Shown in pieces: positions 1 through 64,000 of a stretch of DNA of 64,000 nt. This DNA comes from Helicobacteraceae bacterium. GTDB lineage: Bacteria > Campylobacterota > Campylobacteria > Campylobacterales > SZUA-545. The stretch covers positions 1 through 64,000 of the forward strand of contig JAIRNH010000062.1 in the NCBI GenBank assembly GCA_031258155.1, read 5' to 3'. Within the stretch, counting starts at the first letter, position 1, and each line of letters opens with the position of its first letter. The translations under genes and the position numbers were made by a program. Under the pieces are notes generated by a model, which ran no database searches, was not told the origin of the DNA, and worked only from the letters and a program-made list of their open reading frames with translations.

Positions 1-153
1 CTCGGTAATTTCGCCCCTAAAGGAAAGCGCGGCGCCCGTAACGCCAATAATGGCGATAATTACGCCAAGAACAATGCTTAAAAGCCAATGGATTCTGAAC
101 CACCACCCTTTTTTCACGAAGCGCCTTTTCTTGAAATCTAATCTCGCAATCAT
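1..153 (-). CDS. PepSY-associated membrane protein, N-terminal fragment
   Basis: The first 51 codons of a leftward gene that runs off the window edge. After a basic start (MIARLDFKKRRFVKKG) comes WWFRIHWLLSIVLGVIIAII and then GVTGAALSFRGEI. This is the usual opening of PepSY/PiuB-type inner-membrane proteins: an R..HRWLG-like entry, one membrane helix, and a TGALL.FR.EI exit. Known members act in iron or siderophore uptake, often as ferric reductases, but the substrate cannot be told from this piece. The start is the ATG at 151-153, read leftwards. About 200 bases of non-coding sequence separate it from the next gene, so its promoter should lie there. Confidence 0.6.
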   Translation of the reverse strand, partial: MIARLDFKKRRFVKKGWWFRIHWLLSIVLGVIIAIIGVTGAALSFRGEITE

Positions 154-404
154 ACATGATAACAGCTTCTACAATCACAATTGTATTGTTTGGGTTTCAG
201 AGGTATTTAGCGCGGTCATTATTTGATCCGTCCGTGATCTCTTCGTGAATTGCAAGTAACGCGCCGAATCGTTTGGGGCGGAACCGGTCGCCAAAATTTT
301 TAAACGATCGAAAGCGTTTGATCTAGCCCTCGCGACAAAGGGCGCGAAACGCCGCCGCGATGGAACGGTTTTTGTTTTACGCCTTCAAATACAAGGAGGA
401 AACG

Positions 405-848
405 TTGAGCCGAGTAGCCGCTATTCGCAGAGATATTCCCGTAAACGTCGTGCGAAGAACAATCAAAAATACGTCAGACAGCGCGTTTCGCTTAAGATTG
501 ATGATCATAGAAAAACTGCTTAGCGAGCCGGAGCTTAGCCTCCAGTCCGTCGCGAGATCGCTGATCGTCAATCGCGAAACGGTTACAAAATGCTTGCGTC
601 TATTTAACGACGGCGGGCTTGACATGCTAAAACCAAAACGCGCGGGGCGTAAAGAGGGCAACCCAAAATACGACGGCGAAATTTTTCTGGAGTTGGTAAA
701 AACGCTCAAAAAAACAAAAGAGGACTGGTCGGTTTATCGAATGCAAGACTACATTCGCGAACAGCACGAGGTAACGGTTCCCGAATCAACAATCTACTAC
801 CGCATCGCCAAACTAGGCTTCGGCAAGCGATCGCGCAGAAGCGCTTAA
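405..848 (+). CDS. Solo HTH protein resembling the N-terminal domain of IS630-type transposases
   Basis: A small basic DNA-binding protein of 147 residues. A first helix-turn-helix (LSLQSVARSLIVNRETVTKC) is followed by the NDGGLDMLKPKRAGRK linker and a second winged-helix half ending TVPESTIYYRIAKLGFGKR. This is the layout of the DNA-binding half of IS630/Tc1-type transposases, but the DDE catalytic domain is absent and no remnant follows. I prefer the TTG at 405 because AAGGAGGA (393-400) lies directly upstream. The ORF is also open from an ATG at 360 (162 residues), which lacks such a site. It may be a domesticated regulator; the target is unknown. Confidence 0.65.
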   Translation: MSRVAAIRRDIPVNVVRRTIKNTSDSAFRLRLMIIEKLLSEPELSLQSVARSLIVNRETVTKCLRLFNDGGLDMLKPKRAGRKEGNPKYDGEIFLELVKTLKKTKEDWSVYRMQDYIREQHEVTVPESTIYYRIAKLGFGKRSRRSA

Positions 849-868
849 CCCGCGCGTTTGACTATATT

Positions 869-900
869 CGCCGTTCGTCTGACGATAACGGCGGCTTTTT
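869..900 (+). terminator. Rho-independent terminator after the HTH gene
   Basis: A 7-bp stem, CGCCGTT (869-875) with AACGGCG (887-893), has an 11-base loop and is followed by GC and five T. It lies 20 bases after the HTH stop codon. From 901 to the pbp1A stop at 1139 I see nothing that looks functional. Confidence 0.6.
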
Positions 901-1138
901 GTCAGGTTGTTAAAAAGATTCCTCGCGAGCGAGCGTGATTGGCGGCGATTCGATCGCGAGCGAAACGAGACCGCCTACCCCTCCCCGCCGATCCCGCCTT
1001 TGCAAAAAGCGCCGAAAGGTCGAACGACCAATCGCCGCGAACGAGGATACTCCCCCTCTTTGCCGACCGTCGTAAGATAGCGCGAAGAACCGCCCGACTC
1101 TCTCTAGCCGGCGAGGGCGCGAAAATTCGTTAATCGGA

Positions 1139-3307
1139 CTAGAACAGTATCTCCTCGTTCGTATTTACGCGGTTTTCGCGAATCTCTCTCGGCGGCTTGC
1201 TCGTGTCGGTGAATATCTCCTTGCGTTTATCGCTCGTCGTAATTTCGCGCACGCCTTCCGGTCGATCGAAACGGCGTTTGCGTTCCGGACGCTCGCGCGT
1301 TAGCTCCCTGTAGTAATCGGCGAAAACGGGCGCGCTAAAGCCGCCGCCCGTAGCCGCCGATCCCATCGGCGAATCGTCGTCGTTGCCAAACCATATAATC
1401 GTCTGCGTGTCGGGCGTGATGCCCACAAACCAAGCGTCCCTAGAGTCGTTCGTGGTGCCGGTTTTGCCCGCGATCTCTATATCCGCCACCCGCGCGCGCA
1501 TACCCGTGCCGCGTCTTACCGCGTCTTGCAAAACGTTGATTAGCAGATAGGCTTGCTCCGGCTTGGTAACGACCGTGGAGTTGATCTCGTATTCGCGAAC
1601 CTCGCCGAAGCGATCGATAATTTCGTTTGCCAGACGAGTTTGCGTCCGCTCGCCGTAGTTTGAAATCACGGTGTAATACTCCGAAAACTCTAAAAGGGTT
1701 AAGCTGTGCGCCCCAAGCGCGATCGTCATATCGTATGGCAACGGTTTTGGCAGATAGGTCAGCAATTTGTCGAAGATGGGGATCATGCCGATAGAGTCTA
1801 TAAGGTTGATGGTGGCGAGATTGCGCGATCTGACGATAGCCTCGCGAGCCGTCATTAAACCGACAAGATTATTCTCGTAGTTTGTGGGACGCCAAATTTT
1901 TTCTTCCTCGTCCGCGCCCGCGGCGTATCGATAGGTTCTTGAAATATCGGCGATCTGGCTTGCGGGCGAGTAGCCTAAATCAAACGCGGCAAGATAGATA
2001 AACGGCTTAAAGGAGCTTCCAAGCTGCCTTTTTGCCTGAAAAGCGCGGTTAAAAACGCTTTTTTGGTAATCGACCCCGCCCACCAGCGCCAGCACGTCGC
2101 CCGTTTGCGGCTCGATCGTTACCAGCGCGCCGTTTAGCTGAGCGACTTTATTGCTTACGGCGGTTTCGTTTAGCTCCCAATTTGAGTAGTTGTTATCTAA
2201 GCTAGGTTTAATTTTTGTCATAAGCGCCGATTGGCTTTTGGCGATTTGATCTATTTCGTCGTTTAGTTTCTCCCGCTCTTCCGCCGTGCGATTTATATCG
2301 CGCGCGGCTCTTAGCTTTATAAGCGCGTTGTAGCGGTCGGTTTGAGCGCGATAAAAACTTTCGATTCTGTTTGCGTTCGCCTGATAACCTCTTTGCAACG
2401 CGCCCTCGGCAGCCTGCTGCATCTGTATATCCAGCGTCGAGCGGACGATATAACCGCCGCTTTTAATATCGGGGTAATCGGCGCGAAGCAAGGCGACAAT
2501 CGCGTCGATCGCGTATGGCGCTCGATTTTTCGTCAGCGTGTCGTCATAAACCTTTGGAATCTCCATAATCGCCGCTTGATACTCCTCGTCGCTAATCCAA
2601 CCTAGCGCCTTCATGCGTTCGATAACGATGTTTGCGCGCGCAAGCGTCGCCGAAAGTCTTTTTGTCGGATCGTAAACGTTAGGCGATTGGGGAATGCCGG
2701 CTAACATGGCGATCTCTTTTAGGCTTAGTTCGTCAAGCTCTTTGCGAAAATAGCCCAAAGAAGCGGTGCGCACGCCATAGTAGCCGTGTCCGAAAAAGAT
2801 GGCGTTTAGATACCGCTCCATAATCTGCTCTTTGCTCAAGATAAGCTCGACTCGCATGGAAACAATCGCCTCGATCAGTTTGCGATCAAAGGTTTTTTCG
2901 CGCGTTAACAGGATATTTCTAACAAGCTGCTGCGTGATGGTGCTGGCGCCTTCGACCTTGCGTCCGGCGCGGATCATCTTATACGCCGCGCGAAAGATCG
3001 CCTCCAAATTAACGCCGTAATGCTCGAAGAAGATCGTATCCTCGATCGCTACTAACGCCTCGACAAGCCTAGACGGCATTTTGTCGAACGGAACATAGAT
3101 TCTATGCTCGTCGGCAAAAAGATTCGCGATCAGTTCGTCGTTGCGATCAAACACCTGCGTAGTCAATTGCGGATTGTAATAGATAAGCGGATCGATATTT
3201 ACGCTCAAACCGCGAACAATATATACCGCGCCAACTATGATCGCGACAATCGACCCCGTCAGCGCGGTTATCCACATTGTTAGCATAATTTTTTTTATCT
3301 TTGTCAT
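1139..3307 (-). CDS. pbpA: Penicillin-binding protein 1A, bifunctional transglycosylase/transpeptidase
   Basis: A class A PBP of 722 residues that polymerises and cross-links peptidoglycan on the periplasmic face of the inner membrane. One N-terminal membrane helix (residues about 8-32) is followed by a GT51 domain with the catalytic glutamate in EDTIFFEHYGVN and the GASTITQQLVRN and ILSKEQIMERYLN motifs. The transpeptidase domain shows the three active-site motifs: GSSFKPF (SxxK, about residue 425), SRN (SxN) and GKTGTTND (KTG). Length is normal for Campylobacterota. Its start overlaps the end of the ABC ATPase gene by 4 bases, so it is the last gene of the 6.76-1.14 kb leftward operon. Confidence 0.95.
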   Translation of the reverse strand: MTKIKKIMLTMWITALTGSIVAIIVGAVYIVRGLSVNIDPLIYYNPQLTTQVFDRNDELIANLFADEHRIYVPFDKMPSRLVEALVAIEDTIFFEHYGVNLEAIFRAAYKMIRAGRKVEGASTITQQLVRNILLTREKTFDRKLIEAIVSMRVELILSKEQIMERYLNAIFFGHGYYGVRTASLGYFRKELDELSLKEIAMLAGIPQSPNVYDPTKRLSATLARANIVIERMKALGWISDEEYQAAIMEIPKVYDDTLTKNRAPYAIDAIVALLRADYPDIKSGGYIVRSTLDIQMQQAAEGALQRGYQANANRIESFYRAQTDRYNALIKLRAARDINRTAEEREKLNDEIDQIAKSQSALMTKIKPSLDNNYSNWELNETAVSNKVAQLNGALVTIEPQTGDVLALVGGVDYQKSVFNRAFQAKRQLGSSFKPFIYLAAFDLGYSPASQIADISRTYRYAAGADEEEKIWRPTNYENNLVGLMTAREAIVRSRNLATINLIDSIGMIPIFDKLLTYLPKPLPYDMTIALGAHSLTLLEFSEYYTVISNYGERTQTRLANEIIDRFGEVREYEINSTVVTKPEQAYLLINVLQDAVRRGTGMRARVADIEIAGKTGTTNDSRDAWFVGITPDTQTIIWFGNDDDSPMGSAATGGGFSAPVFADYYRELTRERPERKRRFDRPEGVREITTSDKRKEIFTDTSKPPREIRENRVNTNEEILF

Positions 3308-3996
3308 TTTCTGAACTCCCTGTTTTCGAAGCCGGACTCGATTAACCTTTTGGTCTGCGCGTTTTTCGGAGCGCTTAAAATCTCGCGCGTTAAACCCGTC
3401 TCTATAATTTTACCTTGATCTATTACGGCAATCGCGTCGCTGATCGCCGCCACGCTCGCGAAATCGTGAGAAACAAAGAGCGCTTTTACGCCGCCGTCCT
3501 TTATTGTTTTAAGCAGCGCTATTATCTCCGTTTTAGACTTGCCGTCCAACGCGGTCGTAGGCTCGTCCAAAAGCAATAGCTTCGGGGCGCTAGATAGCGC
3601 GATCGCGCAGATTACGCGCTGCAGCTGCCCGCCGCTAAGCTCCGCAGGAAAACGATCTAACGCCCACGCGCCAAGCCCCGTTTGCTCTAATAGCTCTCTA
3701 GCCCTCTCTTTTTTCGTATGAAACTGATCCTTAATTTTACTCATCGGGCTAAGCGCGGTAAAGGGGTTTTGCGGGATAAAAGCCGCGCTTCTGCCGCGCT
3801 CGATCGTAAAAGGCGCCTCGATCTCCTTTTCGACGCTCATCGATTGCGGCAGAAGATTCAACAGAGCTTTTAGCGTCAGGCTTTTTCCGCTACCGCTAGC
3901 GCCGACAAGCCCAAGCGCGGAGTCGATTGTAAGCGAAATATCGACGAGCGTCCTATCGCCCAGCGCGATTTTGAGCTTTTTAATTACTATGCTCAT
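3304..3996 (-). CDS. ABC transporter ATP-binding protein of the oligopeptide/dipeptide type
   Basis: A single ABC ATPase domain, 230 residues from the ATG at 3996 (MSIVIKKLKIAL). Walker A is GASGSGKS, the Q-loop region reads AFIPQNPFTALSPM as in Dpp/Opp ATPases, the signature is LSGGQLQRV, Walker B is LLLLDEPTTALD and the H-loop is FVSHDF. It should energise an importer, but no permease or binding protein is adjacent. The ORF extends upstream to 4032, deeper into the DedA gene; I prefer 3996 because it matches the usual domain start. It overlaps dedA upstream and pbp1A downstream, so it is translationally coupled to both. Confidence 0.85.
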   Translation of the reverse strand: MSIVIKKLKIALGDRTLVDISLTIDSALGLVGASGSGKSLTLKALLNLLPQSMSVEKEIEAPFTIERGRSAAFIPQNPFTALSPMSKIKDQFHTKKERARELLEQTGLGAWALDRFPAELSGGQLQRVICAIALSSAPKLLLLDEPTTALDGKSKTEIIALLKTIKDGGVKALFVSHDFASVAAISDAIAVIDQGKIIETGLTREILSAPKNAQTKRLIESGFENREFRK

Positions 3997-4597
3997 GCCG
4001 TTTTCGCCGTTTATGTCGCGCGATATAGCCAACAGTCAAAATGGCGATAAACGCCAAAGCCGCCGCGATCGCGCCGTTTAGATAGGGTTTGATCGCCTCT
4101 TCGTTCTCGCCGATAAAATAGCCCAGCAGCGTTAAGACGATCACCCAGATTCCGGCGCCCAGCGCGGTAAATACGCTAAACGCCGCGATATTCATTCGCG
4201 CCAGTCCCGCCGGAAGCGATATATACTGCCGCGCTACGGGAATCAGCCGCCCGCTGAATATGGAGATATGCCCGTGCGTCTTGAAGTAGTTTTCCATCTT
4301 TGTCATAGTTTCTTCCGTGAAAAACAGGTAGCGCCCGTAACGAAGCAGCGCTTTTCGCCCAAGCGTGGCGGCTAGATAGTAGTTAAACAGCGATCCTAAG
4401 AGACTGCCTATAACGCCGCAGGCGATCGCCGCGTAAATATTCATTTCGCCTCTGCTTGCCAAATAGCCCGCTGGGATCATAGCCACTTCGCTTGGAAACG
4501 GAAAAAAACTACTCTCCAAAAACATCATGACTACTATGCCCGTATAGCCCATATCGGCTACCAGCTCCACGATAAAATTAACGATTTCGCCGAGCAT
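3980..4597 (-). CDS. DedA family membrane protein
   Basis: A 205-residue polytopic inner-membrane protein. ESSFFPFPSEVAMIPAGYLAS near the N-terminus and the block FSGRLIPVARQYISLPAG (about residues 115-132) are the DedA signatures; the arginines in the second block are the conserved charged residues. Members are undecaprenyl-phosphate or phospholipid flippases/scramblases that also support proton-motive-force homeostasis. That role fits its place in an operon with a cell-wall synthase, since undecaprenyl phosphate recycling feeds peptidoglycan synthesis. The start codon follows the AAA+ gene's stop codon directly. Which lipid it moves cannot be told from the sequence. Confidence 0.9.
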   Translation of the reverse strand: MLGEIVNFIVELVADMGYTGIVVMMFLESSFFPFPSEVAMIPAGYLASRGEMNIYAAIACGVIGSLLGSLFNYYLAATLGRKALLRYGRYLFFTEETMTKMENYFKTHGHISIFSGRLIPVARQYISLPAGLARMNIAAFSVFTALGAGIWVIVLTLLGYFIGENEEAIKPYLNGAIAAALAFIAILTVGYIARHKRRKRHEHSN

Positions 4598-6349
4598 TTA
4601 CGATAAAAACCCAAGCGTTTTTTCGTCGTCAAAAGCGCCGCTTAACTCTTTTTTAATTGCGCGATCAAAAATCTCGTTGGTAAAAAGCGGCGTTTTTTGA
4701 ACCGCGACGCTCATAGCGGCGTTTTTGATCGTAAGCGCGATCTGCGCCCCCGTGAGCTGATATTTAGCGAGCGTTTTGAGGTTGAAATTTTTTGCGATCG
4801 GCGCGTTTTTTGGAAATAGTTTTTTCCATATCTCAAGCCGTTCGGATTCGTTTGGTTTTTCAAACTTGATCTTGTAATCAAATCTGCGCGAAAACGCGGG
4901 ATCGATGTTGTCAAGCAAATTAGTGGCGGCGATCAATATCCCGTTAAAACGCTCGATCTGTTCCAAAAAGATATTCTGCATCTGATTGTGCATCTTCTCC
5001 GCGCCGCCGATCGCGCCCGCAACGCGTCCCGATAAGAACTGATCGGCTTCGTTTAACAGCAAGATCGGCTCGGTTTTGGTTTTTGCCGAAATCTCTTTGT
5101 AGGCGTCGAAAATCCTGCGGACGTTTTTTTCGCTCTCGCCCACGTACATAGATAGTATCTTGGAGCAATCAAAACTAATCGCCCGTCTTTTGAGGGTTTT
5201 GGCGATCGAAAACGCGGTCATCGTCTTGCCGGTTCCGGGCGCTCCGTAAAAAATAATTTTGGCGTCGATTCCGCGCGATTTATCTTTGATTCCCCACTCT
5301 TTAAGCCGCTTCACGACAAGGCGATCCATCTGTCTGACGATATTGTTTAACGCCTCTTTGGTTTCGACTTGCAAAACAACGTCGTCCAGCGTGGTTTTCG
5401 GATCGATCAATTCAAAAATATCCTGCTCTTTTATCAACGTTTCTAGCTTGATCGCCCGCCCCCTTCTCTTTTTTGGGTGAATAATCTCCTTTAACGCGTC
5501 GTCGGCGACGTAGAACGATCTGCTAACGCCGCCGAAGGGGGTCAGCACCTCCTCGTAATCGATAGCGCCTTTAGAAATTAGCGGCGCGTTCTCCTCCAAA
5601 AGACTTCGGTTTTTGATCTTGTCGTAATCGTCGAAACTGACAATCTCGATAAGCGCGTTCATATCGCGCAGGCTATCCTCGTTGCCGCCGTATTCCTCTT
5701 TGAGCAGCGCTAAAAATATGATCCGCTCCTTTTCGTCAAAACGCCGATCTTTGAAGTATTTAACGAGTTTTGGCGGCTCTTTAGAGGCTAAAATACGCGC
5801 CTGAATCTGATTTTCAAGCGCCGCGATCCGCCCCCTTAACCGCTTGAAACTAGAGGTGGAAGGATCGTAGTTTTGACGCATAAGCGCCAGCTTCTGATAG
5901 AGATCGACGCGTAAAAACTCCTCTTGCAGATATTCCAAATGATCGTCGTAAGGCTTCACCTCCTGCGGCGGCGTATCCAAACTGCCGTCTTCGATCAGCT
6001 TCATAAAGGTTGTAGAGAGCGAGATTGACTGGCGTAACAGCTCCAGCGATACGATTTCGCTTGTGCGCCCGTGATGAAATCCGCCCAGCGTTACCCAACC
6101 TAGATCGATCAGAGTTCTCACTTCGTTTATGCGGGTTACGCAACCGGCGCGCTCTTTTTTATACGCGTCGCTTAACAAATTATAAACGCTGATCTCCGTC
6201 GCGCCCTCCAGATAGGCTTTGGTAAGCAGCCGCAAAAGCTCCGCTTCGGCTTCCGTGCATTTTAACTGCGCGAAGATCGCGCTCTGTTTTGCCGATTGCG
6301 CCTCGATAAAGTCAAGTAATAGTTCTAACGTTTTATCGTTTTTTTGCAT
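4598..6349 (-). CDS. AAA+ ATPase with a long N-terminal region, substrate unknown
   Basis: A 583-residue protein. Residues 1-340 are a charged, mostly helical region without a domain I recognise. The C-terminal AAA domain has Walker A GAPGTGKT, Walker B ILLLNEADQFL, sensor-1 IAATN and an arginine-finger region FSRRFDYKIKF. The Walker B aspartate position is Asn (LNEAD rather than LDEAD), a variant I recall in a subgroup of bacterial SpoVK/Cdc48-like ATPases. A remodelling or unfoldase role is likely, target unknown. The start is preceded by AGAGGAAAGAGA. The gene overlaps the upstream lipoprotein gene by 25 bases and abuts dedA. Confidence 0.8.
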   Translation of the reverse strand: MQKNDKTLELLLDFIEAQSAKQSAIFAQLKCTEAEAELLRLLTKAYLEGATEISVYNLLSDAYKKERAGCVTRINEVRTLIDLGWVTLGGFHHGRTSEIVSLELLRQSISLSTTFMKLIEDGSLDTPPQEVKPYDDHLEYLQEEFLRVDLYQKLALMRQNYDPSTSSFKRLRGRIAALENQIQARILASKEPPKLVKYFKDRRFDEKERIIFLALLKEEYGGNEDSLRDMNALIEIVSFDDYDKIKNRSLLEENAPLISKGAIDYEEVLTPFGGVSRSFYVADDALKEIIHPKKRRGRAIKLETLIKEQDIFELIDPKTTLDDVVLQVETKEALNNIVRQMDRLVVKRLKEWGIKDKSRGIDAKIIFYGAPGTGKTMTAFSIAKTLKRRAISFDCSKILSMYVGESEKNVRRIFDAYKEISAKTKTEPILLLNEADQFLSGRVAGAIGGAEKMHNQMQNIFLEQIERFNGILIAATNLLDNIDPAFSRRFDYKIKFEKPNESERLEIWKKLFPKNAPIAKNFNLKTLAKYQLTGAQIALTIKNAAMSVAVQKTPLFTNEIFDRAIKKELSGAFDDEKTLGFLS

Positions 6350-6759
6350 TCTCTTTCCTCTAATAGCGCGTCTAAAACCTCGCGCCTCGCTTCCAAATAA
6401 TCGTTGCGATCAATAATCTCCTTAGGCGAAACGAAACGGTTGTAATAACCGACCGTCAAAGACGGCATAATATAAGCCGAACCGCCGCTTACGGCAAAAC
6501 CGGTCGTAGGCGCGATTATCGGAGCGAGACTGAGCATCGCTCCGACGCCGACGGCGAAAATATGCAGCGGCACGTTTTCGTCCTTCGCCTCCTGCGCGGC
6601 GAGCCTGCTGCGCGCAAGCTGAAAATCAATCGAGTCGCTTTCGTAAAAAAGCGCCTCGCACGACTTGACCGCGTCAATCTGCCTATGCGACGGGGCGCAA
6701 CCAAGCGATATTAACGCAAACAACGGAAAAATAAAGCGAAACGCCGTCATCGATCTCAT
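6325..6759 (-). CDS. Small lipoprotein, unknown function
   Basis: A 144-residue protein with a lipoprotein signal peptide: MRSMTAFRFIFPLFALISLGC, lipobox LISLGC. The mature part contains one hydrophobic, glycine-rich segment (PLHIFAVGVGAMLSLAPIIAPTTGFAVSGGSAY), then a charged C-terminus with two cysteines near the lipid end. I do not recognise the family. It is the first gene of the leftward operon ending with pbp1A. A second in-frame ATG nine bases downstream (6750) would also give a complete signal peptide. The intergenic region 6760-6866 also serves the divergent peptidase gene. Confidence 0.65.
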   Translation of the reverse strand: MRSMTAFRFIFPLFALISLGCAPSHRQIDAVKSCEALFYESDSIDFQLARSRLAAQEAKDENVPLHIFAVGVGAMLSLAPIIAPTTGFAVSGGSAYIMPSLTVGYYNRFVSPKEIIDRNDYLEARREVLDALLEERECKKTIKR

Positions 6760-6822
6760 TTTTTACGGATTTTATTGAAAACAGGCTAAAAACGACGATT
6801 TAAATCCCGTTTAACCGTTTTT

Positions 6823-6830
6823 TGCATAAT
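6823..6830 (+). promoter_or_regulatory. Extended -10 promoter for the M23 peptidase gene
   Basis: TGCATAAT is an extended -10 element (TGn-CATAAT) about 37 bases before the ATG at 6867, preceded by a T-rich tract. Campylobacterota housekeeping promoters often rely on the -10 box with a poor -35. No experimental support. Confidence 0.45.
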
Positions 6831-6866
6831 ATTACGAGCCGAATTGACCGACGCGGAGAGCGATAG

Positions 6867-8060
6867 ATGAGATTATTTGCGTTTTTTCTGTGTTGCTGTA
6901 TTTCGCTTCTATCCAATCAGGTAACGGAAAAAACATGGGCGACCAACCTCGCCTTTTACGACTACCTCGCGGCGAACAATATCGACTCCTCTTTGCTCGC
7001 CGATCTTGACGACGAAACTTTCGGCGCGCTCAAAACGATTCTCGCGGAAACGCCGTATTACGAACATCGCGACGAAGAGAGCGACAGACTTCTGCACGCG
7101 CTTATTCCCATCGGCGACGAGAGGCAAATTTCGCTCTACTACGACAAAGCGGCGTATCGCGTCGAGATTATTCCCGTGCGCTACTACTACGTAACCGAAA
7201 CGCTAAACGCCGAACTGAAAAACTCTTTGCGATACGATCTCGCGCAAATTACCGGCAACGGCAAACTCGCTTCCGAACTAGTTTCGATCTTCGAGGCGAA
7301 AATCGATTTTAATCGCGATCTATTCAAAAACGATCGCGTCGGAGCCGTCTATGATCGCAAAATCAGGCTGGGCAGAACGTGGAGCGCGATAATCGTGAAA
7401 TCCGCGTTTATAGAAACGCGCAAAAAGCGTCATTACGCCATCTACCGTTCCGAAGACGAGAGCTATTACGACGAAACGGGCAAAACGTTAGCCAACCTCT
7501 TTTTGAAATATCCGACGCAGTTTCGCAAAATTACCAGCGAATATCTGCCAAACGGGCGCGTTCACCCTCTGTTGGGAGTTATTCGTCCGCACCTCGGAGT
7601 CGATTTCGCCGCGCCAAAGGGAACGCCTGTAGTCAGCGTCGCGGACGGCGTGGTGCGCTTTCGCGGCTGTCAAAAAGAGTGCGATAGCGGCTACGGCAGG
7701 CTCGTAATCATAGAGCATAAAAACGGTTGGGAGAGCCGTTACGCGCATTTGAACGATTTTGCCAACTCTTTAACTCCGGGCGCGCGCGTTAAACAAGGGC
7801 AAACGATCGGTTTTGTGGGGCAATCGGGAACGGCGACGGGATCGCACCTGCATTTTGAAGCGCGTAAAGGCGGTCAAACAACCAATCCGCTCGCGTTGCG
7901 CAACGTGCGTCAAAACGGGCTTGAGGGCAAAGAGCTAGAAAAGTTTTTAGCGGAGGCGAAAGAGCTGTTAGTAAGGCTCGATTATCTAGCGGACGTGGCG
8001 GAAAGCGGCGTAACCCGCATTACTTCCGCAAGGTTGTCCGAAAGCGACGCCGCGAACTAA
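6867..8060 (+). CDS. M23 peptidoglycan peptidase, Csd3/Pgp3-like
   Basis: A 397-residue secreted metallopeptidase. It has a signal peptide (about residues 1-20) and a long N-terminal region as in Helicobacter Csd3, whose N-terminal domain blocks the active site. The C-terminal LytM/M23 domain has zinc-site motifs HLGVDFAAPKG (HxxxD), YAHL and HLHFE (HxH), all intact. Family members trim peptide cross-links or stem peptides and help set cell shape. Total length is close to Csd3 (about 400). It is followed 4 bases later by rsmE, so the two are probably co-transcribed. Endopeptidase versus carboxypeptidase activity cannot be assigned. Confidence 0.82.
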   Translation: MRLFAFFLCCCISLLSNQVTEKTWATNLAFYDYLAANNIDSSLLADLDDETFGALKTILAETPYYEHRDEESDRLLHALIPIGDERQISLYYDKAAYRVEIIPVRYYYVTETLNAELKNSLRYDLAQITGNGKLASELVSIFEAKIDFNRDLFKNDRVGAVYDRKIRLGRTWSAIIVKSAFIETRKKRHYAIYRSEDESYYDETGKTLANLFLKYPTQFRKITSEYLPNGRVHPLLGVIRPHLGVDFAAPKGTPVVSVADGVVRFRGCQKECDSGYGRLVIIEHKNGWESRYAHLNDFANSLTPGARVKQGQTIGFVGQSGTATGSHLHFEARKGGQTTNPLALRNVRQNGLEGKELEKFLAEAKELLVRLDYLADVAESGVTRITSARLSESDAAN

Positions 8061-8064
8061 CGCG

Positions 8065-8736
8065 ATGCGTTTTTTATTCGACAAGAACGCGGGCGACGCG
8101 GCGGTTATCGTATCTAGCAAAGCGCTCTCGCACCTGAAGGTCAGGCGCGCGCGAGTCGGAGATAGGATCGCGCTTCGCAATCTACTAGACGATAATATCT
8201 ACTACTACTCGATTGAAAATTTTGGAAAAACGGGCGCGGTTTTAGCGTTTATCGAAAGCGAGCTAAAACCGGTTTTGCCCCGCCGCGACGTCTCCTTAGC
8301 GTGGTGCGCGGTCGATCCCAAAACAATAGCGAAAACGTTGCCCGCCCTCAACGAAATTGGCGTCGGCAAGCTAACCCTGCTCTTGAGCGAAAGAAGCCAA
8401 CGCAACTTTCGCGCAAATCTCGATCGCCTCGATCGCGTTGTGGCGGGATCGTGCGAACAGTGCGGGCGATCGCGCAAAATGGAGATCGTTTTTAAGGAGC
8501 TTTCGCAATTCGCGGAGGAAACTCCAAACGCGGCGGTTTTTGATTTTGGCGGCGCGAAGCCGACTAGCGAGGCTTTGCGTAGTCATACGCTTGTCGTCGG
8601 TCCCGAAGGCGGTTTTGCAAACGGGGATTACGCGGCGCTGAAAAACCCGCCGCGTTTTGGAATCGATTCGCCGTTGATCTTGCGCAGCGAAACCGCGATC
8701 GCGTTACTCGCCTCTCTAAGCCTAGCTTACGCCTAA
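8065..8736 (+). CDS. rsmE: 16S rRNA (uracil-1498-N3)-methyltransferase RsmE
   Basis: A 223-residue SPOUT methyltransferase that methylates U1498 of 16S rRNA in the 30S subunit using SAM. An N-terminal PUA-like domain (MRFLFDKNAGDAAVIVSSKALSHL, R..R.GD) is followed by the SPOUT knot with VVGPEGGF (about residues 180-187) and LILRSETAIALLASL, both RsmE signatures. Length is normal for the group. It follows the peptidase gene after 4 bases and is followed by a terminator-like hairpin. Confidence 0.93.
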   Translation: MRFLFDKNAGDAAVIVSSKALSHLKVRRARVGDRIALRNLLDDNIYYYSIENFGKTGAVLAFIESELKPVLPRRDVSLAWCAVDPKTIAKTLPALNEIGVGKLTLLLSERSQRNFRANLDRLDRVVAGSCEQCGRSRKMEIVFKELSQFAEETPNAAVFDFGGAKPTSEALRSHTLVVGPEGGFANGDYAALKNPPRFGIDSPLILRSETAIALLASLSLAYA

Positions 8737-8817
8737 CTCATCGTTCGCAAACGGATAAACGCGGCTTTCAAAAGCGCCGTATCGGTTTAATTTGGCATGT
8801 TAAGATTTATAGCGTTT

Positions 8818-8858
8818 AAAAAAGCCGCATTTTATTGCAAACGTTTGACGCGGCTTTT
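8818..8858. terminator. Bidirectional terminator-like hairpin after rsmE
   Basis: AAAAAGCCGC (from 8819) pairs with GCGGCTTTT (8850-8858), with A and T tracts on the two sides, so it can work in either direction. The loop is about 21 bases. It lies 80 bases after rsmE. Confidence 0.5.
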
Positions 8859-9069
8859 ACATTTACGGTTTAAACGCAAAACCTTAATCGCGGCGACGAT
8901 AGCAATTCGGGAGAATATCGCGTTCGCGCGCCGATTGAAACGGAGTATGCGCCCATATTTTCAAAACGCGCCTCGGTCGCGCCGCTTGCGAGCGCATATA
9001 TTGAAACGGCTTATTTTGCCTGCCTTTCAACGTCGCGAGAAGTCGCGCTCTTTAACGGTCGCCCCTCTC

Positions 9070-9228
9070 GTCATACCCGCGCGGAGCGATAGGGCGGTTT
9101 CCGCCCGTAATCGCGTAGGAAGGCGGGTATCCAATAAAAACAAACGCAAACTTCTCGTCATTCCCGCGTAGGCGGGTATCCACCTTTTAATGATTGTTGT
9201 TATAGATTCCCGCTTTCGCGGGAATGAC
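9070..9228. repeat. Cluster of GTCATTCCCGC-type palindromic repeats
   Basis: Four related half-sites in two units. Unit 1 runs from GTCATACCCGC near 9070 to GGCGGGTATCC ending near 9132. Unit 2 runs from GTCATTCCCGC near 9158, through GGCGGGTATCC, to GCGGGAATGAC ending at 9228. The ends of unit 2 are inverted copies of each other, and the part at 9206-9225 is itself a near-perfect hairpin (ATTCCCGC / GCGGGAAT). A related copy is at 40898-40923. Such GTCATTCCCGC palindromes are widespread small dispersed repeats in proteobacteria. Apart from this cluster, the rsmE terminator and the pseudogene fragment, I see nothing functional between 8740 and 9747. Confidence 0.7.
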
Positions 9229-9456
9229 AATGCGCGTTATACCGCGTCTTCCTTATTTAGCGTTGATCGTCGTTCGCCGTTATACCGCGCGATTTTTGCC
9301 GTTTCGCCGTTTTACTTCCGGAGCGATTTAAGTCAAATAAGCGTTGGCGCGTTTAAAACGCTTTGATTGATATTTTAAGGTCGATTTGCTAAAAACGCGC
9401 ATATGATTTTTGTAAAACGTCGAGATATAAGATTTAAGCGCTTTAGTAGTTAGAGC

Positions 9457-9576
9457 CTATTGCTCCCACGAAAGATAGGAATAGCCGTTACTCTCGTCTA
9501 TAGCCTAAGGATTAGTCGCGTCAGTCCCAAACGACCAACCTAAGCTCTCGTAGGTCGTTCTCTGTTTTAGACTCAA
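9457..9576 (-). pseudogene. C-terminal remnant of a GLUG-repeat surface protein
   Basis: Read leftwards, this stretch encodes TTYESLGWSFGTDATNP, then a TAG at 9505-9507, then AIDESNGYSYLSWEQ and a stop. That is the typical C-terminal tail of GLUG-repeat proteins (TYxxLGWxFG...PWxIDE..GYPYLxW). The in-frame TAG sits exactly where the conserved Trp is expected, a TGG-to-TAG change. An upstream in-frame TAA at 9577-9579 ends the recognisable homology and no start or signal peptide is present. The intact gene at 38727-40307 ends in the same way (GLGWRFGND...YKYPTLYWQ). Confidence 0.7.
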
Positions 9577-9746
9577 TTAAGCGCGGAAGGCGGCAAAAAA
9601 ATAAATTATCTCTCGCGTTATTTCCGCGACGAAACGTTAACCGTTCCGTATTCTTTGTCTTTGCGAGGGATTGAAAGCGGTTCGCGAAACGAAAGTCGGT
9701 TGATTGTCGCCGTTTTACCGATAATTCGTCTTGATTAAGACGCGCG

Positions 9747-11813
9747 CTATATTCTTTCGACGAAATTGGAGAGTATTTCGCGTCGTATTCCGCAAAAGTT
9801 AATGGTGAGTTTTTGCTGTTTGCTTGCCTTTACCGCGCTAAGAACGCGCCCGATTCCAAAAATCTCATGCTTGATCAGATCGCCTTGTCTAAAGCGCGGG
9901 CAATCCTCGATCGTAAGGCAGCCCGCAGTCAAAGCGGCTTCGGCGAAAAAACGGCTTTTTTTCATCATTTCGCGCTTGCCGTGAAAAAAACGGCTTTGCG
10001 CCGAACAGAGCGTCAGACTTTTTTTCGCCCGCGTAAAAGCCACGTAGCCGAGCCGCCGCTCCTCTTCTATATCGCTCGTATCGCCAATTAGCGGAAAAAA
10101 CCCCTCTTCTAATCCGACTACGAAAACGTGATCAAACTCCAACCCTTTTGCGGCGTGAATCGTCATCAGATTAACCACCTCGCCGCCAATCGAATCCTGA
10201 TCGCTTGCCAGCGCGCTTTCCGACAGAAATTCCACGAGTCCCGCGCCGTCGTTGTTTACCGAGAAATCCCTAGCCAACCCGTAAAGCTCGTCCAAATTCA
10301 ACGCTCGTTCGCTCTCCTCTCTCTCCTCGTAGTAACGCCGCAAGCCGATCAAGGCTTCAAAACGATCGATTAGCTTTGCCGCGCTTTCGTGCGCGAACGC
10401 CGAAAGTTCTCTGATTGCCGATTCAAACTCCCTTAGCGACTGCGCCGCCTTTTTGCTAACGATCGCCTCAAGTTCGTCGTCGCTTACGCTCTCAAGCAGT
10501 CCCATAAGCGTCAGCCGCCGATCTTCGGCGGCTTTGGCGAGCTTCTTTTGCGTTAGATCGCCTATGCCCCGTCTGGGTCTGTTCATCGCTCTGCGGGCGG
10601 AAAAGTCGTCGTCTGGATTGACGGCGAGGCGCAGATAGGCGATCGCGTCTTTAATCTCCTGACGCTCGTAAAAACTCACGCTATCCACAAGCTGAAAAGG
10701 CACGCGCGCTTTGGCGAATCCCTCTTCGAGGGCGCGAGAAAGCGCGTTGATCCTAAATAAAACGGCGATATTTTTCGCCGAAACGCCGCCGTCGATGCGC
10801 CTTCGCGCCTCTTTTGCGATAAACAGCGCCTCCTCGATCTCGTCGTTGGACTCTTTTATTTTGATCGCCTCTCCATTTCCTAAAAAGCCTCTAAGCCGTT
10901 TTTCGTATCTGACGCGATTGTGTCCGATTAGCTCGTTCGCCGCCTTGATGATCTCTTTGGTCGATCGGTAATTGATCTCCAGCTTAACGACTTTAACGCC
11001 GTTAAAATGATCGCAAAAGCCCAGAATATTGCGCACGTTGGCGCCGCGCCAGCCGTAAATGCTCTGATCGTCGTCCCCGACTACGCATAGGTTCTCGTGT
11101 TCGGAGCATAACTGTCGCAAAAGCTGAAATTGTAATTCGTTTGTGTCCTGATACTCATCAACCATAACGTATTGATAACGTCCGCTGATATGCGATTTCA
11201 GATCGGGGCAGTCGAGCATAATGCGGTGCGGCAAGAGCAACAGATCGTCAAAATCCACAAGATTATTCGCCGTGAGATAAGCGTCGTATTGTTCATAAAT
11301 CTTCGCGATTGTCTCGAAACGTTTTTTGGAAAACGGGTCTAACCCGTCGTTTTGCGTTAGCGCCATTTCGGGACCGATTACGGCGTTTTTGTATCGGCTG
11401 ATCGCGCTCGCGGCTATCTTAGGCTCGATCGCTTCGCCGCATAGCTGTTTTAATATCCGTTTTTTGTCGTCCGAATCTATAATTACAAAAGAGGGTCTGC
11501 GATTTAGCCTGTCGATATGAAAACGTAAAAACAGCAAACCGAATTTATGAAAGGTAAAAAGCTCCGGAGGATACGACGCGTTTCGATCAATCATACTAAG
11601 CGCGCGCGATCGCATCTCTTGCGCGGCTTTGTTGGTGAAGGTGAGCGTAAGCGTCGAGCGCGGATCGATTCCTAAAGAGAGCAGATAGGCGAGTCTCGTA
11701 GTGATCGTTTTGGTTTTGCCGGTACCAGCGCCGGCAAGAATCAAAATAGGTCCGTCGATCGTAGTCGCCGCCTCTTTTTGCTCCTCGTTAAGTTCGGACA
11801 AGTAGCGTTCCAT
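9747..11813 (-). CDS. uvrD: UvrD/PcrA-type superfamily 1 DNA helicase
   Basis: A 688-residue 3'-5' helicase for nucleotide-excision and mismatch repair and for clearing proteins from DNA. Motifs in order: Q-motif LNEEQKEA, motif I LAGAGTGKT, Ia TLTFTNKAAQEM, II MVDEYQDTNELQ, III VVGDDDQSIYGWRGA, IV INYRST, V MTIHAAKGLEFDHVFVVG, VI EERRLGYVAFTRAKKSL. The C-terminus (DLIKHEIFGIGRVLS...) is the short Tudor-like domain of PcrA/UvrD that binds RNA polymerase. A single-gene unit, leftward, with a promoter presumably in 11814-11977. Confidence 0.92.
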   Translation of the reverse strand: MERYLSELNEEQKEAATTIDGPILILAGAGTGKTKTITTRLAYLLSLGIDPRSTLTLTFTNKAAQEMRSRALSMIDRNASYPPELFTFHKFGLLFLRFHIDRLNRRPSFVIIDSDDKKRILKQLCGEAIEPKIAASAISRYKNAVIGPEMALTQNDGLDPFSKKRFETIAKIYEQYDAYLTANNLVDFDDLLLLPHRIMLDCPDLKSHISGRYQYVMVDEYQDTNELQFQLLRQLCSEHENLCVVGDDDQSIYGWRGANVRNILGFCDHFNGVKVVKLEINYRSTKEIIKAANELIGHNRVRYEKRLRGFLGNGEAIKIKESNDEIEEALFIAKEARRRIDGGVSAKNIAVLFRINALSRALEEGFAKARVPFQLVDSVSFYERQEIKDAIAYLRLAVNPDDDFSARRAMNRPRRGIGDLTQKKLAKAAEDRRLTLMGLLESVSDDELEAIVSKKAAQSLREFESAIRELSAFAHESAAKLIDRFEALIGLRRYYEEREESERALNLDELYGLARDFSVNNDGAGLVEFLSESALASDQDSIGGEVVNLMTIHAAKGLEFDHVFVVGLEEGFFPLIGDTSDIEEERRLGYVAFTRAKKSLTLCSAQSRFFHGKREMMKKSRFFAEAALTAGCLTIEDCPRFRQGDLIKHEIFGIGRVLSAVKASKQQKLTINFCGIRREILSNFVERI

Positions 11814-11977
11814 CGTCCCCCTTTGCTTTACGCCAACCGAGAGTTTATCACACCCCGCTTTTTGTATCTCGCAAAAATGGCGCGAAATAACGTCGCCCGC
11901 CCTAATCCATAGGCTTAGCGCGATCGTAGTTTAATCTCGCGCCTGTTAGCATTCGCAAAAAATCGCGAGGATTTTAG

Positions 11978-13564
11978 ATGGTTACGGCAATAGGCATAAC
12001 GCAGCGTTACGGAGCGCGGGTTTTGTTTGAAAACATAAATCTAACGCTAGACAAGGGCAAACGCTACGGTCTGATCGGCGCTAACGGCGCGGGCAAAACG
12101 ACCTTTCTTAGGATTTTAACGGGGCAAAACGAGCCGAGTTCAGGTTCGGTGGCGATCGATCCCAACGCGCGCGTCGGAGTTTTGGATCAAAATCAGTTTG
12201 CCTATGAAAACTACACGCTTTTTGATACGGTTTTGATGGGCAATAAACGGCTCTACGACGCGCTGAAGGAGAAGGAAAAGCTCTACGCCGAAGGCGATTT
12301 CGACGACGAAAAGGTCAATAACCGCCTAGCGGAGCTAGAGATGATTACCGCCGAAGAGGACCCGACATACGAAGCGCCCACGCGGGTAACTAAAATCTTG
12401 GAGGAGCTTGGTTTTAGCGAGGCTAGGCAACAACAAAAGATGAGCGAGATAACAAGCGCCGATAAGTTCAAAGTCCTTTTGGCGAAGGTTTTGTTTCCTA
12501 ATCCAGACGCGCTCTTTTTAGACGAGCCTACCAACAACCTCGATCTGCCCGCGATCGCGTGGCTTGAGGAGCGACTGATTCGCCACGAGGGAACGCTTCT
12601 CGTCGTTTCGCACGATCGCCACTTCCTTAACGCCGTTTGCACTCATATGCTAGACGTGGATTACAAGAGCATACGCGAATTTACGGGCGCTTACGACGAT
12701 TGGTATATCGCCGCGACGGTGATAAGCCGTCAAGCGGAGTTGGAGCGCGAAAAGAAGCTGAAAGAAAAGGCGGAGCTGGAGAGGTTTATCGCTAGGTTCA
12801 GCGCTAACGCCTCGAAGGCAAGACAAGCCACAAGCCGCCAAAAACAGCTGGAAAAACTTAATATCGAGGCTATTAAACCCTCGTCGCGCCGCGATCCAAG
12901 CATTGTGTTCAAGCCAAATCGCAAGATCGGCAACGAGGCGCTAAAGGTGGAAAATCTCTCAAAAAGTTACGGATCGCACAAGGTTTTTGAAAATCTGAAC
13001 TTTGTTTTCGAGCCGACGGACAAAGTCGCGTTGATCGGCGCTAACGGCGCGGGCAAAACCACCTTTTGCAAAATACTAGTCGGCGAGCTAAAGGCGGACA
13101 AGGGCGCGGTTAAGTGGGGCGAAACCGTCCAAAGCGGTTATTTTCCGCAGGATACCGCCGATCGCGTAAACGGAACGGCGACGCTCTACGAATGGTTAAG
13201 GGCGTTCGACAAAAAAGCCGAGTTAAGCGCGATACGCAACTGCCTAGGGCGCATGCTCTTTAGCGGCGAGGAGCAGGAAAAAAGCGTCGCTAACGCGAGC
13301 GGCGGCGAAAAACACAGAATGACGCTCGCGAAACTGATGTTGGAAGGCGGCAACTTTCTCGTGTTGGACGAGCCGACGAACCATCTTGATCTGGAGGCGA
13401 TCGTTGCGTTGGGCGAGGCGCTTTATCAATTTGATGGCGCCGTGATATGCGTCGCGCACGATCGCGAACTGATCGACGCTTTCGCAAACCGCGTGATAGC
13501 TTTCGGCGAGGACGGAAGCGTAACGGATTTCAGAGGCTCTTACGAGGAGTTTCAAGCGCGCTAA
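11978..13564 (+). CDS. ABC-F family ATPase, YbiT-like
   Basis: A 528-residue protein with two ABC domains and no membrane segment, so a ribosome-associated ABC-F translation factor rather than a transporter. Each half has a Walker A (GANGAGKTTFLR near residue 37; GANGAGKTTFCK near 355) and a Walker B (LFLDEPTNNLDL; LVLDEPTNHLDLEA). The linker near residues 250-300 is basic and helical (the P-site tRNA-interacting motif region). Length and the DQNQFAYENYTLFDTV insert resemble YbiT. Family members rescue or regulate stalled ribosomes; resistance-type members differ, and nothing here points to drug protection. Confidence 0.85.
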   Translation: MVTAIGITQRYGARVLFENINLTLDKGKRYGLIGANGAGKTTFLRILTGQNEPSSGSVAIDPNARVGVLDQNQFAYENYTLFDTVLMGNKRLYDALKEKEKLYAEGDFDDEKVNNRLAELEMITAEEDPTYEAPTRVTKILEELGFSEARQQQKMSEITSADKFKVLLAKVLFPNPDALFLDEPTNNLDLPAIAWLEERLIRHEGTLLVVSHDRHFLNAVCTHMLDVDYKSIREFTGAYDDWYIAATVISRQAELEREKKLKEKAELERFIARFSANASKARQATSRQKQLEKLNIEAIKPSSRRDPSIVFKPNRKIGNEALKVENLSKSYGSHKVFENLNFVFEPTDKVALIGANGAGKTTFCKILVGELKADKGAVKWGETVQSGYFPQDTADRVNGTATLYEWLRAFDKKAELSAIRNCLGRMLFSGEEQEKSVANASGGEKHRMTLAKLMLEGGNFLVLDEPTNHLDLEAIVALGEALYQFDGAVICVAHDRELIDAFANRVIAFGEDGSVTDFRGSYEEFQAR

Positions 13565-13721
13565 ACGGGCGATTAGATCGCTCGCCGAGCGCTATAAAGT
13601 CGGTCTCGAAACAACGCCGCGTTTATACCCGCCCCTAAATTTGCGCTTAACGGACGCTTTGTCGGCGATAAAAGACAAAAAGGCGAAATAGCGCTAAACT
13701 ATATCAGACGGAGGTTTTAAG

Positions 13722-14558
13722 ATGGCGATAGGCGCTACCAATATAAGCGGCGCGGAGTTTAAGCTGTTTCAAGACTACGTGTATAAGAACGTAGGCATCT
13801 CTCTTGCCGATCATAAAATTACGCTTGTGCAAGGCAGGCTTTCAAAACGGCTTCGCGCGCTGGGCTTAAATAGCTACAAAGAGTATTACGACTATATGAT
13901 CGCCGATCGTTCGGGCGAAGAGGAGTATCAACTGATAAGCGCGATCAGCACAAACGTTACGCAATTTTTTCGCGAAAGCTCCCAATGGGATTTTCTCGCC
14001 GACGAACTGCCCAATATAATCGCTAAGAAAAAAGACAAGAAATTGCGAATATGGTCGGCGGCATGCTCTAGCGGAGAGGAGCCGTATTCGATCGCGATCT
14101 TTTTATGCTCGCATATGCGCGACATATCGCAATGGGACGTTAATATCTTTGCCAGCGACATTTCAAAAAGAGTTTTGGATAAAGCGCAGAGCGGCGTTTA
14201 CGAGGAGAAAGACGTTCAGGGCGTGCCGCGCAATCTGCTCGCCTCGTATTTTACGGCGGGGAAAAACAGCGCGGGCGAAAATCAATATCAAGTAACCGAT
14301 CAGATAAAGCGATTGGTAACCTTCAAAATGTTCAACCTTGTTTATGACAATTTTCATCCGTTTTATTCGCGGTTTGACGTTATTTTTTGCAGGAACGTGA
14401 TGATCTACTTCGACTCGCAGACTCAGCAGCGGCTCATAAGCGCCTACCACAAAGCTCTAGTCGAGGACGGTTTGCTGTTTGTGGGGCATAGCGAATCGCT
14501 CACTAGAAACAGAGACGAGTTTAAGCTGATCAAGCCGTCTATCTACAGGAGAATATGA
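13722..14558 (+). CDS. cheR: Chemotaxis protein methyltransferase CheR
   Basis: A 278-residue SAM-dependent methyltransferase that methylates glutamates on chemoreceptors. An N-terminal helical domain (FKLFQDYVYKNVGISLADHK) is followed by the catalytic domain with TQFFRESSQWDFL, the SAM-binding RIWSAACSSGEEPYSIAI, and the late motif FDVIFCRNVMIYFD. Length is standard. GGAGG with correct spacing precedes the ATG. It is the first gene of a four-gene chemosensory block; no CheA, CheW, CheY or receptor gene is in the window. Confidence 0.93.
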   Translation: MAIGATNISGAEFKLFQDYVYKNVGISLADHKITLVQGRLSKRLRALGLNSYKEYYDYMIADRSGEEEYQLISAISTNVTQFFRESSQWDFLADELPNIIAKKKDKKLRIWSAACSSGEEPYSIAIFLCSHMRDISQWDVNIFASDISKRVLDKAQSGVYEEKDVQGVPRNLLASYFTAGKNSAGENQYQVTDQIKRLVTFKMFNLVYDNFHPFYSRFDVIFCRNVMIYFDSQTQQRLISAYHKALVEDGLLFVGHSESLTRNRDEFKLIKPSIYRRI

Positions 14559-14569
14559 AAGGAGTCGAG

Positions 14570-15451
14570 ATGACGCAAACGCAAGAGATAAACGACGACG
14601 AGCTTATAGGCGAGCTATCCCGCAGGCTGAACGAAAAAAACGCCTCCATAAAAGAGATGGAGTTTTTAACAAAGAAACTACTCGCGCTAAACGAAAAAAC
14701 TAAAGAAAACGAATCGATCAAAGATCAATTTATGTCGATAGTTATAAGCTCTTTTTCAAATCCGCTCAAATCGCTTCTGGAGATGGCGAACAGCTTGGCG
14801 GAAAAAGGCGATCGCGGCGATTTTGATTCGATCGCGCATCAGATCAACGTCGAGCTTTTAAGGCTTGATTTTGAATTTACCAATATCTTCGCGGCGACGG
14901 AGATAGAAGAGGGCAAAATCGAGAACGTTTATTCCAATATAAAATTCGACGACGTTTTTCAAAAAGCGCGTAACGCCCTACGCTACTTGATTAAAGGAAA
15001 AGAGCTTTCCGTAGTTTTGGCTTCGCGCGAGGATAGCGGTTTTATCGCCGACGAGCGCAAGATATATATAATTTTAATCAATCTGCTTTCAAACGCCTGC
15101 GAATTTTCGTATCCGAAATCAAGCGTGATCGTCGAGTTAAAGAGGCTGGAAAACGACTTTTTGCTCTCGGTAACGGATTTCGGCGAAGGCGTAAACGTGG
15201 AATACGCCGCGCAGGTTTATTGCAGATTTGCAAGATTTGGCGGCGGCAAGGTTAGATCGCGACAGGGGCTCGGTCTAGGATTGAGCGTCGCTAGAGGTCT
15301 TTGCGAAGCCCTGGAGGGCAAAATCGATTTTGAGAGCAAAGAGAGTCGAACGGTTTTTCGCGTAACGTTTCCAATCGCGCGCGAAGTCGAATGCGCCGGC
15401 GGCGAAAGCGATTTGTTTGACGAATTCAAGAAAAACGCCGTGGAGCTATAA
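14570..15451 (+). CDS. Histidine-kinase-like protein lacking the usual phospho-accepting histidine
   Basis: A 293-residue soluble protein. A short coiled coil (about residues 10-50) precedes a HisKA-like helix hairpin and a complete HATPase domain (N-box INLLSNACEF, G1 VTDFGEGV, G2 GLGLGLSVARGL). The H-box reads ISSFSNPLKSLL where HELRNPL is expected, so Ser stands in place of the His. There is no membrane segment or receiver. I choose ATG 14570 because AAAGGAG (14558-14564) sits before it; the ORF is open from 14555, where ATGA overlaps the cheR stop. It may be a pseudokinase or scaffold for receptor adaptation; the role is inferred from neighbours only. Confidence 0.75.
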   Translation: MTQTQEINDDELIGELSRRLNEKNASIKEMEFLTKKLLALNEKTKENESIKDQFMSIVISSFSNPLKSLLEMANSLAEKGDRGDFDSIAHQINVELLRLDFEFTNIFAATEIEEGKIENVYSNIKFDDVFQKARNALRYLIKGKELSVVLASREDSGFIADERKIYIILINLLSNACEFSYPKSSVIVELKRLENDFLLSVTDFGEGVNVEYAAQVYCRFARFGGGKVRSRQGLGLGLSVARGLCEALEGKIDFESKESRTVFRVTFPIAREVECAGGESDLFDEFKKNAVEL

Positions 15452-15452
15452 C

Positions 15453-15938
15453 TTGCGGACGGAGTTCGAGCGCGCGGAAACAGTTTATCCGCGTCATTTT
15501 ATTCACGTAGGCGAGATATATATCGCGGAAAAACCTACGGAAATCGCCACCGTGCTTGGCTCGTGCGTCGGCGTCTGCCTGTTTGATCGCAAACTAAAAA
15601 TAGGCGGAATGAACCACTATCTTTTGCCGCTGTGGAACGGCAACGGGCTTAAAAGTCCAAAGTTTGGCAACGTGTCGATCCCTAAAATGATCGAGCAGGC
15701 AAAAGCGGTAGGCTGCAAAATTGACGATATAGAGGCAAAGGTTTTTGGAGGCGCGAACGCCAACCCCACAAATTTAGAAGATATGATGATTGGCAAAAAA
15801 AACATCATTATCGCTAAGGAGATTCTAACGCAAAGCAAAATTTCAATAGTCGCCGAAGATACGGGCGGAACGCGCGGCAGACGAATCGTTATGAGAAGCG
15901 ATACTAACCATATCTGGCTTCGTTACGCGGGCGCATAG
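15453..15938 (+). CDS. cheD: Chemoreceptor glutamine deamidase CheD
   Basis: CheD deamidates glutamines of chemoreceptors to glutamates, making them substrates for CheR and CheB. Conserved blocks are visible: VGEIYIAEKPTEIATVLGSCVGVCLFD with the catalytic Cys in GSCVG, GGMNHYLLP with the catalytic His, and KVFGGAN, plus TGGTRGRRI near the C-terminus. I take the TTG at 15453 as start (161 residues), since it follows the kinase-like gene's stop and has GTGGAG upstream. The ORF is open from a TTG at 15417. cheB follows after 9 bases. Confidence 0.9.
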   Translation: MRTEFERAETVYPRHFIHVGEIYIAEKPTEIATVLGSCVGVCLFDRKLKIGGMNHYLLPLWNGNGLKSPKFGNVSIPKMIEQAKAVGCKIDDIEAKVFGGANANPTNLEDMMIGKKNIIIAKEILTQSKISIVAEDTGGTRGRRIVMRSDTNHIWLRYAGA

Positions 15939-15947
15939 GATCGGACG

Positions 15948-16970
15948 GTGGCAATTAAAATTTTGATCGCGGAAATCGGCGGCAAAAAGCGGGGCGTTTC
16001 GGCGTATGAAATACTCAAAAAAGAGCCGCGCTTTACAATCGTCGAGATCGCGAAAGATATATTTGAAGCGCGCGATAAAATTGGAAAAACGCGCCCTAAC
16101 TTAATCTGTTTGGATTACGATAGCCAACAGTTGGACTACGTTCGGCATATAACGAAGCTAACGCCATTCGCGATTCCCGCGCTGATTTTTTCGCCGCTAG
16201 AGAGGCGCGACGCCAAGCTCGCGCTTGACGCGCTAGGACAAGGGGCGATTGACTTCGTCGTAAAACCGAGCGTTTGCAACGCGGCGATCGAAAAAGAGCT
16301 CATAGACAAAGTTTACGCGGGCGCGAAATCTAAGATCGCGCGCGTCGGCGGCGCGGATCGTCCCAAAGAGCCTATGATCGCTTTGCAACCTAGCCCGACA
16401 AAAAAAATTATCGCTATAGGCGCTAGCACCGGCGGCACGGAGGCGCTGAAAGAGGTTTTGACGCGCATGCCAAAGGGCAGCCCCGGCATAGTGATTGTTC
16501 AGCATATGCCGCCGAATTTTACGGGGACCTTCGCGCAACGTCTGGACTCTCTGTGCGCGATCAACGTTAAAGAAGCCAAGCAGGGCGACGAGGTGGTGGC
16601 AAATCAAGCGCTTATAGCGCCCGGCGATATGCATATGTTTGTGCGCAGAAGCGCCTCTCGATACTTTGTGGAAATATCGCGCGGCGATAAAATTTCGGGG
16701 CATCGCCCAAGCGTGGACGCGCTGTTTGAGTCCGTAGCGCAGAGCGCGGGCGCGAACGCGGTCGGAGCGATCCTGACGGGAATGGGCGGCGACGGCGCGC
16801 GCGGTATGCTAAAAATGCATAAAGCCGGCGCGAAAACGGTGGCGCAAGACGAGAAAACCTGCGTGGTTTTCGGTATGCCAAAGGTGGCGATCGAGCTAGG
16901 GGCGGTAGATAGAGTCGCGTCGTTGGAGACGATACCCGCCGCCGTTTTGCAATTTGCGGCGGAAATTTGA
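15948..16970 (+). CDS. cheB: Chemotaxis methylesterase CheB with a diverged receiver domain
   Basis: A 340-residue protein-glutamate methylesterase/glutaminase. The C-terminal catalytic domain has the Ser-His-Asp triad in GASTGGTEAL, VQHMPPNFT and TGMGGDGARGM. The N-terminal receiver keeps the phospho-acceptor Asp (ICLDYD), a Ser in IFSPL and the Lys in VVKPS. Its acidic pocket, normally a DD or ED pair, reads ILIAEIGG with only one acid, and the usual LDIEMPxMDG block is replaced by LDYDSQQLDY. Phosphorylation control may therefore be weak or altered. The start is GTG. It is last in the block; the tRNA gene follows. Confidence 0.9.
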   Translation: MAIKILIAEIGGKKRGVSAYEILKKEPRFTIVEIAKDIFEARDKIGKTRPNLICLDYDSQQLDYVRHITKLTPFAIPALIFSPLERRDAKLALDALGQGAIDFVVKPSVCNAAIEKELIDKVYAGAKSKIARVGGADRPKEPMIALQPSPTKKIIAIGASTGGTEALKEVLTRMPKGSPGIVIVQHMPPNFTGTFAQRLDSLCAINVKEAKQGDEVVANQALIAPGDMHMFVRRSASRYFVEISRGDKISGHRPSVDALFESVAQSAGANAVGAILTGMGGDGARGMLKMHKAGAKTVAQDEKTCVVFGMPKVAIELGAVDRVASLETIPAAVLQFAAEI

Positions 16971-17035
16971 GCGGCGATCGCGGCAAACTAAGAGTCAATA
17001 CATTACAATCCGCGCCTTGTAATTATCCAACATTA

Positions 17036-17112
17036 GGCAGAGTAGCTCAGGCGGTTAGAGCGTAGGATTCATAAACCTAAGGTCGGGGGTTCGATTCCCC
17101 CCTCTGCTACCA
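17036..17112 (+). tRNA. tRNA-Met (CAT anticodon), probably the elongator
   Basis: A complete 77-base cloverleaf with encoded CCA. The acceptor GGCAGAG pairs with CTCTGCT (the first pair is G-U). The D stem is GCTC/GAGC, the anticodon loop TTCATAA (anticodon CAT), and the T arm GGGGG-TTCGATT-CCCCC. The innermost anticodon-stem pair is A-A. The G-start acceptor and lack of initiator features argue against fMet; tRNA-Ile2 with a modified C34 cannot be fully excluded. TACAAT at 17004-17009 is a fitting -10 box. Confidence 0.93.
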
Positions 17113-17244
17113 ACTTTATCGCCTATTAAAAAATCCGTCAAACTTTGTAAAACGCCGAATGAAAGCCAATATGATCGCAAAATCGCCAATCGGCGCCGAC
17201 TATCGCTTTACTCCGCTAAAATCGACGACGACGCGCTTTATCGT

Positions 17245-18111
17245 TTATGCGTCCGCGAACGCGTCTATTATTTTTTGAACGCGCTTGTCGCTTAAAATTT
17301 GATCGAGCGCGTCGGCGGCTTTGCGGCTGCTTAATAGTTCCGTAAGAAGGCTTATCGCCTCTTTTGGTCTGTTTTGAGCGCTCGCGTAAATATACTGCGC
17401 AAAGCGCGATACGTCCTCCTTGCTTGGATCGGTTTTTATCTTTTCTATCAGAGCGCTCTCGTAGGCTTTGACGTTTTCGTCCGTAGAGGTATAAACGCCC
17501 TCCAAAGAATCGATAGGCGCGGATACGTTTTCGCTTAAAAAGGCGATCGCCTCCTTATCCTCGCCCAACATAGCGCCGATCGCGCTTTCTAGCGTTTTAG
17601 CCGAAGGGCGCGCGCATAGGAGTTTAGATAACGCCTCGATCGTTTTTAGCTCGTGGCGCTTTAGAAACGCCGAACTTTCCTCGACAAGCGCGATTAGCGC
17701 GGGGTGGATACGGCTTGCTTTCGCCCATTTAAGCCAAGCGCCCGCCTCGATTGCGGAGAGCTTTATCGACGCGCAGCCGTCTAAGATCAGATTTTGGCGC
17801 GTAGTTACGATAAACGTCGCGTCGAACGCGTCGCCTAGTATCGTCCTTGTAGCCAGCAGCGGCTCTAAAAACTTCGCGCCCTCTTGCGTAGCGTTTTCTA
17901 CGATAACTCTTTTTGACGAGATCAGACGCGATCTAACGGCGCCTAGATAGTCGCCCGCAAGCTCGAAATTGTGAATGATCGGCGCTTCGGGCGCGACGGC
18001 GCGCGCAAGCGAGGTTTTGCCGCTTTGCGTCTCGCCCGAAATTACGCAATCCACGCCCGCTTTAAGAAAGCCTTCAAGAAGCTCGCGCGCTTGCTCCGTT
18101 TGTCGGCTCAC
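17245..18111 (-). CDS. P-loop ATPase-like protein, unknown function
   Basis: A 288-residue protein with a P-loop near the N-terminus (CVISGETQSGKTSLARAV, about residues 20-37). A weak Walker-B-like stretch (SSKRVIVENATQEGAKF) and a conserved-looking IVTTRQNLIL follow. The remainder is helical and resembles the later domains of AAA+ or DNA polymerase clamp-loader delta' subunits, but there is no SRC motif or zinc module, so I do not call it holB. It overlaps the HEAT-repeat gene by 4 bases (18108-18111) and should be translated with it. I do not recognise a specific function. Confidence 0.7.
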   Translation of the reverse strand: MSRQTEQARELLEGFLKAGVDCVISGETQSGKTSLARAVAPEAPIIHNFELAGDYLGAVRSRLISSKRVIVENATQEGAKFLEPLLATRTILGDAFDATFIVTTRQNLILDGCASIKLSAIEAGAWLKWAKASRIHPALIALVEESSAFLKRHELKTIEALSKLLCARPSAKTLESAIGAMLGEDKEAIAFLSENVSAPIDSLEGVYTSTDENVKAYESALIEKIKTDPSKEDVSRFAQYIYASAQNRPKEAISLLTELLSSRKAADALDQILSDKRVQKIIDAFADA

Positions 18112-18737
18112 TCGGCGATCCTTTTAGCGAGCCAAACCAACTTGAATCGATACCCGTAACGGGCGCTACTAAACAGCGCCTTTAATCGGCGGGCGAAAAT
18201 ATCTTCAAACGCGAGCCGCAACGACCACGCCGACTCCTCGTATATTTGCTCGATCCAAGGCAGAAAGATTTCTCGATCGAAGGCTTTTTCAAACCAGTCG
18301 ATCGCGCGCGCTCGAATTTTCTCGTTGGAGCTGTCAAGATGATGAAATATAAAGCTGTGCGCCTCGTATTGATCGCTGAAATTCACAAACGAGTCGATAA
18401 TAATCGGGCGCAGATCGGCGTTTTCGTCGTAAAAGGCGCGAGCGAGTTTGAAATGCTCCGCCTTTCCAAAACTGCACAGCGATTTGAACGCCGCGACGCG
18501 CACTTCGGGTTCGTCGTCTAGCAGCAGAGCGATAAGCTGTTTTTCGTATATATCCAGCTCGAAACGGCGGATCGCTTTTAGCGCGCTAATTTTCACCCCG
18601 AAATCGCTATCCTCGATCATCGATCGCGTCGCTTCCGCCGCCGCTAGTTTGCTCAATTTCAGCACGGTTTGCGAAAAAGCGGCGCGTTTATCGGCTGAAA
18701 TCGAGTTTAATTGGGTTAAAAACGCTTCGGCTGTCAT
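18108..18737 (-). CDS. HEAT-repeat-like helical protein
   Basis: A 209-residue alpha-helical repeat protein. Repeats of about 31 residues show the HEAT pattern: SDFGVKISALKAIRRF, DEPEVRVAAFKSLCSFG, ENADLRPIIIDSFVNF, SNEKIRARAIDWFEKAF. No enzyme motif is seen; a protein-protein scaffold is likely. I choose the ATG at 18737 (MTAEAFLTQL). The ORF extends to a TTG at 18809, but that region holds a GTAAAAT -10-like box and lies only two bases from the divergent fabD. It is first of a two-gene leftward unit with the P-loop protein, which may be its partner. Confidence 0.75.
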   Translation of the reverse strand: MTAEAFLTQLNSISADKRAAFSQTVLKLSKLAAAEATRSMIEDSDFGVKISALKAIRRFELDIYEKQLIALLLDDEPEVRVAAFKSLCSFGKAEHFKLARAFYDENADLRPIIIDSFVNFSDQYEAHSFIFHHLDSSNEKIRARAIDWFEKAFDREIFLPWIEQIYEESAWSLRLAFEDIFARRLKALFSSARYGYRFKLVWLAKRIAE

Positions 18738-18811
18738 GGCGCGCATTTTACGACTTAAAGGCTTGAAGCGCGCGGGCGATAAAATCTCAAAAAAAATTCG
18801 AGGATTCAACT

Positions 18812-19753
18812 ATGAAAAAGATCGTCGCCGTTTTTCCGGGTCAAGGTTCGCAAGCGATCGGTATGGGCAAGAGCTTTGTCGAGCGTTACGACTACGCCAA
18901 AGAGTTGCTAGACGAAGCGAGCGGCGCGCTCGGTTACGATTTAGGCAAAGTCCTGTTCGAGGAGAACGATCTGCTTGGGCAAACGCGCTACACGCAACCG
19001 GCGATCTTGTTTGTCTCCGTAACGGCGTATAAACTTTTTGAAAGCGAATTGCCCGTTAAACCGATCTACGCGCTAGGACATTCGCTTGGCGAGCTTAGCG
19101 CGGTTTGCGCTATGGGCGCTCTGAGTTTAAGCGACGCTTTGCAAGTCGCCGCCGCGCGCGGAGAATCGATGCAAAAAGCGTGCGAGGGCGCCGGCGCTGG
19201 TATGATGGTCGCGTTAGGTTTGAGCGACGAAAACGCCGAAACGCTGTGCGAAACGGCGAGAAAAGAGGGCAAAAAGGTCTGGACGGCAAACTACAATTGC
19301 GACGGGCAGATAGTTTTAGCGGGCTTAAAAGCGGATTTAGAAACGCTGATCGATCGCCTCAAGGCGGCGGGAGCTAAACGCGCGGCGCTATTAGATATGT
19401 CCGTAGCCAGCCACTGTCCGCTTCTTGCCAGCGCGCAAGAGCCGCTAAGAAAAATCCTAACCGAAAAGCTAAACTCCGATCGCTTTATCGCGCCTATCGT
19501 ATCCAACGCGAGCGCCAAACCCTACCAAACAAGCGCCGAGGCGATCGAGCTACTGTCCGATCAGTTGATCAAGCCCGTGCGTTACAAACAGAGCGTCGCG
19601 GCGATCGCGGAGGAGGCGGATATTTTCGTCGAGTTTGGACACGGAAACGTGTTAAAAGGGTTGAACAAAAAAATCGCGTCCAAAGAGACGATCGGCGTTT
19701 CAACCGCCGACGATTTAGAGGCGGCGATCGAAATTCTAAGCAAAGGAGAGTAG
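18812..19753 (+). CDS. fabD: Malonyl-CoA:ACP transacylase FabD
   Basis: A 313-residue cytosolic enzyme that moves malonyl from CoA to acyl carrier protein to start each elongation of type II fatty acid synthesis. Motifs: FPGQGSQAIGMG at the N-terminus, catalytic Ser in GHSLGELSA (about residue 92), the active-site His in VASHCPLL (about residue 200) and the late GHGNVLKGL. Length is standard. GAGG and a TAAAAT box lie just upstream. mtnN follows after 5 bases, the same neighbour I recall in Campylobacter. Confidence 0.95.
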   Translation: MKKIVAVFPGQGSQAIGMGKSFVERYDYAKELLDEASGALGYDLGKVLFEENDLLGQTRYTQPAILFVSVTAYKLFESELPVKPIYALGHSLGELSAVCAMGALSLSDALQVAAARGESMQKACEGAGAGMMVALGLSDENAETLCETARKEGKKVWTANYNCDGQIVLAGLKADLETLIDRLKAAGAKRAALLDMSVASHCPLLASAQEPLRKILTEKLNSDRFIAPIVSNASAKPYQTSAEAIELLSDQLIKPVRYKQSVAAIAEEADIFVEFGHGNVLKGLNKKIASKETIGVSTADDLEAAIEILSKGE

Positions 19754-19758
19754 CGGCG

Positions 19759-20442
19759 ATGATTGGAATAATTGGCGCGATGATCGAGGAGATCGAACCA
19801 ATCCTCGAAAGATTAGACGGCGTAAAAACCATTAAGGCGGGAAACAACGACTACCATTACGGAACATACGGCGGCAAAAACGTGGCGCTCGCCTACAGCC
19901 GAATAGGCAAGGTAAACGCCGCGATCACCGCTACGATCCTAATCGAGCGGTTCAAAGCCAAAAAAATTTTATTTAGCGGCGTGGCGGGCGCGATCAACGA
20001 CAGTCTGCGTATCGGCGATCTGATCTACGCGACGCGCCTCGTCCAACACGACGTGGATATAACGGCGTTCGGACACCCGATAGGCTTTATCCCCGAAACG
20101 GGCGACTACTACGAAACGAGCGAAGAGCTAAACGACTTGGCAAAAAGCGTCGCGCAGGCGTGGAGCGTCAAACTCGGCAAAGGCGTAATCGCCACGGGCG
20201 ATCAGTTTATAGCCGATCCGGACAAGAAACGGCTGATAGCGGAGCGCTTCAAAGCGGACGCGGTGGAGATGGAGGGCGCGTCGGTGGCGTGCGTCTGCCG
20301 CTCGTTTGGCGTTCCGTTTTTCGTTTTGCGGGCGATCAGCGACGCGGCGGATATGGACGCGGGGTTTAATTTCGACGAATTTTTGCGCTCAAGCGCAAAG
20401 GTCAGCGCCAATTTCGTATTGGGAATGGTCGCTAGATTATGA
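19759..20442 (+). CDS. mtnN: MTA/SAH nucleosidase (also aminofutalosine hydrolase in this group)
   Basis: A 227-residue nucleoside hydrolase that removes adenine from 5'-methylthioadenosine and S-adenosylhomocysteine. In Campylobacterota the same enzyme also cleaves 6-amino-6-deoxyfutalosine for menaquinone synthesis, which is likely here as well. Visible motifs: IGIIGAMIEEIEPIL with the catalytic Glu, LFSGVAGAIND, VQHDVDITAFG, and VEMEGASVACVC with the ribose-binding MEG and late catalytic region (ISDAAD). Its last bases overlap the ttcA-like start by 4 (ATGA), so the two are coupled. Confidence 0.93.
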   Translation: MIGIIGAMIEEIEPILERLDGVKTIKAGNNDYHYGTYGGKNVALAYSRIGKVNAAITATILIERFKAKKILFSGVAGAINDSLRIGDLIYATRLVQHDVDITAFGHPIGFIPETGDYYETSEELNDLAKSVAQAWSVKLGKGVIATGDQFIADPDKKRLIAERFKADAVEMEGASVACVCRSFGVPFFVLRAISDAADMDAGFNFDEFLRSSAKVSANFVLGMVARL

Positions 20443-21203
20443 AAACGGCGGCGGCAAGATTGCCTAAGCGGGTTATTCGCTCCTTTGCCAAAACGATCGC
20501 CGACTACAATCTGATCGGCGAAGGCGATCGCGTTTTGCTGGGTTTAAGCGGCGGCAAGGATTCGCTGACGCTGGCGCACCTGCTTTTACGCGCGCGGCGT
20601 AGCGCGCCGTTTAAGTTTGATTTTCTCGCGGTTACGATCGACTACGGAATGGGCGAGGATTTAAGCCGCGTCGCGGCGCACTGCGCCGAATACGGTATTC
20701 CTTACCATATAGAAAAAACGAATATCTTCAAAACCGCGCCCGATCATATCCGCGAGGGCAGCTCGTTTTGCAGCTATTTTTCGCGTATGCGGCGCGGCGC
20801 GCTCTATTCGCTCGCCGAGCGAACGGGATACGGAACGCTCGCGCTGGCGCACCATCTTGACGACGCGGCGGAGAGCTTTTTTATGAGCCTCTTTTACGGC
20901 GGCAAAATCAGGTCTATGCCGCCCGTTTATCGCGCTAGCGATCACGACGTTAAAATTATTCGCCCGTTAATCAAAACCCGCGAGTCCCAACTTGCCGAGT
21001 GCGCGAGGGAGAACGGCTTTCCCGTCGTCGGCGACGAAAACTGCCCCGCGTTCAATATGAACGTAAAACCCCCGCGCGTCAGATACGAAACAAAGAGTTG
21101 GCTAAAAGAGCTAGAATCCAAGCAAGCGGGGCTTTTCGATCAGTTTCGGCACGCTTTTGAGACGCTCGATATACAATCTTTCGCCGATCGCCGATATATT
21201 TAG
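20439..21203 (+). CDS. ttcA: TtcA-like tRNA 2-thiolation PP-loop ATPase, one Fe-S cysteine missing
   Basis: A 254-residue PP-loop enzyme of the family that makes 2-thiocytidine at position 32 of tRNA. The PP-loop is LGLSGGKDSLTL (residues 34-45). LAHHLDDAAESFFMSLFYGG and IRPLI.TRE follow, both TtcA signatures. TtcA holds a [4Fe-4S] cluster with two cysteines of a CxxC and a third further on. Here the CxxC site reads CSYF (Cys111, Phe114), while the third is kept (Cys202, ENCPAF). Activity may differ, or another residue may bind the cluster. Translation is coupled to mtnN. Confidence 0.82.
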   Translation: MKTAAARLPKRVIRSFAKTIADYNLIGEGDRVLLGLSGGKDSLTLAHLLLRARRSAPFKFDFLAVTIDYGMGEDLSRVAAHCAEYGIPYHIEKTNIFKTAPDHIREGSSFCSYFSRMRRGALYSLAERTGYGTLALAHHLDDAAESFFMSLFYGGKIRSMPPVYRASDHDVKIIRPLIKTRESQLAECARENGFPVVGDENCPAFNMNVKPPRVRYETKSWLKELESKQAGLFDQFRHAFETLDIQSFADRRYI

Positions 21204-21243
21204 GCGTTTTTTTATGATAGACTTCGCTAAAAAGGAGCAAAAA

Positions 21244-22014
21244 ATGAAGTTAATCGGCTTAATAGCAAGTTGTTTGATCGCCTTCTTTGTCGTCGGTTGC
21301 GACAGTCAAAGCGGCGAGGAGGCTGATATGTATGATCGTCAAAAGTCGCTGGACGACGGCGATTACGCCCGCGTTTTAGAGCTGACGAGCAACTGCGGCG
21401 GCGATCAGCCGTGCTTAATGGATAGAGCGGCGGCGTATATGGGTTTGGCTGGGTTTGACGCGCCGTCAATCGTAAAGGCGATAACAAACGAAGAGGACGA
21501 TAAAGGCTACTTCGCAATCCTCTCGCCGTCGATACGAGGAGGCGACGCAAACGCTTCGCTTGGCAAAGCGACGACGACATACACATCTGTTTTGGCGACG
21601 CGCGGCTACAACGTTAATAATTGCGACTCCTCCGTAGGCGTTCTTAATAAATACGAAAAAGACTCCTGCGTCAATTACGGATTAGCGGCGATCGGTAGGA
21701 GCGCGGTACTTGCGGATAAGGTCTTGAAGTTATACGAGAGCTTGAGTAGCTCCTGCGATACGATTGACGCTTGCTTTGGCGCCGCCGGCAACAAGGACGT
21801 AGTTAATGGCTTGCTGGCGGACGCGGTAGATCTAATTTTTAACGATTCCGACGCCATAGTCGATATGATCTCAAAGGGCGATTCCGACGCGAAAGAGAAG
21901 ATCGGCGAGATTAAGCAAGATATTTGCAATCAACAGAGTATCAATCCGTGCAACGCCGCTGGCGTGACAAGCAATCTCGACGCGATTTTTAAATATATAT
22001 TAGAAAAAAGATAG
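21244..22014 (+). CDS. Lipoprotein, unknown function
   Basis: A 256-residue protein with a lipoprotein signal peptide ending in FFVVGC. The ATG at 21244 has AAGGAG six bases upstream; the ORF opens further upstream, inside ttcA, without such a site. The mature protein is acidic, mostly helical, with several cysteines in pairs (SNCGGDQPC, NNCDSS...DSC, SSCDTIDACFG, QDICNQQSINPC), so periplasmic disulfides are likely. A TPR-like start (DDGDYARVLELTSNC) is possible. The next gene follows after 9 bases and encodes an outer-membrane barrel, so the pair may work together at the outer membrane. Confidence 0.75.
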   Translation: MKLIGLIASCLIAFFVVGCDSQSGEEADMYDRQKSLDDGDYARVLELTSNCGGDQPCLMDRAAAYMGLAGFDAPSIVKAITNEEDDKGYFAILSPSIRGGDANASLGKATTTYTSVLATRGYNVNNCDSSVGVLNKYEKDSCVNYGLAAIGRSAVLADKVLKLYESLSSSCDTIDACFGAAGNKDVVNGLLADAVDLIFNDSDAIVDMISKGDSDAKEKIGEIKQDICNQQSINPCNAAGVTSNLDAIFKYILEKR

Positions 22015-22023
22015 GCTGTTAAG

Positions 22024-23145
22024 ATGAGAACGCAATCGATACTAATAGCGGGAGCGCTACTCGCAACTTCGGCGCAAGCGGTAACATACGAGTATAGGCA
22101 ACTTTACAAAGACCCCAAAGTAATGGGCGCGGGCGGCGCGAACGTAGCGCTAGGCGGTAGTTATAGCGCGGTGTTTAGCAATCCCGCGGGTTTAACGAGA
22201 ATACCAAAAGAGTACGGCTGGGAGTTTCAGCTTATCAACGTCTCGGCGGGGATAAACGACAATATGTTAGACCTGCCCGATATTATCGACGACGCGGACG
22301 AGAGCGACGCTCAAGCCGCCGAAACTTTAGGGGAGCATATCGGCGATATTTACGGCTTCGAGATCGGTATTACGCCGTTTTCGATAGCTAAAATGTTTGA
22401 CGAAACCGCTTTTGGATTAGGAGCGTTCGTAGGCGCGAATACGCATTTCGCCATTCACCAAGGCTTTGGCGCCGAAGGTATTTTGGAGGCGAATATCTTA
22501 GCGGTAGGCGGCGCGGCGGGAGCGATCGCCCACAATTTCAACGAGCTGACGATTGGCGACTACGCGTTTAACAGGCTCTCCGTCGGCGTGGGAGCAAAGG
22601 CGTTAAGCTACGGCTCTCTTAGCAGAACCTATTCGGCGGCGGACATCGCCAACGAGGAGTTTGACAATATAGAGGACGAGATCAAAGAGGGAACAAGCGT
22701 CGTCTTTGATCTCGGCGTTATTTACGAAGCTCTGCCAAACCTTTCGGTTGGCATAAGCGCGCTGAATATCGGCGGCGTTGGCGACGAGAGCGCCGAGATA
22801 CCTATGACGATCAACGCGGGCGTTTCGTATGTCTATCGCGTGGATGATCGCTCGTTTTTCAATCAGGCGCGTATTAGCGCGGACTATATCGACATATCCA
22901 AAGAGTATCCCGATAACAGCTATGTAAAACGCACGCGAATCGGCGCGGATTTGAACGTGTGGGACGGCTGGTTCTCCACCTTCGCCATTCAAGCGGGGTT
23001 ATATCAGGGCGAATGGACGGCGGGAGCAAGCGCGCGTTTTTCAATCTTCGAAGTAGCTTTCGCCACCTACGCCGAAGAGCTTGGCGCGTATGCGGGACAA
23101 GATAGCGATCGGCGTTATATGGGTAGCTTCGGCATAAACTGGTAA
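22024..23145 (+). CDS. Outer-membrane beta-barrel protein, TraF_2/PorV-like
   Basis: A 373-residue protein with a cleavable signal peptide (cut near SAQA). The mature start YEYRQLYKDPKVMGAGGANVALGGSYSAVFSNPAGLTRI is the typical N-terminal plug of the conjugal-transfer TraF_2 / FadL- and PorV-like barrels. Alternating hydrophobic strands follow, ending in an aromatic C-terminal strand (RRYMGSFGINW) as recognised by the BAM complex. Despite the family name, it lies in the chromosomal part and is unlikely to serve conjugation. The upstream lipoprotein is its only neighbour on this strand. Cargo or ligand is unknown. Confidence 0.75.
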   Translation: MRTQSILIAGALLATSAQAVTYEYRQLYKDPKVMGAGGANVALGGSYSAVFSNPAGLTRIPKEYGWEFQLINVSAGINDNMLDLPDIIDDADESDAQAAETLGEHIGDIYGFEIGITPFSIAKMFDETAFGLGAFVGANTHFAIHQGFGAEGILEANILAVGGAAGAIAHNFNELTIGDYAFNRLSVGVGAKALSYGSLSRTYSAADIANEEFDNIEDEIKEGTSVVFDLGVIYEALPNLSVGISALNIGGVGDESAEIPMTINAGVSYVYRVDDRSFFNQARISADYIDISKEYPDNSYVKRTRIGADLNVWDGWFSTFAIQAGLYQGEWTAGASARFSIFEVAFATYAEELGAYAGQDSDRRYMGSFGINW

Positions 23146-23332
23146 GCGCCGCGCTTAGAGGTCGTTCCCTTTGGCTTGGGAAAGTCCGCGTCGCGATCGA
23201 CGCGCGTCAATCGCGGTTGTCGATCAAATCGGCAAGTTTTATCGCGCTTAGAAGCCGCGTTCTCTCGGTTTTGGTTTATCTAACAAAGCTCGGCGCGCGC
23301 GATTTGGCGTTTTCGGGCGGCTTCGGGCGATC

Positions 23333-23368
23333 CGCTAACAAAACGATCTGTTAGCGAGCGCGCTTTTT
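23333..23368 (+). terminator. Inverted repeat with downstream T tract
   Basis: CGCTAACA (23333-23340) pairs perfectly with TGTTAGCG (23349-23356) around an 8-base loop, and five T lie at 23364-23368. It may terminate the lipoprotein/barrel operon, although it sits about 190 bases after the stop. I see nothing else functional in the gap 23146-23747. Confidence 0.4.
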
Positions 23369-23747
23369 GGCTAGGCTTTATAAGCGCAAAGTTAGCGACC
23401 ACGCGGGTTTATGGATTTTGGGTTCTCTTGCGAAAACAGAGCTTCGCTTGGAGAGTTTTACATTCGCGTTAAAATCAACGCGCAAAAAAACTCCGCGCTA
23501 ACATAGCGGTTTTTGATCGCCAAATACGCCGAAACGTTTTTGCGTTCAAGCGCGTATTTGCCCGCGCAACGAGGCATACGGCTTTGCGCAATCTTGTCAA
23601 CAAGCGGCGCGAGCGCGCTCTTTCAACTTTTCCGTTTGCGATTAGTTCGCGCCGAACGCAAGAAAAAGCTAACCCGTTTACGGCTCAGCGTCGCGCCGCT
23701 TGGCTTTTTAGGGTTTTGAAAAGGCGTTTATAACCCGACGAGTCGCG

Positions 23748-24257
23748 TTAAAGTTTCTGAAAGGAGTTTATCATATCTTCAAAAATCGAGACGTAAGCGG
23801 CGCTACGAGGCGCCGTCGCGGTGCAGGCTATTACCATCTTTGTCGATCCTTTCAGCTCGAATATATAAAGCGTTTGGCGTAGCGCCAATCCAAATTGCGT
23901 ATTTTCGATTACAAGCCGTTCGCCCTTAACGTTCTTGGAAGAAAACTTTTCGCGTTTAATCAGCTTAAAGTCGTCAAATGCGTTGGGTAACGCTTTTAGG
24001 TTTAGATCGACGTAGTCTTTAAGCGATCCGTCAAAAGACTCTTCAATAAAGTTGATATTGGCGCTCGCGCCGTCTTTTTCCGCTTCAATAAATAACTTGT
24101 ATTTCACGCCCATTATGGATCTAAGCTCCCAGCCGGTTGGCGGGCAGACCGAAAAAACGCCTTCTTCCGTATAGCGTTTGGCGCAATCGACCGTAGCCGA
24201 CGCTCCAAACGACGCTATCGCCGCAAAGCATATCAACGCCGCAAACGCTCGTTTCAT
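23748..24257 (-). CDS. Secreted protein, PsbP-like fold possible, unknown function
   Basis: A 169-residue protein with a cleavable signal peptide ([21 protein letters not shown]). The mature part begins with [24 protein letters not shown] and continues as alternating strands and helices ([16 protein letters not shown]-type helices, [19 protein letters not shown]). This is the look of PsbP/MOG1-like small periplasmic proteins, but I cannot assign one. It overlaps the end of cusA by 4 bases, so it is the last gene of the copper/silver efflux operon and may act in periplasmic metal handling. Confidence 0.65.
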
Positions 24258-27200
24258 CGTTTATCCTTTATTTTTACGCGCCTTAACATAAGCAGTTTAT
24301 ACGCCGCTGGGACGATAAACATGGAGAGCAAAGGCGCGCTGATCATTCCGCCAATCATAGGCGCGGCTATGCGGCTCATAACCTCGGAACCCGCGCCGTC
24401 GCCAAACATAATCGGAAGCAGTCCCGCTATGATGACCGTTACCGTCATCGCCTTTGGGCGCACCCTTTGAACCGCGCCGTAACGCAACGCGTCGTCTAAC
24501 GCTTCGACGTTATCGATAGGGCGCGGCGAGTTTTTTACGGCGGATTTGAGATAAATCAGCATGACCACGCCAAACTCCGCCGCTAAACCAGCCAAAGCGA
24601 TAAAGCCCGTTCCTACCGCCACCGAAAAATCCCACCCCGCGAGGTATAAAAACCAAAACCCTCCGATTAGCGCAAACGGAATTGTGCATATTATCAAAAC
24701 CGCCTCGCCAAATCGTTTGAAAGCTATAAAAAGCAAGACAAAGATAATCGCCAGCGTAAAAGGGATCATCGTCGCAAGCCGCTCGCTCGCTCGCTTTAGA
24801 AGCTCGAACTGTCCGGTAAAACTTACGCTAACGTCCGTTAGATTCGCGCGATCGACGATTTTTGATCGAATATCTTCCACGACGGAAACGAGATCGCGCC
24901 CGCGAGCGTCGATATATATCCACGCGCTTGGGCGGGCGTTTTCGCTCTTTAGCATAGGAACGCCCGCGCTTATCGATACGTCCGCTATATCGCTTAGCGT
25001 TATCAGTTGTCCGCTTGGCGTTACGACGGGCATATCTTTAAGCGCCAAAACGCCGTCGCGGTAGCGTTGCGGCAGACGAATGTTGATTGGGTGGCGATGC
25101 GTCCCCTCCACGCTCTCCCCCGCGATTTCGCCGCCGATCGCCATAGACACAATCTCTTGCGCCTTGGCGATTGTCATATCGTAACGCGCCAGATTTTCGC
25201 GATTGAGGTCTATGTTGATATATCTGCCCCCCGTTAATTTTTCGGCTAACGCGCTTGTAACGCCCTCGACCTCTTTGGCGATGGCTACGATCCGCTCGGC
25301 GGCTTCGTCGATCGTCTCTAGGTTCTGCCCCGATACCTTGATTCCGATTGGGCTTTTTACGCCTGTGGAGAGCATATCGATACGGCTTCTGATCGGTTGC
25401 GCCCACAGGTTAGCCACGCCCGGAAACCGAACGCGATCGTCAAGCTCGCGGATTATGTCGTTTAGCGTTACGCCTTCGCGCCACTCCTCTTTCGGTTTTA
25501 ACTTGATCGCCGTCTCGATCATCGACATAGGCGCGGGATCGGTGGCGGTGTCGGCGCGTCCCGCTTTGCCAAAAACCCTTTCGACTTCGGGTACGGTTTT
25601 GATAAGCCGATCGGAGTTTTGCAGCAGTTTTGCCGCCTGCGCCGAAGATATGCTAGGCAGGGTTGACGGCATATACAAAAGATCGCCCTCCGCGATCCTA
25701 GGCAGAAACTCGCCGCCTATATGTTTTATCGGATAGATCGTCGCGCCTAACATAACGATCGCGATCGCTATCGTCGTTTTGGGATGCGCCAGCGTCAGAT
25801 TTAACGCGGGGCTATACGCTTTGATCAAAAACCTGTTTAAGCGGCTATCTTTTTCGTTTGGGATTTTGCCGCGAATAAGATAGCCCATTAAAGCGGGAAT
25901 AACCGTTATGGCTAGTATCGCCGCGCCCGCCATAGCGTAAGTTTTGGTGAATGCGAGCGGCGAAAACAGCCGTCCCTCTTCGCCCTGAAGCGTAAAGATC
26001 GGAACGAACGAAAGCGTGATGATCAGCAGGCTAATAAACAGTGCGCCGCCCACTTCGCCGCAAGCCGAAGCGATCAGTTTCAGACGCTCCGCGTCCTCGA
26101 TCGCGCCGCGCTCTTTTTTGCGCCGCTCTAAAACTTTGTGCGCGTTTTCGACCATCACGACCGCCGCGTCCGCCATCGCGCCGATCGCGATCGCCACGCC
26201 GCCTAGCGACATAATGTTCGCGTTGATACCCTGAAAATACATAACGATAAACGAGATAAACACGCCAAGCGGCAAGGAGATAATCGCCGCGAACGCCGAT
26301 CGCATATGGCGCAAAAAAACCGCGCAGACAAGCGCGACGACGAGAAACTCCTCGATCAGCTTGCTTGTTAGATTGGCGATCGCCCGATCGATTAGCGCGC
26401 TTCTGTCGTAGGTTTCCACAATCTCCACGCCCTCTGGCAGCGAAGGTTTTAGCTCCTCTAATTTTTGCTTGACGGCGGCGATCACCTCGCGCGCGTTGGC
26501 GCCGTTTCTCATAACGACTATCGCGCCCGCGACTTCGCCCTCGCCGTCAAGCTCCGCTACGCCGCGCCGCATCTGCGCGCCGATCTGAACGCGCGCCACG
26601 TCTTTTAGATATATAGGCGCGCCGTTTGGATCGCTTCGCAGCAAGATTCGCTCAAAATCCTCGATCGTCTCCAGATACCCGCTGGAACGCACCATATATT
26701 CCGCTTCGGCAAGCTCTATAACGCTTCCGCCCATCTCGCTGTTTGATTGCGAAAGCGCCTCTTTGATCGCTCCAAACTCGATCCCGTATTGCTGGAGTTT
26801 CATAGGATCGACAACGATCTGAAACTCCCGTATCGCCCCGCCGACGCTCGCTATCTCCGCGACCCCGTTCACGGCGCGAAGCTCGTAGCTTAGAAACCAA
26901 TCTTGCAGCTCTCTTAGTTGCGATAGATCGCGTTTGGCGCTTCTGTCTATAAGCGCGTATTCGTAGATCCAGCCCACCCCCGTCGCGTCGGGACCGATTT
27001 TAGGCGTAACGCCGCTTGGCAACTTAACCTGATTTAGATACTCCAAAACGCGCGATCTAGCCCAATACAGATCGGTTCCGTCCTCGAAGATCACATATAT
27101 AAACGACTCTCCAAAAGCGGAAAACCCGCGCGTAGTTTTAGCGCGCGGCACGCTCATAAGCAGCGTGGAGAGCGGATAGGTGATCTGATCTTCTATAATG

Positions 27201-27376
27201 CGCGGCGCTTGCCCCGCGTAACTTGTTTGAACGATAACCTGCGTGTCGCTTAGATCGGGCAGAGCGTCTATCGGCGTGTTTTTGATCGCCCAAACGCCAA
27301 CCACGGTTATCAACGCCGCCGCCGTCAGAGTCAAAAAACTATTGGCGATCGACGAGTTGATTACGCGGTTAATCAT
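24254..27376 (-). CDS. cusA: CusA-type heavy-metal RND efflux transporter
   Basis: A 1040-residue inner-membrane RND pump of the HME (monovalent copper/silver) class. It uses the proton gradient to drive metal out through a tripartite complex. Visible features: an N-terminal helix and [25 protein letters not shown]; the periplasmic [26 protein letters not shown]; the membrane proton-relay block [18 protein letters not shown]; and methionine-rich [11 protein letters not shown] in the porter domain, where CusA binds metal. Length matches CusA (about 1047). It overlaps cusB by 8 bases. No outer-membrane factor (CusC) is seen next to it. Confidence 0.93.
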
Positions 27377-28481
27377 ATCGTTTTAGACGATCGAGCGCGC
27401 CGTTTATATTGGCTTCCGAATCGATCAAAAACAGACCGGTTTCGACGACGTTTTCGCCCTCTTTCAACCCTTCGATCGCGGTTAGCCCGTTGGATTCGGC
27501 GATGATTTTCACCGCTTTTGGAGTAAAGTAGCCCTCGCTATCGACGACGATCGCGCGCGGCAAAACGCCGTCGTCGATCACCGCTTGGCTTGGAATCGTA
27601 GGCAGCGGTTCGCTAAAGATCGAGGCTTTTACGATCGCGTTGGCGTTTGGTCTGAGCTTGCGGTCCGCGTTTGGAAGCTCGGCTCTTAGCGTCGCCGTTT
27701 TGGTCGCTAGATTTACGCTAGGTAGCAGTTTGGCGTTGTTTAGCGCGTATTCTTTATCGTCGATTATCGCGCTGAACTTGGCGTTTTCGATACGGCGCGC
27801 GAGTTTTTCGGGAATAAACGCGACGATCCAGATTGGATCGATTCCGTCGATTACCGCCGCCACGCTCGATTTCTCAAAGTTCATGCCTTCGCGCATATTA
27901 AACTCGCTCAAAACGCCGTCGATCGGCGATCTAAGCACGAAGCGCGTTTTTATCGTCCGCCGCTTTTTTAGCTTTTCGATCTCCTCGTCGCTCATTCCCG
28001 CAAGCCTCAAGCGGTTTAGCGCGGTTTGGCTTTGCGTAACGATATATTCGCTTTGCGCCTCCGTCCATTCGACGACCGTTATGTCGCAGAGCTTGTCGCC
28101 TTTTTTCACATAGTCGCCGATCGCCAGCGGATAAGCCTTTTCGACAAAACCGCTCGCGCGGTGCTGAACAACCGCCTTTTGATATTCGTTGAACTCCAAA
28201 ACGGCTGGAAAGCGTTGCGAGAAATCAAGCGCTCTATATGCAACGGCGGCGGTTTTAAGCCCTAAGTTTTGCCGTTGCGCGGCGCTGATCGTAAAACCCT
28301 CGCGCTCCCCCTCGTCCGCGTATTTGGGGACAAGGTCCATATCCATAAACGGCGAGGGACCGGGCGCGTCGAATTTTGTGTTCGGATACATGGGGTCGTA
28401 CCAGAAAAGAATCTTGCGTTCGCCTTGATCGGCTCCGTTGGCTAAACAGGCGAGCAACGCAAAAACGCAATAAACTCTCAT
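27369..28481 (-). CDS. cusB: CusB-type periplasmic adaptor of the heavy-metal efflux pump
   Basis: A 370-residue membrane-fusion protein linking CusA to an outer-membrane channel. After a signal peptide ([16 protein letters not shown]) comes the metal-binding stretch [17 protein letters not shown] and [15 protein letters not shown], typical of CusB, with methionines for Cu(I)/Ag(I). The adaptor core follows: a lipoyl-like half [20 protein letters not shown], a helical hairpin near residues 140-180 ([10 protein letters not shown]), and [20 protein letters not shown]. It sits between cusF and cusA in one leftward operon. Confidence 0.92.
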
Positions 28482-28537
28482 ATCGAACCTCCGCGTTTAA
28501 TTATATCAAACCAAGCGATATTCTCAACAAACAGGGT

Positions 28538-28879
28538 CTATTTTGTTTTCTCAATCGTCTTTAGCAGGCTTGTTCGCCCCTCCTGAACGAAATCGAATTT
28601 AACTTTATCGCCGGTTTTTATGCCTCTAACCGCCGCGTCGTTCTCATACGCGAATCTCATCGTCATCGACGGCCAATTAAGATCGGGAATCGGATCGTGT
28701 TCGATTGTGAGCTTTTTGCTCTCCGCGTCGATCGCCCGCACGTAGCCGCTCGCGCTTACAAGCGGCGTGTCGATTGCGCTTTTTTCTCTATGATCGCCGT
28801 GTCCGCCGTGATCGTCGCGCGCCGTAGCCGTTAGCGGCGTCAAAACTAGCGCCGCGACTAAAATTAACGATTTTTTCAT
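28538..28879 (-). CDS. cusF: CusF-like periplasmic copper/silver chaperone
   Basis: A 113-residue exported protein starting at the ATG at 28879 (MKKSLILVAALV), which has GGGAG upstream. A longer reading frame to 28906 lacks a good site. After the signal peptide comes a His-rich DDHGGHGDHREK, then the OB-fold chaperone domain. LTIEHDPIPDLNWPSMTMRF carries the full CusF site: His, Trp eight residues later, Met three after that, and Met two further on. These bind Cu(I)/Ag(I) with a Trp cation-pi contact and pass it to CusB/CusA. It is the first gene of the operon. Confidence 0.92.
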   Translation of the reverse strand: MKKSLILVAALVLTPLTATARDDHGGHGDHREKSAIDTPLVSASGYVRAIDAESKKLTIEHDPIPDLNWPSMTMRFAYENDAAVRGIKTGDKVKFDFVQEGRTSLLKTIEKTK

Positions 28880-28962
28880 GGTAACTCCCTGTAGAAATGC
28901 CGCCATAGTATGTAGCTAATGTGAATGGTCTGTGATTTTGCGATTTCGTTTTGCGGCGCGTA

Positions 28963-28971
28963 TGCTAAAAT
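28963..28971 (+). promoter_or_regulatory. Extended -10 promoter for purA
   Basis: TGCTAAAAT, an extended -10 (TG-n-TAAAAT), lies about 30 bases before the purA start at 29001. Divergent cusF starts at 28879, so regulation of both genes must lie in the 120-base gap. I did not find a convincing CueR-type dyad there. Confidence 0.45.
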
Positions 28972-28982
28972 GACGGACATAA

Positions 28983-30191
<1,209 letters not shown>

Positions 30192-30194
30192 ACG

Positions 30195-30617
30195 ATGCGA
30201 GGACTAATTCAGCTTGCCAAGATCAGAAACGCCAAAGTCGAGGATTTGCAAAGGCGGTTGCGACGGGTTTTAGACGATCTAGCGCAAAAGGAGGCGGCGC
30301 TAAAAACGCTGCAAAACGAGATGAGCGCCGTCGCCGCTCCAATGGCGGGATCGTTTGGCGATTTGATAAACTTCGAGGAAAACCGCGCGACCTACCGCCG
30401 CGAGATCAAAGCCGCGCAAAAAGAGATTTTCACCGCTCATCAGCAGGCTTTTCAGGCGCGTTTTTTTCTGAAAAGGGCGCTGTCGGAATACGAAAAAGTA
30501 AATAGCGTCGTCCGCGAGGAAAAGGCGGCGATCGCGCTTAGCGCCAAAAAAAGCGAGGAAAAGCGTCTCGACGACGCGGCGATCAACGCGCGCTATATGT
30601 TGCGAGGCGAACGATGA
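30195..30617 (+). CDS. FliJ-like coiled-coil protein of flagellar export
   Basis: A 140-residue, highly charged, almost fully helical protein (RNAKVEDLQRRLRRVLDDLAQKEAALKTLQNEM... and REIKAAQKEIFTAHQQAFQARFFLKRALSEYEKV). Its size and continuous coiled coil fit FliJ, the cytosolic stalk of the flagellar type III export ATPase. The position next to a MotE-like gene supports a motility role. Sequence signatures of FliJ are weak, so this rests mainly on context. It lies 3 bases after purA and overlaps the next gene by 4. Confidence 0.65.
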   Translation: MRGLIQLAKIRNAKVEDLQRRLRRVLDDLAQKEAALKTLQNEMSAVAAPMAGSFGDLINFEENRATYRREIKAAQKEIFTAHQQAFQARFFLKRALSEYEKVNSVVREEKAAIALSAKKSEEKRLDDAAINARYMLRGER

Positions 30618-31150
30618 AAACGGCTTTTGTTTTGACGGCTTTTGTTTTGACGCTCGCCGCCGCCGACGATTGCAACGCGATCTTTGACGGGCGGAAAAAC
30701 GAAATTCTATTTGAGATCGACCGTTTAGATCGCTCCAAAAGCGAACTTGACGCGCTAGGCGAGGCGACAAAGCGGATTTTGACCGAAAAAGAAAACGCGA
30801 TAAAGGCGCGCGAGGAGAAGATCGCCGCCGATCTTAACGCGATCGAGGAGGAGAGAGCCAAGATCGAAGCGGCGCTAAAGACGCAAGAGGAGCTTTTGGC
30901 GCGTTTTAACGAGGCGAAAGAGGGCAAATTAACCGATCTCTACGGCGGAATGAAGGCTTCCAACGCGGGCGAGATTATGAACGCGCTCGACCCTTATCTC
31001 GCCGCCGATATTTTGAGCCGTCTAGACTCCAAAACCGCCGCCGCCGTTTTAGCGAGAATCGAACCCGCGAACGCCGCCGCAATCACGGGTATTTTGCACA
31101 AAGGACCGCCGTTTATTAAAGAGCAAAACGCGACCAAAGACGCAAACTAA
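30614..31150 (+). CDS. MotE-like exported protein, flagellar motor related
   Basis: A 178-residue protein with a signal peptide (MKTAFVLTAFVLTLAAA), a long coiled coil (about residues 30-100) and a C-terminal MgtE-N/MotE-like helical domain: LYGGMKASNAGEIMNALDPYLAADILSRLDSKTAAAVLARIEP. MotE stabilises the periplasmic chaperone/stator link in some bacteria. In Campylobacter the matching gene after the fliJ-like one encodes a periplasmic protein needed for motility (from memory). It overlaps the fliJ-like gene by 4 bases. Confidence 0.72.
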   Translation: MKTAFVLTAFVLTLAAADDCNAIFDGRKNEILFEIDRLDRSKSELDALGEATKRILTEKENAIKAREEKIAADLNAIEEERAKIEAALKTQEELLARFNEAKEGKLTDLYGGMKASNAGEIMNALDPYLAADILSRLDSKTAAAVLARIEPANAAAITGILHKGPPFIKEQNATKDAN

Positions 31151-31199
31151 CCGCCGATCGTGTAAAATACAAAAAATCAATGTAGCGGAGGGCTTTGGT

Positions 31200-31814
31200 A
31201 TGCGGCTGTTGAGCGAACACGTCAGATTTATAGCCGAAAAAATAGCCAGAGAACTAGCGACTAGCAAACTAGTCAGCCTAACGCACGGGGACGAGCCGGT
31301 GATCGGCGCGGCGATCAAACGTCTTGAGGAAGAGGTTAAGCTAGAGCGCGCCGTCGATAACGAGGTCAATAATATAATGGACGAGCTAGAAGATTGCGAG
31401 GATCCGCTTTTGGCGTTAAAAAACCCCGAAGATTTAGAAAAAAGCGAGCTTAAAAATCTTGATTGGCTAATTCATAATTTTGACTCTAAGAAACTTTTTT
31501 GGCTGATTAAACGCAGAGTCGCCGCCAAAGAGGGGCTTATTTTGGACAACGACGATCGTTTCAGCAATCTAGCGCACCGCATATTAGACGATCTATACGA
31601 GGAAGACTTGATCGACTACTCCGTTAGCGAAAACCTCGTCAAGAACCTGATCAGCAAAGCCATTTTAGATTACGGGCGAAGGCGGGAGGAGATCGAGGAA
31701 AAAGTGCGCGAGAAACTAAAGAGCTATAAACGCAACATTGTTCGCGGCACGGACGAATACGATATTCTGTTCGCGAGACACTACGCCGAAGAGCTAAAAA
31801 AGTTGGGATTATGA
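31200..31814 (+). CDS. DUF507 protein, two copies of the domain
   Basis: A 204-residue acidic, helical protein. The N-terminal half (MRLLSEHVRFIAEKIARELATSKLV) and the C-terminal half (IKRRVAAKEGLILDNDDRFSNLAHRILDDLYEEDLIDYSVSE and KLKSYKRNIVRGTDEYDILF) each match a DUF507 unit. The molecular function is unknown; it is conserved next to carA in Campylobacterota. GCGGAGG precedes the ATG, and a TGTAAAAT promoter-like box lies near 31160. It overlaps carA by 4 bases. Confidence 0.85.
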   Translation: MRLLSEHVRFIAEKIARELATSKLVSLTHGDEPVIGAAIKRLEEEVKLERAVDNEVNNIMDELEDCEDPLLALKNPEDLEKSELKNLDWLIHNFDSKKLFWLIKRRVAAKEGLILDNDDRFSNLAHRILDDLYEEDLIDYSVSENLVKNLISKAILDYGRRREEIEEKVREKLKSYKRNIVRGTDEYDILFARHYAEELKKLGL

Positions 31815-32962
31815 GCGCCGTCTATCTTTACCTTGAAAACGGCATATTGCTAGAGGGCGAGAGCTTTGGCGCGCAAGGCACGGCAAGCGGCGAGATCGTC
31901 TTTAACACCTCGATGAGCGGTTATCAGGAGATTATCACCGATCCAAGCTACGCCGGACAGTTCATTACCTTTACTATGCCCGAAATCGGCGTCGTCGGAG
32001 TCAATAAAAACGACGACGAGAGCAGAGGGGTTTTCGCGCGCGCCGTTATTGTCCGCAACTATCAGAGCGTTCCGTCGAACTACCGATCCGAAGAGTCGCT
32101 AGGCGACTTTTTGAAGCGCAATAACGTCGTTGGCGCTTGCAATATGGATACGAGGGTTTTAACGAAGCTAATCCGCAAAGACGGCGCTATGACGGCGGTC
32201 ATATCGACCGAGTTTAGCTCTTACGCCGAGCTGCGCGCGGTTTTGGACAAGGCGCCAAAAATGAGCCAAACCAACTTCTTGAGCGAAGTGGCGACCGCCA
32301 AAGCCTATATGCACTCTCGCGGCGCGTGGAATACAAAAGCGCAAAGCTACGATCCCCCCGCGCCGATCGCAAAGCGCGTCGTAGCTTATGATTTCGGCGC
32401 GAAGCTAAACATATTAAACGAGCTGACAAACGCCGGCTTGCAGGTAGAGGTCGTCCCGTGCGACGCGAAAGCGGACGATCTGATCGCGCGTTTTAACGAC
32501 CAAGAGATCGGCGGCGTCTTTCTAAGCAACGGACCGGGCGATCCGCTCGTGCTAAAAGATCAGATCGCGCAGATAAAAAAACTTGTCGATCGCAAGATCC
32601 CAATCTTCGGCGTTTGTCTCGGACATCAACTGCTTTCGATCGCGCACGGATACGAAACTTACAAGCTCAAATTCGGTCATCACGGCGCTAATCACCCCGT
32701 TAAAAACCTCCAAACGCTCGCGGTGGAGATCACCAGCCAAAATCACAACTACTCCGTGCCGGAAAACATAGCCGATATTGCCGAAATCACCCATATCAAC
32801 CTATTTGACTATACGATCGAGGGCGTTAAATACAAAAACGAGCCGATCTTCTCGGTGCAGCACCACCCCGAAGCTAGTCCCGGTCCGCGCGAGTCTCGAT
32901 ACCTGTTCGAGCGTTTCGCGCAATACGTTCAACCGACGCCGAACGCAAAATCTTCGGCGTAA
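31811..32962 (+). CDS. carA: Carbamoyl-phosphate synthase small subunit
   Basis: A 383-residue glutaminase subunit that supplies ammonia to CarB for carbamoyl phosphate, feeding arginine and pyrimidine synthesis. The N-terminal CPSase domain (YLENGILLEGESFGA, FNTSMSGYQEIITDPSYAGQ) is followed by a class I glutamine amidotransferase with FLSNGPGDP, the nucleophile in PIFGVCLGHQLL, and the His/Glu in VQHHPEASPGP. Length is standard. carB is not in the window, as usual for this group. Confidence 0.95.
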   Translation: MSAVYLYLENGILLEGESFGAQGTASGEIVFNTSMSGYQEIITDPSYAGQFITFTMPEIGVVGVNKNDDESRGVFARAVIVRNYQSVPSNYRSEESLGDFLKRNNVVGACNMDTRVLTKLIRKDGAMTAVISTEFSSYAELRAVLDKAPKMSQTNFLSEVATAKAYMHSRGAWNTKAQSYDPPAPIAKRVVAYDFGAKLNILNELTNAGLQVEVVPCDAKADDLIARFNDQEIGGVFLSNGPGDPLVLKDQIAQIKKLVDRKIPIFGVCLGHQLLSIAHGYETYKLKFGHHGANHPVKNLQTLAVEITSQNHNYSVPENIADIAEITHINLFDYTIEGVKYKNEPIFSVQHHPEASPGPRESRYLFERFAQYVQPTPNAKSSA

Positions 32963-32973
32963 ATCGCGCCGAG

Positions 32974-33948
32974 ATGAGATTAAAAGTCTCCGAAGAGACG
33001 AGAGCCGATCGGTTTGTGGCGGGAGCGCTTAAAATCGGGCGAAACGAAGCGCGTAAGCTGATCGAGGGCGGCTTTGTAACGGGCGTGAAAAAACCTTCGC
33101 AAACGCTAAAACAAGACGACGTTATCGCGGTCGTTTTGCCGCCAAAACCGCTTGAGGCGCAAGCTCCGAACGTAGATTTCGATATTCCCATTCTCTACGA
33201 AGACGACGAGCTGCTGGCGATAAACAAGCCGGCCGGCGTAGTCGCGCACCCCGCGCCGAGCCATAAAGGCGCGACGTTAGTCGATTGGCTTAAAGCTAAA
33301 GGCTTCGCGCTTTCCAATATCGCGGGCGAGGAACGCTTAGGAATCGTGCATCGCTTAGACAAAGAGACGACGGGCGTTCTCGCGATCGCGAAAACAAACG
33401 AGGCTCACGTAGCGTTGTCGCGTCAGCTTGAAAAACGCGAGATGGGGCGTTACTATCTGGCGATTGTCGATCGCGCGTTAAAGGGCGATCTGATCGTCGA
33501 TCGCCCGATCGGGCGATCGCCAAAGGATCGCGTGAAAATGGCTATCGTCGCCAAAGGGCGCGCGGCTAAAAGCTCGTTCTTAACGCTCGCGCGGCTTAAA
33601 AACGGCGAAGCGCTAATCGCGGCGAAGCTATTTAGCGGGAGGACGCATCAGATTCGCGTTCATCTGCAGTCGATCGGCGTTCATATAGTAGGCGATTGGT
33701 TATACGGTTATAAGGGCGCAAAAGATAAGATCGGAGCTACTTTTTTACACGCCCATCGGCTCTACCTGCGCCGCCCGTCTTCCGGCGAAACGCTAGTAGT
33801 GGAAGCTCCGCTTCCCAAGCCGTTTTTAGAGCGATTAAGTCTTGAGGAGGCATACCTAAATGAACTGCTTAGCGAAAGTCGTCTTTGTTCTCGCTTCGGC
33901 GCTACTGTTGGGGTGCGTTCGGCAGCCGACGATCCCTTCCGATCTTAA
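32974..33948 (+). CDS. rluD: RluD-type 23S rRNA pseudouridine synthase
   Basis: A 324-residue enzyme of the RluA/RluD family that converts uridines in 23S rRNA to pseudouridine. An N-terminal S4-like domain (RADRFVAGALKIGRNEARKLIEGGFVTG) is followed by LLAINKPAGVVAHPAPSH and the catalytic motif GIVHRLDKETTGVL with the essential Asp, then LFSGRTHQIRVHLQS. The last 29 codons overlap the start of the next gene by 89 bases; the extension beyond SLEEAYLNELLSE shows no conservation I recognise. Positional specificity within 23S rRNA is not certain. Confidence 0.88.
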   Translation: MRLKVSEETRADRFVAGALKIGRNEARKLIEGGFVTGVKKPSQTLKQDDVIAVVLPPKPLEAQAPNVDFDIPILYEDDELLAINKPAGVVAHPAPSHKGATLVDWLKAKGFALSNIAGEERLGIVHRLDKETTGVLAIAKTNEAHVALSRQLEKREMGRYYLAIVDRALKGDLIVDRPIGRSPKDRVKMAIVAKGRAAKSSFLTLARLKNGEALIAAKLFSGRTHQIRVHLQSIGVHIVGDWLYGYKGAKDKIGATFLHAHRLYLRRPSSGETLVVEAPLPKPFLERLSLEEAYLNELLSESRLCSRFGATVGVRSAADDPFRS

Positions 33949-34840
33949 ATTAGATTTGAAACTTAAAGGACCTCCGCGTTTAGAGGCGTTAAGCGACAGA
34001 ACCGCGATCGGATTGGAATGGGAAGGGATCGACGACTACAACGTGGCGGGATACATAGTTTATCGCGGCGAAGGCGGATCGCCGTTTACGCGCGTTGGCT
34101 CCGCGTCCAACCGCTTCAGCAACCACTTTTTAGACGATAACGATATAAAACAGGGACGCTCGTATATTTACGCCGTCTCGTATTACACAAGAGACGGGCG
34201 CGAATCGGTTAAATCCGCCGCGATAGCCGCTTCCGCGCTGCCTATACCGGAGCCGATCAGCTGGCTTGCCAGCGGCAATATCCTGCCGCGCAAAGCGAAG
34301 GTGATTTTTAGACCGCATAGCAACGAGCGTATCAGCTCCTATATCATAGAGCGCCGCGACTCTAGGCGCGGCGAGTGGCGCGTGGTCGGCAAATTGCAGG
34401 GCAGGCTTCACGCCGAGTTTATCGACGAAAATCTAGCGGACGGCGCGGAATACGAATATAGAGTCGTTTCGGTAAGTTTTGACGAACTGCGCAGCAGACC
34501 TAGCGAAGCGATCGTTACGGCGACAAAGCCCCTGCCGCCCGTCTTAACCGGAGTTAGCGCTTCGACAAAGATTCGAGGCAAAATCGAAGTGAAATGGAAT
34601 CGCGCCAAAGAGGACGCGGGCGGCGTTTATCGCGTCTACGCCTCCAATTCGGAAAACGGCGGCTTTTCGGTAGTCGCGGAGATAAAACCGACAAGCTCCG
34701 CGAGCGAAACGATTGAGAAAGAGGGGACGATTCGTTTTTACAAGGTAACTTTCGTCGATCCCGACGGCTTAGAGTCGCCGCTTCAGAGAAAAGCCATAAG
34801 AGGGGCTACTCCCGCGCCGATCGCGCCGCCGAACAAATAG
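33860..34840 (+). CDS. Lipoprotein with fibronectin type III domains
   Basis: A 326-residue envelope protein with a lipobox in LASALLLGC. About three FN3-like domains follow (IGLEWEGIDDYNVAGYIVYRGEGG; SYIIERRDSRRGEWRVVGKL...YEYRVVSV; IEVKWNRAKEDAGGVYRVYASNSENG). The C-terminus is Pro-rich. GAGGAGG at 33844-33850 fixes the start inside the rluD reading frame. The same gene sits between rluD and trmB in Helicobacter (from memory). Its function is not established; an outer-membrane or cell-division scaffold is plausible given ftsEX next door. Confidence 0.85.
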   Translation: MNCLAKVVFVLASALLLGCVRQPTIPSDLKLDLKLKGPPRLEALSDRTAIGLEWEGIDDYNVAGYIVYRGEGGSPFTRVGSASNRFSNHFLDDNDIKQGRSYIYAVSYYTRDGRESVKSAAIAASALPIPEPISWLASGNILPRKAKVIFRPHSNERISSYIIERRDSRRGEWRVVGKLQGRLHAEFIDENLADGAEYEYRVVSVSFDELRSRPSEAIVTATKPLPPVLTGVSASTKIRGKIEVKWNRAKEDAGGVYRVYASNSENGGFSVVAEIKPTSSASETIEKEGTIRFYKVTFVDPDGLESPLQRKAIRGATPAPIAPPNK

Positions 34841-34847
34841 GGAGACG

Positions 34848-35993
34848 ATGCCGCATATTTTAGCCGCGAATTTCACGGCGGCGCAATCGCCGTTTGAAAG
34901 CGCGGGATTGAGATTTTTATTCGCTTCGATCGGCAAAAAAGGCGTCGCGGGCGTAGAGGCTAACAAAAGTAAGTTTTTGCTTCGTTTCGCGCCGCGCGGC
35001 GACGCGACGATCCTAAAGGTCGATAAAGCGACGCGCCCGCCCTGTCTGGAAACCGTTAAGCTCGCGCTGAGCGAGTTTGCCGCCGCGAGCGGCGCGACGG
35101 TCGTAAGCGGAAATTTTGGCAAAATCAAAAACGCCGTTTCAGGCGATTGCTTTTACGAGCCAAACGAGTTTATCGCCAAATACAACCGCGAAAAAAAGCT
35201 GTGGATCGAGGTTGGTTTTGGCAGCGGGCGGCATATTTTGCAAAACGCGAAACGGTTTTCCGACAAACTGCATCTAGGCGCGGAGATACATCGACCGAGC
35301 GCCATGCGGCTGTTGCGGCGCGCGGAGGGTATCGACAATATCGCCGCGATCCTATGCGACGCCAAGACGTTGCTGGCGGCTATGCCTTCGAGCGCCGCCG
35401 AGAAAATCTTCGTTCATTTTCCCGTTCCTTGGGACAAATCGCCCGATCGCAGAGTGTTTAGCGAGCCGTTTGTTAAAGAGGCGTTGCGCGTTTTGATAAA
35501 AGGCGGCGTTTTGCATCTTCGCACCGATAGCGAAAGCTATTTTAACGCCGCCGCGCGGATCGCCCAAAAGTTTAAGCGCGTCGCGATCGAAGCTAGAACA
35601 AACGAGGAAGCGATTACGCGGAGCAAATACGAAGATCGCTGGCGGCGGTTGAATAAGACGATATACGATCTATTTTTAACCAATTTGAGCGATCAATCTA
35701 AACGGATCGAAGCGTATAATTTCGATTTGCCAAGAGGCGTCAAGCCAAAAAGCGAAATCGCCCGCGATTTAATCGCGAATTCGGAAGAGTTTTTGCTAAG
35801 AGCGGACGAACGATGGCAACTTGCGAATAAAGGCTCTCTTGTGCGTTTAATTATGGGCGATCGGCTCGCTTTGCAGACGCTATATCTTTTAACGCAAAAC
35901 GATACGCTCGCCTACTTTCCCTCCGCGCCGCTTCCCACGCGGGCTAACTCTTTAGCGCACCGCGCTTTGGTCGAAACGCTCTATGGTCGCTAA
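34848..35993 (+). CDS. trmB: tRNA (guanine-46-N7)-methyltransferase TrmB, long form
   Basis: A 381-residue SAM-dependent enzyme making m7G46 in tRNA. The catalytic domain starts near residue 120 with LWIEVGFGSGRHILQNAK and HLGAEIHRPSAM, then IFVHFPVPWDKSPDRRVF (TrmB usually PFPDPWPK.RH) and LHLRTDSESYF. The 110-residue N-terminal extension and 90-residue C-terminal part are typical of Campylobacterota TrmB, which is longer than the E. coli enzyme. It overlaps ftsE by 11 bases. Confidence 0.88.
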   Translation: MPHILAANFTAAQSPFESAGLRFLFASIGKKGVAGVEANKSKFLLRFAPRGDATILKVDKATRPPCLETVKLALSEFAAASGATVVSGNFGKIKNAVSGDCFYEPNEFIAKYNREKKLWIEVGFGSGRHILQNAKRFSDKLHLGAEIHRPSAMRLLRRAEGIDNIAAILCDAKTLLAAMPSSAAEKIFVHFPVPWDKSPDRRVFSEPFVKEALRVLIKGGVLHLRTDSESYFNAAARIAQKFKRVAIEARTNEEAITRSKYEDRWRRLNKTIYDLFLTNLSDQSKRIEAYNFDLPRGVKPKSEIARDLIANSEEFLLRADERWQLANKGSLVRLIMGDRLALQTLYLLTQNDTLAYFPSAPLPTRANSLAHRALVETLYGR

Positions 35994-36657
35994 CGAAATC
36001 GCGAGCGCCAAAGACCTCTCTCTAGCTTACGACAGCCGCGAGATTGTTTTGCGCAACCTCTCTTTCTCTATTTACGAGGGCGATCTGATCTTTGTAACGG
36101 GCGCCAGCGGCAGCGGCAAATCCACGCTGATCAAGGCGTTTTACGGCGCGGTCGCGCCAATAAAGGGCTATCTGCGCGTCGGCGGCGTGAACATGCCGTC
36201 GGAAAACAGAAGCTCGATCGATCGCCTGCGCCGAAAACTAGGGATCGTATTTCAAGATTACCGCCTGATCGACGAATGGACAATCGAGCGAAATATCGCG
36301 TTGCCGCTATACATCGCCGGCTACGATCAAAGGCGGATCAAAGATCAGGTCGAAAAGCTATTAAAACACGTGCGCTTAACGCACCGCCGCGATCGATTCC
36401 CGCGGGAACTAAGCGGCGGCGAACAGCAAAGAGTCGCCGTCGCGCGCGCGCTTTCTCATAACCCTATGCTGCTGTTAGCCGACGAGCCTACGGGCAATCT
36501 GGACGACTTCTCGGCGCAGTTGGTTCACGAGTTGTTTATGGCGGTAAACCAGCTTGGCAAAACGGTAATGATCGTTACGCACCGAATGCCTAGTATCGCC
36601 GATATAAACTATCGTCATTTTTGTATCGAAGAGGGACGGCTCTTTGAAATCGATTAA
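35983..36657 (+). CDS. ftsE: Cell-division ABC ATPase FtsE
   Basis: A 224-residue ATPase of the FtsEX complex at the divisome. Walker A is GASGSGKSTL, the Q-loop LGIVFQDYRLID, the signature LSGGEQQRVAVARAL, Walker B LLLADEPTGNLD and the H-loop IVTHRM, all as in FtsE. With FtsX it signals to the EnvC-like activator encoded two genes on, to open peptidoglycan during septation. It overlaps trmB by 11 and ftsX by 14 bases, so translation is tightly coupled. Confidence 0.93.
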   Translation: MVANEIASAKDLSLAYDSREIVLRNLSFSIYEGDLIFVTGASGSGKSTLIKAFYGAVAPIKGYLRVGGVNMPSENRSSIDRLRRKLGIVFQDYRLIDEWTIERNIALPLYIAGYDQRRIKDQVEKLLKHVRLTHRRDRFPRELSGGEQQRVAVARALSHNPMLLLADEPTGNLDDFSAQLVHELFMAVNQLGKTVMIVTHRMPSIADINYRHFCIEEGRLFEID

Positions 36658-37456
36658 AAACCATCTATCGCTGATACTCGCGCTATTTACGATGCTCGCG
36701 GCGTTTCAAACCTTCGCGACGTTTTCGCAGATAACGACCGACTACGAGATCGCTTTGGGGGACGAATACGCGATCGTATTGGCGTCGAAAAAAACCCTTG
36801 AGCTATCCGATATTCCTCGCGTTTCGCCGCAAGCGGTCGCGTTAGAGGCGATCGATTCGGCGCTGATTTTGGACGAGGTCAAAGACGCGCTCAGCGAGAC
36901 TAATTTAGCCTATCTTAAAACGTCGTTGCCGCGCTTTTATAGCCTTCGGCTTAGCGCGTATCCCTCGATCGCCGAACGCGAAAATATCGAGGAGCAGTTG
37001 CTAAAAAACGATTCGATTGTTCGCGTCGAAACCTTTGCCAAAACGCAGGATAAGATTTACAGACTTTTATTGTTAATCAAGACGATACTCGCGGCGTTAG
37101 CCGCGCTGATGTTTATCGCCGCGATCTTGCTGATCGTGCGGCAGATGGAGGTATGGCGTTTTGAGCATAGCAAACGCATAAACATTATGGCGATCTTCGG
37201 CGCGCCGCTACTGCTTAGAAGCGCGTCGCTATTTCGTCTGGCTATCGCCGACTCTTTTTTAGCCTCGCTAGTTGTCGGGGGTTTATTTTATCTGCTTTCA
37301 GCCGATTCTACCGTCGGACGACTGTTAAACGAGGCTGGATTGAGCGGCGTTCGCTACGATCCGATCGTTTCGTCTTTGACGCTTTTTGGCGCGGCGTTGG
37401 CGATCGCGCTAAGCGGCGTTTTGTTCGTGATCTTGAAAGCCGAAGAGACGCAATGA
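36644..37456 (+). CDS. ftsX: Cell-division membrane protein FtsX
   Basis: A 270-residue FtsX-type protein with four membrane helices: one near residues 8-28, then LLIKTILAALAALMFIAAILLIV, SASLFRLAIADSFLASLVVGGLFYLL and the C-terminal VSSLTLFGAALAIALSGVLFVIL. The periplasmic loop between the first two helices (about residues 30-140) is where FtsX contacts its activator. Family sequence conservation is low, but order ftsE-ftsX-envC and topology settle the call. It overlaps the next gene by 4 bases. Confidence 0.9.
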   Translation: MKSIKNHLSLILALFTMLAAFQTFATFSQITTDYEIALGDEYAIVLASKKTLELSDIPRVSPQAVALEAIDSALILDEVKDALSETNLAYLKTSLPRFYSLRLSAYPSIAERENIEEQLLKNDSIVRVETFAKTQDKIYRLLLLIKTILAALAALMFIAAILLIVRQMEVWRFEHSKRINIMAIFGAPLLLRSASLFRLAIADSFLASLVVGGLFYLLSADSTVGRLLNEAGLSGVRYDPIVSSLTLFGAALAIALSGVLFVILKAEETQ

Positions 37457-38679
37457 GATTTTTTAAACTTTTACCGATACTAGCGCTAGCGGCTGTCGCG
37501 ATCGAAGCTAAAGATATAGAGACGATCGAAAAAGAGATCAAAGCGGCGCAGGAGCGTCTTGAAAAAAGTCAAAGCGACGAGGGCGCGCTTCAGAGCAAAG
37601 TCGATTCGCTTTCAAAAGAGATAGCGGACGCCAACGCGCTGGTAGCGGAGATCGAGAAAACGCTGTTAAACGGCGATCAAAAAATTAAAGCGCTGGCGCA
37701 AAAGGTATCCAACGAGCGCGGCGAATTTGCCGTTTTGCAGAAGCAAAAAGAGTCGCTGATCGTTGAAAGAGACGCGATTGAAATAACGCTTGTAAAACTG
37801 CTGACCAACCACGCCGCGCAAAGTTTGACGCTAGAAAAAAGCGGCTCTCAAAGCGAAGCCGACATAATAAAAGTCGAGATTTTTTACCTAATGCGCGATC
37901 GCGTTCAAAAAGACGCGGCGCGGCTAAGATCGAACTACGCCGATAAGATCGCGCGGATTAAAAAGACGCAAGATCGCATAGACGAGTTGCAGAACAATTT
38001 AGATTCGTTAGCCAAAGCCGACGCCAGACAGCGCGCGCTAAGAAACGAACAGACGAAACTAATCGAAACGTTAAACAAGCGCAAAAACGGTTATTTAGCC
38101 GAGCTTAATAAGTTGATCGATCAAAAAAACCGCGAGCGGCAGCTGCTCGCCGATCTGAACATTATGCGCCAAAACACGGTCGATGATCTAAAGCAGTCGC
38201 GGATAACGAGACAGGATACGCCTCCGGGCGCCGCGATCGCCGTTAAACAATACGGCGTTTCGTATCAGAGCGCGGGCGCGGGCGCGTATAACGGCAAAAA
38301 GGTCAAGGCGCCGCTGGATAGCTCGCCGATCAAGATTACGAAAGAGTTCGGTCCATACACCGATCCGATCTATAACATCAAAATACACAACGACTCCGTA
38401 ACGCTCAAAACAAACTCAAGCGACGCGCTTGTAAGAAGCGTCCTGCCGGGCAAGGTGGTGTTTGCCGACAACATTAAAACGCTTGGCAAGGTGGTGATCG
38501 TAGAACATCAGGGCAACCTTCACACGATCTACCGCAATCTTGAAAGCATTTCGCCTAATATCAAAGTGGCGCGTTCGCTTAAAGAGCGCGAATCGATAGG
38601 GCGCGTAAGCGGCGAGCTTGTCTTTGAAGTTACCAAAGACGGTTTGCCGATCAACCCTTTGCAGCTAATTGCAATTTAA
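37453..38679 (+). CDS. EnvC-like murein hydrolase activator with a degenerate LytM domain
   Basis: A 408-residue exported protein with a signal peptide, a long coiled coil (about residues 20-250) and a C-terminal LytM/M23 fold. The zinc ligands are lost: the HxxxD site reads HNDSV and HxH reads LVFEV. It is therefore an activator rather than a peptidase, as for EnvC, which is bound by FtsX and switches on amidases at the septum. The Campylobacterota order ftsE-ftsX-this gene supports the role. The partner amidase is not in the window. Confidence 0.9.
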   Translation: MRFFKLLPILALAAVAIEAKDIETIEKEIKAAQERLEKSQSDEGALQSKVDSLSKEIADANALVAEIEKTLLNGDQKIKALAQKVSNERGEFAVLQKQKESLIVERDAIEITLVKLLTNHAAQSLTLEKSGSQSEADIIKVEIFYLMRDRVQKDAARLRSNYADKIARIKKTQDRIDELQNNLDSLAKADARQRALRNEQTKLIETLNKRKNGYLAELNKLIDQKNRERQLLADLNIMRQNTVDDLKQSRITRQDTPPGAAIAVKQYGVSYQSAGAGAYNGKKVKAPLDSSPIKITKEFGPYTDPIYNIKIHNDSVTLKTNSSDALVRSVLPGKVVFADNIKTLGKVVIVEHQGNLHTIYRNLESISPNIKVARSLKERESIGRVSGELVFEVTKDGLPINPLQLIAI

Positions 38680-38689
38680 CAAAACGCGC

Positions 38690-38695
38690 TATAAT
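38690..38695 (+). promoter_or_regulatory. -10 box for the GLUG lipoprotein gene
   Basis: A perfect TATAAT lies 31 bases before the ATG at 38727, with TTGCAA about 15 bases upstream (short spacing). AAGGAG precedes the start codon. Confidence 0.5.
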
Positions 38696-38726
38696 AAGCG
38701 GAGATTATGAAGGCAAGGAGCGAGTT

Positions 38727-40307
38727 ATGCGGACGTTTCAATTCCGTTTTGCTTTTAGTTGCGTCGCCGGCGCTTGTCTCTCTCTCTCTCTCGTTTTTGC
38801 GGGTTGCTACGGCGGCGGCGGCGATCCCAGCGTAAATTACGCCGAAGTCGCTTTTTACGATAGCGAGCTGACGTTGCTGGAAAAAGACGATTTTCGCAAA
38901 AGAACGACGATAGACCTTAGCGTTTACTCCGACAAATATGGCGTGAGCGCTTGGTATGAAAGCGGCAAAATCGCGGCGGCGGCGACAAGATATTCAATCG
39001 ATGGCGACGTTAATTTATACGCGGAAAAGAACGTAACCGAAATAACCGACGAAAACGGGTTAAAAAAGATTGGCGACGCTTGCGCGAATCAATATATCTT
39101 GCGAAACGATATAGCGCTGACAAGCCAATGGACGCCGATATGTTCCTACGGCTACCCCCCTAATACCTTTGCCGGCGTTCTAAACGGCGAGGGGCATAGT
39201 ATAACCGAGCTAAGCGTCGATGGCGACGGCGTTGCGAACGCCGGACTGTTTGGCGCGATCGCGATTAACGGCATAGTGAAAAACCTAAAGTTAAAAACGG
39301 CAAACGGCAAAGAGATCAACGGCACGCAAAGCGTCGGCGCGATCGCGGGAACCAGCGGCGGGTTAATCGACAACGTTTTGTTTGAAGGCAACATTAGCGG
39401 TTACGGCTCGGCTACCGGAGGCATAGTCGGGCAAAACGACGGCGTAATAAGCCGCAGTCAATTCGAGGGTAACGTTAGCGGCGGCGACTATGTCGGCGGT
39501 ATCGCCGGAAAGGGCGCCGGTAAAATAAGCGGCAGTCGATTCGAGGGTAACGTTAGCGGCGGCAGCTATGTCGGCGGTATCGCCGGTTGTCTTGACGGCG
39601 ATATAAACGGCAGCTACTCCGAAGGCGACGTTAGCGGAAACAATTACGTAGGCGGCATTGTCGGCTATCTTTACGGCGCCGACGTAAGAAATGCGTATTC
39701 CGCGGCGAGCGTTAGCGGCGGCAGCTATGTCGGCGGTATCGCGGGCGCGGTTCATAATAATGGCGGCGACGCCGAAATAAATAATAGCTACTCAATCGGA
39801 AATATCAGCGCGGAAGGCAATTTTAGCGGCGGAATTGTCGGTCGCACGGAAATATCTAGCTCTAACCACGGTTATATTTGGATCGCGAATAACTACTCCG
39901 AAGGCAATATCAGCGGCGATCATAACGTTAGCGGTATTGTCGGCGGAACCGCGCCGTCCTGGGCAAAAATTTTAAACAACGCCGCTATCAATGAAAAAAT
40001 TACGGCAAACGGCGACGCTAATCACACGGTTGGACATGTCGGAACCGCTCCTCCCGAAGTAAAAAATAACTTCGCGCTGAGCGGTATGATTATTACCGGA
40101 GCGAGCAATAACGGCGCGGAAGGCAACCTAACGACGCAGGCTAGTTTTGAAGCGAATACGACTTATCAAAACGCGATAAACGGCGACGGGGGCGGAGGGC
40201 TTGGCTGGCGCTTTGGAAACGACGATAGCGCCCCTTGGGTTTGGGGCGCGTTTGGCGGTTATAAATATCCGACGCTCTACTGGCAAACAGAGCCGCCGAC
40301 GCGCTAA
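38727..40307 (+). CDS. GLUG-repeat surface lipoprotein
   Basis: A 526-residue lipoprotein (lipobox LVFAGC followed by YGGGGD). Residues 40-110 resemble a short InlB-type B repeat (VSAWYESGK...YSIDGDVNLYAEKNVTEI). From about residue 150 come roughly eight GLUG-type repeats of 20-30 residues (GGDYVGGIAGKGAGKISGSRFEGNVSG and relatives), expected to form a right-handed beta-helix. It ends in the GLGWRFGND...YKYPTLYWQ tail seen in many such proteins. GLUG proteins include adhesins and peptidase-linked surface proteins. The DNA of the repeats is itself repetitive (39450-39760) and may vary in number. A decayed relative is at 9457-9576. Confidence 0.82.
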   Translation: MRTFQFRFAFSCVAGACLSLSLVFAGCYGGGGDPSVNYAEVAFYDSELTLLEKDDFRKRTTIDLSVYSDKYGVSAWYESGKIAAAATRYSIDGDVNLYAEKNVTEITDENGLKKIGDACANQYILRNDIALTSQWTPICSYGYPPNTFAGVLNGEGHSITELSVDGDGVANAGLFGAIAINGIVKNLKLKTANGKEINGTQSVGAIAGTSGGLIDNVLFEGNISGYGSATGGIVGQNDGVISRSQFEGNVSGGDYVGGIAGKGAGKISGSRFEGNVSGGSYVGGIAGCLDGDINGSYSEGDVSGNNYVGGIVGYLYGADVRNAYSAASVSGGSYVGGIAGAVHNNGGDAEINNSYSIGNISAEGNFSGGIVGRTEISSSNHGYIWIANNYSEGNISGDHNVSGIVGGTAPSWAKILNNAAINEKITANGDANHTVGHVGTAPPEVKNNFALSGMIITGASNNGAEGNLTTQASFEANTTYQNAINGDGGGGLGWRFGNDDSAPWVWGAFGGYKYPTLYWQTEPPTR

Positions 40308-40365
40308 AAGACGTTCTCGGCGCGGCGCGCAAAATCATAGCGGACGTTTGGATTAGCGCTCGCGC

Positions 40366-40371
40366 TATAAT
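40366..40371 (+). promoter_or_regulatory. -10 box for the DUF411 gene
   Basis: A TATAAT in cgcTATAATgg, 32 bases before the ATG at 40403, in the same arrangement as upstream of the GLUG gene. AAGGAAAA precedes the start codon. Confidence 0.5.
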
Positions 40372-40402
40372 GGTTTGCGTAATCCATAATTAAGGAAAAC
40401 AG

Positions 40403-40867
40403 ATGCGTTTTACGTTTAGAAAAGCGGCGATCGCCGCCGCGATCGCGATTGTTTTTGCGCCGATCGCGCTGGCAAGCTCGCAAAAATCAATTTCGGCGAC
40501 GGTTTATAAAGATCCAAATTGCGGTTGTTGCAACGAGTGGATCGCTCATTTGGAGAAAAACGGTTTTGTCGCAAAAATCATAAACGAAAGCGACGCTAAG
40601 ACGCGAAACGCTCTTGGAATACCGAATCGTTTCGCCTCCTGCCATACGGCGAAAATCGGCGATTACGCGATCGAAGGGCATGTTCCAGCAAACGATATTT
40701 TGCGTCTGCTTCAAGAACGACCGGACGCGATCGGGCTATCGGTTCCAAATATGCCGATCGGCTCGCCCGGAATGGACGGCGAAGCGTATGGCGGGCTAAG
40801 CGAGCCATATCAAACGTTGTTAATCGCGAAAGACGGCTCGGCAAGCGTTTTTAACGAGTATAAATAA
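40403..40867 (+). CDS. DUF411 metal-binding protein, copper-related
   Basis: A 154-residue exported protein with a signal peptide ending near ALASS. The DUF411 domain shows the thioredoxin-like metal site in VYKDPNCGCCNEWI, a conserved CHTA followed by GHVPANDILRLL, and VPNMPIGSPGMDG near the end. Members of this family sit with copper resistance genes and are thought to bind Cu. It is not adjacent to the cus operon here (about 12 kb away). It is the last chromosomal gene before the integrase. Confidence 0.85.
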   Translation: MRFTFRKAAIAAAIAIVFAPIALASSQKSISATVYKDPNCGCCNEWIAHLEKNGFVAKIINESDAKTRNALGIPNRFASCHTAKIGDYAIEGHVPANDILRLLQERPDAIGLSVPNMPIGSPGMDGEAYGGLSEPYQTLLIAKDGSASVFNEYK

Positions 40868-40897
40868 CCCTTAAAAGCATTATCTCTCTCGCCTCGC

Positions 40898-40923
40898 CAT
40901 TCCCGCTTGCGCGGGAAATGACG
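40898..40923. repeat. Single GTCATTCCCGC-type palindrome beside the element boundary
   Basis: CATTCCCGC-TTGC-GCGGGAAATGAC forms a near-perfect hairpin and is the same repeat type as the cluster at 9070-9228. It lies between the DUF411 gene and the integrase, so the element boundary must be to its right or within it. In 40924-41042 I see no tRNA or obvious att core. Confidence 0.6.
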
Positions 40924-41042
40924 GTTCCTACGCAATCAGCCTTTTTCGCCCGATATTAACCTAAACCTACCCCAATAACCCAACCTACAAGCAATCCTTT
41001 GATTGTATCACAAATTCTTAAAGATTGCAATTTGAGCAAAAC

Positions 41043-42209
41043 TCAGTCAAACTTTAGATTGTCTAGAAACTTAGCTCTTTTAACCTCCTTTCTTGGAATG
41101 TATTTGGCATAGACGCTCAAAGTAATTGACAGATTTTTATGTCCAAGCATCGCTGATACCCACATAGGCTCTTCGTTTTCAGAAAGCATTATAGAGGCAA
41201 AAGTGTGTCTTGTCGAGTAGAGTTCTCTGTATTCAAGATTACATCGCTCCAGCAAGGATCGCCAGAGCTTCTTTCTCGCGTAAGAAATATCCTTAATCAC
41301 GCTATTGCGGTGATTGACAAAGACGAAAGAATCAAGATAGCCTGTTCTTAAATATTGCCTTCTTAAAGCGTCCTCCACTATGGGGAGCATATCGACGTCT
41401 CTCTCGCTTGAAGGCGTTTTAGGAGTGCCAAGAGAGCCTTTGTATATAGTTTGCTTTACGCTTATGATTTTCTTTTCAAAGTCAATATGCTTCCATTCAA
41501 GCCCGAACGCCTCTCCCGTTCTTAAGCCTGTAAAGAAGGAAAGAATAAGAAAATCTCTGAACCAGCTATCCTGCTCTTTAGCGATTAGCAGGTCTATCTC
41601 CTCTATGGAGAAGGGTTTCTTCTCTTTGGGCTGACCTTTTGGCGGCTTAACGACTGAAAGAGGACTGCGATTAACGATCTCGTCGGAGACAGCCTCCTTC
41701 ATTACCGCATTTAATACGGAGCGATACTGCTTTATTGTTGAAGCCGCCAATCCCTCATTGATTAGATCGAGTTGCCACCGCTTAATGTCGGCGGCTTTAA
41801 TCTCGTCGATCCTGTAAGCGCCGAATACAGGAACGATCCGCTTGCGGAATATGTAATCGTATTTGCGATTGGCGCCGTCCCTGCGTAAGTTTGCTCCTAA
41901 CTCAAGAGCGCGAACGCCGTATCCGGCTATGGTATCGCTTCCGCTTGAACGCAACTCCCTGTCTTCCTTTTGTTTAGCGGCTTCTCTTTCAGCTTTCCTC
42001 GCCTCTCTCTTTTTCTCGGCTTGTTTTGCCTTTTTCTTTCTGATCGCTTTAATCAGAAAGCTCTCCCAGTTATTTCTCGCCCATTCGATATTGTCTTTCG
42101 TCGCTGTCCTGCCCGTGGTGTAGCGATAGGTTCTGTTGTCGATCCGCCCATAGACGTATATAATCCCCCCGCGCATATAAATATGCGCGGCGCGCGATGC
42201 GATACCCAT
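41043..42209 (-). CDS. Tyrosine recombinase/integrase of the element
   Basis: A 388-residue phage/ICE-type integrase. An AP2-like arm-binding N-terminus and a very basic coiled segment (KKKAKQAEKKREARKAE..., about residues 55-85) are followed by a SAM-like core-binding domain (YIFRKRIVPVFGAYRIDEIKA). The catalytic domain has the first Arg in FTGLRTGEAFGL, RELYSTRHTFAS (Arg present, Tyr at the usual first His), the His in MLGHKNLSITLSV and the Tyr nucleophile in YAKYIP. It reads towards the chromosomal junction, as is common for left-end integrases. The att site is expected within 40.87-41.04 kb. Confidence 0.93.
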   Translation of the reverse strand: MGIASRAAHIYMRGGIIYVYGRIDNRTYRYTTGRTATKDNIEWARNNWESFLIKAIRKKKAKQAEKKREARKAEREAAKQKEDRELRSSGSDTIAGYGVRALELGANLRRDGANRKYDYIFRKRIVPVFGAYRIDEIKAADIKRWQLDLINEGLAASTIKQYRSVLNAVMKEAVSDEIVNRSPLSVVKPPKGQPKEKKPFSIEEIDLLIAKEQDSWFRDFLILSFFTGLRTGEAFGLEWKHIDFEKKIISVKQTIYKGSLGTPKTPSSERDVDMLPIVEDALRRQYLRTGYLDSFVFVNHRNSVIKDISYARKKLWRSLLERCNLEYRELYSTRHTFASIMLSENEEPMWVSAMLGHKNLSITLSVYAKYIPRKEVKRAKFLDNLKFD

Positions 42210-42331
42210 TGAATCTCCTTTCTCGACTTTTTTGAAAGAGTAATCGACGCTTGAATGACGTTTGGGGGAAATGAAACGAAGTTTAAGAGAGTTTAATAAC
42301 TAAATACAAGCAAATCGTTGAAATTAAGAAA

Positions 42332-42490
42332 ATGTTAACGCCGGAAGCGAAGGTTTTGGAGAAAATATTGAGGGTTTTACAGTTTTACATTTGGCGGTGG
42401 CGCGAGAATACAGCGATCAAGTCCGCAGAGTTTGCGAGAAGCCGAGACAGAATGGAAGCAAACATAAGGGCAAAGACTAGAGGAAACTAG
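42332..42490 (+). CDS. Possible small basic protein beside the integrase
   Basis: A 52-codon ORF divergent from the integrase: MLTPEAKVLEKILRVLQFYI, then WRWRENTAIKSAEFARSRDR and a basic end. It is rich in Arg and Lys and could be a small DNA-binding factor such as an excisionase, but there is no family match and the ribosome site is weak. Its stop overlaps that of the opposite-strand gene ending at 42487. The rest of the 42210-42486 gap holds nothing I recognise. Confidence 0.3.
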   Translation: MLTPEAKVLEKILRVLQFYIWRWRENTAIKSAEFARSRDRMEANIRAKTRGN

Positions 42491-42831
42491 CCTTGAATGG
42501 GTTTGATGAAGCATTCACTATTAAGGTTTGCCTGTTTCTCCAATCGCCGTTGGCGACGATTGTAAAGCCATACGCCCAGATAAACTAATATAATTGGCGG
42601 AAAGAACAATGTGAACATCGTCCCCGCTATTACTAGGACGAACGTGCGCACATTTTTTGCTACTAGGAGTTCTTCTGCTGTCAAAAGCCCCGTTGCTTCA
42701 TCCGCGCCCCTATCCCTACGACTTCTCTCAATATCCTCATCAATAAGACTCATATCTAGCCCAAGATCAATGCCATGCTTTGCGCCCACACCACATACCT
42801 TCTTTATTTTTAGTAAACACGATGATATCAT
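42487..42831 (-). CDS. Small membrane protein of the element
   Basis: Up to 114 residues, with one long hydrophobic stretch FVLVIAGTMFTLFFPPIILVYLGVWLY (about residues 63-89) followed by a basic tail (NRRQRRLEKQ). The start is uncertain: the first ATG (42831) lies only a few bases after a perfect TATAAT (on the minus strand near 42845), so a later start such as the ATG at 42753 (MSLIDEDIERS) may be used. No family recognised. It lies between traG and the integrase on the same strand. Confidence 0.5.
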   Translation of the reverse strand: MISSCLLKIKKVCGVGAKHGIDLGLDMSLIDEDIERSRRDRGADEATGLLTAEELLVAKNVRTFVLVIAGTMFTLFFPPIILVYLGVWLYNRRQRRLEKQANLNSECFIKPIQG

Positions 42832-42864
42832 AGCTATAATTATACCACATTATCAAACTTAATG

Positions 42865-45669
42865 TCATTTTTTGTTTCTTGGATCAAACGGATTATGCCT
42901 CTTAGTCCCTACAGTGTTGCTAGCGCTTATACCGATTTCATCAAACGGCGCGGGCATTGCCCTCACAAAATCAGGCGACCCCTTCAAATTATCGCCTCGT
43001 CCTATCGCTCCATTGACAAGCTCTTTCATTTTATCTTCGCCTATCGTGTTTGCATTGGCTTTACTAATTAGCCCCCGATCGGCAAAGAATTCCTTATTGG
43101 CTTCAAAAGCGGCTCTGTAATCTATTCCCGCTTGAGCGTTTTGCTGTCGAGCGTTTGCTAGAGCCGCGCCGTAATCGAAATTATCGACGATTTGCGTATT
43201 GTTAATCTCGTTTTGAGCGCTTGCTATAGCTTTTGGCGCGCCGAGAATCCTTCCGATCTCCGCGCTTGCCTGTTCAGCTCCCATAGCGTTTAGGTTCTGA
43301 AGCGCCGTCTGCGCTCTTTCGTGCGAAAAACCGTATTCTGTCTCACCCATATATTGCGCATACTCGATCAATCTATTCTTTGATAGGTTTGCCTGAGTGG
43401 ATTCGGCTACGCTAAGAGCTTCTTGTTTAGCTTGTAGGTTAGAATAGGCTTCACTTAACTTTCCGCCGCTTGATTGACTGAACGTATTGGCTTTGTTTTC
43501 GTCTATAGCCAAAGCTCTGCCCATAGCGGTGTCCATAGCCCTGTTGAGTCTTTCTATGTCTTTATCGGTAATGTTTGACGTTGCGCTTTCAGAGGTTGAG
43601 CCTTTGCCAGTTAGCGTTCCGCGCGCGCCGACGGCAACTTCTGCGCCATTTCCCAAAATTTTTAATCCGGTTGAAGCGTGCGCGTCGGCATATAGTTGCG
43701 CCGCCGCCTCGCTACTCATCCCCGTCGCCTTAGCCAAAGCCTCGGCGTTTTCAAACGTCTTAAGAAACTCCTGTTTATACGCCTCTCTCGCGCTCGCGTC
43801 CTCTTTAGCGTTATATCTAAACGAACCGTCCTCTTTTACCGAAAATAGCTCCTCTCTCGTTCTAGTCGCTACCTGTTGAGCGGTCTCCTGCAACGATTGT
43901 TGCGCCGTCGCCGTTTTGTTTTCCAAATGTTGAGCGTTAATACCGGCTACATTAGCGTCCGTAACTCGACCGTCAACGCTGTTTAACTTTGCGGCTGAAT
44001 TGGCGGTTTCGGTATGCGTATGTCCGTTTAACTCTCGTTCTATCCAGCTTGTAGGATAACCTCCCATATCGTGCATTCTATTATAGGTCGCCGTTTCGTC
44101 GAAATAGGAGACGCTCCCTCCGGAGATAGAGCTTCCATAAGAGAACCCCTTATCGGGACTATACGCGCTATGTCCTCCGGTCGCCTGTTTATCTACGCTT
44201 GTGTTGGAAGCCGCGTTAGCCGCTCCTCCAAAGGCGTGTCCTAACATACTAAAGAGTCCCGCAAAAGCTACGTCGCTCCCCTTTGCCAAAGCAAAAGCAA
44301 GAATAGGTATTAACCACGAAATATACCCAAGCATAGCCAGTCTATCGCCTATCGTAGAATCCAGAGCGTCTTTGAAAACAAGCTGATACGCTCCCGTAGT
44401 TACGTTGTATGTTATGGTCTTAATCGCCTTTTCTAATTGAAGATCGAAACTGAAGTTCATTATGGAGGCTATGATCATCCATAAAGAGATTGTAAGCATA
44501 AGGGTTATGAATAGGCGAATATACTTAATATCGTGCATCGCTATCGTTAAAAGCACTAATATCCACGATACGCAGATAACGATGGTAATCAGCGTCGCTT
44601 GCATTATGGGCATATATTTCTTAGCCATAAAGCCGCTCGTATAAAACGCCGACTGAGCTTTTCTCTCGGCGTATGCCGGCATCCAAGCCATAGCGCTTAG
44701 GTTAATGCCGGACATAGCCGACATTGTTCTGACTCCTTGATTGTTCATATTTACCAACATTGATTGGGTAACGTAAGTTTCAGCGTCTTGACTCATACCT
44801 AAGTAATGGTTAGCCACAGTCCCAACCTTATCTCCAAACTCGGTGGCGCTAGGGTTGGCGCTTGGACTTATATCGTATCCCATAGAACTAGCCAACTGAG
44901 ATAAAAAGCGTCTGGACTCGGTCGTAAGATTGGACGCTATCTTGTCCCAAGCGTTAGGGCAGTATTCGACGCTTGCAGAGCCGTCTATGGTAGAGTAATA
45001 GGTTGTTATGAAGTTGGTATTTACCTTCAAGTCGTCTATAAGGCTAGAGCTTTGATTTAACCGCATTTTGAACGATGGGTTGAGACCAGATTCATTAACT
45101 AAGCAATCCTCCATATAGGCGTTGAAACTTGCCATAACCGCGCTATTAAGCGGTCTTGCCGTAGCTATGCTATCATGAACGCTCATTGCAAAACCAAGCC
45201 CTGAGTTTCTAAACGACAGCGAGTTGGGAGTTGTGTAGAACTTGTCTAAAGCGGAGAGTATGCTTCTTTGCATATTAGAAAACAAAGCGAAGCTCTCGCC
45301 TATCGCTAAAGGTAGCTTGCCCACGGAGTAAGGCGTATTTGTCGTTTCGTCTATGACCATATACTTAGGCGAGCCGTTTAGCGATAAGAATATCTGCTGC
45401 AGCAGAATAACCATTGCGGGATACTTGACTAAATCAAAAGGAGCGATAGGTTTGCCCATAGCTCCGGCAAATTTAAATATGACGATCATACCGCCAATTG
45501 ATACGGCTACGGCAGTAAGCCCCTTCCCCGTCGCCCCTATTGTTTGAGAGAGGGCTCTAAAAGCTTCAGCTATGGTATCGCCGCTACCCCATACATATAT
45601 TGGAGTGTCGGCAAAAAGAGCCGAGGGGATAAACGCTAGAAGCGTTAGCGTAAATAGTTGTTTAGTCAT
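42865..45669 (-). CDS. traG: TraG, F-type mating-pair stabilisation protein
   Basis: A 934-residue inner-membrane protein. A signal-like N-terminus (MTKQLFTLTLLAFIPSALFA) is followed by the TraG-N domain with helices at GLTAVAVSIGGMIVIFKF, near residues 370-440 (two helices, TLITIVICVSWILVLLTIAM and LFITLMLTISLWMIIA), and LGYISWLIPILAFALAKGSD. A long hydrophilic, Gln/Ala-rich helical C-terminal region (residues 500-934) is the part that in F acts in mating-pair stabilisation and entry exclusion. AAAGGA precedes the start. Unlike in F, it is on the strand opposite the main tra operon and about 20 kb from traH. Confidence 0.85.
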   Translation of the reverse strand: MTKQLFTLTLLAFIPSALFADTPIYVWGSGDTIAEAFRALSQTIGATGKGLTAVAVSIGGMIVIFKFAGAMGKPIAPFDLVKYPAMVILLQQIFLSLNGSPKYMVIDETTNTPYSVGKLPLAIGESFALFSNMQRSILSALDKFYTTPNSLSFRNSGLGFAMSVHDSIATARPLNSAVMASFNAYMEDCLVNESGLNPSFKMRLNQSSSLIDDLKVNTNFITTYYSTIDGSASVEYCPNAWDKIASNLTTESRRFLSQLASSMGYDISPSANPSATEFGDKVGTVANHYLGMSQDAETYVTQSMLVNMNNQGVRTMSAMSGINLSAMAWMPAYAERKAQSAFYTSGFMAKKYMPIMQATLITIVICVSWILVLLTIAMHDIKYIRLFITLMLTISLWMIIASIMNFSFDLQLEKAIKTITYNVTTGAYQLVFKDALDSTIGDRLAMLGYISWLIPILAFALAKGSDVAFAGLFSMLGHAFGGAANAASNTSVDKQATGGHSAYSPDKGFSYGSSISGGSVSYFDETATYNRMHDMGGYPTSWIERELNGHTHTETANSAAKLNSVDGRVTDANVAGINAQHLENKTATAQQSLQETAQQVATRTREELFSVKEDGSFRYNAKEDASAREAYKQEFLKTFENAEALAKATGMSSEAAAQLYADAHASTGLKILGNGAEVAVGARGTLTGKGSTSESATSNITDKDIERLNRAMDTAMGRALAIDENKANTFSQSSGGKLSEAYSNLQAKQEALSVAESTQANLSKNRLIEYAQYMGETEYGFSHERAQTALQNLNAMGAEQASAEIGRILGAPKAIASAQNEINNTQIVDNFDYGAALANARQQNAQAGIDYRAAFEANKEFFADRGLISKANANTIGEDKMKELVNGAIGRGDNLKGSPDFVRAMPAPFDEIGISASNTVGTKRHNPFDPRNKK

Positions 45670-45704
45670 TGGTTAATTCCTTTATCAAAGTTGCTTTTGT
45701 TCGT

Positions 45705-45878
45705 CTAACAAATAAACCGAATATGGACGAAAACTCTAAAAAAAACGCGACGGCAAGCTATAGTTTCTTTGCGAGTTGCGCTTTTGCCTTGCGTTTCGTC
45801 GCGTCTATTGATTGGCACTCCGATCGTCAAGCTCTTGCCTCGCGCTCTTGTATCGTAAATCCGTCTTACTTCAATCAT
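45705..45878 (-). CDS. Small 57-residue protein between hypothetical gene and traG
   Basis: An ORF starting at an ATGA overlap with the stop of the upstream gene and preceded by AAGGAG with good spacing. The product MIEVRRIYDTRARGKSLTIG continues with VPINRRDETQGKSATRKE and a basic/aromatic tail. The start loosely resembles the N-terminal strand of AbrB-type proteins. Coupled translation is likely from the overlap and the strong site, but function is unknown. A rightward frame across the same bases has no such support. Confidence 0.5.
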   Translation of the reverse strand: MIEVRRIYDTRARGKSLTIGVPINRRDETQGKSATRKETIACRRVFFRVFVHIRFIC

Positions 45879-46507
45879 TCCGCTCTCTCCTTGTCGGGTA
45901 TCTTTCCGCGAGATAGCCAGAGTATGTCCTTTATAAACTCTACGTTGCTTTCACTCATTCGGAACTGCTTGTCTTCGAGAGAAACTGAAAAGAGTTCAAA
46001 GACGGCTTGCATATTGACGTTTGGAAACGTCTCTTGAAGCTCCGCAAAGACAGGAGAGGAGCTATTAGCCGCTCTGCTCTTTTGTATCTTTGAATAATAG
46101 CCTCTGTAAATCCCGTGAGCGATCCGCTTCATTCGCTTTACCTTCTCCGCTTTCTCCTGATCGTTTGTGAATAGTAGTCTGTATAATACCTGCTCGACTT
46201 TCTTGAAGTTAAACTTTTTATTCAATCTCAAGCATCCCAAATGCGCTTTTCGGCACGCGCCCAATACAATCCTATTGAAGTGGCTTTTTTGTTTGGAAGC
46301 AACGCTTTCAACTTCTATCTTTAGCCTTTTATCTTTTCGTATAGCCGCTTCTATACGAATGCTATCTCCCGCTTGCGCCTCGTCTATCATCTGATTCAGT
46401 TTTGAAAGCATTCCAATGACCGCTTCGGTTTGCTGCTCTGTGAAAGCGCCTTGAAGCAACTGCCGAAACTGATCAAGTTTATCGTTGTTTTCTATCTTGG
46501 TTTTCAT
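45875..46507 (-). CDS. Hypothetical protein of the element
   Basis: A 210-residue charged, helical protein, starting MKTKIENNDKLDQFRQLLQG. It has many Lys/Arg (RKDKRLKIEVESVASKQKSHFNRIVLGACRK, RMKRIAHGIYRGYYSKIQK), which suggests nucleic-acid contact. No domain recognised and no membrane segment. It is transcribed leftward, directly downstream of the candidate origin, whose AT-rich core could also give its promoter (TATAAT in 46730-46745 on the minus strand). It is coupled to the 57-residue gene and probably to traG. Confidence 0.65.
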   Translation of the reverse strand: MKTKIENNDKLDQFRQLLQGAFTEQQTEAVIGMLSKLNQMIDEAQAGDSIRIEAAIRKDKRLKIEVESVASKQKSHFNRIVLGACRKAHLGCLRLNKKFNFKKVEQVLYRLLFTNDQEKAEKVKRMKRIAHGIYRGYYSKIQKSRAANSSSPVFAELQETFPNVNMQAVFELFSVSLEDKQFRMSESNVEFIKDILWLSRGKIPDKERAE

Positions 46508-46688
46508 CGTATTTGCTTCGTTATAGCTTTTTGGTTAAAACGGACGTTTAACCCGCAAGGAGATCGGAAAGCGGGACAAGACGAGACTAGGGCGTTTGAG
46601 AGGCTATCAAGCGTCTTTTTTCGCTCCGAATGCCAAAGTTCCGAAAATATGCCAAAAATGGGGGATAATATCAAAGATAACCCCGCAA

Positions 46689-46764
46689 TTTTCCACACCA
46701 TTGATTTTTGAGCGGTTTTCCACACAGATATATATATTATATACAACTCAGAAATTTTCCACAC
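46689..46764. other. Candidate replication origin: three TTTTCCACAC boxes and an AT-rich core
   Basis: TTTTCCACAC occurs at 46689-46698, 46716-46725 and 46755-46764, all in the same orientation. The sequence fits a relaxed DnaA box (TTWTNCACA) and could equally be the iteron of the Rep protein. Between boxes 2 and 3 lies GATATATATATTATATAC (46727-46744), a good DNA-unwinding element. It sits on the far side of a small membrane-protein gene from the rep gene (47108-48838). The functional call is inferred. Confidence 0.5.
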
Positions 46765-46787
46765 TTCTCCCTCTCCCCCTCTCATCT

Positions 46788-47105
46788 CTAAAACCCCTCC
46801 CTTCCGCTCGCTATAGCCCTGACCACGAAAAGGGCTATAAACGACAGCAGAAAGGTTAAGAACATTACGCCATACGCGCTATCCACAAACACATATCTAG
46901 TCGTTACAAGAGGCTTCCTTATCTTAAACCCGTTCTTGACAAACCTATAAACAAATCTAACCGAAGCCACAATTCCAATTCCTGAAAACAAAGCCATAAC
47001 GATAAAGAATATTACAAGAAGCGTTGAGGTTTCTTGAACCTGTCCAGCCTGCTGATACAAAGCTATATATTGTTCCATAGCTTCTAATGTGGCGTTTCGT
47101 TCCAT
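46788..47105 (-). CDS. Small membrane protein next to rep
   Basis: A 105-residue protein with two membrane helices (TLLVIFFIVMALFSGIGIVASV and SAYGVMFLTFLLSFIALFVV) and a basic loop between them. It begins 3 bases after the rep stop, so it belongs to the rep operon. No family recognised. A membrane-linked role in replication control, exclusion or conjugation is possible, but nothing in the sequence decides it. Confidence 0.6.
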   Translation of the reverse strand: MERNATLEAMEQYIALYQQAGQVQETSTLLVIFFIVMALFSGIGIVASVRFVYRFVKNGFKIRKPLVTTRYVFVDSAYGVMFLTFLLSFIALFVVRAIASGREGF

Positions 47106-47107
47106 CG

Positions 47108-48838
47108 TTAATCCTTTGCCGTTGTAGTATCCGTTATCGCGTCGGTCAATACCAACGCCATTTCTTTATCAAGCGATCCGATATATTTGCTATTGTCTAT
47201 CTCAAACTCTATCTTTTTGCCAATTGACAAAGCGATATAAATCTTTCGCAAAAGCGGCAACGGAGCTTTTTCTTTGGTTATTCCCTGAATGCGGTTAGAG
47301 AAAAAAACGTTGGACTTTGCTCCGTCTAAGATAACTTGCCAATTTTCCGATGGAGAGATATTTGTCAGAGATTGAACGATAAGACGCTCGTATCGCTCTC
47401 TTTCCTCTGTTTCTTTCGTTTGTTTTTCTTTATGCGTTGCTAACCGTTTTAACATTGTTTCTTGAGAGCTATTGATTAAACTAGAGCATAGCTCCAATAA
47501 TCTATTATTGCCGATTATTGAACTAAACGACAAAAATCCTTCGTCTTGCGTTGAAAGATAAAGATTTTCCAAGCTCGACCCCTTTTCTTTAACGGCAATA
47601 GCGTCAAGGGTTTTATATAGCTCGTTTGCCTTTCTTTGTTTTTCCTCTTGTTCCGACTTAATTTCCTGTTCGCGTTTATACGCGATATATTGATTAACTC
47701 TCGCTTCTTTATCGCCTAGTTTGCCGTTATCCAGCAATTGCCTAAGATGAACTTTATACGCGCTCTTATTGGTCGCGTCTTTCGCCAAGAAATCTAAGAA
47801 ACTCTCTTTATTTATCGTTTGATTGAATAGGGTTATCTCGTTTGATTTGCTGTTATTTAAGCCGTTATTGGCGTTATTGGCGTTGTCGTCGAACAACGTA
47901 GTCTGTATCGGTTTGCTTTGCTTGTATCTGCCTCGTATTCTGACGGCGATTACTCTTCTGCCGTTTAATTTTACATCGTCGTATTTGTCGAAAAATGCGT
48001 CTATGTTGGTCTTGGAGTTTATTTCGTCGATGGCTTTGTCAATCACAAATGTTCGCAGATTTTTGAAGTTGGAGAGATATTTATCGCCTCCCACCAGCTT
48101 AGCGAAGGTTACGATGTCTATAAACGGCGTTTGACCTCTACCTCGCTTTTCGTCTATATAGTCCAGGAGCAGTAGGTAAATGGCGTGGCTTGAGCCGTGT
48201 TTTAGCGAATTGAGCTTTTTTGGAAGGAATTTGCAATAAAGACGGGTTTGCGCTTTATCAAGATAGTAATTGACTAAATTAGTAAACGAAAAATATAACT
48301 TGTCGTCTTTGTATATAACCGCGTCGATTATATTGCTTTTGCCCGATATGGCTTTTACCGCCGCCCTCGTTTTTTTCTCGGTCGTATGACCGCACGAGGG
48401 GCAGACAAGTCGATTATTTAGTTCGCTCATATAAGTTCCGCATTCCGAGCAAATGACAATATCGTCCTTGTCTTTGCCTAATAAGTTAAACGATACCGAG
48501 AGATCGACAAGCGCGTCTATTGAACGTTTAAACAGGCTGTAATCGTTGCTGTTAAATTCTGATAGCTCGCGCAATTGCTTGAGATTGACGCACCAGTGAA
48601 AGATTGTCATTTCGTCCGGTTCTGAATTATTTAGTTTTGGTCTGCGCGCTATCTTTGTCGTTACAGCGTAGATAAGGCTTGCGAATATTTTTTGTTGAAG
48701 TAATGGAAAATTGCCTCTGGTAATCTGAACCGAAGCCGATGGCATACGCCCCAAACGTTCGGCAAAGATTTGCTTTGCGGAGATTTCAGCCTCTGGTTCT
48801 TTAACGGCAACAGGCGTATCGGACATAGCTAGTTCCAA
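47108..48838 (-). CDS. Replication initiator, Rep_3/RepB-like, with zinc-ribbon insert
   Basis: A 576-residue protein. Residues 35-310 resemble the twin winged-helix initiator domain of Rep_3 plasmids (QKIFASLIYAVTTKIA; AIYLLLLDYIDEKRGRGQTPFIDIVTFAKLVGGDKYLSNFKNLRTFVIDKAIDEINSK). An insert carries a zinc ribbon: Cys130/133 (CSEC) and Cys146/149 (CPSC). The C-terminal half is helical and highly charged. It overlaps the upstream gene by 10 bases; the ATG five codons in (MSDTPVAV) is an alternative start. The candidate iterons at 46.7 kb and the repeats at 50.3 kb are its likely targets. Confidence 0.65.
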   Translation of the reverse strand: MELAMSDTPVAVKEPEAEISAKQIFAERLGRMPSASVQITRGNFPLLQQKIFASLIYAVTTKIARRPKLNNSEPDEMTIFHWCVNLKQLRELSEFNSNDYSLFKRSIDALVDLSVSFNLLGKDKDDIVICSECGTYMSELNNRLVCPSCGHTTEKKTRAAVKAISGKSNIIDAVIYKDDKLYFSFTNLVNYYLDKAQTRLYCKFLPKKLNSLKHGSSHAIYLLLLDYIDEKRGRGQTPFIDIVTFAKLVGGDKYLSNFKNLRTFVIDKAIDEINSKTNIDAFFDKYDDVKLNGRRVIAVRIRGRYKQSKPIQTTLFDDNANNANNGLNNSKSNEITLFNQTINKESFLDFLAKDATNKSAYKVHLRQLLDNGKLGDKEARVNQYIAYKREQEIKSEQEEKQRKANELYKTLDAIAVKEKGSSLENLYLSTQDEGFLSFSSIIGNNRLLELCSSLINSSQETMLKRLATHKEKQTKETEERERYERLIVQSLTNISPSENWQVILDGAKSNVFFSNRIQGITKEKAPLPLLRKIYIALSIGKKIEFEIDNSKYIGSLDKEMALVLTDAITDTTTAKD

Positions 48839-49332
48839 CCTTTCTTAGTTCCTAAGTTAGCTATAGCTTTTCCAACGCGATCCGTTCCTAGAATATGTTT
48901 TATCCAGTCAAGATTGTTTTCAAAAAAGGAGAGGTAGATTTCGTTTTTATCGCTCGAATCGCCGCCTCTGAGACTGATTAGGTTAAGGCGGGAGGTAAAG
49001 CGCCATTCGCCGTCTTTGTGATAAAACCATAACGATACGCCGCGATTAAGCTCCATTGCGACGATTTCAATCTCTCTTTTGTCAATATCCTTGAAAGCGT
49101 TGTTTTGTTTGATTGCTTCGTATAGTTTCGTTAGATTAAGACGATGGGTTGATATGCGTTTGAAATCAAGAGAACCGCTCTTATAGGCTTCCTCGTCGTA
49201 AGTTTTATTAGGCTTTATAGTATCGTCTAAAGCGATTAAAACGGCTTTTTCTAATCTGTTAAATCCTCTTGAAAGGACTATATCGACGTAGGAGCCGTCG
49301 TTAAATACCCTGTTTCCGATAACGGCGCTCAT
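48829..49332 (-). CDS. Hypothetical protein upstream of rep
   Basis: A 167-residue soluble protein (MSAVIGNRVFNDGSYVDIVL...) of mixed helices and strands. Pieces such as SRGFNRLEKAVLIALDDTI and REIEIVAMELNRGVSLWFY look like a compact folded domain, but I know no family for it. It overlaps the rep start by 10 bases and follows the radical SAM gene after 34 bases, so all three are probably one transcript. Confidence 0.6.
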   Translation of the reverse strand: MSAVIGNRVFNDGSYVDIVLSRGFNRLEKAVLIALDDTIKPNKTYDEEAYKSGSLDFKRISTHRLNLTKLYEAIKQNNAFKDIDKREIEIVAMELNRGVSLWFYHKDGEWRFTSRLNLISLRGGDSSDKNEIYLSFFENNLDWIKHILGTDRVGKAIANLGTKKGWN

Positions 49333-49366
49333 CTGTTTTTCTCTTTTGGGTTGCTTTGATTATTCA

Positions 49367-50233
49367 TCATTGACACCCGTCGCAATCGCAAAAATTGTTT
49401 TGGGTTTGGTCTGGCAGTTTGAAATCATCGTCTTGTTTATTATCAAACGCAGGGACGGGACAAGCGTCCATATTTATCTGCTCTTTGGTTAGTTCCGCTG
49501 AAGCTATAGGAGCGCGGTCTCTTAAATCTTGCTTGAAATAAGCCTTAGCCTTATGTCGGTTGATAAACAATCTGGCAAGGTCTAGGAATATCTCCCAATC
49601 TACGGGAGGCTGAGGAGTTCCGCTAAACGCTCCTATACGATAATAATCGCATAAATCGTAAATAAGGCAATCGACCAACAACGTAAGGCTTTGAGAAAGG
49701 TCGATTACAGGCTCAAAGGAAGCCCACGTCGGTATTCCGTTTTTCTTTAGAGCGTCTAGGGTTTCTAGTCTTTCTTCGGGTTCCGCCGTAAAAGGTTCAA
49801 AGAATGCGCTTAGAATCGGATCGTAGAAGGTTAGGGATTGACCAATTCTAATAGATTTGCCAAACTCCTTAAACAGGTCTAGGTCTATTAGACACCTAGC
49901 GCCGCCTTTGGTTAGGATTTGGACGGGAACGCGATGCTTTAAGCAAAGTTCCAAAGCTCTACGAGTCGGGGAGTTATCCTTGCGCGTTTTGTCGTAGGGG
50001 TCTCCGACAAAGGAGATATGAACGTATTTGTCCGTAGTGTTGGCGTAACGCTTTATGCTCTCTTCCAACTCGAACATATCTCTAGGCGAAGCGTTGAACG
50101 CGAAATAATCCGCTTTATCCTTTCTTAGCGTTTTTGGCGCGTAACAGTAAAGACACCCGTGTCCGCAGTTGAGATAGAGATTTAGAGCTAGAGGGGCGTA
50201 TTCTCTAGCCTTGCCTTTTGGTTCGTAGATCAT
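49367..50233 (-). CDS. Radical SAM protein of the spore-photolyase-like (COG1533) family
   Basis: A 288-residue radical SAM enzyme. The start MIYEPKGKAREYAPLALNLY is the typical N-terminus of this family and is preceded by AGGA, so I start at 50233 rather than the ORF's upstream end (50422), whose extra residues come from repeats. Cluster cysteines are Cys23, Cys27 and Cys30 (CGHGCLYC). HISFVGDPYD, VQILTKGGARCL, IRIGQSLTF and TWASFEPVID follow. The tail ends in CDCDGCQ, an extra cysteine motif. Substrate unknown; spore photoproduct lyase itself repairs DNA lesions. It is the first gene of the leftward rep operon. Confidence 0.82.
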   Translation of the reverse strand: MIYEPKGKAREYAPLALNLYLNCGHGCLYCYAPKTLRKDKADYFAFNASPRDMFELEESIKRYANTTDKYVHISFVGDPYDKTRKDNSPTRRALELCLKHRVPVQILTKGGARCLIDLDLFKEFGKSIRIGQSLTFYDPILSAFFEPFTAEPEERLETLDALKKNGIPTWASFEPVIDLSQSLTLLVDCLIYDLCDYYRIGAFSGTPQPPVDWEIFLDLARLFINRHKAKAYFKQDLRDRAPIASAELTKEQINMDACPVPAFDNKQDDDFKLPDQTQNNFCDCDGCQ

Positions 50234-50347
50234 AAAGTTCCTGTTTTTTTGTTTGGCGGTCATATGGAACCGCTTAACGCACAAATAAACGGAACGTTCG
50301 AGGAAAACAAAAAAATCGGGGGACGGATGAAAAATCAGGGAATGAGG

Positions 50348-50554
50348 ATAGCTCCCCGCAGGCGGCTCAACCCCCCGTAGAATTACCAATAGCTGGCTCT
50401 CGACTCCCCGCAAAATTACCAATAAGCCTCGTTTGAACTCCCATATATCCGCGATTTAAGCGGCTTCGCTGGTATAGCTCCCCGCAGGCGGCTCAACCCC
50501 CCGTAGAATTACCAATAGCTGGCTCTCGACTCCCCGCAAAATTACCAATAAGCC
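50348..50554. repeat. Two perfect 81-bp direct repeats with internal iteron-like units
   Basis: The 81 bases at 50348-50428 recur unchanged at 50474-50554 (period 126). Each copy holds two related units, CCCCGTAGAATTACCAATA and CCCCGCAAAATTACCAATA, giving four in all. They lie between the divergent rep and par operons. They resemble plasmid iterons (Rep binding) or a partition site. On the minus strand they are read as the VILRGVE-repeated N-terminal extension of the radical SAM ORF, which I regard as non-coding. Confidence 0.75.
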
Positions 50555-50588
50555 CCAACAAACCCGCTCCACCACAGCATTCGTTCAA

Positions 50589-50644
50589 GCGCAAATATAT
50601 TAAGAGTATTCTTAATTAGTCTCATAAATATATTATATTTGCGC
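50589..50644. repeat. Nested inverted repeats in an AT-rich stretch
   Basis: Outer arms GCGCAAATATA (50589-50599) and TATATTTGCGC (50634-50644) are perfect inverted copies 34 bases apart. Inside lies a second palindrome, TTAAGA-GTAT-TCTTAA (50600-50615). The stretch is strongly AT-rich between GC-rich flanks. It could be an operator, origin, partition or transfer-origin element; I cannot decide which. Confidence 0.6.
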
Positions 50645-50724
50645 AACGCGCGCGCGAGAAATCGAAATCGCCGACTTTTGCGAAAAGTTTGCGCGGCTCC
50701 GCGAGCTACGCTCGCTTTGATCGG

Positions 50725-50943
50725 AAGGGGGCTTTTCGCCCCCTTACCCCTTCATTCGCTTTGCTTTCGTTTCAAAAGGAGCTTCTGATCGCTTCCAACA
50801 GGAAGGGGCAAAGCCCCTTACCCCCTGATCGCTTCGCTCTTGTTCTGAAACGATTTCTTTTTTTTGTTGCTTGTCCGCTTCGCTTTCGTTCTGAAAGGAT
50901 TTTTCTTTTGTTTCTCTCTGATCGGAAGGGGCTATCGCCCCTT
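50725..50943. repeat. Three C-rich hairpin repeats
   Basis: Three near-identical hairpins, each preceded by GG and followed by ACCCC: AAGGGGG/CCCCCTT at 50725-50745, AAGGGGC/GCCCCTT at 50803-50819 and again at 50926-50943. T-rich spacers carrying CGCTTCGCT or CGCTTTGCT and TCGTTCTGAAA-like words separate them, so the whole is a decayed tandem array. ORFs crossing it are low-complexity and probably not genes. The remaining sequence up to 51060 shows nothing else. Confidence 0.65.
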
Positions 50944-51094
50944 ACCCCCCTATCTCGTTTTCAACAGTCAATCGCCAAAATCACCGCCTTCCTTTTTTAA
51001 CGGCTTTTACGACAATCGCAAATCCGAAGCTCTCCAAGATTTGGGGATTTGCCGTTAAAAGGTGAAAAAAATCAGGAAATTGCGGAGATTTTTG

Positions 51095-51114
51095 AGAAAT
51101 TTTAGGAAATTTCT
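51095..51114. promoter_or_regulatory. Perfect palindrome upstream of the par operon, candidate operator
   Basis: AGAAATTT-TAGG-AAATTTCT is a perfect 8-bp inverted repeat 60 bases before the start at 51174. Its place suggests an operator for the RHH-like first gene product or for ParA/ParB, or a partition site. Confidence 0.45.
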
Positions 51115-51124
51115 AATATTTACG

Positions 51125-51153
51125 GCAATTTTTCGTAAATCCCGTTTATTAGT
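51125..51153 (+). promoter_or_regulatory. Upstream element of the par operon, shared with the tra operon
   Basis: These 29 bases, including TTTCGTAAATCCCGTTTATT, match 53805-53833 upstream of the pilin gene at 24 of 29 positions by my alignment. A strong AAGGAGG follows just before the start codon. Shared promoter or regulator site, inferred. Confidence 0.5.
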
Positions 51154-51173
51154 ATTGCAAGGAGGTAGAGAAG

Positions 51174-51482
51174 ATGGAACTGCACACTGTAGCGGTAAAG
51201 CTCGAACCGGAGCTTTACGAGGCGTTTTTGTCTCTCGTCGAGGACGAGCGGAACGAAAACGAGATCAAAGTGCCTTTGGGGCACGTAGCACGAAAGATTG
51301 TGATTGCCCACCTGCGCGCCAAAGGTTACTTAACAACAAATAAACCTAAAGTCGCGCTAGATAGCCAAAGACGAGGGAAAGAGAGCAAACGACAAGAAGG
51401 CGACAGACAAGATAGCGGCGATAAATCGCCATCGTTGTTTGGGAATGGCGATAGCGGTAGCGACGGCGACGATAGGAGCTAA
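51174..51482 (+). CDS. Small protein with an RHH-like N-terminus
   Basis: A 102-residue protein. The first 55 residues, HTVAVKLEPELYEAFLSLVEDE and GHVARKIVIAHLRAKGYL, have the strand-helix-helix layout of ribbon-helix-helix DNA-binding proteins. The remaining half is hydrophilic and rich in Asp, Gly and Ser (GNGDSGSDGDDRS), likely disordered. AAGGAGG precedes the ATG with good spacing. As first gene of the par operon it may be its repressor, acting on the palindrome at 51095-51114. Family assignment is tentative. Confidence 0.6.
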   Translation: MELHTVAVKLEPELYEAFLSLVEDERNENEIKVPLGHVARKIVIAHLRAKGYLTTNKPKVALDSQRRGKESKRQEGDRQDSGDKSPSLFGNGDSGSDGDDRS

Positions 51483-51485
51483 ACG

Positions 51486-52205
51486 ATGGTAAAGCTAAAT
51501 AAAGGCGAAACGGCGATGTTAGACGAAGCCGTTAAAGGAAAGGAGACCTCAATGAGCGACGCAAACCAAAAGGAGACCAAAATGGCAAACAAGACCCAAA
51601 AGATCATCTCGATCTACAACATCAAAGGCGGCGTGGGCAAAAGCACAATCGCTAGAGAGTTAGCGTATAGGCTCGACGCTACTCTTGTAGATTGCGATCG
51701 AGGAGGAGCGCAAGAGTATATGAAGCCTCTTAAGGTCGTTAAAGCGCCTCACACGATCCCGCTCAATATTGACGATAACATCGTAATATACGATTTCGCG
51801 GGTAAAGACGACGAGCGCAAGCACGGCGCTATAATGAAAAGCGATCTAATCGTCGTGCCTTATACGCCGACCTTTTACGCATTGCAGAATACGGTCGATA
51901 GCTTCTTGCAGATTTGGCTCGTCAATAAAAACATAATGACAATAGCCAATATGCTAAAAGAAGAAAAAGACCTGCAAAGGAGCAAAGAGGATTTGGAGGA
52001 AGCGCTAAATCAATGCGACGAGAGCGTGGGCGAAATACTTGTCCTGCCTCTGCGTTTTACGCGGGGGCTACAGTCGGCGGAGAATAAAGGCAAGACGATT
52101 TATGATTTGCGAGAAGAATCGTCCATTAACAGGCTCAACTACGAAAAAGTGTGCGGCGAGATCGACACGATAACCGACACAGTAAAAAGGATCATCAATG
52201 TCTGA
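51486..52205 (+). CDS. parA: ParA-type partition ATPase
   Basis: Up to 239 residues; the ATPase core starts near residue 37 with IISIYNIKGGVGKSTIA, the deviant Walker A of ParA/MinD proteins. DATLVDCDRGG and IVIYDFAGKDD are the other nucleotide-site motifs. It drives segregation of the element's circular form with ParB. The start is ambiguous: ATGs at 51486, 51552 and 51582 each have a ribosome site, the last two almost identical (AAGGAGACC). The core needs only the third (MANKTQK). There is no N-terminal HTH, so this is the small type. It overlaps parB by 8 bases. Confidence 0.88.
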   Translation: MVKLNKGETAMLDEAVKGKETSMSDANQKETKMANKTQKIISIYNIKGGVGKSTIARELAYRLDATLVDCDRGGAQEYMKPLKVVKAPHTIPLNIDDNIVIYDFAGKDDERKHGAIMKSDLIVVPYTPTFYALQNTVDSFLQIWLVNKNIMTIANMLKEEKDLQRSKEDLEEALNQCDESVGEILVLPLRFTRGLQSAENKGKTIYDLREESSINRLNYEKVCGEIDTITDTVKRIINV

Positions 52206-53061
52206 AAGGCTTAAAATAACACCGCGACTTGAAAACATCACGACAAACAGAACCCTAAAAGGAACGTCGGGAGAGATTAGGCGGCTTCTTATTGACGAAT
52301 TGACGCCGAACCCATATCAGCCTAGATGGGATTTTGAAGTGGAGGCTCTACAAGAGTTGTCGGATTCTATCAAAGAGCACGGGCAAATACAGCCCGTAGT
52401 CGTATGCGATAGAGACGACGGCAAAGACGGCTACTATATCATCGCCGGAGAAAGACGCTGGCGAGCTTGCAAATTAGCGGGTATGTCCACCGTTAGTTGT
52501 GTGATCCAACCGCCAATGGATAAAAAGGGAATGCAAATCGTGGCTTTACAGGAAAATATACAGCGCGAGAATTTGCATCCGATTGAGGTTGCGATAGGAA
52601 TACAGCGGATGGTAGAAACAAATGTGCTAAACGATCGGGGCGAACTAGACGCTATATTAGGTTTCGGAGATAGAACGATGTGTCGGTATCTTGATATTGC
52701 TAAGCTCAGCGAACCTGCTTGTGAGGTTGCCCTCAAATCAAACTATAGGGATACAGTGGTGCTTGGAGTCATCGCCAAACAGGTTACGCCTACAAATCAA
52801 GAACGCGTTTTACAAAAAATCATTAACGACGGAATGACCCAGAAAGAAGCGCTTGCTCATGTTAGGCAACTTAAAGCGCCTAAAACTATTGAGCCGTTCA
52901 GTTTTAGGCTGACCTCTAAAGGTGTGGCTACTTTTACTTGGAAGCCGAGCGTAACCTTTGAAGACGCGTCTAAAAAACTAGAGAGGTATCAACAAGAGTT
53001 GCGAGATTTCTTGGAAACCCTTGACTCAAAATACGCCGCCGAGAGTAAGGCAATTGCGTAA
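52198..53061 (+). CDS. parB: ParB-type partition protein
   Basis: A 287-residue DNA-binding CTPase-fold protein. The N-terminal ParB/Srx domain contains LTPNPYQPRWDFEVEALQELSDSIKEHGQIQPVVV and the arginine patch GERRWRACKLAG. ALQENIQRENLHPIEVA follows, then a central HTH region (LDAILGFGDRTMCRYLDIAKL) and a C-terminal dimerisation part. It should bind parS sites on the element; the palindrome at 51.1 kb or the repeats at 50.3-50.65 kb are candidates. Translation is coupled to parA. A hairpin pair (GAGAGGG/CCCTCTC, 53084-53105) after the stop may end the operon. Confidence 0.9.
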   Translation: MSERLKITPRLENITTNRTLKGTSGEIRRLLIDELTPNPYQPRWDFEVEALQELSDSIKEHGQIQPVVVCDRDDGKDGYYIIAGERRWRACKLAGMSTVSCVIQPPMDKKGMQIVALQENIQRENLHPIEVAIGIQRMVETNVLNDRGELDAILGFGDRTMCRYLDIAKLSEPACEVALKSNYRDTVVLGVIAKQVTPTNQERVLQKIINDGMTQKEALAHVRQLKAPKTIEPFSFRLTSKGVATFTWKPSVTFEDASKKLERYQQELRDFLETLDSKYAAESKAIA

Positions 53062-53138
53062 ACTCCCTGAAATTACCCCCCTAGAGAGGGGACAGAAACC
53101 CTCTCAAATCCTCTTGTGGAGCGAATTTATCGTAAAAT

Positions 53139-53462
53139 TTGCAATGTGATTGCATTCCCAACAAAAGACCTCCCCTAAACGCCAACCCTCTCCCAACCAA
53201 AAACCAGCGCTTACCCGCTATTTCTATTTATGAGTTCATAGAGAAGAGATACGGGCTTTACGTTTTTGTAGCGGAACTGCTTGTGTCGATTGCGGTGTTT
53301 GGCTCTTGTTTTACGGGGATTACGGGCTTCTACGATTTTATCGCCAAATCGTATAACCCTTTCATAGCCCTGTTCGCAATGTCGCTGGCGCTAGGAATGG
53401 TCATTTCGACTACGGTTATTGTCGCGATGCTTATGTCCGAGATAATGAAATTGCATAAATAA
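53139..53462 (+). CDS. Small membrane protein between par and tra operons
   Basis: Up to 107 residues from a TTG at 53139. The reliable part is residues 30-107: YGLYVFVAELLVSIAVFGSCF and LFAMSLALGMVISTTVIVAMLMSEIM form two membrane helices. The N-terminal 30 residues may not be translated, and the true start is unclear. It is followed 9 bases later by another small membrane protein. No family recognised. Such small proteins between par and tra loci sometimes act in exclusion or mating, but this is only context. Confidence 0.5.
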   Translation: MQCDCIPNKRPPLNANPLPTKNQRLPAISIYEFIEKRYGLYVFVAELLVSIAVFGSCFTGITGFYDFIAKSYNPFIALFAMSLALGMVISTTVIVAMLMSEIMKLHK

Positions 53463-53471
53463 GGAAAAATA

Positions 53472-53666
53472 ATGACGCGAGAGCTATGGTGGGATATTTA
53501 CGGTTACGTTTTAGCGGGAGCGACAATCATCGCTTTATCGCGGATAATTTACGGACACATAAAAGACTCTTTTGACGAGAGGCGAAAAGCGAGGAGAAGC
53601 GTAGAAAGAGGCGACGATCTTGGCTACTATCGCCCGTTCAAAAGAAAAAAACGTAAGAAAGCCTGA
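53472..53666 (+). CDS. Small membrane-anchored basic protein
   Basis: A 64-residue protein with one membrane helix (WWDIYGYVLAGATIIALSRIIYG) and a strongly basic cytosolic tail (DERRKARRSVERG, FKRKKRKKA). AAGGA precedes the ATG. It probably forms a unit with the preceding membrane protein. Function unknown. Confidence 0.55.
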   Translation: MTRELWWDIYGYVLAGATIIALSRIIYGHIKDSFDERRKARRSVERGDDLGYYRPFKRKKRKKA

Positions 53667-53804
53667 GCTTATCAAGTTTCGTTTTGTCCGCTTGATCGGA
53701 TAAAAACTCTCTTGGCTTCGTAAAAACCCCCTCGATTCTTTCTTAAAATCTTTGCCATTCCTCTAAAAAACTCCTCGATCGCTCTTTAATTTCGCTCAGT
53801 TTTT

Positions 53805-53833
53805 GCAAGTTTCCGTAAATCTCGTTTATCTGT
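53805..53833 (+). promoter_or_regulatory. Upstream element of the tra operon, shared with the par operon
   Basis: TTTCCGTAAATCTCGTTTAT and its flanks repeat the element at 51125-51153. It lies about 58 bases before the pilin-like start at 53863, where AAGGAG is the ribosome site. This is the likely promoter region of the tra operon. Confidence 0.5.
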
Positions 53834-53862
53834 AATTAAAATAGTTTTGTAAGGAGAAGAAA

Positions 53863-54171
53863 ATGAAAGTCGCGGGTTCAGGTTTTATGGATAAGTTAGC
53901 CGTATTGGTTGGCTTAGGTTGTTTTGCCTTTGTAATCGGAGCATTAGCTTATAGCGGTTCGGACGACTTTGGTCTGGACTTTGTTTTAACAAAAATAGAG
54001 AGCCTACTAGGAGGAGCAGGCGGAGTGCTGCTGGCGATTTTTTTAGTCGCTATAGGCGTTGTGATGATTATGCGCGCGGCGTTTTTGCCCGGCATCATAA
54101 CGATTGTTTGCACTTTTGTATTGATGGGAATCGTGGGTATCGCGAAAAAAGTATCTGGATTGATACTCTAG
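53863..54171 (+). CDS. Candidate conjugative pilin, TraA-like
   Basis: A 102-residue hydrophobic protein directly upstream of traL, the place of traA in F-type operons. A leader with one hydrophobic stretch ends in IGALAYSGSDDF, where a signal peptidase could cut after ALA. Two further hydrophobic segments follow (GGAGGVLLAIFLVAIGVVMIM and FLPGIITIVCTFVLMGIVGIA), the standard pilin hairpin. The S26 peptidase at 62890-63438 is the likely processing enzyme. Pilin sequences diverge fast, so the call rests on size, topology and position. Confidence 0.65.
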   Translation: MKVAGSGFMDKLAVLVGLGCFAFVIGALAYSGSDDFGLDFVLTKIESLLGGAGGVLLAIFLVAIGVVMIMRAAFLPGIITIVCTFVLMGIVGIAKKVSGLIL

Positions 54172-54180
54172 GGACGCGCT

Positions 54181-54483
54181 ATGAATAACGACGAAAACGA
54201 CTACACGCAAGTCCATAAATACATAGACGCGCCGGTTATGATCGGCAATTGGGAGATCGATCAGTTTCTGCTTGCCGTTATCCTTATCTGCTTTGCCTAT
54301 ATACTCCCTACGGGCGTATGGATTTTATTCTTCGAGACGATAGCGATTGGGGTTTGTTTTCTTTACGGCTCCTATAAAAAAGGAGCGGTGAGGGGCAAGG
54401 GGAAACAGACGCTCTACTCTCTTGGGCTAAATAAACCTAAAACTCTCGTTCCCTCTAATATCCGTTACTTTGTGGGAGGGTGA
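54181..54483 (+). CDS. traL: TraL, F-type pilus assembly protein
   Basis: A 100-residue inner-membrane protein of the TraL/VirB3 type. YIDAPVMIGNWEIDQFLLAVILICFAYIL at the start is the family signature (IP.PP...W..DE). Two membrane helices (about residues 20-60) and a basic cytosolic end (GKGKQTLYSLGL, PKTLVPSNIRYFVGG) follow. It helps pilin insertion and subunit assembly together with TraC. It starts 9 bases after the pilin gene. Confidence 0.88.
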   Translation: MNNDENDYTQVHKYIDAPVMIGNWEIDQFLLAVILICFAYILPTGVWILFFETIAIGVCFLYGSYKKGAVRGKGKQTLYSLGLNKPKTLVPSNIRYFVGG

Positions 54484-54487
54484 AAAG

Positions 54488-54559
54488 ATGAAACAGCCGA
54501 AGCTCGTCGCAAACAAACCTAACGCAGAAAACGGTTTCTTAAACAAGGTATCACTGTGA
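54488..54559 (+). CDS. Possible 23-residue leader ORF coupled to traE
   Basis: ATG at 54488 with GGAGG upstream, product MKQPKLVANKPNAENGFLNK plus VSL, then TGA in the GTGA overlap with the traE start. Either a coupling leader for traE or a very small protein. Confidence 0.35.
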   Translation: MKQPKLVANKPNAENGFLNKVSL

Positions 54560-55122
54560 TTTTTGAAAAGTTCAAGTCCGAACAATACAAGATATTTCTG
54601 CAAAACCAGAAACTCACCATAGCTCTTGTTGCGATGGTAATCGCCAATCTGATTTTAGGCGTTTATATTCTAGCTTTCGCCACAAATTCTAGAACGGTAT
54701 TTCTGCCGTCTTTTAACGCCACTCAGGAGTTCTGGGTGTCTGGACGCGAAGTGAGCGCAAGTTACCTTGAACAGATAGCGCGGTATATATCCGATGTGCT
54801 ATGGAACGTCCACCTTGACAACATTAAAAACGTCAAGCCCGCAATCTTACCTCTTGTGCCTAGCGATCGTAGAAACGAAGTCGATCGGGCGATAACGCAA
54901 CAACTGAGCTATATCAGCGATAACGCTATTACAAGGATGTTCCAACCCATAACTATTGATTACGGCGAAAGAAACGTGATATATATCAGAGGTCTCTTGA
55001 AGGAAATGACGGGCGATATTGTAGCCTTAAGCAAAACAACCACGCTACGTATCCAATATAAAATTGATAACGGACGCTTTTGGCTGCTCGGCGTTGCGGA
55101 AGTTGAAAGGAAGAATCAATGA
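54556..55122 (+). CDS. traE: TraE, F-type pilus assembly protein (VirB5/VirB8 place)
   Basis: A 188-residue inner-membrane protein: a short cytosolic start, one helix (LTIALVAMVIANLILGVYILAF) and a periplasmic NTF2-like domain (FWVSGREVSASYLEQIARYISDVLWNVHLDNIK; ITIDYGERNVIYIRGLL). This is the TraE layout, the F-type equivalent of VirB8. The start is GTG at 54556, overlapping the small upstream ORF (GTGA), and its end overlaps traK by 4 bases. Confidence 0.88.
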   Translation: MIFEKFKSEQYKIFLQNQKLTIALVAMVIANLILGVYILAFATNSRTVFLPSFNATQEFWVSGREVSASYLEQIARYISDVLWNVHLDNIKNVKPAILPLVPSDRRNEVDRAITQQLSYISDNAITRMFQPITIDYGERNVIYIRGLLKEMTGDIVALSKTTTLRIQYKIDNGRFWLLGVAEVERKNQ

Positions 55123-55970
55123 GAGATAACGCGCTTGCTCTTTTAACGGCGTTGATTAAGCGAACTATCGTTTGCGCGATTGTTTTCGCCGCGCCCTTAA
55201 TCGCCGCCGCCCCTCAGATTATTACCGATCCAGTCGGAACAATAACGCTGAAGCTCTCCCGCACCGACCAGAACGTTATCGAAATGCCTAATCCGATTAT
55301 CTCAAAGCACTACAGCCAAGAGAAGGATATACAAGTAGATACCATCGGTCATAGGGCGATTATCAAGTTTCTGCCGTCGGTTAGACAACAATACGAGGTC
55401 GTAAATAATCAACAAACCCCTGTAGGCGAACCAGAAATAAGCTACGCGAAGGTTAAACCAGCCGATCTTGTGTTAATTACATCCGATAACGCAATCTATA
55501 CCTTTAAGGTTATCCCGTCGGATACCGCGTTAAAGACTGTGATTATCCGATCGACTGCGGCAAACCTAAAAGAGGCTCTAGCCTACGAGACAGCCTCTCC
55601 TTACCAAGAGACGTTGGGGAAATTAGCAAAGGCTGTATTCCAAGCGCAAACGCCAAGTGGTTATAGAGTAGTAGAGAACGGAAGCAAGAAGTGGAGAATA
55701 GCCTCTAAAGACGCTAATATGACCATTACCTTGCTAAAAACATATAAAGGCGCGCTATACGATATACATCTCCTAAACGTCTATAACAGAGACAACACGG
55801 AAAGACGCTACGACGGACAACTGCTTTTCTCAATCGCTGAAAAGATTTCTCCAAAGAATCCCGCTAGAGCCGTTAGTTGGTATTACGGCAACTACGCTCA
55901 CGTAGCGCTCCCTAAAAGCTACGTTAAAGCGATTATTATCGTAGAGGGGGGCGGCAATAATGGCAAATAG
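55119..55970 (+). CDS. traK: TraK, secretin-like outer-membrane-core protein
   Basis: A 283-residue exported protein with a signal peptide (CAIVFAAPLIAAA). It has beta-rich periplasmic domains, as in TraK/VirB9: ITLKLSRTDQNVIEMPNPIISK near the start, and a C-terminal LLNVYNRDNTERRYDGQLLFS. TraK, TraB and TraV form the envelope-spanning core of F-type secretion. It overlaps traE by 4 bases and traB by 11. The order traE-traK-traB is as in F. Confidence 0.85.
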   Translation: MRDNALALLTALIKRTIVCAIVFAAPLIAAAPQIITDPVGTITLKLSRTDQNVIEMPNPIISKHYSQEKDIQVDTIGHRAIIKFLPSVRQQYEVVNNQQTPVGEPEISYAKVKPADLVLITSDNAIYTFKVIPSDTALKTVIIRSTAANLKEALAYETASPYQETLGKLAKAVFQAQTPSGYRVVENGSKKWRIASKDANMTITLLKTYKGALYDIHLLNVYNRDNTERRYDGQLLFSIAEKISPKNPARAVSWYYGNYAHVALPKSYVKAIIIVEGGGNNGK

Positions 55971-57282
55971 ACCGGATAACGCCTCATCTAATCAAACGCT
56001 GACCAAATGGATAATAATCGGAGCTGTAGCGCTATTTGCAATCTTGCTCCTTATGGTATGGGGAGGCGGTTCGCCGTCTGATAATCCCGATTACGGAGAC
56101 AAGTTTAGGATTATCAACGACGAGCAAGCCGCCAAGACAAGATGGGTTGGAGAAGCAAGCGAACAGATGCGGGGCGCTAACGAAGCGGTTAGCGCCGTCA
56201 GAAATCAGAATACCCAGATATTACAGCGTATGAACCAGCTTGAAAGCGAACTGAAACAGGCTCAAGCTGAGTTAAAAGCCGCTAAGGAACATAACTCGAC
56301 AATAACCGTCGTTCAGCGAGGAGGCGCGGCGTATCCTCCTATACCAAATCAACAACAACAAACGACGGGAACGGGAAGCTCGACAAGCTCATCCGCCTCA
56401 AATCCATTTTCTCAGCCCGCTCAACAACAACAAACCTCAAATAATCAACAACAATCTTCTACTTGGGCGGATAGGTTTATTTCCAGAAATATGGGGACGC
56501 AGACCGATCCAAACGGCGTGCCGCTTGTCAAAAGAGAAACAATAACCCGCTATCAAGTGATCAACGGCGCTCTTAAGAGCGAAAAAACTGGGGAGAAGAT
56601 TGACGAAAAAAAAAATAACGAAGCCGCAATAACCTTGCCTCCTATACCTGCGGGAACAATAATCCCCGTAGTTAGCATTACCGGAGTTGACGCGCCGACG
56701 ATGAGCGCGGCAAAGTCTCAGCCTCTCCCAATGTTATGGAGAGTTACCGATCTATCTATTATCCCTAACGCTCATAATCTTGATATTACAGGTTGCCATA
56801 TCTTAAGCGAAGCCGCAGGCGATCTGCCTAGCGAAAGAGTGCTTATTAGGACAAACACCTTAACCTGCACGAACTCTGAAGGTAAATTGTTAGAAGCTCC
56901 ATTAAGCGGTTACGCCGCTTCCGGTAAAGATTCCAAAAACGGAATTAGAGGCAGAGTGGTAAGCAAACAAGGGACATTATTAGCAAACGCTCTTATAGCG
57001 GGATTTTTGGACGGAGTAGCCGAGTCGTTTAGCGTCAAGGACCAAGTAACAATGACATCCGCAATTGGAACAACCACAACCTCTACCGCAAACGATAATG
57101 AGCTATTAGAAGCAGGAGCTTATAGAGGCGTATCCAACGCTATGAGCAGATTGGCTGACTTTTACCTTGACATGGCTGACCAAGTCTTTCCGATTATTGA
57201 ACTTGCCGGAGGAACGGAAGCCGACATTATTGTAACCGCCACTCAAGAGATGGCGCAATACAAACCGAAAGAGGATAAGTAA
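55960..57282 (+). CDS. traB: TraB, VirB10-like energy-transducing core protein
   Basis: A 440-residue protein: one inner-membrane helix (WIIIGAVALFAILLLMVWGGG), a coiled coil (NEAVSAVRNQNTQILQRMNQLESELKQAQAELKAAK) and a Gln/Asn/Ser-rich linker (residues about 125-170, where F has a Pro-rich one). The C-terminal VirB10/TrbI barrel domain follows: PPIPAGTIIPVVSITGVDAPTMS, LIRTNTLTC, RGRVVSKQGTLLANALIAGFLDG. It spans both membranes within the core complex. A pair of cysteines (GCHIL...LTC) may form a disulfide. Confidence 0.88.
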   Translation: MANRPDNASSNQTLTKWIIIGAVALFAILLLMVWGGGSPSDNPDYGDKFRIINDEQAAKTRWVGEASEQMRGANEAVSAVRNQNTQILQRMNQLESELKQAQAELKAAKEHNSTITVVQRGGAAYPPIPNQQQQTTGTGSSTSSSASNPFSQPAQQQQTSNNQQQSSTWADRFISRNMGTQTDPNGVPLVKRETITRYQVINGALKSEKTGEKIDEKKNNEAAITLPPIPAGTIIPVVSITGVDAPTMSAAKSQPLPMLWRVTDLSIIPNAHNLDITGCHILSEAAGDLPSERVLIRTNTLTCTNSEGKLLEAPLSGYAASGKDSKNGIRGRVVSKQGTLLANALIAGFLDGVAESFSVKDQVTMTSAIGTTTTSTANDNELLEAGAYRGVSNAMSRLADFYLDMADQVFPIIELAGGTEADIIVTATQEMAQYKPKEDK

Positions 57283-57284
57283 CA

Positions 57285-58409
57285 ATGGGAACAATCAGGA
57301 TTAACCTATCCGCGTTTGTTGTTGTCGCGGCGATTGGAGCCTTATTATCTGGTTGCGCCTCTCCTAAATACGAAGTCGTTAAAACCGATCGCTGGATTGT
57401 TAAAGATGGCTGGGTTGTAGGGGAGAAAGATAACAAGAGAGTTAAGGATACTAACGGCGTTACGGGACAATCAGCCGTTAAAGAGGAAAAGAGCGACGGA
57501 GCGAATAGCGACAATAACGGCAAATACTGCGATAACGCGCCAAAACAATCTGACAATCGCAATATCAAGCCGGATCGTTTTAATCGCCCGACTAGCCGCG
57601 ATCGCAACGATACCGCGCGCAACGCTACGCTTGCGCAATACAAAGGCAAACCAATTGAAGCCATAGAAGAAGCGTGGGTTAGATCGGTTCTACCAAACAC
57701 TCAAATTGAACTGATTAGACGCTCTCCCGCAGTAGGTTTCTATACGGCTTTTTTAAGCAACGGACAGGTTATATACGTCAATCCTTCACAAAGATTGCTA
57801 TTTTTTGGAGAGATTTACACCTCTGGAGGCGATAACCTCACAAACCTTTCCAAAGAGCGTTTTAGCGAGTTAAAATCAAGTAAAGCGGCGCTAGAAATAA
57901 ATGCCTCCGAGCTTGAACAACTAGGCTTTGGAGAAATAGGCGATAAAGAGGAAAGATACGTAGCGATGGTTACAAGCCCTCTATGCCCGTATTGCCACAG
58001 AGCGGACGAATATTTCTCAATCAACCAAATACCCGTTAAACGGATATTCCTTGTCGATCTGCAAAATCCAAACGACGAAGGCGTTAAGCGAACGGTAGAG
58101 TATCTGACTGCACCCGATAAAGAAGCAAGAGAAGCTCTGTTGGTTAAATGGAGAGCGCGAGAAGGATACGAAGCCTCAAAAAAAGCCGACGGATCGCTGG
58201 ATAAAGATACCCAAGAGGCTATTAAATCTCTTAACGCTATGAGAGAGTTTGCCGAAAGAAACGCCGTCGAGGGAACTCCCTATATCTATCTTGTCGATCG
58301 CGAAGCAAACAAGGTAGAGAGATTGATCGCGGGTTACGCCGAATCGATCGGCGAACAGATTAAAGCGTGGTATCTCTCAAACAACAATCAAACGGGAGAA
58401 AAGCGATGA
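57285..58409 (+). CDS. DsbC-like thioredoxin-fold lipoprotein of the transfer operon
   Basis: A 374-residue lipoprotein (lipobox LLSGC). Residues 25-110 are a charged, low-complexity linker. The C-terminal part is a DsbC/TrbB-like thiol-disulfide domain: AVGFYTAFLSNGQVIYVNPS (the DsbC dimer-type strand), the redox motif SPLCPYCHRADEYF, and a cis-Pro loop GTPYIYLVD. It should isomerise disulfides in exported transfer proteins. The next gene encodes the cysteine-rich TraV, its likely client. It lies 2 bases after traB and overlaps traV by 4. Confidence 0.85.
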   Translation: MGTIRINLSAFVVVAAIGALLSGCASPKYEVVKTDRWIVKDGWVVGEKDNKRVKDTNGVTGQSAVKEEKSDGANSDNNGKYCDNAPKQSDNRNIKPDRFNRPTSRDRNDTARNATLAQYKGKPIEAIEEAWVRSVLPNTQIELIRRSPAVGFYTAFLSNGQVIYVNPSQRLLFFGEIYTSGGDNLTNLSKERFSELKSSKAALEINASELEQLGFGEIGDKEERYVAMVTSPLCPYCHRADEYFSINQIPVKRIFLVDLQNPNDEGVKRTVEYLTAPDKEAREALLVKWRAREGYEASKKADGSLDKDTQEAIKSLNAMREFAERNAVEGTPYIYLVDREANKVERLIAGYAESIGEQIKAWYLSNNNQTGEKR

Positions 58410-59212
58410 GATTAAATCAGGCGATACTAGTAAGCGCATTAACCATATTAACTCCGATCCTATTATTGATCCTTAACGGCTGCTCTCTGCTCCCTTACGA
58501 TAGCGATTACTCCTGCGCTTACAGCGAAGGCTACGGAAAATGTTTGAGCGCCAGAGATAACTACGAACTATCTCAAATGAGCGAAAACGAGCGATCGCGT
58601 TATCTTGGGAAAGCAAACAGCGTCGAAACCTCCTCAAACTATAGCTATTGCGATCGGCTTAGAGAAAGTTGCGGTTGCCCGAATAACGAATGCTTTGATT
58701 TTGAAACTCTCCAAAGCCTGAATAGAAGCGGTTGCTTAACGCCAAGCGAAATAATCGCTTTGGAAAATCACGAAGCTCTGCTCTATATAGAGCGGTTATT
58801 GTTAGATCGAAGGGCGATTGAACATAGAACGCCTAGCGATAAGAGCGTAGCTAAAGGCGATAGCAACGCTAACGAAGACTTGATTAACGCAAACGGCAAA
58901 CAAGCTAAGGTCGTTATAGCCGATGCTGGGTTAGATTACGGCGATAGCGATAGCGTTAATAACAGACCCTTATCTCAATCTTGCGATTATCCAAACCTTA
59001 AAGACGGCGATACGATCAGAGTAGAGGTCTATAGGGCTTGGCTTAGAAAGATGCCTAACGCCGCCTATCCCGTCGATAACGGCTTTGAAGCAAAACGAGG
59101 CGATCAATACGCCGTTAAAGGCAGTAAATGCGGTTGGGTTGAATTGGATAACGGACGCTATATCCATCAGTCGATCGTGTCTGTTATTAACAAGGAGTTA
59201 AACAATGATTAA
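58406..59212 (+). CDS. traV: TraV-like outer-membrane lipoprotein with SH3-like C-terminus
   Basis: A 268-residue lipoprotein starting at the ATG overlapping the previous stop (ATGA). Lipobox LILNGC; then CSLLPYDSDYSCAYSEGYGKCLSARDNYELS, matching TraV (GCS....Y.C.....G.KC.S....Y). A cysteine-rich stretch (YCDRLRESCGCPNNECFDF) follows. The last 70 residues form an SH3-like domain (DTIRVEVYRAWLRKMP...YAVKGSKCGWVELDNGRYIHQSIVSV), an addition I do not know from F TraV and which might bind peptidoglycan. It anchors the TraK/TraB core in the outer membrane. Confidence 0.78.
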   Translation: MRLNQAILVSALTILTPILLLILNGCSLLPYDSDYSCAYSEGYGKCLSARDNYELSQMSENERSRYLGKANSVETSSNYSYCDRLRESCGCPNNECFDFETLQSLNRSGCLTPSEIIALENHEALLYIERLLLDRRAIEHRTPSDKSVAKGDSNANEDLINANGKQAKVVIADAGLDYGDSDSVNNRPLSQSCDYPNLKDGDTIRVEVYRAWLRKMPNAAYPVDNGFEAKRGDQYAVKGSKCGWVELDNGRYIHQSIVSVINKELNND

Positions 59213-59609
59213 ACGGCATTTAATCGCTATTCCAAAGGCTTTTACAATCATTACTTTCGCTTTCTTCTCCGCGCTTGCCTTTAATGGTTGCGCCTCTAAG
59301 ACGATCGTTGAAATAGACGAGCGCGATATAGGCGATACGCTCTTAAAGGTCGATCCAGAGTTTGCCGTAGATAATCAATCCTCCGCGTTAAGGGCAAACT
59401 ACGGAGCGGATACCCGCGTCCCTATGCGAACTCAACCCAAGTCGGCGGAGTTAATAATCGCCCCCCATACTACCAAAGACGGCGTATATCACGGATATTC
59501 GGCAGTGTGGATCGTAATCGAGGAAGGCGATTGGGCGTTAGGCAGATTCGATAACGGTAGCGTCCCAGCTAACGCTCGCGGCAGAGTCGTGATAACGCCG
59601 CTAAAGTAA
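59205..59609 (+). CDS. Second small lipoprotein of the transfer operon
   Basis: A 134-residue lipoprotein (hydrophobic segment TIITFAFFSALAFNGC with lipobox AFNGC). The mature domain has SSALRANYGADTRVPMRTQPKSAELIIAPHTTKDG and WIVIEEGDWALGR, like the C-terminal part of some TraV/TraP-region lipoproteins with an SH3-like fold. It may share the fold with the preceding protein's tail. It overlaps traV by 8 bases. No firm family name. Confidence 0.65.
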   Translation: MIKRHLIAIPKAFTIITFAFFSALAFNGCASKTIVEIDERDIGDTLLKVDPEFAVDNQSSALRANYGADTRVPMRTQPKSAELIIAPHTTKDGVYHGYSAVWIVIEEGDWALGRFDNGSVPANARGRVVITPLK

Positions 59610-59611
59610 CG

Positions 59612-59662
59612 ATGAACGAGGACAAAGCGATGATCGTTAAAGAAACAATGGCAAATCGATGA
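59612..59662 (+). CDS. Possible 16-residue leader ORF coupled to traC
   Basis: MNEDKAMIVKETMANR, ending in TGA within an ATGA overlap with the traC start. It probably sets translational coupling to traC, like the small ORF before traE. Confidence 0.3.
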   Translation: MNEDKAMIVKETMANR

Positions 59663-62508
59663 AGCTATTCTCCAAACATTCGGCGCAATCCGAAACTACG
59701 GCGCAAATAGAAGAAAGCCAGCTCGCCGAGATGAACGAAATGCTTGAAAGGAGCGATAAAAACGCTCCAAAGCAAGTCGTAACCTCTAATCTAACGCAAA
59801 AGGCTAAAGATAGAGCTTCTCTCCTAAAAGAAAAAGCAAAAGAACAAACTAGAATCATAAAAGATCGCCTTAAATCCACAGGCGATCAGATAAAAGGCTA
59901 CAACCTGCCTTTAAGATTAAAGCACGCCTATAAAAAGATAAAGATTAAATCTTTGCGCGCTCTTAAGGAGCAAAATACCTTTGACTCTCTTCCTTCGGAT
60001 CGATTGGTCTCTTTAACCGAAAAAGAGTGGAATAAACTATGGAAGCGCAATAGGATAGGCGACTATCTGCCCTATTGGGTGTTTGACGAGCAGACGGGAA
60101 TATATGTAAATAACGATAATAGCTACTCGATCTTATTTGAATGCGCTCCGCGCATAGCGATGGATGGCAAGACCGCCACAAGCTTTGCGGAGATAATCTC
60201 TAAATTACCGGATAATCTTATCTTGCAAATCGTTCTGGTAGGCGGCTCGAACAACTGCTGGCGCATTGAAAATTGGAGACAAACCCATCTTAAAAGAGCT
60301 ATGGAAAACGAACTACTATCAGCCGTTATCAACGATTTAGCTAAGTTTTTCGAGCAAAAACATAAGGAAAAAGCGACGGAGACAATGCTTGCGAAGCTAA
60401 AGTCGTTTAGGCTATTCATTTCGCTTAAGGCAGGCGATAAAAATTATAACGCCTTAATCGACTGCGCCTCCTCAACCAAAAGCATTCTCTCTACCAACGG
60501 CTTTGCTCCTGTTATCTGCCATCCCGAACGCTTAACGCCGGTTTTATACGAGGCTCTTAACGGCGACGTCGATCCAAGAGAGATACCCGAATATACCCCC
60601 GCAAAAGAGCTAAACAGGCAGCTTATCGGAGGAGAGAGCGAGTTCGCCTGCTTTGCGGATCACGTTAGGATAAGCTCTAAAGCCAACAGGCGATTAGACG
60701 GCAAAGCCAAAGGCAAGTATTGGCAAGCCTTGTCTCCGCAGACGCTTCCAGAAAGAGCGCATATTTTTGATTTCGGCGATAAGATCGGCGCTAAACTTTC
60801 AAATGCTATTAACGCCAATCAGTTTATAGACAGCTTTATTATCTCGGCTACCGTAGCCAAACAACCCTCGCTTAAAACCAAAGCCGTCAGGCGCAACCAC
60901 TCTACAAACCTTCAGCTTACCTTTTCGGACGCGCTCTTTAGACGACGCGCCAATATCAGAAAAGAAAGCGTGGATATATTAGACCGTATAGACGAAAGAA
61001 GAGAGCCGTTATACTCCTTCGACCTAGACGTTTTAGTCTCGGGCGACAGCTACGATCAGTTGCAGTCTAACGTCGCGTCGATTAAAAGCTATTGGCGCCA
61101 AGGCGGAAACGAACAGGCAATCAAGCTCGAAGCTATACCAGACGTCAATCAGCTTGCCTTTTTAGCGGCTCTGCCTATGGGCGCCAATAAAGAGTATATA
61201 GATACCTGCGGCAAGAGCTTTTCGTACTTTGCCAATCAGATAGCTCAATTCCTACCTCTCGAAGCCGACTATGGCGGCAACGGCGATAATCTAGCGTTTG
61301 CCACAAGGAGAGCCGCCCTGTGCCTTATCGATCTGTTTATCTCAAATAATAACTTCAACGCCTATATCGTTGCGGGCGCCGGCGCGGGCAAATCGATGTT
61401 GTTGCAATTTATAGCCGCGCTCTCATACGCCAGAGGCGATAGAGTGGTCGCAATAGATATAGGTCGCTCCCAAAAGCGCCTATGCGAGGAGCTTAAAGGT
61501 CAGTATTTAGAGGTCGATCCTCTAAATCCTATCAGCTTCAACCCTTTTAGCTCGATTAAAACAAGCGAAGAGCTAGTAGCCGAAATGGGCTATCTGGTCT
61601 ATTTCTGCTACGCCTTAGGCGCTAATCTAAACGAAGCCCAAGCCGAGAGCGAAAAGAAACTAATAGACAGTTATCTGCCCGCGGCTATAAGGGAGAGTTA
61701 TAACGAGAAAGGCGCTAGCGCCGAAGTAACGGACGTAAAAAATCTAATGGAAAAACAAGACGACCCCCGTTGCAAGGATTTCGCTCGTCAGATGAGTAGC
61801 TATTGCAGAGGCGGTCTGTATGAAAAGTTCTTTATGGGCGAAAGCAAGGCGAACTTTAACGACGATTTTATAGTCGTGGAGCTACAGCCCGTAGAGGATA
61901 GTCCGGAGATACGAGACCCTATTATTATGATAGCGCTATACCACCTAAACAAAAGCGCCTTCAAAAGCAAAAGCCTTGATCGCAAACGATTGGTAACAAT
62001 TATAGACGAAGCGCATAAGTTTCTCGGTAAAAACCCCAGAATGGACAATTTTATCGAGCAAGCCTATAGACGCTATCGCAAGGAGAACGGCTCTATCCTG
62101 ATCGCCACGCAATCCTTTAGCGACATCTACTCCGAAGCCAACGGGCTAAGCAGAGCGGGAGCGGCGATTACCTCTTGCTCCTCTTGGAACTTTTTTCTCC
62201 AACAGTCCGAATCGTCTAAAAATCTGTTGGTTAAGTCTGGGATATTCGGCTTGTCCTCTTACGAGGAACAGCTTATGCGTTCCGTAACCACTAAAAAAGA
62301 CGAATACAGCGAGATATTTATGACCACCCCCGATAACTTGAGGTTACCGATAAGGCTGATCGTTCCAAGAACTTTCTATTGGCTTACCACCTCCGATCCC
62401 GAAGACAAGAAGAAGCTACAAAGAACGATGGATCAGGAGAATGTAACGATCGCCAAAGCCATAGAGATCATAGTCGAGCGCGAGAAAGCCGCTAAGAGGA
62501 GATTATAA
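59659..62508 (+). CDS. traC: TraC, VirB4-family ATPase of the conjugation system
   Basis: A 949-residue cytosolic or membrane-associated ATPase that drives pilus assembly. A charged helical N-terminus of about 100 residues is followed by the TraC/VirB4 N-terminal domain (YWVFDEQTGIYVNNDNSYSILFECAPRIAMDG). The ATPase domain has Walker A NAYIVAGAGAGKSMLLQFI (about residue 575), VVAIDIGRSQKRLCEELKGQYLEVDP, Walker B LVTIIDEAHKFL and the sensor region GSILIATQSFSDIY. It is longer than F TraC (875) because of the N-terminal extension. Its ATG overlaps the small upstream ORF and its end abuts trbI. Confidence 0.92.
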   Translation: MKLFSKHSAQSETTAQIEESQLAEMNEMLERSDKNAPKQVVTSNLTQKAKDRASLLKEKAKEQTRIIKDRLKSTGDQIKGYNLPLRLKHAYKKIKIKSLRALKEQNTFDSLPSDRLVSLTEKEWNKLWKRNRIGDYLPYWVFDEQTGIYVNNDNSYSILFECAPRIAMDGKTATSFAEIISKLPDNLILQIVLVGGSNNCWRIENWRQTHLKRAMENELLSAVINDLAKFFEQKHKEKATETMLAKLKSFRLFISLKAGDKNYNALIDCASSTKSILSTNGFAPVICHPERLTPVLYEALNGDVDPREIPEYTPAKELNRQLIGGESEFACFADHVRISSKANRRLDGKAKGKYWQALSPQTLPERAHIFDFGDKIGAKLSNAINANQFIDSFIISATVAKQPSLKTKAVRRNHSTNLQLTFSDALFRRRANIRKESVDILDRIDERREPLYSFDLDVLVSGDSYDQLQSNVASIKSYWRQGGNEQAIKLEAIPDVNQLAFLAALPMGANKEYIDTCGKSFSYFANQIAQFLPLEADYGGNGDNLAFATRRAALCLIDLFISNNNFNAYIVAGAGAGKSMLLQFIAALSYARGDRVVAIDIGRSQKRLCEELKGQYLEVDPLNPISFNPFSSIKTSEELVAEMGYLVYFCYALGANLNEAQAESEKKLIDSYLPAAIRESYNEKGASAEVTDVKNLMEKQDDPRCKDFARQMSSYCRGGLYEKFFMGESKANFNDDFIVVELQPVEDSPEIRDPIIMIALYHLNKSAFKSKSLDRKRLVTIIDEAHKFLGKNPRMDNFIEQAYRRYRKENGSILIATQSFSDIYSEANGLSRAGAAITSCSSWNFFLQQSESSKNLLVKSGIFGLSSYEEQLMRSVTTKKDEYSEIFMTTPDNLRLPIRLIVPRTFYWLTTSDPEDKKKLQRTMDQENVTIAKAIEIIVEREKAAKRRL

Positions 62509-62918
62509 TGACCATATCGATTGACGAAAACAGAGTAAAGCGCGCGACGCTCTATATCGTATGGGCTCTTGTATGCGCGGCTCTGTTGTTCGCGGGGATA
62601 AAGTATCTTCCATCGATAATCCTGTCCAAAGCTCCAGCCTTCGCGATCATAAAAACAAGCGACTTAATCCAAGAGGAAAAAGAGCGTTTAATTAAAGACG
62701 GCTTTGTTCTCTACCAAAGCCAAACGGACGCGACGATAGAGCAAGCGGCTAAAGACTACTTTGAAAGGGTAAAAAGAATCGCCGCTTTAATCGCCAAAGA
62801 GGAAAATCTGATTATATTCGACGACGGAGCGGTTATAGGGGCGCCTGTTGAAAGCGTAGTCGATATTACGCCGTTTGTAAGACGAGAGCTTGAGAAAGCC
62901 AAAAACGCTACGCGTTAG
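62508..62918 (+). CDS. trbI: TrbI, F-type transfer inner-membrane protein
   Basis: A 136-residue protein with one membrane helix (ATLYIVWALVCAALLFAGIKYLP) and a periplasmic part: FAIIKTSDLIQEEKERLI..., YFERVKRIAALIAKEENLIIFDDGAVIGAPVESVVDITPFV. This matches F-type TrbI (VVYVNTQ.LI..... DAVVSG.VDYT), which affects pilus retraction and feeds into TraW-linked assembly. The order traC-trbI is as in F. The end overlaps the TraF peptidase by 29 bases. Confidence 0.85.
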   Translation: MTISIDENRVKRATLYIVWALVCAALLFAGIKYLPSIILSKAPAFAIIKTSDLIQEEKERLIKDGFVLYQSQTDATIEQAAKDYFERVKRIAALIAKEENLIIFDDGAVIGAPVESVVDITPFVRRELEKAKNATR

Positions 62919-63438
62919 GCTTATCTCTCTAGCCCTAGCTCTATCTATTGGAGTTACTCTTCTAGCCGCTATGCTGATCGCTAACGGCAAAGGGTATTAT
63001 ATAGCGATCAACGATAACTACTCCTTTCCTAACCGTATCTACCTAGCAAGAGAGATAACGCCCGACGAGAGAATATGTAGCGACGGACGGTTTAAGCGCG
63101 GCTCTCTTGTGATATTTAGGTTGGACGATCGCCTATCGGATACTCCTTACCAAGAGAAGCTAAAAAACCGCGATCTGTTCAAAGAAGTCGTCTGTTTAGA
63201 AGGCGATTACCTTCAAAAGGTCGAAAATCGGTTTATCTGTAATAACGAGGAAGTAGCCATTGCTCGACCCAATGATAGCGAGGGCAAGCCTTACGCCGTT
63301 AGCTTTGATTACGACGGCGTTATACCGGAGGGGCTGTTATTCGTAACCGCCCCTCATTATATGAGCTTTGATAGCCGCTACTTTGGGTTTGTAGAGGTTA
63401 AAGCCGTTAAAGGAGAGATATTATGGGCGATATATTAA
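62890..63438 (+). CDS. traF: TraF-type S26 signal peptidase for pilin processing
   Basis: A 182-residue membrane-anchored serine peptidase of family S26, as in RP4 TraF and R27 TrhF rather than the F-plasmid TraF. One N-terminal helix; catalytic Ser in NDNYSFPNRIYLARE (S.P.G.Y-like), catalytic Lys in FKEVVCLEGDYL, and the S26 box SFDSRYFGFVEV. It starts at TTG 62890. In RP4 this enzyme cuts and cyclises pilin, so a cyclic pilus is possible here. It overlaps traH by 16 bases. Confidence 0.85.
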   Translation: MRKPKTLRVRLISLALALSIGVTLLAAMLIANGKGYYIAINDNYSFPNRIYLAREITPDERICSDGRFKRGSLVIFRLDDRLSDTPYQEKLKNRDLFKEVVCLEGDYLQKVENRFICNNEEVAIARPNDSEGKPYAVSFDYDGVIPEGLLFVTAPHYMSFDSRYFGFVEVKAVKGEILWAIY

Positions 63439-64000
63439 CTTTCTATAAGAGTTTCAGCCGCTTTGCGTTCGTTTTTATTCTATCGTCCGTTAGCCTGTTC
63501 GCAAGCTCTCTTAGCGATCAAATCCAGAGCGCCTTTGACGGCGCGTATGTGCAAAGCGAAGGGGTTATGCGATTTTCCTCTCAGACTAGAGGCTACTATA
63601 CTTTTGGTCATACAAGGATTAGATTCGAGCCTCCGTCCGTTATCCGTCCCTTTAGCGCCCAAGCGCCTAGCTATAACGTAGGTTGCAACGGGATAGATAT
63701 AGGGTTAGGAGGTATCTCATATATCAATGCCGACGAGCTTGTTAATAAATTAAAGGGTATGAGCGGCGCGGCTTCAGCTTTTTTCTTTGAAGCGGCTCTT
63801 TCTACTCTTTGCAAAGACTGCCTTACTATATTAAATAAACTAGAGGATTTCGCAAACGCCATCAACGCCCTTAACTTTGATTCCTGCGCCGCCGCTAAAG
63901 CGGTTGGAACGCACTTCGGTAATAAATTCGGAGAGCATCTAAATAGCGGGTTAAACTCATTCGAGGCTTCGAGGGACATACTTAAACTTCCGGACGCGCT
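63423..64000 (+). CDS. traH: TraH, F-type pilus assembly protein, N-terminal part
   Basis: The first 192 codons of a gene cut by the window edge. The start ATG lies inside the end of the TraF peptidase gene. A signal peptide (FAFVFILSSVSLFASS) is followed by GGVSRY-type TraH hallmarks: TRGYYTFGHTRIRFEPPSVIRPFSAQAPSYNVGCNGIDIGLGGISYINADEL, then two cysteine-containing helices (LCKDCLTILNKLEDFANAIN, SCAAAKAVG). TraH is a periplasmic protein required for pilus assembly. The rest of the tra operon, relaxase and coupling protein should follow to the right. Confidence 0.88.
   Translation, partial: MGDILTFYKSFSRFAFVFILSSVSLFASSLSDQIQSAFDGAYVQSEGVMRFSSQTRGYYTFGHTRIRFEPPSVIRPFSAQAPSYNVGCNGIDIGLGGISYINADELVNKLKGMSGAASAFFFEAALSTLCKDCLTILNKLEDFANAINALNFDSCAAAKAVGTHFGNKFGEHLNSGLNSFEASRDILKLPDA

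Follow-up and report, generated by a model that had tools for sequence, protein, structure and literature searches.

Results

The site lies between rep and the transfer genes of an integrated element

The window (the whole stretch of DNA analysed, 64,000 nucleotides) contains an element whose minus-strand genes, between 41043 and 50422, encode in order an integrase, TraG_N, a 210-aa protein, then (after the site described here) a 105-aa protein, Rep, a 167-aa protein and a radical-SAM protein. On the plus strand, genes from 51174 onward encode a 102-aa protein, ParA and ParB, followed by a TraL-TraE-TraK-TraB-DsbC-TraC run. Family matches within the element were obtained for Phage_integrase, TraG_N, TraE, TraK, TrbI/TraB and TraC, and chromosomal genes adjoin it. 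This gene content makes it an integrated conjugative element whose transfer system is of the F type. We found a second integrated copy in another genus of the same family, at a different chromosomal place (genome G135, Helicobacteraceae bacterium Roe453_bin2, JAITRJ010000003.1); its locus is called L010 below, and these two are the only known copies. Homology with the second element starts near 40960, which places the left end of the element there; the element side is homologous at two different chromosomal places. The right end is unseen because the contig ends at 65483. The genes nearest to the site are:

42865–45669, minus strand: TraG_N mating-pair protein of the F-type transfer system (Pfam TraG_N, 8.3e-47)
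45875–46507, minus strand: conserved 210-aa protein, downstream of the site (62% identical in L010; no usable family match)
46788–47105, minus strand: conserved protein of 105 aa that has hydrophobic stretches; its gene separates rep from the site (73% identical in L010)
47108–48838, minus strand: Rep, a Rep_3-type replication initiator with a WH2 domain (Pfam Rep3_C at 2.2e-07, which passes the cut-off)

As initially annotated, the site is thus one small gene, that of the 105-aa protein, away from rep. Only the WH2 part of Rep was recognised by Pfam. The protein also carries a CxxC...CxxC zinc-ribbon-like insert (about residues 127–157), which zinc-ribbon models match weakly, and a long C-terminal part; the end of this part is shared with the second element, where it is encoded next to the same site. 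A fold prediction for Rep residues 1–310 had too low a confidence (pLDDT 37) to be relied on. No relatives of Rep were found in viral contigs or plasmids. Among genome contigs, the 105-aa protein matched only the same second element, and the 210-aa protein had no match beyond the window in viral contigs, 397 genomes of the class or plasmids. TraG_N has relatives on Campylobacter plasmids (about 25% identical), with other neighbours in both of the two plasmids inspected. The radical-SAM protein gene (49367–50422) lies directly upstream of the rep operon, and the divergent intergenic region before parA (50690–50950) holds repeated GGAAGGGGC...GCCCCTTACCCC units of inverted-repeat character.

Three identical boxes cluster around an unstable A/T core

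The site consists of three copies of a 10-mer and an A/T-only run:

46689–46698, plus strand: box 1, TTTTCCACAC, exact; identical at L010 9031
46716–46725, plus strand: box 2, TTTTCCACAC, exact; identical at L010 9058; CACA end towards the A/T core
46728–46743, no strand: A/T-only core of 16 bases, flanked by boxes 2 and 3; a candidate DNA-unwinding element or, alternatively, the −10 region of a promoter on the minus strand
46755–46764, plus strand: box 3, TTTTCCACAC, exact; TTTTCCTCAC at L010 9097, with the same spacing

The threefold occurrence of the 10-mer in one direction within 76 bases, first noted in the initial annotation, was confirmed: the copies at 46689, 46716 and 46755 are exact and on the same strand (0.02 expected in the 64-kb window). 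A concern for an origin was that the word might be common elsewhere in the genome. Pattern searches, which we used for all genome-wide word counts, returned three copies in the whole 1.94-Mb genome, all in this cluster, and no further copy appeared in the 64-kb window when one mismatch was allowed. None of the simulated 64-kb sequences held any 10-mer three times inside 100 bp, and the real window has two such cases. The 9-mer TTTTCCACA is not rare (24 genome copies), and these three form its only tight cluster; since TTTTCCACA is otherwise scattered, the signal is the cluster and not the word. The intervals between boxes, 27 and 39 bp, correspond to 2.57 and 3.71 helical turns, and the boxes are neither evenly spaced nor in helical phase. 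On contig C2, two similar 9-mers (17790 and 17835) turned out to lie within a long ORF (605 aa; L009 3711–5528) and were dropped.

The A/T-rich block reported between boxes 2 and 3 is present, although its A/T-only run measures 16 bases rather than 18. Of the 24,563 20-mers in the element, the one starting at 46727 is the least stable, as is its counterpart at 9069 among the 7,053 of L010. For 50-base windows, the stability minimum of the element lies at 50592 instead of at the box-site core. GC skew at the box site showed no clean switch and third-position skew was mixed, in an element that is cut by the contig end.

The box segment is conserved at the DNA level

We then compared the site with its counterpart in the second element. 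In L010 the boxes (9031, 9058 and 9097) keep identical 27- and 39-bp spacings, two being exact and the third bearing a single change, and the A/T core is kept. A pair of boxes 14–22 bp apart occurred only in these 2 of 399 Campylobacterales genomes, and the two-box pattern at its exact spacing was absent from viral contigs. The comparison defined the following segment:

46655–46785, no strand: conserved segment of about 130 bp with boxes and core (99/131 identical to L010)

This identity exceeds that at fourfold sites of three neighbouring genes (115/265; p about 1e-9), also when the boxes are removed (p 1e-5), and the flank at 46540–46600 shows chance similarity between the two copies. Boxes retained 29/30 bases, compared with 70/101 between boxes (hypergeometric p 0.0009). 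When the box triple was slid along the segment, 6 of 56 placements gave as many identities, so the boxes are part of a conserved block and do not stand out sharply from it. The box cluster in L010 is surrounded by an 8-bp perfect inverted repeat, AGAGATGA/TCATCTCT (9015–9022 and 9124–9131), which has two mismatches in the window. No Rfam match passed the curated thresholds. Folding of the minus-strand RNA differs between the two copies (z −0.2 and −2.8), and we therefore claim no shared RNA structure. Because the same layout is kept in the related element, we take the site to be a real control site; on these comparisons, the box segment is a real, conserved and easily melted cis element at the DNA level, adjoining rep.

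We considered whether the boxes are instead conserved as codons. Read on the minus strand they become GTGTGGAAAA, which would be a repeated Val-Trp-Lys motif in the small protein of an ORF that covers the site:

46504–46785, minus strand: 93-aa ORF over the site; a doubtful gene that may be a leader or spurious

This ORF is open in both elements (a chance of 0.3–0.5% each), keeps a purine-rich Shine-Dalgarno-like stretch and its ATG, and overlaps the start of the next gene by 4 bp; both box spacings are multiples of three, which places the boxes in one frame. However, the three codon positions have changed about equally often (13/10/11 over the first 45 codons, and 36/33/32), whereas all neighbours show a third-position excess, and its silent sites are more conserved than those of the neighbours (pS 0.31 vs 0.50–0.75). 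The pN/pS interval is wide (0.43–1.49). The second half of the ORF does not align, showing chance similarity between the copies, codon usage is weak and no family match was found. We consider it unlikely that the boxes are coding, and the ORF may be a translated leader.

A promoter with operators could account for the same conservation

Conservation alone cannot tell an origin from an operator. The segment may be a promoter in which the core supplies the −10 region for the minus-strand genes of the 210-aa protein and TraG_N, with the boxes bound by a transfer-gene regulator. At the core the minus strand has TATAAT in the window, against TAGAAT in L010, same-direction boxes flank it, transfer genes lie downstream in both elements, and the site occupies the sole sizeable gap between rep and the 210-aa gene. 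Yet at the core of neither element did a promoter scan return a sigma-70-like pair, and no regulator gene is tied to the boxes. We regard this promoter as a close rival to an origin, possible though rather doubtful.

The boxes differ from host DnaA boxes

The initial annotation had proposed that the 10-mer fits a relaxed DnaA box, in which case the site would be an origin recognised by host DnaA. Indeed, TTTTCCACA matches the E. coli consensus TTWTNCACA with zero mismatches. Epsilonproteobacterial DnaA boxes, however, share a TTCAC core with T at position 5 (PMC5043019), and the candidate boxes have C there (TCCAC core). DnaA-trios come after the last box (PMC8235120); the run after any candidate box is at most 2, as against five at the host oriC2. 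The host oriC served as a positive control and was recovered on both sides of dnaA, with TTATTCACA and ATTTTCACC upstream and TTTTTCACG, GTTTTCACG, CCGC and CTACTACTGCTACTA downstream. Its oriC2 part, 3′ of dnaA (L007 6574–6605; genome contig C52), is a clean unwinding site of the epsilon type, in which two TTCAC boxes are accompanied by a CCGC spacer and a run of five DnaA-trios. The candidate site has neither a host-type DnaA box nor the GC spacer and DnaA-trio run. With TCCAC in its boxes and no more than two trios in a row, the site is unlikely to be bound by host DnaA, even though the E. coli consensus is matched; we dropped the relaxed DnaA box, and an origin of this type is very improbable here.

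The boxes depart from classical iterons, and a second array lies 5′ of the rep operon

The same 10-mer had also been read as an iteron. As in an iteron-type oriV, a Rep_3 initiator is nearby and an A/T-rich candidate unwinding region is adjacent to the boxes. Iterons, however, are usually 17–22 bp long, and displacing them by half a turn abolishes cooperativity (PMC4980987). In place of regular, in-phase repeats of 17–22 bp, the site has a shared core of 10 bp at irregular, out-of-phase intervals of 27 and 39 bp, so that its fit to a classical iteron is weak. What endures of the proposed origin is a conserved, easily melted cis site near rep.

A second set of repeats was found on the other side of rep:

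50373–50550, plus strand: four 19-bp copies of CCCCGYARAATTACCAATA, an iteron-like array 5′ of the rep operon; unique to this genome place
50592–50650, no strand: A/T-rich block beside the CCCCGYARAATTACCAATA array, containing the weakest 50-mer of the element and 14-bp inverted arms (GCGCAAATATATTA/TATTATATTTGCGC)

This array is a competing origin candidate and resembles a classical oriV more closely than the box site does. Elsewhere in the family CCCCGYARAATTACCAATA had a single match, with two mismatches; the counterpart position in G135 is beyond the contig end. Within 50350–50554, a 79-nt stretch recurs exactly at a distance of 126 bp, with two versions of CCCCGYARAATTACCAATA in each copy, and overlaps the start of the radical-SAM ORF (a TTG call). 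The array may be a recent duplication of these 79 nt.

An origin of transfer was considered as well, with the repeats as sites for relaxosome proteins. The segment adjoins transfer genes and is conserved and A/T-rich with direct repeats, and there is a precedent in R391, whose relaxase, starting at oriT, is also what drives the circular form to replicate (PMC4489591). Against this, no relaxase was recognised near the segment (the search covered one relaxase family, TraI_2, which the assembly lacks), and the two copies have no strong inverted repeat in common. We judge an oriT here to be improbable.

Discussion

The segment carries repeats conserved together with their spacing, evolves slowly at the DNA level, is extremely unstable locally and is linked to rep. 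Our best single reading, which we hold tentatively and at somewhat less than an even chance, is that 46655–46800 forms the unwinding portion of an oriV that the element uses in its excised, circular state. The element's Rep_3-like Rep, or a partner protein, would bind the three directly repeated TTTTCCACAC sites, of which boxes 1 and 2 aim their CACA ends at the 16-base A/T core. The core would then melt and admit the host helicase. Such an origin would be active in the circular form and presumably silent during integration. The position of rep one gene away and the presence of ParA/ParB and an integrase in the same element speak for an origin; the location of the site 3′ of rep, with one gene between, speaks against it. 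The weights given to all readings are our judgement and were not computed.

There are few groups in which integrated conjugative elements are known to replicate themselves. We think it possible, but doubtful enough to be put forward with reserve, that the element carries an origin of its own with a new layout, in which a Rep_3-like initiator bearing a zinc-ribbon-like insert would act at three short 10-bp sites that are out of phase and surround an A/T core 3′ of rep, with no host-type DnaA boxes. Should the segment be an origin, the question of how a Rep-driven origin within a chromosome is prevented from firing could be studied on a short and precise target, and this origin would work in the absence of the DnaA boxes usual in the host. 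Should the segment be an operator, it marks the switch for the transfer genes.

Among known systems, ICEs of the SXT/R391 type (PMC4489591) share with the present element F-type transfer, an integrase, the TraL-TraE-TraK-TraB-DsbC-TraC run, partition genes and a likely circular-form replication. R391 replication needs the relaxase and oriT, whereas the present element has its own Rep_3-like gene; this comparison is one of features, not of site sequence. The epsilonproteobacterial oriC of the Helicobacter pylori type (PMC5043019, PMC8235120) likewise aims a 9-bp box at an A/T-rich unwinding block, but the candidate has TCCAC in place of TTCAC and lacks the GC spacer and the DnaA-trios, all of which the host oriC has. 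With the Rep_3 iteron plasmid origins of pPS10, R6K, F and RK2, the candidate shares a Rep_3-like initiator, direct repeats, an A/T-rich unwinding block and partition genes nearby; it differs from them in its 10-bp core, its irregular, out-of-phase spacing, its place 3′ of rep and its lack of a host-type DnaA box.
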